DNA from: Thiomargarita sp.
GTDB taxonomy: Bacteria > Pseudomonadota > Gammaproteobacteria > Beggiatoales > Beggiatoaceae
DNA length: 44,832 nt
Direction of reading: 5' to 3'
Assembly: GCA_020720115.1 (NCBI GenBank)
Contig: DYPD01000017.1
Coordinates: forward strand, 1 to 44,832
The position numbers were made by a program, and so were the translations under genes. Shown here in pieces: positions 1-44,832 of this stretch. Below the pieces are notes generated by a model. That model made no database searches. It was given only the letters and a program-made list of their open reading frames with translations, and was not told the DNA's origin. The first letter of the stretch is position 1, and each line of letters begins with the position of its first letter.

Positions 1-181
1 TGTTTCTACAGCACTATTACTTTCTTAGTGCAATTGAACCACCTTAACAGGGCTGCTGAGCTGCTAGCAAAAAGTTTATATAATCGTATTCGTCACAACG
101 TCTTGGGTTCATGTGAATAGTATAAATTTTTTAGCAACTGCGTAACTCCTATGCTTATAGAGAATTTTCGATTTTGCCGCA

Positions 182-2038
182 TTAATGCACGAAGCTGCCG
201 CTGTAGGCGACCGTCAGCAGTTCGCGGATTTCGGCAACTAATTCTTCATGTGAGCAAGTGCCTTTTTGCAAAACGGCTTGAAAGCTGTGGGTTAGCAGTT
301 GTTTGTCATACTGGCTCACGTCTTTGGCGGTCATGATGACGACCGGCACATTTTGGCAATCCTCAATGCGGCGCAGATAGGTGACAAATTCAAAACCGCT
401 CATTTCAGGCATGAGTAAATTCAGCAAAATGAGATCGGGTTTTTCGGTGTTGAGGCTGTGTAGTGCTCGCATTCCGCTGTCTGAACTTTTAACCCGCCAG
501 CCAGCGCGTTGCAAGATGGCGCAGAGCATTTCGCGGGTGGTCTCATCCTCATCCACCACCAGCAGTAGCGGCGGTGTGCTGTCATCCGATGGCGCATGAC
601 GGCGCTGGGGATTGGTCAAATAATCTACTGCGTCTTCCAGGGTGTCTTTAGGCGAACGAATAAAGCGTTTGGCGATGTTTGCCAACTGGTCGCGGGTTAC
701 GGGTTTAAGCAGAAAATCTGCTGCGCCAAATTCGGCGGCGGTACTTTTGTCATCTACCATAGTCAGCATGACGACGGGAATTTGCCTTAACAAGAGGTCA
801 TTTTTCAAGGCAGAAAGCACCATCCAGCCGTCCATGTCGGGCATCATGACATCCAGGGTGATCAAATGAGGACGCCATTCGCGGGCTTGCTGCAAGCCGA
901 TTTCGCCGTTTTCCGCCAGCATGACTTGGTAGTTCAACGCCAACAAGTGGGTGCGCAAAATGTCGCGGGTGTTTTTGTCATCGTCAATCACCAGCACGCG
1001 GTGAGGTTCTGCGCCAGCCACTGTGTCGGGCGCTTGCAATGCCTGAGTAGTATTAGCTAACTCCTTGAGCATTGAGGAGTTTTCTTCTAGTTTGCGGCTG
1101 GGTAGGCGGATCGTGAAGCTGCTGCCTATACCCGGCACGCTCTGTAACTGAATGTGCCCGCCGAGCATTTCGACGAAGTGCTTAGTCAGCGCCAGCCCCA
1201 AACCTGTGCCACCGTATTTGCGTGTAGTGCCTGCATTTTCTGCCTGAATAAAGGGCTTAAACAGCTTTTGTTGTTGTTCTTGAGTCATGCCAATACCAGT
1301 GTCTTCCACCTTGAACAGAATCCAGTCTTCGGTATCTCCCAGTTCGCGCCACAGGGTTAAAGTAATCATGCCCTGTTGGGTGAATTTGCTGGCGTTACTG
1401 AGTAAATTGAGCAAACTTTGGCGCAGTTTGGTCAGGTCTGACACCATATAACCTGGGTCTTGCGGGGCTTTAACTTGCAAATGGTTGTCATTTTTCTCCA
1501 TCAAGGGCTTGGCGGTAACGCTGATTTCATCCACCAGCGTACGGAGCTCAAAGGGTTCAAAAAACACTTCCATTTTGCCCGCTTCGATTTTGGAAATATC
1601 TAAGATGTTATTAATCAAATCAAGCACTTGCCTGCCAGATACATGGATTTTTTGTAAATCCGCTACCATGCTCTGCGCTGCTAGTTCTTCGGCTTCTTCC
1701 TTGAGTATTTCACTGTAGCCAATCACCGCATTGAGCGGTGTGCGCAATTCGTGGCTTATGCCCGCAATAAACTGGCTTTTGGCTAAACTGGCTTGTTCTG
1801 CATCCATGCGCTGTTGCTGCAAAGTGGCTAATTGCTGTTGATACGCACTGAGTGCAGACGCCAAGGGGCGCCATAAAAAAACGTAACCCAACAGCGGCTG
1901 CACTAGGAGTAATAGTGCGGTGGCGAGCGTAGCGTCTAAGCGCCAGTGGAACAGCCCGCCGCACAGCGCAGTAGTCAGGCTAAAACGCAACAGGGCAAAT
2001 AATAGCGAAGGAAATGGGACCGGCTTGCTGGATGACAT
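182..2038 (-). CDS. Hybrid sensor histidine kinase (TM region, HisKA, HATPase_c, two C-terminal receiver domains)
   Basis: H-box 'FIAGISHELRTPLNAVIGYSEIL', N-box 'NLLSNASKFT', G boxes 'VEDTGIGM' and 'GGTGLGLALTKHFVEMLGG'; REC1 'LITLDVMMPDMDGW', REC2 'LILLNLLMPEMSG'. The ORF extends to 2152, but the internal Met at 2038 (MSSSKPVPFP...) precedes the hydrophobic segment and is the more likely start. Confidence 0.9.
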   Translation of the reverse strand: MSSSKPVPFPSLLFALLRFSLTTALCGGLFHWRLDATLATALLLLVQPLLGYVFLWRPLASALSAYQQQLATLQQQRMDAEQASLAKSQFIAGISHELRTPLNAVIGYSEILKEEAEELAAQSMVADLQKIHVSGRQVLDLINNILDISKIEAGKMEVFFEPFELRTLVDEISVTAKPLMEKNDNHLQVKAPQDPGYMVSDLTKLRQSLLNLLSNASKFTQQGMITLTLWRELGDTEDWILFKVEDTGIGMTQEQQQKLFKPFIQAENAGTTRKYGGTGLGLALTKHFVEMLGGHIQLQSVPGIGSSFTIRLPSRKLEENSSMLKELANTTQALQAPDTVAGAEPHRVLVIDDDKNTRDILRTHLLALNYQVMLAENGEIGLQQAREWRPHLITLDVMMPDMDGWMVLSALKNDLLLRQIPVVMLTMVDDKSTAAEFGAADFLLKPVTRDQLANIAKRFIRSPKDTLEDAVDYLTNPQRRHAPSDDSTPPLLLVVDEDETTREMLCAILQRAGWRVKSSDSGMRALHSLNTEKPDLILLNLLMPEMSGFEFVTYLRRIEDCQNVPVVIMTAKDVSQYDKQLLTHSFQAVLQKGTCSHEELVAEIRELLTVAYSGSFVH

Positions 2039-2243
2039 ACCTAGTAGGCTCTTTATAGGTGATGGAATGATTTGAAAACAGTATACTGCGCCCCGCCAGA
2101 AACTGCATTTTTGCGCTATCAAATTTGATGCAACTATTTGTATTTTAAGCACTTAATCAATATCCCCGAGAGCAGTTTCAGGCGGAGCGCAGTACAACAG
2201 CGGTTACTGCGTGTTTATTTTACTTTATCTTAAACTCTGCCTT

Positions 2244-3614
2244 ATGCCCCCCATTAATTTGCAAACCTTTGATAATAATCATCAATTCGTTGCCTGGTTT
2301 CGCCACGCTTCGCCCTATATTCACACCCATCGCGGCAAAACCTTTGTGCTTTCATTTGAAGGCGCAGCAGTGTCTAGTCACAATTTCCGCCATCTCATGC
2401 ACGATATTGCCCTGTTGCACAGCTTAGGTATTCGCCTGGTGCTGGTACATGGTACTCGCCAACGCATTGAGCGCAATTTGCAAGAGCGGGATATTAAACA
2501 ACAGTATGCCGAAGGAATGCGGATTACCGACGGAGAATCGTTAGAGCAGGTCAAAGCTGCTTGCGGACAGATTACCTCAGACATTCGTGCGCTCTTGTCT
2601 ATGGGCTTAAGCCATTCGCCGCAAAGCTATGCCAATATCCGTGTTGTCGGCAGCAATTTTGTCACCGCCAAGCCGCTGGGCGTGCGCGACGGCGTGGATT
2701 TCATGCACACGGGCGTGGTGCGGCGGGTAGACAAAGCTGGCATCATTGAGCAATTGGACAATCAATGCGTGGTGCTGGTGTCGCCGTTGGGGTATTCGCC
2801 GACCGGCGAAATATTCAATTTATCGGTGGAAGACGTGGCAACTTCGGTGGCGATTGCGTTGCAAGCCCACAAATGGCTGTGTTTAACTGAAGTCAACGAA
2901 CCCATGAGCGAAGATGGCTATTTGACTTTGCAAGAAGCGCAGGCGTTGGTGGAAACCCGCCAAGACGCTGAGAGTTTTCGGCAATTGCGCAACGCTATTC
3001 GTGCTTGTGAAAATGGCGTCGAGCGCGTCCACCTGATTAAGCGCAACATTGACGGCGGCTTGTTGTTAGAACTCTTCAGCCGCGACGGGGTGGGCACTAT
3101 GGTCAGCCGCGATCCCTTTGAAAATCTGCGCCAGGCAAGCATTGACGACATCGGCGGTATTCTCAGTCTCATCACCCCCTTAGAACAAGAAGGCATTCTG
3201 GTCAAGCGCCCGCGTGACAAGCTGGAAGCGGAAATTCACCGCTTTATTGTGCAAGAACGCGACGGCGCTATCGTCGCTTGCGCCGCGCTCTATCCGTACA
3301 CTGAAGATCGAGCAGCGGAATTAGCCTGTCTGGTAGTCAGCCCGCACTATAAAGGACAAAGACGCGGCGACGCTTTACTGGCGTTTATGGAGCAAGAAGC
3401 CCTGCAAGTCGGCATTAACCGCCTGTTTGTGCTGACCACGCACACCGCGCAGTGGTTTCAAGAACGCGGTTTTGTGCCCGCCGATTTAGACACCTTGCCG
3501 GTAGACAGACGCCGCCTCTACAACCATCAGCGGCAATCAAAAGTCTTTTTTAAGCCATTGGAATTCAAAGATAAAGCGTCCCTAAATGGCAACCAAACCC
3601 TGGCGGCATTCTAG
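2244..3614 (+). CDS. argA: N-acetylglutamate synthase (amino-acid kinase fold plus GNAT domain)
   Basis: 'FVAWFRHASPYIHTHRGKTFVLSFEGAAV', 'LVLVHGTRQRIE', C-terminal GNAT 'ELACLVVSPHYKGQRRGDALLAFMEQEA'. ORF track starts at 2211; MPPINLQTF at 2244 is the likely start. Confidence 0.95.
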   Translation: MPPINLQTFDNNHQFVAWFRHASPYIHTHRGKTFVLSFEGAAVSSHNFRHLMHDIALLHSLGIRLVLVHGTRQRIERNLQERDIKQQYAEGMRITDGESLEQVKAACGQITSDIRALLSMGLSHSPQSYANIRVVGSNFVTAKPLGVRDGVDFMHTGVVRRVDKAGIIEQLDNQCVVLVSPLGYSPTGEIFNLSVEDVATSVAIALQAHKWLCLTEVNEPMSEDGYLTLQEAQALVETRQDAESFRQLRNAIRACENGVERVHLIKRNIDGGLLLELFSRDGVGTMVSRDPFENLRQASIDDIGGILSLITPLEQEGILVKRPRDKLEAEIHRFIVQERDGAIVACAALYPYTEDRAAELACLVVSPHYKGQRRGDALLAFMEQEALQVGINRLFVLTTHTAQWFQERGFVPADLDTLPVDRRRLYNHQRQSKVFFKPLEFKDKASLNGNQTLAAF

Positions 3615-3616
3615 TC

Positions 3617-4564
3617 ATGCAAGGGCTTTGGTTAGCGCAGCAACAGCTACGCTGGCGCGACGATTTACCTAACCCACAGCCCGCGCCTGGCGAAGCCCTG
3701 GTGCGCGTGCGCATGGTTGGCATCTGCGCAACAGATTTGCACCTGTGTCGCGGCTATTATCCGTTTACCGGCATTTTGGGGCATGAATTTGTCGGCGAAC
3801 TGGTCACGCCAGCCGCCCGTGCTGGGCAGCGCGTAGTCGGCGAAATCAATTTAGGCTGTGGACAGTGCGAACTCTGTCGCCAGGGGTTGGGCAAACATTG
3901 TGCGCAACGTCGGGTGTTAGGCATCAAAAACTATCCAGGCGCTTGTGCACAATACCTGTGTTTGCCGTTGGAAAATCTGCATCCCGTGCCCGACGCAGTA
4001 CCCGACACCCAGGCGGTTTTTACCGAACCCTTGGCGGCGGCGCTGGAAATTTTGCAACAGCAGATGCCAACGCCGCAGCAGCGCGTACTAATCATAGGCG
4101 CAGGTAAACTCGGACAACTCATTGCCCAAGTGCTGCGTCTAACCGGTTGCGATCTACAGGTTTGCGCCCGCTATCCGCAGCAACAAGCCCTACTGCAACG
4201 CCTAGGAATCCCCAGCCTGACAGAAACGGCACTGCCGCAACGCCACTGGGATATGGTCATTGAAGCCACAGGCGCACCCGCTGGACTGGCGCTGGCATTA
4301 CAAAGTGTGCGCCCGCGTGGTACGCTGGTGGTAAAAAGCACCTTTGGCGGCAACGTCACCCTACCCCTGGCGCAATTGGTGGTAGACGAAATCCGCCTTC
4401 AGGGTTCGCGTTGCGGTCCCTTCGCACCCGCTTTGCGCCTGCTGCAACAGGGTTTATTGCATCCCGAATGGCTGATTAGCCACCAATTGCCGCTGGCACA
4501 AGGCGAAACCGCTTTTGCATTAGCTGCCCAGCCAGGTGTCGGCAAAGTGCTGTTGCAGTTGTGA
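3617..4564 (+). CDS. Zinc-dependent alcohol dehydrogenase / MDR family protein
   Basis: 'GICATDLHLCRGYYPFTGILGHEFVGEL' and the structural-zinc cluster 'CGQCELCRQGLGKHC'; Rossmann motif 'VLIIGAGKLGQLIAQVL'. Confidence 0.88.
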   Translation: MQGLWLAQQQLRWRDDLPNPQPAPGEALVRVRMVGICATDLHLCRGYYPFTGILGHEFVGELVTPAARAGQRVVGEINLGCGQCELCRQGLGKHCAQRRVLGIKNYPGACAQYLCLPLENLHPVPDAVPDTQAVFTEPLAAALEILQQQMPTPQQRVLIIGAGKLGQLIAQVLRLTGCDLQVCARYPQQQALLQRLGIPSLTETALPQRHWDMVIEATGAPAGLALALQSVRPRGTLVVKSTFGGNVTLPLAQLVVDEIRLQGSRCGPFAPALRLLQQGLLHPEWLISHQLPLAQGETAFALAAQPGVGKVLLQL

Positions 4565-4628
4565 GAAAATGCCCCAATACAGCGGTAACCGCTTGAAATA
4601 ACCTCTAAAAATCCGCCGAGCCACCACC

Positions 4629-5624
4629 ATGAGCCACACAGCCACCCATTCCCTACACGCCGAACAACTCAAGCGCCTCGGTTTAGCCGTGCTGGACACC
4701 GAAGCCGCCGCCCTCAACGCCCTGCGCACGCGCATAGACGAGCACTTCGTCGCCGCCTGCGATTACCTGCTCGGTTGCCAAGGGCGCATCGTCGTCATCG
4801 GCATGGGCAAATCTGGGCACATCGGCGGCAAAATCGCCGCCACCCTCGCCAGCACCGGCAGCCCCGCCTTTTTCGTGCATCCAGGCGAAGCCAGTCACGG
4901 CGATTTAGGCATGATTATCAGCCGTGACGTCGTGTTGGCGCTGTCCAATTCCGGCGAAACCGACGAAATGCTCACCATTTTGCCGCTCATCAAACGCCTA
5001 GGCGTACCGCTCATCAGCATGACCGGCAACCCCCAATCCACACTGGCACAAGCCGCCAGCGTCAACATTGACGTCAGCGTCGAAAAAGAAGCCTGCCCAC
5101 TAGGACTCGCGCCCACCGCCAGCACCACCGCCGCCTTAGCGATGGGCGACGCCCTCGCTGTCGCGCTGTTAGAAAGCCGCGGCTTTTCCGCCGCCGACTT
5201 CGCCCGCTCCCATCCGGGCGGACGCCTCGGACGGCGCCTACTTTTGCGCGTCGAAGACCTCATGCACAGCGGCGACAAAGTGCCCCGCGTGCCGCTCGAA
5301 GCCAGCCTAGAACAAGCCCTACTAGAAATGACACGCAAAGGCTTAGGCATGACCGCCGTCATAGACGCCGAGCACAAAATTTGCGGCATCTACACCGACG
5401 GCGACCTGCGCCGCACCCTAGACGCCGGCATCAACGTCCACCAAGCCAGCATCCGCGAAGTCATGACCCCCGTTGGCAAAAGCATCCAAGCCGAACAACT
5501 TGCCGTAGACGCCCTAAGCCTCATGCAGCAACACAAAATCAGCGGCTTACTGGTAGTCAACACCGAACACACCCTCGTCGGCGCCCTGCACATGCACGAC
5601 TTACTACGCGCTGGCGTCGTCTAA
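4629..5624 (+). CDS. kdsD: Arabinose-5-phosphate isomerase (SIS domain plus two CBS domains)
   Basis: 'GRIVVIGMGKSGHIGGKIAATLASTGSPAFFVHPGEASHGDLGMI', 'ALSNSGETDEML', CBS pair at the C-terminus. Confidence 0.95.
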   Translation: MSHTATHSLHAEQLKRLGLAVLDTEAAALNALRTRIDEHFVAACDYLLGCQGRIVVIGMGKSGHIGGKIAATLASTGSPAFFVHPGEASHGDLGMIISRDVVLALSNSGETDEMLTILPLIKRLGVPLISMTGNPQSTLAQAASVNIDVSVEKEACPLGLAPTASTTAALAMGDALAVALLESRGFSAADFARSHPGGRLGRRLLLRVEDLMHSGDKVPRVPLEASLEQALLEMTRKGLGMTAVIDAEHKICGIYTDGDLRRTLDAGINVHQASIREVMTPVGKSIQAEQLAVDALSLMQQHKISGLLVVNTEHTLVGALHMHDLLRAGVV

Positions 5625-5637
5625 ACGGACACACCGC

Positions 5638-6627
5638 ATGACCCACCTACACCTGCTCATCCCGCATTTACAGACACTTGCCAGCTTACCCAACGCGCCC
5701 GCCCTGCCCGCCCTAGCGCGTTGGCTCAGCAAAGCCAATAACCAAACCGCCGCTGCCAGCCTAGAAACCAACCTAGCCGCCCTATTCGGCATCACCGCGC
5801 CGCTGCCCAGCGCCGCCCTCACCGCCCTAGCCGACTTCAACCTCACCCCCACAGAAGCCCAAAAACACCACTGGTTACGCGCCGATCCCGTCCATTTACG
5901 CGCCGATCAACAATTTTTACGCCTTTTCGACGCCAGCGTACTCAACATACAAGCCAGTGAATCCGCCGCACTCACACAACACCTCAACGCCTTCTACGCC
6001 AACGAAACCGACGCCCTAACCCTCACCGCCCCAGCGCCCACGCGCTGGTATGCTAAACTTACCCATCATCAACAACTGAACACCCACAGCCTAGAAAGCG
6101 TGCGCGGTCTACCCATCCACAACCACCTGCTTACCGGCGCCGACGCCCGCTGGTGGCACAGCCGCTGGACAGAAATCCAAATGCTCCTACACCAACACCC
6201 AATCAACAGCGCCCGCGAAACCAGCGGACAATTCAGCCTCAACAGCCTATGGTTCTGGGGCGAAGGGCAGCTCACCGCAGCGCCCACAAAACACTGGCAA
6301 CAGGTTTACAGCAACGACCCCTTAGCCATCGGCATCAGCCGCTGGAGCCAAACCCCACACAGCCCCCCACCAGAAACCGCCCAAGCCCTACTCGCCCAAG
6401 CCCCAGACGGCAGGCTACTGTGCCAGCTACCCCACGCCCAAAACACCCCAGAACAGCTAGAAGAACACTGGTTCGCGCCCCTCCTCACCGCCCTGCGCCA
6501 CAAACACCTACAAAGCCTCTGGCTCTACCCTGGCAACGGACGCAGTTACCAACTCACCGCCTATTACACAAACCGCTTCTGGAAACGCACCCACCCCTGG
6601 TTTACCCAACTTTGCCCAAATTCCTAA
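5638..6627 (+). CDS. RpfE-like / phosphoglycerate mutase-related regulatory protein
   Basis: 'HLHLLIPHL', 'HHWLRADPVHLRADQQFLRLFDASVLNI' resembles the RpfE-type family; 14 nt after kdsD on the same strand. Confidence 0.6.
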   Translation: MTHLHLLIPHLQTLASLPNAPALPALARWLSKANNQTAAASLETNLAALFGITAPLPSAALTALADFNLTPTEAQKHHWLRADPVHLRADQQFLRLFDASVLNIQASESAALTQHLNAFYANETDALTLTAPAPTRWYAKLTHHQQLNTHSLESVRGLPIHNHLLTGADARWWHSRWTEIQMLLHQHPINSARETSGQFSLNSLWFWGEGQLTAAPTKHWQQVYSNDPLAIGISRWSQTPHSPPPETAQALLAQAPDGRLLCQLPHAQNTPEQLEEHWFAPLLTALRHKHLQSLWLYPGNGRSYQLTAYYTNRFWKRTHPWFTQLCPNS

Positions 6628-6673
6628 ATTCACACAAAGAAACCACAGATTTTGTTCAAACAAAGAAAAACCC

Positions 6674-8236
6674 ATGAACACGCCAATGAAAGCATCCAAC
6701 CCCCAACGCCTTACCCAACAAAAAGGCATAGTGCTATTAATTCTAGCGAGTTTGTTGATTGTGGTTGGGGTCAGCAGCTATTTATTGGTTGCTAACAATG
6801 CCAGAATGCAAATAACGCATCAACAAACAATTGATTTAAAAACTAAAGAAGCTTTAGCAAGAGCAAAAAATGCTTTATTGGGTTTTGCTGCAACTTCTTA
6901 TGATGCTTATGACACACGACATTTTGGTTTATTACCTTGCCCAGATGTAGATGAAGGAACTTCATTACCTGAAGGCGCAGCACACGGCACTTGTGGAAGC
7001 AAGAATGTCAACGCAATAGGTCGTTTACCTTGGAGAACTTTAGGTATTGATGCACCTAAAGATGGAGCAAATGAATGTCTTTGGTATGCAGTATCCGGCT
7101 ATTACAAAAGTGCGAGTAGCACTAGCCGAACTGATATGCTTAATGAAGATATACATGGTTTATTTAGAATTTTTGCACATGATAGTAGCAACGCGCCACC
7201 ACAACTGGCGGGTAATCCGGCTAAAAATGCAGCTACACGGGCTGTTGCTGTCATTATCGCGCCTGGTTCTGCATTGAATGGACAAGATCGCAGTAATTTA
7301 GCAAACAATGTAGATATTTGTGGTGGCAATTACATAGCATCAAATTATTTGGATACCGACACTAACAGTGGAAAAAGCAATAACAGCGTCAGCACTTCAG
7401 CAAATACTATTGATGAATTTATCGGCGCATCACAAATGAATTTGCAGGATACATTTAATGATACATTGGCATATATTACAGCAGATGAAATTTTCGCTAT
7501 TATTAGGCAGCGTAGCGATTACCAAAATATAGTAGCATTAACAAACAAGTTGGCAGTTTGCTTAAAAAATTACGCTGAAAACAATTACAATCCTAATCCT
7601 ACTACTCCAAGTGTGTCAGAGGTTGATGTGAATGATCATCGCTTTCCTTGGCCAGCCCCTTTGATTTTAGCTGATTATCGGGATACAAACTTGTACATTG
7701 ATAGCAACACATTGACGCCGTTCAATGGGTTGTATATTGGGCATTTTCCTAGTACCTTAAATCTATCATTTGCACAATACAATGAAGCTCTTGTGCCAAT
7801 GGATGCAACAATAAAACCTATTAAAAATACAGCAGTTCCACAAAATTTTGTGCAGAACTGTTTAACCGCAACCGATCTTGTTGATTGGGCACATTGGAAA
7901 GATCATTTTTTTTATGCCGTAATTGATAAATATGCACCAGATCAAACCTCTGGTTCAACAGCATCAACCTGTGACTTATCTACCTGTTTTAAGGTTAATG
8001 AGGCAGAAAATGTAGTAGCAATGGTGTGGTTTAGTAACTCGGCATTACCCTTCGAGAGTCGTAATGCACCACCACCAGTAGAGGATACGGATACCAAACA
8101 AAATATAAACAATTACCTGGAGTATGATTTAATTAATAGAGTTTATACTTCTCGTGCCGAATCCAATGATAAAATTGTTTGTATTCAAAAAAACAGTGGT
8201 TCAAACATATTACTCGATCCAATTGATTGCTCATGA
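6674..8236 (+). CDS. Prepilin-like (minor pseudopilin, PilX/GspK-like N-terminus) large Cys-containing protein
   Basis: N-terminal 'QQKGIVLLILASLLIVVGVSSYLLV' resembles a type III signal peptide plus hydrophobic helix; 'HFGLLPCPDVDEG...GRLPWRTLGI' region resembles the next gene. Confidence 0.65.
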   Translation: MNTPMKASNPQRLTQQKGIVLLILASLLIVVGVSSYLLVANNARMQITHQQTIDLKTKEALARAKNALLGFAATSYDAYDTRHFGLLPCPDVDEGTSLPEGAAHGTCGSKNVNAIGRLPWRTLGIDAPKDGANECLWYAVSGYYKSASSTSRTDMLNEDIHGLFRIFAHDSSNAPPQLAGNPAKNAATRAVAVIIAPGSALNGQDRSNLANNVDICGGNYIASNYLDTDTNSGKSNNSVSTSANTIDEFIGASQMNLQDTFNDTLAYITADEIFAIIRQRSDYQNIVALTNKLAVCLKNYAENNYNPNPTTPSVSEVDVNDHRFPWPAPLILADYRDTNLYIDSNTLTPFNGLYIGHFPSTLNLSFAQYNEALVPMDATIKPIKNTAVPQNFVQNCLTATDLVDWAHWKDHFFYAVIDKYAPDQTSGSTASTCDLSTCFKVNEAENVVAMVWFSNSALPFESRNAPPPVEDTDTKQNINNYLEYDLINRVYTSRAESNDKIVCIQKNSGSNILLDPIDCS

Positions 8237-8246
8237 GACTAGAAAA

Positions 8247-9068
8247 ATGAAAAAAAGCAAAGGCTTTTCCTTAATTGAAATGGCAGTTGTTTTGATGATT
8301 GTTAGCCTATTATTAGGTAGCTTGTTAGTGCCAATTTCAACTCAGGTAAAAAATACTCGCTACAATGCAACCAAAGCTAAATTAGAAACTATTAGAGAAG
8401 CTCTAATAGGTTACTATTTAGCCAACAATAGATTTCCTTGTCCAGCAACACCAACCACTGCAAGCGCCTCGAATGAAAATGATGAGGCTTTTGCCGCTGG
8501 TGAAGACGCCAGCACGGGAATATGTAGCAAGCACTATGGTTTTTTGCCTTCCCGTGTATTAGGGTTGGATGGGTATAGAAATGATGATGGTTTACTGGTA
8601 GATAGTTGGAATTATCCATTTTTGTATGCAGTGTATTCCACGATTCAAGAAACGCCGCTTCCTAGTGGTTGCGATACTTCATCAGTTAATTATAAATGGG
8701 TATTTACTCAGAAGGATGGGTTATTGCCCGCTAATAACAAGCATGTTGGTTGTACCAGAGGAAATTTATTTGTTTGTCCTGACACACCTTGTGCGGCACC
8801 ATCTAATGCAAAAACGGCTGCTTATGTGAGCGTTATAGTGCTTTCTGCCGGAGAAAAACGGCAAAGAAAAACACCTTCAGCAAAAGAAAGTGAAAACCTT
8901 GGTAGCACTGTTGTGAGCCCTAATATTTCTGGTTTAACTTATTCCTACTCAGACGATCCGTATTTTGTTGCTGCCAAACATAATTCTAATGATTTTGATG
9001 ATCTTCTTATTTGGATTTCTCCCTACATTCTTTACAACCGTCTGGTGACGGCGGGGGTTTATCCTTAA
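8247..9068 (+). CDS. Type IV pilin-like protein with prepilin N-terminal methylation motif
   Basis: 'MKKSKGFSLIEMAVVLMIVSLLLGSLLVPI' is a canonical G|FxLxE prepilin motif; ORF track start 8154 is too far upstream and overlaps the previous gene. Confidence 0.8.
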   Translation: MKKSKGFSLIEMAVVLMIVSLLLGSLLVPISTQVKNTRYNATKAKLETIREALIGYYLANNRFPCPATPTTASASNENDEAFAAGEDASTGICSKHYGFLPSRVLGLDGYRNDDGLLVDSWNYPFLYAVYSTIQETPLPSGCDTSSVNYKWVFTQKDGLLPANNKHVGCTRGNLFVCPDTPCAAPSNAKTAAYVSVIVLSAGEKRQRKTPSAKESENLGSTVVSPNISGLTYSYSDDPYFVAAKHNSNDFDDLLIWISPYILYNRLVTAGVYP

Positions 9069-9525
9069 CTGTTTTGGTACATTTTGTTAAATATGTCAGT
9101 TATGTTGCATGGTAAAGCAATCCACTTTTGCACTTTTGGTTAAAGAGAAGTTGTCAGTCATATTTTATGGCGCATTATGTCGCTCATAGCCAAAAATGAC
9201 CGAGGTTGTTGAAAAACTGCAACTATAATTGGCAATATTGAAAAACGCTTTGTTTTTACTGCATTTTTTATCGGGATTTATGGGCTGTGCTGGGGCTACC
9301 GCTGGTCGTCATACACAGGAATAAACTGTGAATGAATGCTATTATTGGGGGGAGGAGAGAGTGGCATTCTGTTAGTGAGCACCTTACTATTTGGAGTATG
9401 GATGCAGGTAGGCATCTGTATTGGCTTTTTTAGGAAGGACGATGTTGGTATATCGTCTAGTGGTTTAGCCTGTTGCCTATTATCTCTTCAATGTCGAAAT
9501 TACAGTGAACCCAGGAGTAAATCTC

Positions 9526-10218
9526 ATGAAGACGTATACACTTCGCCCCTTTTTGAAACTGATAGGTATTGGTTTCTTGACTTTAATTTCATATTCGCTG
9601 GCTTATGCTGGTGATGCGCCACCGGTTTATACGCCGCCGGTTGTTGATGCCCCTGGAACGACGGTGGGGGGGGGAACTCGCGGTCATGAAAGCGTTGAGG
9701 ATGATCAGTTTCTCAGTGTGTTAGCGACTCAAACGCATGTGGGTCAGACTATTTCTGCGCAGCCAGTATTGTATTGGGTGCTTACGCATGACATGGAGAG
9801 TTCTATCATGGTGAGCCTGAGCAATATGGATGCCGCAATGCAAACGGGGAAGCCTTTGCTGGGCATTGAGGTGGCTCATCCCAAAGCGGGGATTTATAAG
9901 GTTGATTTGGCAAAACACCAGGTGATTTTGGAACCTGGTGTAGAATATGCCTGGGGGGTTGAGGCTTTAGTAGATGAGCAGTTTCCTTCTCGAAATCCAA
10001 GTTCTATGGCAACTTTGGTGCGCATTCAGCCGCAACTGAAGGTGGCTGAAGCCTTAGCTAAAACTAATGAGTTGGAGCATCCTGCAATCTATGCTCAAGC
10101 GGGACTTTGGTATGATGCTTTTGATGCTTTATCTCGGTTGATTGATAAGTATCCTGGTAAAGCGACTGAATTGCACCAATATCGTAGTGACTTGTTGCGA
10201 CAAATCGGGTTGCAGTAG
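9526..10218 (+). CDS. DUF928-like secreted protein
   Basis: Signal peptide 'MKTYTLRPFLKLIGIGFLTLISYSLAYA'; pattern 'QPVLYWVLTHD...GIYKVDLAKHQVILEPGVEYAWGVEALVD...PQLKVAEALAKTNELEHPAIYAQAGLWYDAFDAL' resembles DUF928. Confidence 0.65.
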   Translation: MKTYTLRPFLKLIGIGFLTLISYSLAYAGDAPPVYTPPVVDAPGTTVGGGTRGHESVEDDQFLSVLATQTHVGQTISAQPVLYWVLTHDMESSIMVSLSNMDAAMQTGKPLLGIEVAHPKAGIYKVDLAKHQVILEPGVEYAWGVEALVDEQFPSRNPSSMATLVRIQPQLKVAEALAKTNELEHPAIYAQAGLWYDAFDALSRLIDKYPGKATELHQYRSDLLRQIGLQ

Positions 10219-10269
10219 GTTGCTAAACACGAAAGGATGGTTGCTCAAAGCGAGCAATAAAAGGAATGT

Positions 10270-12963
10270 ATGTCAGAAATACCTAGGACCGACTCTGCAA
10301 TTCAAAAAAACACTTCATCTTCTTCCCGCCTTTCCAAGCTGAGCCTTCAGTCTGGACACCGCCTACGCGGTATTTCGGTTTTTTTCGTCAGCTTTCTGGT
10401 TACTTTAATCCTTTTAGGTGGCTGGCGCCTTGGTTGGTTTCAATCCTTAGAACTTAATGCCTATGATTGGATTGTCCGTTTGCGTCCAGTTCAACCGCCA
10501 GATTCCCGTATTTTAGTTGTAGGTATCACTGAAAATGATATTCAGGCTATCAAACAGTTTCCTTTGACCGATGCTAAACTGACTGAAGCTTTGCGCAAAC
10601 TGTTGGTGTATAAGCCTGCATTGATTGGTTTAGATATATACCGCGATATACCGCATGGTGAAGGGGGTGATGAACTGCTTGCATTGCTTAAGTCTTCAAC
10701 CTTTATCAGTGTGACTAAAGTCATTGGTAAAGAGGTACCGTCACCGCCAGGTTTGTCCGCCGCCCGTATTGGTTTTAGCGATATGTTGCTCGATCCTGAT
10801 GCGGTTATCCGTCGTAATCTGTTGTATATGCGGATGGGTAGTGGCGAAACTATCAGTTCTTTTGCGTTTAGTTTAGCCATTGCTTATTTGTGGCAAAATG
10901 GCATTGCATTGACTCCAAGTAGTGATAAACCGGAACATTTTTTCTTAGGAAAATCTTTATATCAGCCCTTAAACAAGGGGTCAGGCAGCTACCAGACGAT
11001 TGATACGGGCGGCTATCAGATCATGCTCAATTACCGCCCAGGTGACGCTGTTGCGCAGCAAGTGAGCCTGATGGATGTGTTAGAAAATCGTGTGCCAGAG
11101 GCGCAGATCAAGGACAAAATCGTGTTGCTGGGCACAGTCGCACCGAGTGCTAAGGATATGTATTTTACGCCGTACAGCTACAGTGATAGAGATACGGTGC
11201 AAGTGCCAGGTATTTTGGTACATGCGCATATGCTGAGTCAGTTTTTGAATGCTGCTTTAGGCAATGCTGGGGAAGATTCGGCAGAGGGGTTCCCTTACCC
11301 GCCCATGATTCGCTTTTTTTCTGATTGGGTAGAAGCATTCTGGATTCTGTTTTGGGCATTTGTCGGTGCTTGGTTGACCTGGCGTATGCAGCATCCGCTA
11401 CCGTTGGCACTCAGCATTGCCAGTGTTTTTTTGCTACTACCGGGCTGTGGCTTTGTGCTGTTGGTGTATGAGGGGATTTGGATTCCGCTTGCTACCCCGG
11501 CAACGACATTCCTGGCGGCAATTATCACTGTCATGAGCGCCCGCCGCGCTTACCTGGCACTTTACGATGCGCTGACTGGCTTGCCAAATCGTGCTTTGTT
11601 TATGCGGCAATTGCGGCGTGCTCAGTATGGCGGTTGGTTGTATCGCAAAACCCACCCAAGGCTGGCGCAACCGGAAAAAACGGACTTGCATCTCATTGCT
11701 GCGGTGCTGTTGCTGGATTTGGAGCGGTTTAAGGTCATTAATGCCGTGTTAGGACCAGAAACCGGTGATTTGTTGCTGAAAGCCTTTGCCAGCCGCTTGC
11801 ATAACTTACTGTCCAACTTTATTGGACAAACGCCAGGGGCAAGTGTGCCCAGTTTGGCGCGAGTTGGGGGTACTGAGTTTGCAATGCTTCTGCGTTACCC
11901 TAAAAACCCGCAAGAAGTGATTGATTTTACAATAGAAATGCAACATAGCATTATGCAGCCGTTTGCCGTACAGACGCACGAAATCTTTACCTACACCAAT
12001 ATCGGCATTGCGTTAGCCTACACAGGCACAGATCGCGCTCTGCTGCGGGATGCTCATGCCGCGATGAACCGCGCCAAAGCTTTAGGTAAAAATGCGCCAG
12101 AGGTGTTTGTTGCTTCTACTGGTTTGGAGGAAATCAAACATTTCCAGATCGAGAGCGACTTGCGCCGTGCAGTGCGACGCCACCAATCCGCTTTTGCTGC
12201 CACCAGTTCTGCTATCAATGAATTTCCGGTTTATTACCAACCGCTGGTGTCTTTGAAAACCGGGCGTATTGCCGGCTTTGAGGCGCTGGTGCGCTGGCAG
12301 CATCCAACACGCGGTTTGGTTTCGCCCATTGAATTTATTAATATCGCTGAAGAAACCGGTTTAATTGTTGCCATAGGGGAATGGGTGCTCATTGAAGCCT
12401 GTCGTCAAGCCTTTGAATGGCAACGCCGTTTTAGTCAGTATGAACAACTGATTCTCAGCGTTAATTTATCAGGCAAGCAATTTGAGCAACTTGATCTCAA
12501 TGAACGTGTAACCAGGGCTTTGAAAAAAAGCGGGCTTGCGCCGCAACATTTGAAGCTGGAAATCACCGAAAGCATGATTATGAAAGACTTATCCTTGACA
12601 GTGGATATTCTCAACCGCTTGAAAGCTTTAGATATTAAACTCAGTATTGATGATTTTGGTACAGGCTATTCTTCATTGGCGTATTTAACTCAATTCCCTA
12701 CTGATACCCTAAAAATTGACAAAGCCTTCATTAAAAATATGCTTTTAAGTCAACAAGATAGAACTATCGTTAAAAGCATTGCCCGGCTGGCGCATGAGCT
12801 GGAAATGGAAGTGACAGCCGAAGGTATCGAAGAAGTTGAACAGCTTTTGCACCTGCACGCATTGGGCTGTGAATACGGGCAAGGCTACTTGTTTTCGCCC
12901 CCTGTGCCCTATAATGAAGCAGAAGCGATGCTCGAACAAAATCCCTGTTGGTTACAAAACTAA
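10270..12963 (+). CDS. CHASE2 - GGDEF (degenerate) - EAL domain protein
   Basis: CHASE2-like N-terminus 'YDWIVRLRPVQPPDSRILVVGITENDI...GLDIYRD', three TM segments around 11320-11540, 'RVGGTEFAMLLRY' in place of GGDEF, EAL motifs 'FEALVRWQHP', 'LEITES', 'IDDFGTGYSSL', 'LKIDKAFI', 'AEGIEE'. Confidence 0.92.
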   Translation: MSEIPRTDSAIQKNTSSSSRLSKLSLQSGHRLRGISVFFVSFLVTLILLGGWRLGWFQSLELNAYDWIVRLRPVQPPDSRILVVGITENDIQAIKQFPLTDAKLTEALRKLLVYKPALIGLDIYRDIPHGEGGDELLALLKSSTFISVTKVIGKEVPSPPGLSAARIGFSDMLLDPDAVIRRNLLYMRMGSGETISSFAFSLAIAYLWQNGIALTPSSDKPEHFFLGKSLYQPLNKGSGSYQTIDTGGYQIMLNYRPGDAVAQQVSLMDVLENRVPEAQIKDKIVLLGTVAPSAKDMYFTPYSYSDRDTVQVPGILVHAHMLSQFLNAALGNAGEDSAEGFPYPPMIRFFSDWVEAFWILFWAFVGAWLTWRMQHPLPLALSIASVFLLLPGCGFVLLVYEGIWIPLATPATTFLAAIITVMSARRAYLALYDALTGLPNRALFMRQLRRAQYGGWLYRKTHPRLAQPEKTDLHLIAAVLLLDLERFKVINAVLGPETGDLLLKAFASRLHNLLSNFIGQTPGASVPSLARVGGTEFAMLLRYPKNPQEVIDFTIEMQHSIMQPFAVQTHEIFTYTNIGIALAYTGTDRALLRDAHAAMNRAKALGKNAPEVFVASTGLEEIKHFQIESDLRRAVRRHQSAFAATSSAINEFPVYYQPLVSLKTGRIAGFEALVRWQHPTRGLVSPIEFINIAEETGLIVAIGEWVLIEACRQAFEWQRRFSQYEQLILSVNLSGKQFEQLDLNERVTRALKKSGLAPQHLKLEITESMIMKDLSLTVDILNRLKALDIKLSIDDFGTGYSSLAYLTQFPTDTLKIDKAFIKNMLLSQQDRTIVKSIARLAHELEMEVTAEGIEEVEQLLHLHALGCEYGQGYLFSPPVPYNEAEAMLEQNPCWLQN

Positions 12964-12982
12964 ACAAAAGGTTAGGCGCAAA

Positions 12983-13015
12983 AAAGAGGCGCAAGCCTTA
13001 TGCTTGCGCCTCTTT
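12983..13015 (+). terminator. Strong hairpin, probable terminator of the DUF928/CHASE2-EAL operon
   Basis: Perfect 14-bp inverted repeat AAAGAGGCGCAAGC-(CTTAT)-GCTTGCGCCTCTTT with T-containing tail, 22 nt after the stop codon. Confidence 0.85.
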
Positions 13016-13211
13016 CTTATGCTTTTCTGCCACAGCTAAAAAACATTGATAAACTTGATTAACCTATAAAGAATTTTATAAAAAATACGCAGAAGATTGA
13101 CTACACTATGAATACAGGGTTTTCTTGTTTGTGGAAAACCTTATAAAAACACAGATTTTTTAAGGCGCTGAAACACCTTGGGAAACCTGACTACCACTTG
13201 AGGAGATGTTC

Positions 13212-13595
13212 ATGTCCAAGCAAAAAGACCCGCAAACCGATCTGCAAATAGCCCAAATGGTTAAACATTCTGCCCATCAAATCTGGCTTGCAGGGCTGGG
13301 TGCTTTCGTCAAAACACAGCAGGAAAACAATGGTTTATTTGAAGAATTAGTAGCAGAAGGCGAAGCAGCGGAAAAGCGTTGTCGTGAAGAGCGGCAAAAT
13401 TGTGCGCAGCATTTGCCGCCTAAGCCGCAAGCTGCCTGGAGCCGAATGGAAAATAGTTTTGAAGAACGGGTTGCACAGGCTGTCAACCGTCTGGGCGTAC
13501 CTTCCCGCAAGGAGTTGCAAAATTTAACAGAGCAAGTAGATACCTTAGCCAAACATCTACAACAGCTCCAAGTCGCTGGACAGCTTAGAAATTAA
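13212..13595 (+). CDS. Phasin / polyhydroxyalkanoate granule-associated family protein
   Basis: 'SAHQIWLAGLGAFVKTQQE...LFEELVAEGEA' and coiled-coil 'RVAQAVNRLGVPSRKELQNLTEQVDTLAKHLQQL' typical of PhaF/PhaI-type phasins. Confidence 0.8.
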   Translation: MSKQKDPQTDLQIAQMVKHSAHQIWLAGLGAFVKTQQENNGLFEELVAEGEAAEKRCREERQNCAQHLPPKPQAAWSRMENSFEERVAQAVNRLGVPSRKELQNLTEQVDTLAKHLQQLQVAGQLRN

Positions 13596-13610
13596 GTCAA
13601 TACGACAAAC

Positions 13611-14795
13611 TCACAAGCGCGTTCTACCCTCAGCGGAACGCGCAAAAGCCTCAGCTTCTTGTGCGCTAAAGCGTTCATAAGGAAAACGCAGGCTCACGCA
13701 GTAATGTCCCGCCTCGCTAAAGGTTTCCAACTTGCCTTTTCGCCCATAATAGACACTCAAGCGTTGCCGCAGATTATCCAGCGCGATGCCGTTGCCCCTG
13801 CCTTTACGTTCCACCCAAGTATCGGCTGGCGGCAGTGGATTTTCTATATCAATTTTGATGTCGTGCTCGTCGGTTAAGCCGGTAATCACAATCACCCCGC
13901 CTTGCGGCAACGGCTGTATGCCGTAATAAATGGCGTTTTCCAGCAGGGGTTGTAGGCTGAGTTTGGGTACGAGCGCATCCTTTGGCACTGCATCCAATTG
14001 CCATTTCACTTGCAGGCGATTACCCAAACGCAAGCCCTCAATACGCAAATAACGCTCACACAGGCTGATTTCGTCGGCTAACTGCACGCGCTTTTTAGCA
14101 TCGCTGAGCGTGGCACGAAATAATTCCGACAAATCTTCGACTGCTTGCTCGGCTAACTCGGCATCAATGCGCGTCAAACTGGCAATGGTGTTCATGCTGT
14201 TAAATAAAAAATGCGGGTGAATTCGCGCCTGCAATGCTTGTACACGAAACTCAGCCTCGGCTTCTGCCTTCAGTCGCCAATGGTAGCTAAGGTGAAAATA
14301 ATGTAGCGCGATAATGCTCACCACTGCGCTGATGCCCAAATTGCGTAGCATGAACACGGGATACTTAAAAGGCGCAATGCTCACATCGCCCATGCCTTTA
14401 ATCACTAGGTTACTGTTGGGCACCACAATCATCTGGTCAAAACCTGGCGGCGGCGTGAGCGCAGCGGCAGGGTCTAGCCAAAATAACCAGGCTAAGTGAC
14501 TGTAAATAGAGGTAATCAGCATCACTAATAAATGAATTAACACTGCTGACACCAGGCGTTGACGCTTTTCCAGCCAATGGCGAGCAGGGCACAAAAACAC
14601 GATGCTACTCAACACCACTGCATGAACAAACAGGGAAACACTGATAATGCTGATAAATTTATGTGTGGGAAACCCCAAAGGCGCTAACACAATCACTAAG
14701 GCTAAAAGCTGCGCCAACAATAAGCCGCTCCAAATCAAGCGCGGCTGGCAAAAATCCGGCAAAAAAGGCGTTTCTGACAGCGGTGGAAGAGACAT
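13611..14795 (-). CDS. LytS/AlgZ(FimS)-type sensor histidine kinase (His_kinase plus HATPase)
   Basis: 'RIHPHFLFNSMNTIASLTRID', 'LSLQPLLENAIYYGIQPLPQGG', 'GNGIALDNLRQRLSVYYG'; N-terminal TM helices. Confidence 0.85.
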   Translation of the reverse strand: MSLPPLSETPFLPDFCQPRLIWSGLLLAQLLALVIVLAPLGFPTHKFISIISVSLFVHAVVLSSIVFLCPARHWLEKRQRLVSAVLIHLLVMLITSIYSHLAWLFWLDPAAALTPPPGFDQMIVVPNSNLVIKGMGDVSIAPFKYPVFMLRNLGISAVVSIIALHYFHLSYHWRLKAEAEAEFRVQALQARIHPHFLFNSMNTIASLTRIDAELAEQAVEDLSELFRATLSDAKKRVQLADEISLCERYLRIEGLRLGNRLQVKWQLDAVPKDALVPKLSLQPLLENAIYYGIQPLPQGGVIVITGLTDEHDIKIDIENPLPPADTWVERKGRGNGIALDNLRQRLSVYYGRKGKLETFSEAGHYCVSLRFPYERFSAQEAEAFARSAEGRTRL

Positions 14796-15120
14796 GAGTA
14801 TTCCTGTGGATAAAAGGTATTGATCGTCAAGGCGTTTGGCATAGCCGTCTGGTAAAAGTTAGGGTTAATTTCAAAGCAATCTTTCTATGGGTAATGCCTT
14901 GGATAACAATAAAATGGCGTTTTTTGCGCAGCAACACCTTGACCTTCAAGATAGAAGAGTTTATTTTTACACGTTTCTCTTGTTTTTTGTCCAAAGCATT
15001 AGATTCCCGTGTTCATTCAACAAAATCTCTTTATTAAATAAGGGATTAATTGCAGATTAAGGGTTAAGCGTGTAAACCCGCATTGCAAAATAAGCGTGGC
15101 GCTAACATTATCTGCTTTAA

Positions 15121-15143
15121 GAAGTGCGGTAGTAAGGCACTTC
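15121..15143 (+). promoter_or_regulatory. Hairpin in the ilvB 5' region (function unknown)
   Basis: Inverted repeat GAAGTGC-(GGTAGTAAG)-GCACTTC, 37 nt before the GTG start of ilvB; no T-tract. Confidence 0.3.
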
Positions 15144-15179
15144 TGCATACTAAACTAATGTGTACAAAGGGGGGCCAAC

Positions 15180-16937
15180 GTGGCCAATGAAGCAGAAATC
15201 TTAACTGGTGCTGAAATACTCGTCCGTTGCTTAGAGCAAGAAGGTGTTGAATTCATCTTCGGCTATCCAGGCGGCTCTGTTCTGCACATTTATGACGCGC
15301 TCTTTACACGCGATCATGCCAATAAAATCCAGCATATACTGGTACGCCATGAGCAGGGCGCTACTCATGCTGCGGATGGTTATGCACGCGCTACCGGCAA
15401 ACCTGGCGTGGTGCTGGTAACTTCCGGTCCGGGTGCGACCAATGCAGTCACTGGGATTGCAACCGCCTACATGGATTCCATCCCAATGGTGGTCATTACC
15501 GGTCAAGTACCTACGACCTTGATTGGCAACGACGCGTTCCAAGAAGTGGATTCTGTTGGCATCACGCGCCCCTGTGTAAAACACAATTTTCTGGTCAATG
15601 ACGTTAAAAATTTGGCTATGACCATGAAAAAAGCTTTTTATATTGCCACCACTGGGCGTCCAGGACCTGTAGTTGTGGACATTCCCAAAGACATTACCGC
15701 ACACAAAACCCTGTTTGCTTATCCTGACAGCATTGAATTGCGCTCTTATAAGCCCGTATTGAGCGGTCATCCGGGGCAAATTCGCAAAGCTGCCGAGCTG
15801 ATTTTATCCGCCAAGCGCCCGGTAATTTATACTGGCGGCGGCGTTGTATTGAGCAATGCGACAGAAGAACTAACCCAGTTTACCCGCTTACTCCGCTACC
15901 CCATTACGCAAACGCTGATGGGTTTAGGTGCGTATCCAGCAACCGATAAGCAGTTTATCGGCATGTTAGGCATGCACGGCACTTATGAAGCCAACATGGC
16001 AATGCACGAATGTGACGTGCTCGTTGCTATTGGTGCTCGTTTTGATGACCGCGTGACCGGCGATGTAAAAAAATTCTGTCCCCATGCCAAAATTATCCAC
16101 ATAGACATTGATCCCTCTTCCATTTCCAAAAATGTACGGGTGGATATTCCTATTGTGGGCGATGTTAAGCATGTGTTAATTGACTTAACTAAAGAGATTC
16201 GTGACAGCGGGCGCAGTCCTGGAGAAGACGCTTTAACGCAATGGTGGGCGCAGATTCATAACTGGCAGGAAAAACACTGTCTCTACTATGATCGCAACAG
16301 CGAACTTATCAAACCGCAAGCCGTCATTGAAACCCTATACGAATTGACGGGCGGCGATGCCTTCATCACTTCTGACGTAGGTCAGCACCAAATGTGGGCT
16401 GCACAATTCTACAAGTTTGACCAGCCGCGCCGTTGGATTAATTCCGGTGGCTTAGGCACAATGGGATTTGGTTTACCTGCCGCTATCGGCGTTAAGCTCG
16501 CCTATCCGGATCGCCCAGTTTTCTGCATTACTGGAGAAGCCAGCATTCAAATGTGCATCCAGGAGCTTTCAACCTGCAAACAATATGACTTACCGATTAA
16601 AATCATTTGTTTGAATAACCGCTACATGGGCATGGTGCGGCAGTGGCAAGAAATGTTCTATGACAAGCGTTATTCGCATTCCTACATGGATGCTTTGCCA
16701 GATTTCGTTAAATTGGCAGAAAGTTATGGACATCTCGGCAGATACATTACCAAGCCCGAAGCGGTGAGGTCTGCCTTGGAAGAAGCGATGGCTATTCAAG
16801 ACCGCCTCGTATTCATGGATTTTATTACTGATCCAGCAGAAAATGTTTTCCCGATGGTTGCAGCCGGCAAAGGACAGCACGAAATGGTGCTGTCCCCCCT
16901 GTCACCACAGACGCCAGTTGAAAGGGAGTTAGCCTAA
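15180..16937 (+). CDS. ilvB: Acetolactate synthase large subunit
   Basis: 'GAEILVRCLEQEGVEFIFGYPGGSVLHIYDAL', 'HEQGATHAADGYARATGKPGVVLVTSGPGATN', TPP motif 'GEASIQMCIQELSTCKQYDLPIKIICLNN'. GTG start; overlaps ilvH by 1 nt. Confidence 0.97.
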   Translation: MANEAEILTGAEILVRCLEQEGVEFIFGYPGGSVLHIYDALFTRDHANKIQHILVRHEQGATHAADGYARATGKPGVVLVTSGPGATNAVTGIATAYMDSIPMVVITGQVPTTLIGNDAFQEVDSVGITRPCVKHNFLVNDVKNLAMTMKKAFYIATTGRPGPVVVDIPKDITAHKTLFAYPDSIELRSYKPVLSGHPGQIRKAAELILSAKRPVIYTGGGVVLSNATEELTQFTRLLRYPITQTLMGLGAYPATDKQFIGMLGMHGTYEANMAMHECDVLVAIGARFDDRVTGDVKKFCPHAKIIHIDIDPSSISKNVRVDIPIVGDVKHVLIDLTKEIRDSGRSPGEDALTQWWAQIHNWQEKHCLYYDRNSELIKPQAVIETLYELTGGDAFITSDVGQHQMWAAQFYKFDQPRRWINSGGLGTMGFGLPAAIGVKLAYPDRPVFCITGEASIQMCIQELSTCKQYDLPIKIICLNNRYMGMVRQWQEMFYDKRYSHSYMDALPDFVKLAESYGHLGRYITKPEAVRSALEEAMAIQDRLVFMDFITDPAENVFPMVAAGKGQHEMVLSPLSPQTPVERELA

Positions 16938-17431
16938 TGCGTCACACCATTTCAGTTTTACTGGAAAACGAAGCAGGAGCACTGTCCCGTGTTTCAGGTC
17001 TGTTTTCCGCACGCGGCTACAACATAGAATCACTCACTGTTGCGCCAACCGAAGACCCCTCTTTATCTCGCATGACCATAGTGACCTATGGTTCAGATGA
17101 GGTGATAGAGCAAATAACTAAACAACTCAACAAATTAGTTGATGTAGTTAAGCTTCTCGATCTAACCGAGGGTGCGCATATCGAGCGCGAACTATTGCTA
17201 ATTAAAGTCAATGTTAATCAGCCCGCAGTCTGTGATGATCTCAAACGCATGACTGACATTTTTCGTGGGCGCGTGATTGATGTCAGCGATGCTTGCTATA
17301 CCATCGAACTGACAGGTACGGGCGATAAACTGGACGCTTTCATTAAAGCCGTCAACCCTAAACTCATCGTTGAAACTGTGCGCTCTGGCGTCTCTGGCAT
17401 TGCACGGGGCAATCGCACCTTGCGGACATAA
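16937..17431 (+). CDS. ilvH: Acetolactate synthase small subunit
   Basis: 'MRHTISVLLENEAGALSRVSGLFSARGYNIESLTVAPTED' ACT domain. Confidence 0.97.
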   Translation: MRHTISVLLENEAGALSRVSGLFSARGYNIESLTVAPTEDPSLSRMTIVTYGSDEVIEQITKQLNKLVDVVKLLDLTEGAHIERELLLIKVNVNQPAVCDDLKRMTDIFRGRVIDVSDACYTIELTGTGDKLDAFIKAVNPKLIVETVRSGVSGIARGNRTLRT

Positions 17432-17439
17432 AGCTTTAA

Positions 17440-17508
17440 CTGCTGCTTGCGTTCCTCGCTCCCTGAGCTTGTCAAAGGGAATAAGGAAGGCAAGCAGCAG
17501 GTTTTTTT
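17440..17508 (+). terminator. Rho-independent terminator-like hairpin after ilvH
   Basis: CTGCTGCTTGC (17440-17450) pairs with GCAAGCAGCAG (17490-17500), followed by GTTTTTTT; the loop contains TCCCTGAGCTTGTCAAAGGGA, itself an imperfect palindrome. Confidence 0.75.
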
Positions 17509-17520
17509 GGGATAAAACTT

Positions 17521-17949
17521 ATGGGTTTGTACGAAACTGATTTCTATGCGTGGACACAACAACAAAGCCAACTGCTCAAAGACGGACAATTAAATCAAAT
17601 TGACATTGCCAATCTGATTGAAGAAATAGAAAGCATGGGCAAATCCGAACTGCGCGAACTAGAAAACCGCTTAGAAATTCTGTTTATGCACTTACTCAAA
17701 TGGCAGTTTCAACCTCAATATCGTGGCAACAGTTGGCGTTACAGCATTGAAGAACAACGTGCAAAACTTGTCGAACATCTTGAAGATAATCCTAGCCTCA
17801 AACACAAACTGCCGCAAGCCTTAACTCGCGCTTACAATCATGCAATTCGTAGCGCAGCCAAAGAAACCAATCTTGCCAAAAAGACATTTCCTCCAATTTG
17901 CCCTTGGACTTTTGAGCAAGTGATGAATGAAGTGTTTTTGCCTGAGTGA
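17521..17949 (+). CDS. DUF29 family protein
   Basis: 'YETDFYAWTQQQSQLLKDGQLNQIDIANLIEEIESMGKSELRELENRLEILFMHLLKWQFQP...SWRYSIEEQR' is diagnostic of DUF29. Confidence 0.92.
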   Translation: MGLYETDFYAWTQQQSQLLKDGQLNQIDIANLIEEIESMGKSELRELENRLEILFMHLLKWQFQPQYRGNSWRYSIEEQRAKLVEHLEDNPSLKHKLPQALTRAYNHAIRSAAKETNLAKKTFPPICPWTFEQVMNEVFLPE

Positions 17950-17967
17950 TTTGTTCAGAATATTCAA

Positions 17968-19365
17968 ATGAATCCTAACAAACGTCGGCGCTTGGCTGAA
18001 GAAGCAGAAAAAGAAGCGCAGGAGTATCGTAATAGAAACGAACATCTAGCCGCAGCCCGAACATTTACAAAAGCAGCGGAGTTGTGGAAAGGTTTTGACG
18101 AATTAAAATATGCTCAGGCTTTATATCATGCAGGAAGCTTGTTTGGACAAGTAAGAAAATATACTCAAGCAGAATCTGATTTAAACAAATCACTCTCTAT
18201 TTTTATAAAGCATTTCAATTCAGACCACCAAGATGTTGCTGCTTGTTATCATGAACTTGCAATAGTTTATAGAGAAACAGGAAACAGTAGTAATGCTGAA
18301 AAGTTATATCAAAAAGCACTTGATATTCGTAAAAAAGAATTACCTGAAGACAGCCCAGACATTGCCGCAACCTTGAATAATCTTGCTAACCTTTATTCTA
18401 ATCAAAAAAGATATAAAGAAGCTCAACCGCTCTTGGAAGAAGCTGTTAGAATTTTAGAAAAACACTTTCATAAAAGCCATCAATCAATTGCTAAACCATT
18501 AAATAATTTAGCTTTAATTTATAATGACAATGGTGAAAATTTGAAAGCTGAAGAGTATCTTGAACGAGCAGCACTTATAGATTCCCAGTATATAGCGATT
18601 GAATCAATATCAAATTATTTTAAGCTACTACCAAAACTGAAAGAATCAAGAAAAAAATTAGCAGAAACAGAAAAACTTGTCTCTCTAGGTCGCCTGTCAA
18701 CTATGATGGCACACAACATCAATACACCAGTGGGAATAATTCGAGCCAAGCTAACAGGTGCATTAGACGACTTAGAGCAGGGTTTATTTCATCGAGATGA
18801 ACTAAAACCCTTATTAGAAAGTACCTTAAAACAAGTTCAGCGGTTGCACGATATTGTGGCAAAATTTCGTCAATCCGCTAAAAGCGGAGAAGCTCAACAA
18901 GAACTTATTGACTTAAATGTATTGATTCAAGACGTTGCTTCTTTTGCAAAAGAACAACTCATAGCTCATCATATAGAGCTTGACTTACAATTAGAGCAAG
19001 ATAGCCAACCATTGGTACTCGGCAATTCCTTTGAGTTACAAGAAATTTTAGTTAATTTAATCAGCAATGCTAAAGAAGCACTTGATAAACAAGCACGGGC
19101 TAAAATCTGGATTAAAACGTGGGTTGCACAAGACAAAGCAGGTTTTCAAGTAGAAGATAATGGCATGGGGATTCCTGCTGAAAATCAAAAAGACTTATTT
19201 CTTCCTTTTATGAGTCGTAAATCAGAAGGCACAGGCTTAGGTTTATATACGGCACATCAAGCTATCCAAGCCATGAAAGGCAAGTTAGAGTATCGCCCCA
19301 GTTCTGCAGGGGGGGCTTGTTTTATAATCAGCTTACCAAGAGAACAGAAAGAACATGGAACGTAA
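17968..19365 (+). CDS. TPR-repeat soluble sensor histidine kinase
   Basis: TPR units such as 'AACYHELAIVYRETGNSSNAEKLYQKALDIRKKEL', 'AATLNNLANLYSNQKRYKEAQPLLEEAVRILE'; H-box 'GRLSTMMAHNINTPVG', N-box 'NLISNAKEAL', 'VEDNGMGIP', 'EGTGLGLYTA'. No TM segment apparent. Confidence 0.9.
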   Translation: MNPNKRRRLAEEAEKEAQEYRNRNEHLAAARTFTKAAELWKGFDELKYAQALYHAGSLFGQVRKYTQAESDLNKSLSIFIKHFNSDHQDVAACYHELAIVYRETGNSSNAEKLYQKALDIRKKELPEDSPDIAATLNNLANLYSNQKRYKEAQPLLEEAVRILEKHFHKSHQSIAKPLNNLALIYNDNGENLKAEEYLERAALIDSQYIAIESISNYFKLLPKLKESRKKLAETEKLVSLGRLSTMMAHNINTPVGIIRAKLTGALDDLEQGLFHRDELKPLLESTLKQVQRLHDIVAKFRQSAKSGEAQQELIDLNVLIQDVASFAKEQLIAHHIELDLQLEQDSQPLVLGNSFELQEILVNLISNAKEALDKQARAKIWIKTWVAQDKAGFQVEDNGMGIPAENQKDLFLPFMSRKSEGTGLGLYTAHQAIQAMKGKLEYRPSSAGGACFIISLPREQKEHGT

Positions 19366-19783
19366 ATACCGTTTATTAATTATTGATGATGAACAAGCTA
19401 TTTTGGACACTTATAGCAGTTATTTCCTCAAGCGCGGTTTTGTCGTGGATACCTGTGATAATGGTGAAGAAGGCTTAAAACGCTTATTAGAAATAGATTA
19501 TGATGTTGCATTGGTTGATTTAAGAATGCCTAATTCTAAACTAGATGGCTTAGAAGTGATTCATCAAGCGGTTGAACAAGATACCAATGCTGACATCATT
19601 GTTTTGACTGCACATGGTGATAAACAAGATGCAGTAAAAGCACTGAATTATGGAGCAGATGCTTGGTTTGATAAGTCAGGTAGTGATATAGGTGAAATAT
19701 TTACGCGAGTGAAAGAATTAGCCGAAGGAATGCCACTAGAAAAGCTTCGTGCTATTTTAGCTGCTTTGCCAGAGGATGACTAA
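19355..19783 (+). CDS. Response regulator (single receiver domain, no DNA-binding domain)
   Basis: 'RLLIIDDEQAILDTY', phospho-site 'YDVALVDLRMP', 'VLTAHGD', 'WFDKS'. Overlaps the kinase gene by 11 nt. Confidence 0.93.
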   Translation: MERKYRLLIIDDEQAILDTYSSYFLKRGFVVDTCDNGEEGLKRLLEIDYDVALVDLRMPNSKLDGLEVIHQAVEQDTNADIIVLTAHGDKQDAVKALNYGADAWFDKSGSDIGEIFTRVKELAEGMPLEKLRAILAALPEDD

Positions 19784-21396
<1,613 letters not shown>

Positions 21397-21403
21397 TTAA
21401 GAC

Positions 21404-21448
21404 AAGCGCATAAAAAAACCGCCTTCAAGGCGGTTTTTTTATGCGCTT
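21404..21448. terminator. Bidirectional terminator between convergent ilvC and atpC
   Basis: Perfect palindrome AAGCGCATAAAAAAACCGCCTTCAAGGCGGTTTTTTTATGCGCTT with A-tract and T-tract on either side. Confidence 0.93.
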
Positions 21449-21469
21449 AAATTGTGAGTACAATTCACT

Positions 21470-21892
21470 TTACTTACGCATCTTGCGCAATTTTTGTATT
21501 GCTTGAATTTGTGCCATCGCCTCAATCAGTTCAGCCTGCGCTTTCGCGTAATCAACGCCAGCCTGTTTGTCTGTCAGCAATTTCTCGGCGCGTTCTTTAG
21601 CCTGTAGAGCAGCAGCTTCGTCCAAGTCTTTAGCCCGTAACGCAGTATCAGCTAGGATTGTTACCAAATGCGGCTGAATTTCTAACATGCCGCCAGATAC
21701 ATAAAAAAACTCTTGATGATTTGCATTAGTTTGTACCCGCACTTCGCCAGATTTCAAAAAAGTCAACAAAGGGGCGTGGCGTGGAGCGATACCAACTTCA
21801 CCCATAGTCGCAGGAGCAAATACCATTTCAGCAAGACCTGAAAAGATTTCTTCTTCAGCACTAACGATGTCAACATGAATAGTCATTGCCAT
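21470..21892 (-). CDS. atpC: ATP synthase F1 epsilon subunit
   Basis: '[49 protein letters not shown]'. Confidence 0.97.
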
Positions 21893-21946
21893 AGCGATTA
21901 CCTTTAGCGGATATGCAGGGAATTTTTCCCTGTATATCTTAAGTCT

Positions 21947-23368
<1,422 letters not shown>

Positions 23369-24229
23369 TTAAACAGCAGCAGCGCCCGCAACGATTTCTG
23401 AAAGTTCTTGCGTAATTGCTGCTTGGCGTGCCTTGTTATACGCCAACTGCAATTCATCAATAAGATTACCCGCATTGTCAGAAGCACTTTTCATAGCAAC
23501 CATACGCGCTGATTGTTCACATGCGATGTTTTCCACCAAACCTTGATAAACACGGGATTCAACATAGCGCGTCAAGAGATTTTTCAGCACTTCTTCGGCG
23601 TTTGGTTCGTAAATATAATCCCAGTGATGCTTTAAGCTTGAATCTTCTGTTGCTTCAATTGGCAGTAGTTGTTCAGCAACTGGTTGTTGAGTCATGGTGT
23701 TTATAAAACGGTTATAGATCAGAACTAGATGATCAATTTCTCCGCTTTCAAATTTATCCAACATGACTTTAACAGAACCAATCAACGACTCAACAGAAGG
23801 AGAGTCGCCTAAATGTGCAACCTGAGCAACAATGTTTGCACCAATGCGCCTAAAAAAACTACTGCCCTTATTGCCGATAACACAGATTTCTAGATTGATT
23901 TTTTTTGCTTGCCACTGCTTCATTTCTGTCAAGGCTTTCTTAAATAAGTTGGTGTTCAAACCACCGCACAGTCCACGATCAGAAGAAACCAAGATAACAC
24001 CCAGTTTTTCTACTGAACGTTCACGCATATAAGCATGTTTATATTCTGGATGCGCATTGGCAAGATGCCCAATTACTTTACGGATTTTTTCCGCATAAGG
24101 GCGTGAACGTTCCATCTGCGTTTGCGCTTTGCGCATCTTACTCGCTGCCACCATTTCCATTGCACGGGTAATTTTTTGCGTATTCTTTACGCTGGAAATT
24201 TTGCCACGAATTTCTTTGCCGCTTGCCAT
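23369..24229 (-). CDS. atpG: ATP synthase F1 gamma subunit
   Basis: '[33 protein letters not shown]', '[15 protein letters not shown]'. Confidence 0.98.
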
Positions 24230-24285
24230 GCTGTTTTTATCCTATCGCCTTGGGTTTTTCTTACGCGCACAGTTGTGCTTAAGTG

Positions 24286-25827
24286 TTACCAGGTGTGATT
24301 GGCTTTAAAATCGTCTAACGCCTTTTTCAAGCCACTTTGAATCTCATCAGTGTAGTCGCCGCTGGCATTGATTTTATCTAATAAGGTTTTGTGGTTATTG
24401 CGCACATAAGTATGTAATGCTTGTTCAAAATCAACAACTTTTTTCACAACCACATTATCCAGATAACCTTCATTTGCAGCGTATAAAGAGACAGCCATTT
24501 CAGCTACAGTTAGCGGAGAATATTGCTTTTGCTTCATTAACTCAGTAACACGTTGACCACGCTCAATCTGTTTCCGCGTTGTTTCATCTAAATCTGAAGC
24601 AAATTGTGCAAAAGCAGCTAATTCCCTGTATTGCGCTAAACTTAAACGCACACCACCGCCAAGCTTTTTAATAATCTTAGTTTGTGCTGCACCACCTACA
24701 CGAGAAACAGACAAACCCGCATTGATTGCTGGACGAATCCCCGCATTAAACAAATCAGTCTCAAGGAAAATCTGACCATCAGTAATAGAAATCACATTGG
24801 TGGGAACAAAGGCTGACACGTCACCCGCTTGAGTTTCAATGATAGGTAAGGCAGTAAGTGAACCGGTCTTACCTTTAACTTCACCATTGGTCATCTTTTC
24901 CACATAATCTGCATTCACCCGTGCAGCACGTTCAAGCAAACGCGAATGCAGGTAGAAAACATCACCTGGATAAGCTTCACGACCTGGTGGGCGACGTAAT
25001 AATAAAGATACTTGACGGTACGCCCAAGCCTGCTTAGTCAAATCATCATATACGATCAGCGCATCCTCACCTTTATCACGAAAATATTCACCCATCGCAC
25101 AGCCTGCATAGGGTGCAATGAATTGCATTGCAGCAGAATCAGAAGCAGAAGCAGCCACAATAATAGTGTGCGCCAGCGCATCATGTTCTTCCAATTTACG
25201 CACGACATTGGCAATAGAGGATGCTTTTTGTCCAACTGCCACATAGATACATTTAACGCCAGCGCCCTTTTGATTAATGATCGCATCAATAGCCAAAGCG
25301 GTTTTTCCTGTTTGGCGATCACCAATAATAAGTTCACGTTGACCACGCCCAATAGGCACCATGGCATCAAGTGCTTTCAAACCTGTCTGCACTGGCTGAC
25401 TAACAGATTTGCGGGTAATAACCCCAGGCGCAACCTTCTCAATCGGAGAGGTTGCCTGCGCCTCAATAGCGCCTTTACCATCTAAAGCAACCCCCAGCGA
25501 GTCCACAATACGTCCAAGCAAAGCTTCGCCAACAGGCACCTCTAAGATGCGCCCGGTACATCTTACCCAGTCGCCTTCGGTGATGTGCTCATAAGCGCCT
25601 AAAATCACCGCTCCTACTGAATCACGCTCCAAGTTTAAAGCCATGCCGTAGGTATTATTAGGAAACTCCAACATTTCCCCTTGCAACGCATCGGCAAGCC
25701 CGTGAACACGCACAATACCGTCAGTTACGCTGACGACAGAGCCTTCACTGCGAGCTTCTGTTGCCGGTTCGTAATTTTGAATTTTTTTCTTAATCAGTTC
25801 ACTGATTTCGGATGGATTAAGCTGCAT
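24286..25827 (-). CDS. atpA: ATP synthase F1 alpha subunit
   Basis: '[16 protein letters not shown]', '[20 protein letters not shown]', '[34 protein letters not shown]'-type core. Confidence 0.99.
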
Positions 25828-25892
25828 GGTATTCTCTCAAAAGCTGTATCTGAGCGGGCTTACCCGCGAAATGGAAGCATCAAAAACCTAAT

Positions 25893-26438
25893 TTAACCGT
25901 GCAAATGGGTAGCTAGTTGTTGGTAACGCCCCAACACAGACAAGTCAACAACCTCATCACCAACACGAATCAGCCAGCCTCCCATTAACGCTTGGTTAAT
26001 GGTAACTTCTAGCTCCACCTTTTTTCCAAAGCGTTGCTCTAAAGCATCAGTAAGTTCTTTTTTCTGCAGAGATTCAAGGGGATAAGCAGAAACCACTTCA
26101 ACTCTAATATAGTTTTCATGTATGGCTTTTAATTTTTCAAATTGCTTAACCATCTCAGGCAATACCGCTAAGCGACCATTACCAACTAACAATTTGATAA
26201 AATTTTCAACCTGCTCATCAAAACTCAGCTCAGACTGCTCTTTACAAAGTTCTGACAAAATTGTGCGCAATGCCGCTTTATCAAAGCTTGGGTTTTTCAC
26301 CAACTTAGCCATTTCTGGTTCAGCAACAACCACATCAAGAAAACTTAAAACATTCACCCATTGAAGTAAGGCATCTGTTTCTGCTGCAAGCTCAAATACT
26401 GCAGCTGCATAGGGTCGTGCCAGGGTTGCAAGTTCCAT
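25893..26438 (-). CDS. atpH: ATP synthase F1 delta subunit
   Basis: 'LATLARPYAAAVFELA', C-terminal 'NQALMGGWLIRVGDEVVDLSVLGRYQQLATHL'. Confidence 0.95.
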   Translation of the reverse strand: MELATLARPYAAAVFELAAETDALLQWVNVLSFLDVVVAEPEMAKLVKNPSFDKAALRTILSELCKEQSELSFDEQVENFIKLLVGNGRLAVLPEMVKQFEKLKAIHENYIRVEVVSAYPLESLQKKELTDALEQRFGKKVELEVTINQALMGGWLIRVGDEVVDLSVLGRYQQLATHLHG

Positions 26439-26447
26439 ACTTTCGTC

Positions 26448-26918
26448 CTAGAGTTTGCCCGCTAGTTTGGTAATGAAATCACTGTGTGTCTGAGCACTTA
26501 CCTCGCGCTCCAAAATCTTATAAACACCGCCCAAGACCAATTCGGCAACCTGTCCACGCAGTTGCTCTCTAGCGCGATTCATTTCCTGCGCAACCTCAGC
26601 TTGCGCTACGTCAAGCTGACGGCGACCCTCAATGCGCCCGGCTTCTTTGGCTTCCTCAACGATTTCGTTTGCACGCTTACTAGCCTGCGCAATAATATCA
26701 GCAGCTTGCTGCTTTGCCTCACGCAAACGCTCAGTGGCTTTTCGCTCCGCCAAAACCAACTCATGCTTGCCGCGTTCAGAGGCCGCAAGTCCATCAGCAA
26801 TGCGTTTACTGCGATCCGCCATCATTTTTGTCATCGGCCCCCAAAGAAACCGATTAATAAACCAGACCAATACAGCAAACGTAAGCATTTGACCTAATAA
26901 AGTGGCAGTTACGTTCAC
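26448..26918 (-). CDS. atpF: ATP synthase Fo b subunit
   Basis: 'MNVTATLLGQMLTFAVLVWFINRFLWGPMTKMMADRSKRIADGL'. Confidence 0.97.
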   Translation of the reverse strand: MNVTATLLGQMLTFAVLVWFINRFLWGPMTKMMADRSKRIADGLAASERGKHELVLAERKATERLREAKQQAADIIAQASKRANEIVEEAKEAGRIEGRRQLDVAQAEVAQEMNRAREQLRGQVAELVLGGVYKILEREVSAQTHSDFITKLAGKL

Positions 26919-26971
26919 GTATTACCCCCTGTAAAAACTTTATAAACTAAATTAAAAGTCATTGCTAGACT

Positions 26972-27280
26972 TTAATGAGCGCCCACAGTTTTAGCAACTT
27001 GGGTCATGAATGCACCGACAAACGGATTTGCGGTTACAAACCACATAGACAAACCTAAAACAATCATAGGGAATGCTTCCATTAAACCGCCTGTAAACAG
27101 CATTTGCCCCATTAATTGAGGACGCAATTCAGGCTGGCGCGTAATGCCTTCTAGGTATTTAGAACAAATCATACCCCAACCTAACGCGGAACCCAGCGCT
27201 GCACTTGCTAAGATAACGCCAGCACCGATTGCAGTATAAGCATAGATCATGCTAACAGCATTCATGATTTCAGGGGACAT
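26972..27280 (-). CDS. atpE: ATP synthase Fo c subunit
   Basis: Two-helix hairpin 'AIGAGVILASAALGSALGWGMICSKYLEGITRQPE...LFTGGLMEAFPMIVLGLSMWF'. Confidence 0.95.
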   Translation of the reverse strand: MSPEIMNAVSMIYAYTAIGAGVILASAALGSALGWGMICSKYLEGITRQPELRPQLMGQMLFTGGLMEAFPMIVLGLSMWFVTANPFVGAFMTQVAKTVGAH

Positions 27281-27359
27281 TAAAATTCTCCTTAAGTGGA
27301 TGTCAAAGTTAAAGTACTAATAGTGAAAGAAAAAAGGTTGGAGATATTACCTAAGCAAA

Positions 27360-28154
<795 letters not shown>

Positions 28155-28205
28155 TTACTCCGCGCTTTCTCTTTTAGAGAGATTAAGAAGAGATTAAAAA
28201 TCTAT

Positions 28206-28634
28206 TTAAGGCTTTTTAAGCAAGAAGCCAAGCTGTGCAACGGCAAATGCAGACATTAAGGCTAAGGGAGACAACTTTAGCCAGAGCATACCTGCCACAA
28301 ACAAGACCAATGTTACAACGAAACGTTGAATAATACCAAGATAAAGAATAGTTACTTCGCTACCAGGAGAAAGCCTTGCTGTATTAGCCGCAAGATGCAA
28401 GCTGCGATCAGCTTGCCAAACATTTAACATGGCAATTGAACCACCAAAAGCGGCAGACTGCGCAGCATACAAATCCTGGTAACAAAAAAAACCGATAACT
28501 GTCAATAGGACTACAATAAGCTGAATAAATAAAATTTTACTAGCGCCTGTTACTGGAGCTTCAGATTTTTCAGAATCCGCCCCTACAACACTATTAGGCA
28601 ACTTTTGCTGATTCATATAATCCATTTGCGACAC
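28206..28634 (-). CDS. atpI: ATP synthase protein I
   Basis: Four-TM small protein upstream of atpB with the AtpI pattern 'GGSIAMLNVWQADRSL...RFVVTLVLFVAGMLWLKLSPLALMSAFAVAQLGFLL'. Confidence 0.85.
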   Translation of the reverse strand: MSQMDYMNQQKLPNSVVGADSEKSEAPVTGASKILFIQLIVVLLTVIGFFCYQDLYAAQSAAFGGSIAMLNVWQADRSLHLAANTARLSPGSEVTILYLGIIQRFVVTLVLFVAGMLWLKLSPLALMSAFAVAQLGFLLKKP

Positions 28635-28846
28635 AATAAACCGCTTTGCCGCTTTGCAGCATATCGCGGGTGTGCATTATAAGAGATAAAAAAACAACTG
28701 GTCAATACACAGATAACAAGCAAATTAATCGGTACGATAAATTAAATTTCTGTAGCTGCAAAATAACCATAAGCATTTTACTGAATTTATACCAAACAGC
28801 AAGGCAATTAATGCTTAATCAAAAGCAAAATACGCTGAGTCAGAAG

Positions 28847-29494
28847 CTACGTCTGTTTGCATATGCGCACTAAATGGCGCTGGGCGATCATGCCAGGCAC
28901 ATACAACGGAATAATGGAGTAATGGATGTTTTCGGCATCCAAGCCATCCATCTCATGCTTCGACCGCACAGCTTTCATTGCTAACAGGCAGCCTGTTTTT
29001 TGCAGCAATCGGTAAGCCTGTTGGTAAAATCTGTGGGTATCGCTGTAGGCTCGGCTTATCACAGTATCATAATATGCCTCTAAAGACCATTGTTCTGTGC
29101 GCTGACAGGCGATTTTGACATTCTTCAGTCCAAGTTCCAAACACGCTTGTCGAATGAAGCGAATTTTTTTGTGGTTACTATCCAGTAGAGTACATTCTAT
29201 GTCAGGGCGAGCTATTGCCAGCAATATGCCTGGCAAACCCGCACCAGTTCCTACGTCAAGTAGACAGCCATCACCCAGGTGCGGCAAGACCACAAGACTA
29301 TCCATTACATGCAGAGTTAGCATTTGCCAGGGATCGCGCACGGCAGTCAAGTTGTAGGCTTGATTCCACTTATTTAACAACAAAATGTAATCAATTATTT
29401 GCCCAGTCATGTCTGTATTGAGTGATAAGCGGGTGTCATCTAAATAAGTGCAAAGTTGCCCATGCAGAGCGGCATGGCTAGCTGATTTTGGCAT
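28847..29494 (-). CDS. rsmG: 16S rRNA (guanine527-N7)-methyltransferase
   Basis: 'LLLNKWNQAYNLTAVRDPWQMLTLHVMDSLVVLPHL...LLDVGTGAGLPGILLAIARPD'. Confidence 0.97.
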   Translation of the reverse strand: MPKSASHAALHGQLCTYLDDTRLSLNTDMTGQIIDYILLLNKWNQAYNLTAVRDPWQMLTLHVMDSLVVLPHLGDGCLLDVGTGAGLPGILLAIARPDIECTLLDSNHKKIRFIRQACLELGLKNVKIACQRTEQWSLEAYYDTVISRAYSDTHRFYQQAYRLLQKTGCLLAMKAVRSKHEMDGLDAENIHYSIIPLYVPGMIAQRHLVRICKQT

Positions 29495-29726
29495 AACAAA
29501 CCTAAAGAATCAGGCGGCAAAATGAACGTGTATTCGCTCTCGCCTCTATAAATTTTCCGAACAATGACTGAAAAATAGCTTGTTGCAGGCTACTAAATCA
29601 TTTATGATTCCGCGTTTTATTTTTGCGGACTGAGAATTTAGCGCAAGGTTTCCAAATGCCGCACAAGTCTATTATCTAAGGTCTCAACATAGACAGCTAG
29701 TCTCGCTTAAAACATAGAGGAAAACA

Positions 29727-30047
29727 ATGGTTACAATTCGTTTGGCTCGCGGTGGCGCCAAAAAGCGTCCTTTTTATAATGTTGTTGTCACAGATTCACG
29801 CAATCGCCGAGATGGTCGTTATATCGAGCGTTTGGGCTTCTTTAATCCCGTCGCTCGTGGGCAAGCAGAAAGCTTGCAGTTAGATTTATCTCGCGTTGAC
29901 TATTGGCAACAAAAAGGCGCTCAAGCGACTGATCGCGTTGCTTATCTTATTAAACAAGCCCACAAACAGTCGCCTGTTTCGGTAGCTGTGGGTGCAGCGG
30001 TAGAAGCACCTGCCCCAGAAGCTGCGTCTGTTGCTGAATCTGAGTAA
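29727..30047 (+). CDS. rpsP: 30S ribosomal protein S16
   Basis: '[41 protein letters not shown]'. Confidence 0.99.
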
Positions 30048-30064
30048 ATGCGCTGATTACACAA

Positions 30065-30565
30065 ATGCTAAAGCAGGCTGAATCGGCAATTGTTGTGGGT
30101 TATATTGCCGGCTTGTACGGCGTTAAAGGCTGGCTTAAAGTCTTTTCTTATACTCAGCCAAAAGACAATATTCTGCATTATTCACCTTGGTTGTTAAGGC
30201 AGCACAATGTTCAGATTGAAGAGGGGCATGTGCAGGGCAAAGGTATTGTCGTTAAACTCAAAGGTATTGATGACAGAAATACGGCTGCTAGCCTATTAAA
30301 TGCAGAAATCAGCGTGCCCCGTGCCTGTTTGTCTAGCCTGCAATCTGATGAATACTACTGGATAGATCTGATTGGTTTGCAGGTGATTAATCAATCAAAC
30401 CAAAACTTGGGAAAGGTTACGCAGCTTTTTGCTACGGGTGCTAACGACGTTGTTGTTGTCCAGGGCGAAAATCAAGAGCATTTACTGCCTTTTCTGAAAT
30501 GGGTTATTTTGGATGTTGACTTGACTAAGGGCGTTATGCAGGTGGACTGGGACACCGATTTTTGA
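30065..30565 (+). CDS. rimM: Ribosome maturation factor RimM
   Basis: 'VVGYIAGLYGVKGWLKVFSYTQP', 'YYWIDLIGLQVIN', 'LLPFLKWVILDVDL'. Confidence 0.96.
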   Translation: MLKQAESAIVVGYIAGLYGVKGWLKVFSYTQPKDNILHYSPWLLRQHNVQIEEGHVQGKGIVVKLKGIDDRNTAASLLNAEISVPRACLSSLQSDEYYWIDLIGLQVINQSNQNLGKVTQLFATGANDVVVVQGENQEHLLPFLKWVILDVDLTKGVMQVDWDTDF

Positions 30566-30606
30566 CACATGCTGCCAGGTGTCATCGCTAGACGGAATAG
30601 ACTGTC

Positions 30607-31356
30607 GTGAAAATTGGGGTTGTCAGCTTGTTTCCCACTATGTTGTCAGCTCTCAATGCTGGCGGGGTGACAGCTAAAGCCATTGATGGCAATTTGCTGC
30701 ATTTGTACCTATGGAATCCTCGTGATTTCACGTTGGATAAACATCGCAGAGTGGATGATCGTCCCTACGGCGGCGGTCCTGGTATGGTGATGCAGGTGCA
30801 GCCTTTGCGTGCCGCTATCCAAGCCGCTCGCACCGAGCTAGGACAAAATAGCCACGTTGTTTATTTATCCCCGCAAGGGAAAAGGCTGGATCAAGCGGGT
30901 GTGCAGCATTTGTTAGCGGCTGCTCCGCTGATTTTAGTTTGCGGTCGTTACGAGGGCGTAGACGAGCGTCTGATTGAACGCGACATTGATGAAGAATGGT
31001 CTATCGGCGATTATGTGCTCAGTGGTGGTGAACTTGCAGCAATGGTGCTAATTGATGCCCTAACACGTCTGCTGCCTGGCGTGCTAGGGCACAAAGATTC
31101 TGCAAGCGCAGATTCGTTTTATCATGGTTTGCTCGATTATCCTCAGTATACGCGCCCTGAATCTATTCATGGGCAGGTGGTGCCGCCGGTTTTGCTCCAA
31201 GGTAACCATCAATCCATTGAGCGTTGGCGAGAGCAGCAAGCATTAGGTAGAACTTGGTTAAGGCGTCCAGATTTGTTGGCAGAAAAAGCACTGAGTTTAT
31301 ACCAGCAACAGCTTTTGGACGAGTTTATACAGCATTATCGAAACGAAGCAACTTGA
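30607..31356 (+). CDS. trmD: tRNA (guanine37-N1)-methyltransferase
   Basis: '[11 protein letters not shown]', '[18 protein letters not shown]', '[50 protein letters not shown]'. Confidence 0.98.
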
Positions 31357-31374
31357 AGTAATAAGGGGTAACTG

Positions 31375-31740
31375 ATGAATATCATTCAACAACTGGAAGC
31401 AGAACAGATGCAAGGGCGTGAAGTGCCAGATTTTCGCCCTGGCGATACAGTGGTAGTGCAGGTTAAGGTTAAAGAAGGCAATCGTGAACGTTTGCAAGCT
31501 TTTGAGGGGTTGGTTATTGCTAAGCGCAATCGCGGCTTAAACTCGGCTTTTACCGTGCGTAAAATCTCCAACGGTGAAGGGGTAGAACGTGTCTTTCAAA
31601 CTTATAGCCCCTTAATCGAGAGCGTCAGCGTCAAACGTCGGGGTGACGTGCGTCGTGCCAAACTTTACTACATGCGCGACCTTCGCGGTAAAGCTGCGCG
31701 CATTAAAGAAAAAATTGCAGCCAAAAAAGTGGCAGGTTAA
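31375..31740 (+). CDS. rplS: 50S ribosomal protein L19
   Basis: '[65 protein letters not shown]'. Confidence 0.99.
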
Positions 31741-31815
31741 TCCTGTAACAATACTGGCTTACACTGAACTGAGACCGCGCTAAAGGCTTAGTCAGAAGGC
31801 AGCTTCACTAAACCT

Positions 31816-31854
31816 AAAAAGGTGACGTATCCCTATAATACGTCACCTTTTTTT
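31816..31854 (+). terminator. Rho-independent terminator after rplS
   Basis: AAAAAGGTGACGTAT-(CCCTATA)-ATACGTCACCTTTTT plus T-tail. Confidence 0.95.
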
Positions 31855-31956
31855 GCGCCTTGAGGTTGCATTAGGTAAATTAGGATGAATTGCCTAACCA
31901 GGCATTTCTGTCGTCATCTAACCAAGCTTTAAGTTAGCATAGCGCCCGATTTTTAC

Positions 31957-32049
31957 TATAGTCGGATTACTGAATCTTTAAAATAAAAGATATATAAAAT
32001 CATATGCTTAATAATTATAAAAATATAATTATTGAGTAATCCTACTATA
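31957..32049 (+). mobile_element. MITE-like 93-bp element, copy 1
   Basis: TATAGTCGGATTACTGAAT...ATTGAGTAATCCTACTATA: ~18-bp terminal inverted repeats (16/18 match), TA at both ends, very AT-rich and non-coding. Exact reverse complement found at 37340-37432. Confidence 0.9.
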
Positions 32050-32109
32050 AAATGCCCCTTTGCTTTAATTGTTTTTCAGACCCTCTATCACTTAATAAGG
32101 ATATTCATA

Positions 32110-32877
32110 ATGCGCATCATCTCCGTCTTAGTATTTTTCATTATCGCTTTAACATCCGCTGTTTATGCGGCTGACAATGCAGAAAAACCAAGTCCAGATA
32201 CAATGGATAAAGTCACTGTCCAGATAAAACAAGCGTTGAGTAAATTAGTTAATCCCGCCTCGTTGGTTTCTCTTCAATTAGCTAAATCCCCTGTGCCTGG
32301 TCTATATGAGGTTATTTTAGGCGGACATGTTCTCTATGTTACTGAGGATGGAAACTATCTTATCAGCGGCGGAGACATCATGGATTTGCAGCAAGACGGC
32401 AAAAATCTGACAGAAGAGCGCCGTAACTCGATACGTCTGGATACCTTAAGCAAGGTCAATCCAGATCAGATGATACGTTTCAAACCCGAAGGTAAAACCA
32501 AACATGTATTAACTGCATTCACTGACGTAGACTGCTTTTATTGCGCCAAACTTCATAAAGAAGTCACTGATCTCAACAAAGCGGGTATTGAGGTGCGTTA
32601 TTTAGCCTTTCCCCGTTCAGGCATCAATTCCGAAACCTACAAAACAATGGTTTCCGTCTGGTGTGCAGATAATCCACAACAAGCAATGACCGATGCCAAA
32701 GCAGGCAAAGAAATTGCTGCAAAGACCTGCTCAAACCCTATCGCAAGCCAATATGAATTAGGTCGGCAAATGGGCGTGTCTGGTACGCCCGCGTTAATTA
32801 TGCCAAACGGCGAATTAATGCCAGGTTATGCGCCTGCTGATAAACTCGTTCAATACCTTGATGACCTGGACAAATAA
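32110..32877 (+). CDS. dsbC: Thiol:disulfide interchange protein DsbC
   Basis: Signal peptide 'MRIISVLVFFIIALTSAVYAA'; 'LTAFTDVDCFYCAKLHKEVTDLNKAGIEVRYLAFPRSGINSETYKTMVSVWCADN', cis-Pro 'GVSGTPALIMPNGELMPGY'. Confidence 0.93.
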   Translation: MRIISVLVFFIIALTSAVYAADNAEKPSPDTMDKVTVQIKQALSKLVNPASLVSLQLAKSPVPGLYEVILGGHVLYVTEDGNYLISGGDIMDLQQDGKNLTEERRNSIRLDTLSKVNPDQMIRFKPEGKTKHVLTAFTDVDCFYCAKLHKEVTDLNKAGIEVRYLAFPRSGINSETYKTMVSVWCADNPQQAMTDAKAGKEIAAKTCSNPIASQYELGRQMGVSGTPALIMPNGELMPGYAPADKLVQYLDDLDK

Positions 32878-32961
32878 CCCCCGCGCTAGGCAGGCAAATC
32901 AGCCTGCCTTGTCTTCCGGTAGACGCTTTTTTCGGCGCGGGCATTCACCAGGGAGACATAC

Positions 32962-34566
32962 ATGCACAAAATTTCTAGCCTTTTGCTCTTTGCAGTTTGT
33001 TTATTAAGCCTCAGTGAGCAAAACCACTTAGCCCTCGCTGCTGAATCAGCAGAACAGCCTCCAACACCCAAAACTTCCCTGACAGTTCAACAACTTCCGC
33101 CTGCTGTACTGAGCAAATTAGAACAAGCTTTAGCATCGGTTGGCTTTCTCCAAACCCTCCCTAGCAACGCAAAAATCACCCACGCATCCGGCAGTGACGG
33201 TTTATACAGCATCCAAGTCGGTATTTACCTATTTGACATCAGTTCTGATGGGCACTTCAGTATGCAAGGCACGGTTTTAGAACGAGCCGCAGAAATGCAG
33301 GGCGCAGCAGAAGTACAGGTTGAAGCTTCGCAAGAATATGCCGACATCGTCCGTGAAACGCTGGCAGCCCTGGATGAACGGCAAATGGTTGTGTTTGCGC
33401 CTGCGGGTAAAGTGCTGCATACCATTACGGTTTTTACAGATGTTAGCTGTCCTTATTCTATTGAATTGCATAGAGAAATTGAATTACTCAATGATGATGG
33501 CGTCAAAGTACGTTACCTCGGCTATCCGCGTATGGGGCACGACTCCCTGGGCTATCAGCAAATGCGCCCTATTTGGTGTAGCGACAATCGCGCTGAAGCG
33601 TTTGACCTCGCCATGAATCACCAGCGGGTTCCCTTAAAAAACTGCGATTCAAACGCCCTTGATAACCATATCAAGTTAGGTGACAGCTTGGGTTTAATGG
33701 GAACGCCAACACTGCTCTTTGACGATGGTAGTGTTTTCACTGGCTACAGCAACGCCATTGACATCATTAGCTACCTAGAAAGGGGCACAGAACTCCCCCC
33801 CTCTTCTTTTTCTTGGGTTGCAGACTTTGCCGATGAAATCGAAGCAGCAGAACCCGCCACAGCTGTTGAGTACCTGCAAGCACAAGCAGTCGCCATAGAT
33901 ACCATCCCCACGCCTGTTCGCACGGCTTTGTATAAGCACCTCCACGAACTCTGGTTCAAACCTGTGCCTTGGGAACAGCTTCGATTCACAGCCTCACATG
34001 ATTTTTTTTCCACCAAAATCGGTGCTTACCGCATTGACGTGAGCAACGACGGAAAATTTGTCATGAAAATGAATCTATTAGAAAACATCGCACAATTTAC
34101 TGAGGGACAACGCGCACTCATTCGCCAACAAGCACTTGCCGTATTTGACGAACAAAGCGCCATCACTTTTACGCCCGATAGCCCCGCTCAATACCGCATT
34201 ACCCTGTTTACCGACGCCAACTGTCAATTTTGCCAATCGCAATATCGAGAAATCCCCTATCTGCTGCAAGCGGGTGTCGAAATACGTTATCTCGCTTACC
34301 CCACTGGCGGATTGGATGCGCCCGAATATCAAACCCTGAGTGCTATCTGGTGCGCTAAAGATCGAAAACAGGCGCTACTGGCAGAAAAACCCGCAAAAAA
34401 GCTGCGATTAGCGACAAAATGTCAAAATCCTGTTGCAGTACACTATGAATTTGGACGCAGCCTGGGTATCCAAAGTGCACCCGCCACCGTGTTAGAAAAC
34501 GGCGAATTACTGCCTGGTTATTCTAGCAGCGACGAAATTTTAGATCGCCTGGAACACAAGCCATGA
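32962..34566 (+). CDS. Tandem DsbC-like protein: two DsbC_N-like and two thioredoxin-like units in one polypeptide
   Basis: Unit 1 'HTITVFTDVSCPYSIELHREIELLNDDGVKVRYLGYPRMGHDS...IWCSDN...GLMGTPTLLFDDGSVFTGYS'; unit 2 'YRITLFTDANCQFCQSQYREIPYLLQAGVEIRYLAYPTGGLDA...IWCAKDRKQALL...GIQSAPATVLENGELLPGYS'. Signal peptide at the N-terminus; one continuous ORF. Confidence 0.9.
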   Translation: MHKISSLLLFAVCLLSLSEQNHLALAAESAEQPPTPKTSLTVQQLPPAVLSKLEQALASVGFLQTLPSNAKITHASGSDGLYSIQVGIYLFDISSDGHFSMQGTVLERAAEMQGAAEVQVEASQEYADIVRETLAALDERQMVVFAPAGKVLHTITVFTDVSCPYSIELHREIELLNDDGVKVRYLGYPRMGHDSLGYQQMRPIWCSDNRAEAFDLAMNHQRVPLKNCDSNALDNHIKLGDSLGLMGTPTLLFDDGSVFTGYSNAIDIISYLERGTELPPSSFSWVADFADEIEAAEPATAVEYLQAQAVAIDTIPTPVRTALYKHLHELWFKPVPWEQLRFTASHDFFSTKIGAYRIDVSNDGKFVMKMNLLENIAQFTEGQRALIRQQALAVFDEQSAITFTPDSPAQYRITLFTDANCQFCQSQYREIPYLLQAGVEIRYLAYPTGGLDAPEYQTLSAIWCAKDRKQALLAEKPAKKLRLATKCQNPVAVHYEFGRSLGIQSAPATVLENGELLPGYSSSDEILDRLEHKP

Positions 34567-34597
34567 AACCCCATCAAACAAGCCGCTTTACGACGCT

Positions 34598-36364
34598 TTA
34601 GCCCAGCGGATATAGCGGCGTCAGCACGGTTTTTACCGCTTGAGAGGCTTGCGAAGCCCGCAACGCCGGGCGCACTTGCAGCCAAAATGTGCGTCCATCC
34701 CACTGAGTTTTTTCCCGTTGAGTCCCGTATAGCTGCCGCTCTAGTGCGACTAAGGCGCTTTTAGCATTACTATCAGCAAGATACGCCGAGACCGCGCCTA
34801 AGTGATAAAAAGGCTGTGCCCAGCAAGCCTGCGCCCAATCCAGCACGGCTTGGCGAGCCGCCGCTGCTTGATTAGCTTGACAAGCGGCTTCCAGCGATTT
34901 TAAGGCCGCACGGCGTTGCGGTGATGGGCTTTGCTGAGCAACCGCATTGGTAGTGAGCGGAAGAGTGCTAAAACGCCACAGCAACAAGGTGATGAGCCAG
35001 GCGATGCCCAATGCCGCACTTAACCAAGGGTAATAGCCGGCGCTGACTTGGGTGACAACCACTGGCTCTGCGCCCCCCGATAATGCGGGTTGCAGCACGG
35101 GCGGGGGCGTAGGCACAGCCGGCAAAGTGGCGGCGGCAGGATGCGGGTTAGCCGCCGCCGGCAACACCTCTATTTGGCGTTCCGGCAGGCGTGCAATGCG
35201 GGTTTTCTGCTGCTGCGTATCCCACCAAGCAAGCTCAATGGCGGGCAAGGTGAAATGCCCTGCTTGCGTGGGACGCAGGGCAATTTTTTGTTGCCATTGT
35301 CCAATCGGGTTTTTGTCTTGCACTATGGATTGACGTTGCGCGGTTTCTGGATAAGCCTCCAGGGTTGAAGGCAAATGCTGTTCTATATCAGGCAATTGCT
35401 CTGCCCGCAAACCTTGGGCTTGTAAGATCAGCGTGCGGGTAATGGGTTCACCGACACGAAATGTCGGTGGGTCCTGCGACCAATTATCTTGCAGCACTAG
35501 AGCCATTGCTGGGAGCCAGTCGTCACCAAGAAATTCGGCAGGGCGCGGTTTAATGGTGGCAGTTTGCGCTTCAGAGCGTAAATGTAGCGGCTGCATTGAA
35601 CTGTCCATGTCAAACAAATCACCGAAGGGCGATAAGCGTGACTGCGAACGGTTCTGATTGGGCGCGATGGTCGTGCCTTGTAGCACCAGCGGTGGGATTT
35701 CCAGCGTGCCGCTTTGTTCGGGAAAAATGGCATAATTTTGTTCAACAACGCGGTAATGGCGGTTTTGCAATTGGGTTTCGTAGCTGACATCATCGCCGAG
35801 CTTTTGCACTTGCGCGTTTTGCGGATTGGGCGGAGTTAAGCTGGCAGAGCGTAACGACAGGGCGTGAAAAAGTTTAACTGTATAAATGAGTTGGCTTTGC
35901 ACATAGGCAGTTTGCGGTGCGATGCTGACTTCGAGAAACACGTCGGGCAAAGCTTGGGTGCTGTTTTTATCCACTTTTGCCACCGCCGCCGATTTGACTT
36001 TTAAGGGCAGGGCGGGGCTAAATTCTTTGCCCACTGGCAACGGCGGAATTTCCATAATCCCAGATTTTTTCGGCGCTAAGGTAATAGTCCAAGTGGTGCT
36101 GGCGCTTTGCTGTCCGTTAATGTTTTGTATTTGCACACTTTGCGCATTGCCTAACACATCAAAGTCCTGCGCTAACGGAGTTAAATCGGGACTAGCGCCC
36201 TGGCTATCACTGTCCGCTGTAATGTACAAGCGCACCGTTTCGGTTTCACTGATTTCCATGCGATCCAAACGGGCATCCAACGCCGCTGTTGCGGCTTGGG
36301 CAAAGAATAACAGTAGAAGACAAACACTCTGGATAAAGCGTAGATAAATTGTGGTGTAGGACAT
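34598..36364 (-). CDS. BatD-like protein (Bacteroides aerotolerance family)
   Basis: Signal peptide then 'ARLDRMEISETETVRLYITADSDSQGASPDLTPLAQDFDVLGNAQSVQIQNINGQQSASTTWTITLAPKKSGIMEIPPLPV', C-terminal TM; start at MSYTTIYLRF (36364). Confidence 0.82.
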   Translation of the reverse strand: MSYTTIYLRFIQSVCLLLLFFAQAATAALDARLDRMEISETETVRLYITADSDSQGASPDLTPLAQDFDVLGNAQSVQIQNINGQQSASTTWTITLAPKKSGIMEIPPLPVGKEFSPALPLKVKSAAVAKVDKNSTQALPDVFLEVSIAPQTAYVQSQLIYTVKLFHALSLRSASLTPPNPQNAQVQKLGDDVSYETQLQNRHYRVVEQNYAIFPEQSGTLEIPPLVLQGTTIAPNQNRSQSRLSPFGDLFDMDSSMQPLHLRSEAQTATIKPRPAEFLGDDWLPAMALVLQDNWSQDPPTFRVGEPITRTLILQAQGLRAEQLPDIEQHLPSTLEAYPETAQRQSIVQDKNPIGQWQQKIALRPTQAGHFTLPAIELAWWDTQQQKTRIARLPERQIEVLPAAANPHPAAATLPAVPTPPPVLQPALSGGAEPVVVTQVSAGYYPWLSAALGIAWLITLLLWRFSTLPLTTNAVAQQSPSPQRRAALKSLEAACQANQAAAARQAVLDWAQACWAQPFYHLGAVSAYLADSNAKSALVALERQLYGTQREKTQWDGRTFWLQVRPALRASQASQAVKTVLTPLYPLG

Positions 36365-36526
36365 GGCAGAGGTAACCGCAGGTAGAAGAGAAAGCACGTC
36401 GGGCTGATTCCTTCGCAGCAACCGCTGGTCTTGAAAAGCCCGGTCAAAACCCAGGCCTGGACACTGAATACAGAAACAGCGGCAGCCTGAGAAACCGCCG
36501 TTTGTTTAAGAGCGGATTGAAGAATT

Positions 36527-37153
36527 TCAAGTTTTGCGGCTATGAATGCCGCGTTCGTGTAAATAATCCAGGATTTTCTGCACGCAATCTTCCAATGGCA
36601 AGTGCCCCGTATCTATACTCAATTCTGGCTGTTCGGGGGCTTCGTAAGGTGAAGAAATTCCAGTAAAATTTTTGATTTCTCCCTGGCGGGCACGTTTGTA
36701 CAAGCCCTTCACATCGCGTTGCTCGCAAATATCCAGGTCGCACTGGCAAAAAATTTCAATGAAATTCTCGCTGCCCACCAAATCCCGCGCTTTTTGGCGA
36801 TCTGCACGAAACGGCGAAATAAAAGCCGTCAGCGTAATCACGCCCGCTTCAATAAACAGCTTGCTGACTTCTGCAATGCGGCGGATGTTTTCAATGCGAT
36901 CCGCATCGGAAAAGCCTAAGTCGTTGCATAAGCCGTGACGCACATTGTCGCCATCCAACACAAAGGTGCGGCAAGCCTCTTGATATAGGGATTCTTCTAG
37001 CGCATGTGCCAGTGTGGATTTGCCTGCACCAGATAAACCGGTAAACCAGAGCAAAACACTACGATGCTGATTCAATGTAGCGCGGCGCTCACGGGTAACG
37101 GTGGCGTGGTGCCACACAGTATTCGTACTTTTTATGCTATTGTTCATTGGCAA
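36527..37153 (-). CDS. cysC: Adenylylsulfate (APS) kinase
   Basis: '[67 protein letters not shown]'. Confidence 0.96.
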
Positions 37154-37339
37154 CTCACATGGGGGTCAAGGCAAATACGTCTAAATTCACCAGCCGCTTA
37201 ATAATGGTATGGGTAGCTATTTTGGCGGTAGGGTGATTTAGCAATATTCAGCAGTTCTAAATTAAAGCTGCGAATTATGACCGACTCCAAACAATTAATC
37301 TATGTAGAGGACTTTAAGGATGCTAACCAGCCAGACAAG

Positions 37340-37432
37340 TATAGTAGGATTACTCAATAATTATATTTTTATAATTATTAAGCATATGATTTTATATATC
37401 TTTTATTTTAAAGATTCAGTAATCCGACTATA
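37340..37432 (-). mobile_element. MITE-like 93-bp element, copy 2 (inverted relative to copy 1)
   Basis: Sequence is the exact reverse complement of 31957-32049 (93/93 by manual comparison). Confidence 0.9.
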
Positions 37433-37443
37433 CAACACAGAAA

Positions 37444-38725
37444 ATGAGCTTAACCACAAAAATCATGATTGCCATGTTAAGCGGTGCGCTGCTGGGTATC
37501 TTGATTAATCTGTTTTTCAAGGATATTGCCTGGATAAATAGCCATGTAACCGAAGGCATTTTTAACGTAGTCGGCATCCTGTTTGTCTCGGCGTTAAAAA
37601 TGATGGTGGTGCCTTTGGTGTTTGTCTCGTTGGTGTGTGGGGTTACGGCTTTGGGCGATGTCAAGGCGCTAGGGCGTATTGGCGGCAAGGCGTTGGTGCT
37701 ATACCTATTGACCACCGCGCTGGCGATTACGATTGCCTTGAGCATCGCGGTGACAGTCGCGCCGGGTACGGGCTTTGAGGCTAATGCCCAGCCCACGCAA
37801 TTTGAGAGCAAACCGCCACCCCCGCTGGCGCAAGTGCTCATCAACCTGGTGCCGAAAAATCCACCGGAAGCAATGACCGAGGGCAATATGCTGCAAATTA
37901 TTGTTTTCGCGCTTTTATTTGGTGTTGCCATCACCCTCGCCGGCAACGGTGGGCGCCATGTGCTGAATTTTTTCACCGATTTGAACGAAGTTATTATGCA
38001 AATGGTGTACATCATCATGAAAATCGCGCCTTTCGGTGTGTTTTGCCTGATTGCCCGCACCTTTGCCAATCAGGGCGTGGACATCATTCTGCCGCTACTG
38101 AGTTATTTTCTGGTCATGGTCAGCGCCCCTCTTGCTGCACGGGCTAGGCGCTTTTAGCCTGATTTTGCGTTTCCTGGTAGGTGTCAATCCACTGATTTTC
38201 TACAAAAAAATTCGCCCCATGTTGGCATTCGCTTTCAGCACCGCGAGTAGCAATGCTACCATTCCCATCACCTTAAACACAGTGCAAGAACGCCTTGGCG
38301 TCAAGCAATCAGTCGCCTCTTTTACCGTGCCTTTGGGCGCTACCATTAACATGGACGGCACAGCTATTATGCAAGGTGTCGCCACCGTGTTTATTGCCAA
38401 TGTTTACAACATAGATTTAAGCATGACAGATTACTTAGTGGTGGTCTTGACCGCGACGCTTGCTTCGGTGGGTACGGCTGGCGTACCCGGCGTAGGCTTG
38501 ATTATGTTGGCGATGGTGTTGGAACAAGTGCATTTACCTGTTGAAGGCATCGCGCTCATTATTGGCGTTGACCGCCTGCTGGACATGATTCGCACGTCGG
38601 TCAATGTGACTGGCGATGCGGTGGTCAGTTGTTGGATTGCTAAAAGCGAAAATGCTTTACAATTAGAAGCTTATAATAATCCACTACCAGGCATTGTAGC
38701 GCAACCTGGCGCTACACCCGCATAA
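37444..38725 (+). pseudogene. Dicarboxylate/amino acid:cation symporter (DAACS; GltP/DctA-like), apparently frameshifted
   Basis: N-terminal ORF 37444-38157 ('MSLTTKIMIAMLSGALLGI...ALKMMVVPLVFVSLVCGVTALGDV') and C-terminal ORF 38132-38725 ('FAFSTASSNATIPITLNTVQERLGV...VPLGATINMDGTAIMQGV...GTAGVPGVGLIMLAMVL...DRLLDMIRTSVNVTGDAV') are halves of one family member in different frames; junction at the CCCC run 38126-38129. Confidence 0.85.
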
Positions 38726-38737
38726 GCGTCTCAGATT

Positions 38738-39670
38738 ATGTCAAAAGCACAGAATTGGTGGGAAAACACTTTTCCTGACGGCTTAAAGTATCTCGAAATT
38801 ACCGACAGCCAGGGCAAGAGGGTTTCTATTGCTTATGGCGAAATCGGACAGGGTAAGCCGCTGGTGTTGATGCACGGTTGGGGCGTTTGGAGCTATAGCT
38901 GGGCGCCGCTGATTCCACTGCTGTCTCAACAGTTTCGCGTGATTTGCTTTGATGCCAAAGGCTTTGGCTATTCCGACAAACCCATGCAAACCCATGCGCC
39001 TGGTTATCAAATCATTGAAACCATTAGCATTTTAGAGGCGCTGGGTGCGAAACAACAAGGGTTTAATCTGCTGGCAGAATCACTGGGTGCGGTGATCGCG
39101 CTCGGCGTCGCACAACAGCGCCCCGATTTAGTTGCCTCGCTGATAGTGCTGGATGCGGCGATTTTTCCGCGCCACATGCCGCACTGGAGCATGTACGCGA
39201 TGATTTATACGCCGCTGTCCTTAGTGCGCTGGCTTGAGCAGTGGCGACTTATCCGGTTTTTCGCGCCGCTACTGCGCTGGTTCATACGCACAGGCGCCGG
39301 GGCGATTTACCACCAGATACCAGCAGACAACGCTGAACGTGCCGCCCAGACCCTGCTGCCTTATGTCGAGTTTCCTGGTACTGCAACCTATGTGTTTGCC
39401 GATTCCAAAAGCTATCTGCAAGAAATACAAGCACTTTTACGCGGCAAGCCGTGTCTGCTACAACAGCTTCAAAGCCATCTGCCGCAAGTATCTTGTCCTT
39501 GCTTAATCCTTTGGGGACGCGCAGACCGTTGGTTTCCGATTGAAGATGGCGAGCGTTTGGCGAGCTTGCTGCCCAATGCCCAACTACATTTAGCTGCCGA
39601 CTGTGGACATCATATTGCGGGCGATTGTCCAACCTTCGTTGCCCAACAGGTGCAGGCTTTTTTGCGCTAA
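38738..39670 (+). CDS. Alpha/beta hydrolase
   Basis: 'LVLMHGWGVWSYSWAPLIPLLSQQFRVICFDAKGFGYSDKP', nucleophile elbow 'LLAESLGAVIAL', late 'DCGHHIAGDCP'. Confidence 0.88.
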   Translation: MSKAQNWWENTFPDGLKYLEITDSQGKRVSIAYGEIGQGKPLVLMHGWGVWSYSWAPLIPLLSQQFRVICFDAKGFGYSDKPMQTHAPGYQIIETISILEALGAKQQGFNLLAESLGAVIALGVAQQRPDLVASLIVLDAAIFPRHMPHWSMYAMIYTPLSLVRWLEQWRLIRFFAPLLRWFIRTGAGAIYHQIPADNAERAAQTLLPYVEFPGTATYVFADSKSYLQEIQALLRGKPCLLQQLQSHLPQVSCPCLILWGRADRWFPIEDGERLASLLPNAQLHLAADCGHHIAGDCPTFVAQQVQAFLR

Positions 39671-39822
39671 TCCGAGCCGCTCCATTGGCGCAATAATCTG
39701 GATTTGCTTTGGCATAATGACTTTCATTGACTTTGCTTACAAAATACATTTGGTTTCTGCGCTGGTATTGCTAAAATCTGCGTTTTTAACTTTCTCCAAG
39801 ACTTAAACCGAGGAACTTAGTC

Positions 39823-40572
39823 ATGTTGGTAATACCGGCCATTGACCTTAAAGATGGCACCTGTGTGCGCTTGCGTCAGGGACGCATGGATGATAATACA
39901 GTATTTTCTGATGATCCCCTGGCAACTGCTGCACGCTGGGTCGAAGCGGGCGCTAAACGACTGCATATTGTGGACTTAAATGGCGCTTTTGAAGGAAAAC
40001 CCGTCAATGCAGCCATTATTCACCGTATTGTTGAACATTTTCCTGAATTATCCATCCAAGTCGGCGGCGGTATCCGCAACGAGACAACCGTCGAAACCTA
40101 CCTCAATATCGGCGTACAATTTGTTATCATTGGCACTAAAGCCGTCACCACCCCGCATTTTATTTCGGATATTTGCATTGAGTTTCCAGGTCATGTGATT
40201 GTTGGCTTAGATGCTAAAGACGGCAAAGTCGCCATTGATGGCTGGTCTAAACTCTCGCACCACGATGTGATTGATCTGGCGCAAAATTTTGAGCAAAACG
40301 GCGTATCCGCGATTGTTTACACTGACATCAGCCGCGATGGCATGATGCAGGGCTTAAATATTGAGGCTACGGTACGCTTGGCGCAGGCTATCAACATCCC
40401 CGTCATCGCTTCTGGCGGCATCACCACCCTTGACGACATCAAGGCACTCTGTAGTGTTGCTGACGAAGGCATCATGGGCGCAATTACCGGACGCGCCATT
40501 TATGAAGGCACTTTGGATTTTGCCGAAGCCCAACGTGTTGCCAACGGTTGCGGCAGCACACATTTCGTTTAA
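39823..40572 (+). CDS. hisA: ProFAR isomerase
   Basis: '[62 protein letters not shown]'. Confidence 0.98.
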
Positions 40573-40599
40573 CTCAGTTTTTCTCAAAGGCACACCGCA

Positions 40600-41373
40600 A
40601 TGGGCTTAGCCAAACGCATTATTCCCTGCCTGGATGTAAACGCTGGGCGCGTGGTCAAGGGAGTTCAATTTGTTGACATCCGCGACGCTGGCGATCCTGT
40701 TGAGGTGGCAAAACGCTACGATGAACAGGGCGCAGACGAACTGACTTTTCTCGACATTACCGCCAGCAGCGATGACCGCGAAACCATTTTGCACATGGTC
40801 GAGGCGGTCGCCGAACAAGTGTTTATCCCGCTCACCGTTGGCGGCGGTATTCGTAAGCTAGAAGACATACAGCGAATGCTCAATGCTGGAGCAGACAAGG
40901 TGGCAATCAACACGGCTGCGGTCTTTAGTCCTGAGTTTGTCTTTGAAGCCAGCGAACATTTCGGCGCTCAGTGCATCGTAGTGGCGATTGATGCCAAGTG
41001 CGTAACCCCAGAAGGCACGCCGCCGCGTTGGGAAATTTTTACTCACGGCGGACGCCGTCCCACTGGTTTGGATGCCATTGAGTGGGGGCGCAAAATGGTT
41101 GACTTGGGTGCGGGAGAAATTCTGCTGACCAGCATGGATCGAGACGGCACTAAAGGCGGCTTTGATCTTGAACTGACCCGCGCCATGAGCGACGCAGTTA
41201 GCGTTCCGGTGATTGCTTCTGGCGGCGTGGGCACTTTGCAGCATTTGGCAGAAGGCATTCTGCAAGGCGGCGCCGATGCAGTGCTGGCTGCCAGCATTTT
41301 TCACTTTGCCGAATACACAGTAGCCGACGCTAAACATTACCTTGAAAACCAAGGTATTGAAGTACGTTGGTGA
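40600..41373 (+). CDS. hisF: Imidazole glycerol phosphate synthase cyclase subunit
   Basis: '[59 protein letters not shown]'. Confidence 0.98.
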
Positions 41374-41402
41374 TGACTTAAGGCGCTCAAAGAGACAACA
41401 GT

Positions 41403-42701
41403 TTGACCACACTTAGCATTATCGGCGGGCGCCTGATTGAACCCGCCAGCCAACAAGACTGCATTCAAGACGTGCATATCGCCGACGGACGCATTGTTGC
41501 CTTCGGCGCAGCACCGCAAGGCTTTGCTTCAAAAAGAAAAATTGACGCCAGCGGACGTATTGTGTGCCCCGGCTTGGTAGATTTGGCAGTGCGCCTGCGC
41601 GAACCCGGTGCCGAGCATAAAGCCACTATTGTCAGCGAAACCCGCGCTGCGGCTTGCAATGGCATCACCACCCTAAGCTGTCCGCCGGATACTAATCCGG
41701 TCATTGATACGCCGGCCGTGGCGGAACTGCTACAGCAGCGTTCAGAAGCCAGCGGCATGAGCCACATCTCGCCTTTAGCCGCGCTGACCAAGGGCTTGCA
41801 AGGCGAACATCTGGCTGAAATGGCAGATATGAAAGAAGCGGGTTGCGTTGGTGTCAGCAATGGCTGGCAACCGGTACACAACACACGGGTATTGCGCAAC
41901 GCCCTGGATTACGCGGCAAGCTGCGGCATGACGCTGTTTGTCCAAGCGCAGGAGGCTTGGCTAGGGCGCGGTGGGTGCGCGCACGAAGGGGCGCTGAGTG
42001 ATCGCTTAGGCTTACCCGGCATTCCCGAAAGTGCAGAAACCATTGAAGTTGCAAGATATTTATTACTGATTGAACAAACCGGTGTGAAAGCACATTTTTG
42101 CCGTTTATCCACTGCACGCGCAGTAGAGATGATTCGTCAAGCGCGGGCGCGGGGATTACCCGTGACGGCGGATGTGAGCGCCCATCAGTTGTTTTTGACG
42201 GAAATGGACATTGCTGATTACCAAGCCCAATGCCATGTGTATCCGCCGTTACGCAGTCAGCGCGACCGCGACGCGCTACGCCAAGGCGTGCTGGACGGCA
42301 CTATCAGCGCCATTTGCTCGGATCATCAGCCGCACGAACCAGACGCCAAACTCGCGCCCTTTGGTGATACTGAACCAGGCATTTCTGCGCTGGACAGCTT
42401 TTTGCCCCTGAGTTTGCGTTTGGGACATGAGTTAGGCATGGCGTTGCCCGAACTGCTATCGCGCTTAACCTGGCAACCCGGACAGATTCTTGGCACAGAG
42501 CGCGGACGCTTGCAAGTGGGAATGCTCGCCGATATTTGCATTTTTGACCCACATTTAGACTGGCAATTGACTCCCGCCAGCATGTATTGTCACCGCCACA
42601 ATACACCTTTCCTCAACTGGCATATGCAGGGGCGCACAGTCTGCACCTTGCTAAGCGGGCGTGTGGCATTTGAAGCCGCGCCCTTGCAGGCACACGCTTG
42701 A
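41403..42701 (+). CDS. Dihydroorotase-like protein, probably non-catalytic (PyrX/PyrC'-like)
   Basis: Overall dihydroorotase pattern ('IDASGRIVCPGLVDLAVRLREPGAEHKATIVSETRAAACNGITTLSCPPDTNPVID', 'SAICSDHQPHEPDAKLAPFGDTEPGISALDSFLPL') but HxH replaced by AxR. TTG start. Confidence 0.85.
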   Translation: MTTLSIIGGRLIEPASQQDCIQDVHIADGRIVAFGAAPQGFASKRKIDASGRIVCPGLVDLAVRLREPGAEHKATIVSETRAAACNGITTLSCPPDTNPVIDTPAVAELLQQRSEASGMSHISPLAALTKGLQGEHLAEMADMKEAGCVGVSNGWQPVHNTRVLRNALDYAASCGMTLFVQAQEAWLGRGGCAHEGALSDRLGLPGIPESAETIEVARYLLLIEQTGVKAHFCRLSTARAVEMIRQARARGLPVTADVSAHQLFLTEMDIADYQAQCHVYPPLRSQRDRDALRQGVLDGTISAICSDHQPHEPDAKLAPFGDTEPGISALDSFLPLSLRLGHELGMALPELLSRLTWQPGQILGTERGRLQVGMLADICIFDPHLDWQLTPASMYCHRHNTPFLNWHMQGRTVCTLLSGRVAFEAAPLQAHA

Positions 42702-42703
42702 GA

Positions 42704-43615
42704 TTATCCGGCTATTGCACTGTGCTCAATAAAGTGGCTTATCATTTCCGTCAATGGACTGGTGCGTATCCAATCTGCCTGCAATTGCGGAATGTCTGAA
42801 ACAAACTCAGAATCCATAACTCCTGGCATCAAATCCACATAGTCTGCGTCTAAAATGCGCCCCGCCACCCGCTCAAATTCTCGCGCAATGACTTGATTAT
42901 CCACCGCTGGCGGCGTCAACAAATAGCGCCGCTGCTGCGCTTGCACACAGGCTTGGATAATCAAATCCACCGCCTCATCAATGTACAGCAACGAAGTGGC
43001 GTGCCCACTGTTAAGGCGGATGTGCGTGTGCTGAAAACAGCCCGCATACAGGCGGCTCATCAACTGGCTGGGATGTTCGCCCACCGAAGCAACAGCACTC
43101 AAGCGGATATGTGATACCCGCGTTGCGGTGGACAGAAAATGCGCATCAAAAAAGTTTTCCGCCGCTTGCTTGATAATGCCATAAGGACTTAAGGGACGCG
43201 CCTCAGTGTCGGCACTGATAGGATTTTCATTTAAGTGACTGAAAATCTTGATAGAAGAGATATTAGCGAAGCTCTGTAGTGGCTGCTGTTTGAGCCACTC
43301 CCAAAGAAACGCCAATTGATGCAAATTAGTGTTGAGTTCATACGCCAGTTGCGCGGTAAAAGGCAAATCCCGCTGCACTTGCCAATGCAGATGAATGACA
43401 CGATCCGGCGGCGGCAAAGCTTTTAAATCTTCAAGCGTTTCAGCTCGAATCGGTAAAGCTTCGCCGCTCCAAGCAACCCGCTTAGGCTGCTGCGCATAAC
43501 CTGGCAAGACCAGCGGCAATACTTGTGCGCCCAGTTGTTCCAAACGCGGACACAGATCGCAGCCCAAACGCCCAGTTGCACCCGTGACTAAAAAACGCTG
43601 TCCTTGCAAGTGCAT
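42704..43615 (-). CDS. NAD-dependent epimerase/dehydratase (extended SDR)
   Basis: 'FLVTGATGRLGCDL' nucleotide-binding motif, 'SPYGIIKQAAENFF' YxxxK; start at MHLQGQRFL (43615), just after the upstream stop. Confidence 0.82.
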   Translation of the reverse strand: MHLQGQRFLVTGATGRLGCDLCPRLEQLGAQVLPLVLPGYAQQPKRVAWSGEALPIRAETLEDLKALPPPDRVIHLHWQVQRDLPFTAQLAYELNTNLHQLAFLWEWLKQQPLQSFANISSIKIFSHLNENPISADTEARPLSPYGIIKQAAENFFDAHFLSTATRVSHIRLSAVASVGEHPSQLMSRLYAGCFQHTHIRLNSGHATSLLYIDEAVDLIIQACVQAQQRRYLLTPPAVDNQVIAREFERVAGRILDADYVDLMPGVMDSEFVSDIPQLQADWIRTSPLTEMISHFIEHSAIAG

Positions 43616-43619
43616 AAGC

Positions 43620-44618
43620 CTATTCCCAACTACGCAGCACTTCGGTGGCAATCAATTCTTCCGGCGTAAAGGGCAAGGATTTGAACCAAGCAATGGTTTT
43701 CTGGATACCTTCCTCAATGCCGATTTGTGGCGCGAAACCAACGATTTCCTGGAACACGCGGCTATCGCCCATGTGCCGCATCACATCGCCAGGGCGCGGC
43801 GGTTGTTTTTGAATCAGAACTTGCGGGTCCAAGCCGAAGTTTGCACAAATCAATTCCGCAATGCGGCGCACTGAGGTTTCTTGACCCGTGCAAAAATTAA
43901 TGTCGCGGTTGCGGCAAGCCGGATTATCTGCCACTGCAAGCACTGCTTTAGCCGCTTCTTCAACATAAAGAAAATCGCGGGTTTGATCCCCTTCGCCAAA
44001 CAACACCAGCGGTTGTTTATTCATCGCCCGCACAATCATTTTCGGAATGAGTTCACCGCGATAACCTTGCCAGTGAGAATTGGGTCCGTACATATTGAAC
44101 GGGCGAATCGTTGTCCAAGGCAAACCATAGGTACGTCCATAGCTGAAGGTGTACATATCCTGCGCGACCTTCGCTGCCGCATAAGGGGTTTCTGGACGCA
44201 ACGGATGCTTTTCATCCATCGGCACATATTCGGCTGTCCCATAGGCTTCAGAAGAAGAACAATTCAAAAAAAGTTCAACTTGATTTTCTCGCGCAGCATC
44301 CAAGCAATTCATAGTACCGTCTACAATCACCGTATTGACACGATGCGGTTCTTTGATAGATTGGCGCAAATCCAATACCGCTAAATGAATTACCATTTGA
44401 CAACCGGCAAAAGCGCGTTTGACATCTGCAACATTCACTATGTCGCCTTTAATAATGGTGAGTTTTGGATGCGCTTGAAAAGCTTGCAAATGCGCCATTT
44501 TTCCATTAGAAAAATCATCCAAAACAATCACTTCATTGTTTTTTGCTAAGAGTTCTTTGACCACATGCGAACCAAGAAAACCGCCGCCGCCAGTCACTAC
44601 TATTTTTTTCTGTTCCAC
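43620..44618 (-). CDS. NAD-dependent epimerase/dehydratase (UDP-glucose 4-epimerase / UDP-glucuronate decarboxylase-like SDR)
   Basis: 'KIVVTGGGGFLGSHVVKELL', 'VIVLDDFSNGK', 'TPYAAAKVAQDMY', 'TIRPFNMYGPN'. Confidence 0.88.
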   Translation of the reverse strand: MEQKKIVVTGGGGFLGSHVVKELLAKNNEVIVLDDFSNGKMAHLQAFQAHPKLTIIKGDIVNVADVKRAFAGCQMVIHLAVLDLRQSIKEPHRVNTVIVDGTMNCLDAARENQVELFLNCSSSEAYGTAEYVPMDEKHPLRPETPYAAAKVAQDMYTFSYGRTYGLPWTTIRPFNMYGPNSHWQGYRGELIPKMIVRAMNKQPLVLFGEGDQTRDFLYVEEAAKAVLAVADNPACRNRDINFCTGQETSVRRIAELICANFGLDPQVLIQKQPPRPGDVMRHMGDSRVFQEIVGFAPQIGIEEGIQKTIAWFKSLPFTPEELIATEVLRSWE

Positions 44619-44813
44619 TGTTTGTATCCTCTTAAATTAATGAATTTATTTGTACAAAAAAACGCGAAGCTCAATGTTAAGCCGACAATGGCAATATACG
44701 GATTGGGTCAGTTTTTGCCAAGCCCATACGCATCAACTTAACAAATTTTCATAAAAAATGTTATCTTATACAGAAAAATAGCAAATAACCCACAAGTATC
44801 AGGAGGTATTTTT

Positions 44814-44832
44814 ATGTCCAATTCAACTAGCA
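44814..44832 (+). CDS. Start of a CDS truncated by the window end (MSNSTS...)
   Basis: Strong Shine-Dalgarno AGGAGG at 44801-44806 with ATG at 44814; open to the window edge. Confidence 0.5.

Follow-up and report, generated by a model that had tools for sequence, protein, structure and literature searches.

The need of DsbC for a dimer, and for two cysteines in each of its arms, has so far been studied by means of engineered mutants and linked constructs. Arredondo et al. are said to have found in 2009 that a laboratory-made linked DsbC retains isomerase activity when one of its sites is dead. DsbC is reduced by DsbD via the N-terminal alpha domain of the latter, and the active site of DsbG is CPYC. 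A lone attacking cysteine, with serine at the resolving position, is known from ERp44 and other CxxS thioredoxin-fold proteins, and these can hold their clients by a mixed disulfide. Here we describe a protein of Thiomargarita sp. which is a variant of DsbC: it consists of two full DsbC-like units with N-terminal domains that are divergent in sequence, and its natural fusion and conserved CxxS arm are new relative to the literature that we searched, where no report of a natural tandem or CxxS DsbC was found. The gene lies in a 44,832-nucleotide stretch of DNA (contig DYPD01000017.1; hereafter the window), and its features are collected in Table 1.

Table 1. Features of the tandem DsbC-like gene and its upstream neighbour in the window
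Feature	Position	Strand	Basis
Ordinary dsbC (CFYC, GTPA), ends 84 bp upstream of the tandem gene	32110..32877	+	
Tandem DsbC-like protein, 534 aa	32962..34566	+	ORF translation and orthologues
Sec-type signal peptide, residues 1-26 (...HLALA|AES), without lipobox	32962..33039	+	Cleavage site by eye
Unit 1 N-terminal (dimerisation-type) domain and linker helix, ~residues 38-145	33073..33396	+	hhalign 98.9%; modelled strands and helix
Unit 1 thioredoxin domain, ~residues 146-275	33397..33786	+	Pfam Thioredoxin_2; hhalign 100%
Unit 1 monothiol active site CPYS, residues 163-166 (Cys163, Ser166)	33448..33459	+	TGTCCTTATTCT
Unit 1 structural Cys206-Cys228 pair (WC...C), span	33577..33645	+	Conserved with E. 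coli DsbC
Unit 1 cis-Pro loop GTPT, residues 247-250	33700..33711	+	Translation
Inter-unit linker, low confidence, ~residues 276-310	33787..33891	+	pLDDT <50 at 282-305
Unit 2 N-terminal domain and linker helix, ~residues 311-402	33892..34167	+	hhalign 99.0%; model
Unit 2 thioredoxin domain, ~residues 403-534	34168..34563	+	Pfam Thioredoxin_2, hhalign
Unit 2 dithiol active site CQFC, residues 421-424 (Cys421, Cys424)	34222..34233	+	Translation
Unit 2 structural Cys464-Cys487 pair, span	34351..34422	+	Kept in G010 too
Unit 2 cis-Pro loop SAPA, residues 505-508	34474..34485	+	Translation

The four motifs read in the initial annotation (CPYS, CQFC, GTPT and SAPA) were all recovered in the translation at the positions given in Table 1, and the normal dsbC which it had placed next to the tandem gene is indeed there. 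The signal peptide region forms a helix (residues 2-24) in the AlphaFold model, and the orthologues have similar leaders. Elsewhere in the window, at 37444-38725, two overlapping frames together encode a GltP/DctA-type symporter, with the break near 38132-38157; either the gene is broken or the sequence contains a frameshift through a sequencing error. TAACTGA repeats, which would be a taxonomic hint to Beggiatoaceae, are absent from the window.

Two complete DsbC-like units in a single chain had been claimed initially, and a profile search was expected to return two DsbC_N and two thioredoxin-like domains. The thioredoxin part of this expectation was borne out by two matches of Pfam Thioredoxin_2, and the NCBIfam DsbC model (NF008129) likewise matched twice; the DsbC_N part was not, as Pfam DsbC_N matched neither of the N-terminal domains of the tandem protein in the profile search. 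Those domains were recognized by profile-profile comparison (hhalign) with the N-domains of the relatives' ordinary DsbCs, at 98.9 and 99.0% versus 0.1 to 0.8% for a wrong-domain control, and so the claim of two complete units holds. The equivalog cut-off of the NCBIfam DsbC model is 215 bits; the tandem scores 223.6 bits as the sum of two separate stretches, unit 2 by itself scores 103 bits, and the window's ordinary dsbC, with 192 bits, also falls under the cut-off. Because the tandem passes it solely via summed matches, automatic annotation would probably call the protein a plain DsbC, and both the fusion and the missing cysteine would be hidden.

DsbC is the best PDB match of the tandem by sequence and by fold, and it accounts for all of the ten best matches in the PDB search, including the C101S mutant 1g0t. 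With the E. coli protein (PDB 1eej) the tandem shares the N-domain, the linker helix, the thioredoxin domain, the cis-Pro loop, the WC...C pair and the periplasmic location, whereas it differs in holding two units per chain, in having CPYS for CXXC in unit 1, and in N-domains too divergent for Pfam DsbC_N. A DsbC-type thioredoxin domain with a cis-Pro loop is present in both units (SAPA retains the proline). CXXC is found in unit 2 of three of the four tandems described below, and in none of the five unit 1 sequences (CPYS or CPFS); by the CXXC criterion unit 1 is thus a DsbC homologue and not a DsbC enzyme. What defines the CxxS monothiol proteins, a cysteine and then a conserved serine at the resolving position, is seen in all five.

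We searched 43 genomes of the family, the window's own being G000, plus 369 genomes across the class. A full tandem is encoded by four of the family genomes, namely G000, G001 (62% identity), G016 (41%) and G010 (37%), with the unit 1 motif CPYS in G000, G001 and G010 and CPFS in G016; in the fifth carrier genome, G007, unit 1 (CPYS) stands alone, with no unit 2. All unit 1 sequences retain CP[YF]S together with the Gly-Thr-cis-Pro loop, a conservation based on n=5 genomes, at pairwise identities of mostly 37-47% (65% for the same-genus pair). Among the family genomes, the DNA pattern for CP[YF]S returned exactly the five carriers; over the 369 class genomes it returned the window and G124:C48 alone, and the dsbC locus of G124 is on C51 instead. 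By this pattern CP[YF]S was absent from every other DsbC searched in the family and in the 369 class genomes, and a more relaxed DsbC pattern, C-x-[YF]-S, gave nothing beyond the window in the class sample of 369 genomes; both were written with TCN serine codons, and AGY forms would escape them. Long open frames holding DsbC elsewhere (G257, G355, G381, G102, G242 and others) have one DsbC unit each among the matches listed. A widespread tandem DsbC outside the family was a candidate that we rejected on these single-unit frames among the matches listed, which rare tandems could escape. Within the genomes searched, the tandem DsbC is conserved and lineage-restricted, and it is undescribed in the literature searched.

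Conservation of CPYS in orthologues had been named initially as the point to check, since CXXC in both units of the orthologues would make it a local error. CXXC in both units was seen in none of them, and recurrence of the motif in five genomes rules out chance or a local error. The asymmetry of the active sites, with one arm devoid of the resolving cysteine, likewise extends to all four tandems and the stand-alone homologue. The idea that catalysis lies with unit 2 and that unit 1 is its impaired companion had to be given up: the unit 1 site is invariant, and unit 2 is absent in G007 and devoid of both active-site cysteines in G010, its site otherwise being CQFC, CRFC or CPFC. As regards the contrast drawn between GTPT in unit 1 and SAPA in unit 2, the GTP loop proved to be shared and SAPA to be particular to the window, as the orthologues have GTPS, GTPG and, in G010, HAGS with the proline lost. 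SAPA was also considered as a functional trait and dropped, being absent from the orthologues (two with GTP, one without the loop). G010 unit 2 retains its N-domain and its structural WC...C pair despite the loss of the active site, and structural cysteines are retained in all units. To judge from the sequences compared, the monothiol arm (unit 1) is the constant part of the protein, and unit 2 appears less constrained.

A tree was built from 59 DsbC units (clade supports given as paired values). In it, the unit 1 sequences and the G007 stand-alone copy form one clade (100/96), and the unit 2 sequences form their own (96/86), with longer branches. A stand-alone CPFC DsbC paralogue of G005 branches as sister to unit 1 (98/82). 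As unit 1 is monophyletic, G007 included, and has a CPFC sister in G005, the simplest view of the cysteine-to-serine replacement is that it happened once, in an ancestor, and was kept thereafter. The tree suggests that a single-unit CXXC DsbC was duplicated and then underwent this change; for the fusion, which may precede or follow the divergence of the G007 copy, an AU test favoured neither order (p 0.36). The G007 stand-alone copy (L010, G007:C42:20235-20699) ends in a C-terminal tail, LEKETPLKSDGYS, that resembles the start of the tandems' inter-unit linker, which may hint at a former unit 2, since lost. A stand-alone unit 1 in G007 also means that the CPYS site does not require fusion. A third DsbC paralogue, with CEYC or CEFC and with FID replacing FTD, forms another clade (100/99) made of G000:C121:39860-40534 (L003), G001:C230 and G016:C35.

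Longer unit 2 branches, a degenerate unit 2 in G010, its lack in G007 and SAPA in the window might all be expected of a decaying relic of a duplicated dsbC, in which unit 1 lost its resolving cysteine, unit 2 is eroding and little function is left. We consider such a relic very improbable, as long open frames are maintained in four genomes, the active-site Cys and Ser and the GTP of unit 1 are invariant at ~40% overall identity, and the structural cysteines are kept in every unit. Moreover, all the relatives found with unit 1 share the cysteine loss, and so the one-cysteine arm looks like a conserved design and not like decay.

Modelling supports two DsbC folds per chain. For the window protein, AlphaFold2 with 29 sequences gave a mean pLDDT of 86.8 and a pTM of 0.57, and recovered both N-domains and both thioredoxin folds, with low confidence in the linker at 282-305; for the G001 orthologue, a model with four sequences had the same elements at pLDDT 72.9 and pTM 0.45. 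By analogy with the known DsbC dimer, the two units would form an intramolecular V, for which both pTM values are moderate. The low inter-unit model confidence and the divergent N-domain sequences could also fit a bivalent scaffold, in which there is no pairing within the chain and the N-domains instead bind other copies, or the ordinary DsbC encoded by the neighbouring gene, giving larger hetero-oligomers. An ordinary dsbC immediately upstream of the tandem gene in both G000 and G016, which share this neighbour order, would suit such an arrangement; however, the tandem gene is not adjacent to dsbC in G001 and G010, and a flexible linker of ~30 residues would be expected to ease intramolecular pairing, so that we regard the scaffold as quite improbable. 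Gene neighbours besides dsbC are not conserved among the tandem carriers.

The reading that we propose, with about an even chance of being correct, is that two DsbC units form a covalent pseudo-dimer, in which the conserved monothiol arm carries out single-cysteine disulfide exchange or isomerisation. In the periplasm, the two N-domains of the fused pair would most likely pair within the chain and present two unequal thioredoxin arms. Cys163 of unit 1 would then attack a non-native or mixed disulfide of the client, giving an enzyme-client disulfide which this arm could not undo alone. As no intramolecular active-site disulfide is possible in unit 1, it should not be oxidisable to a disulfide donor, nor should it be simply a reductase. 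In reductases, the second cysteine of CXXC is the one that resolves the mixed disulfide, so unit 1 should need another thiol for release, and it may trap mixed disulfides, as had been put forward initially. In DsbA C33A, where the second cysteine is missing, the mixed disulfide forms and stays unresolved, i.e. trapped (PMC13269488). Release by another cysteine of the client would amount to pure isomerisation; alternatively, an outside thiol donor, e.g. the DsbD alpha domain, or the CXXC of unit 2 where present, could free the client. Unit 2 would have an auxiliary part, making the cleft for clients wider, whether or not it retains any chemistry, and the N-domain and structural pair kept by G010 unit 2 are consistent with such a binding role.

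One alternative, in which isomerisation is not the task, is a thiol-retention chaperone like ERp44 (CRFS), whose CPYS arm would hold immature or misoxidised secreted proteins until another thiol system released them. The conserved lone attacking cysteine with serine second, the intact cis-Pro loop and N-domains of the client-binding type would all suit retention, as would persistence of the tandem gene in G010 with a unit 2 without chemistry. On the other hand, the unit 2 CXXC of three of the four tandems could itself free clients, and the C-terminal tail and pH gating specific to ERp44 were not seen (nor were they expected). The natural Cys-then-Ser site is shared with ERp44 and the CxxS proteins at the level of mechanism at most, as these are proteins of the eukaryotic ER without DsbC N-domains. 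A retention role seems rather unlikely to us.

The DsbD of the carriers counts in favour of the preferred single-cysteine isomerase, with the reservation given below. DsbD with three N-terminal alpha domains per protein occurs in all five CPYS carriers (in the window's genome at G000:C23:4318-5556, L078) versus one of the 38 other family genomes (G015; Fisher p 6e-6), most family genomes having one or two. Each alpha domain retains its cysteine pair in the five carriers, the first being the weakest match. Shared ancestry confounds this association, since the carriers form a group in the DsbC tree (93/88, G005 included), and it does not count as independent evidence. Neither DsbB (PF02600) nor VKOR (PF07884) was detected in G000, G001, G003, G004, G005, G007, G010 and G016, and DsbA-like proteins were found in all of the eight genomes examined for them, including those of this set that were among the eight.

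Such a reduction-leaning set in the carriers, with an expanded DsbD and no detectable DsbB or VKOR, might point to a DsbG-like repair, in which Cys163 would act on single cysteines of periplasmic proteins, reducing their sulfenylated, glutathionylated or persulfidated forms, and the three-alpha DsbD or unit 2 would clear the mixed disulfide. A sulfur-rich periplasm would favour this function, and CPYS is one residue away from the CPYC of DsbG, with which the tandem shares a related architecture and CPY at the active site. However, unit 1 lacks the second cysteine, the tandem has CPYS and CQFC and no CPYC, and the DsbG equivalog model gives it 35.5 bits versus a cut-off of 124; in sequence models both units score with DsbC far above DsbG. 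In addition, G003 and G004 are likewise without detectable DsbB or VKOR, although they are non-carriers. Repair of this kind is, in our opinion, unlikely. An extended form of the isomerase reading would be a natural asymmetric single-chain isomerase in which the monothiol arm works and has co-evolved with the extra-alpha DsbD that resets it, in the absence of DsbB and VKOR, thus giving the periplasm a second pathway of disulfide repair that uses a single cysteine; this more far-reaching version we hold to be rather unlikely.

The tandem resembles the engineered linked DsbC in that two halves are covalently joined and one active site is altered, and DsbC C101S, with serine for the second active-site cysteine, is the laboratory equivalent of unit 1. 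Unlike these constructs, the tandem is natural and conserved, and its altered arm is the conserved one. It represents a natural lineage in which the arms were fused and free to diverge, and the one-cysteine arm was retained. What a second cysteine contributes, and what a second arm does, can therefore be tested on native sequences that represent several stages: the stand-alone CPFC sister, the stand-alone CPYS protein, tandems in which one arm is a dithiol, and a tandem in which neither is.
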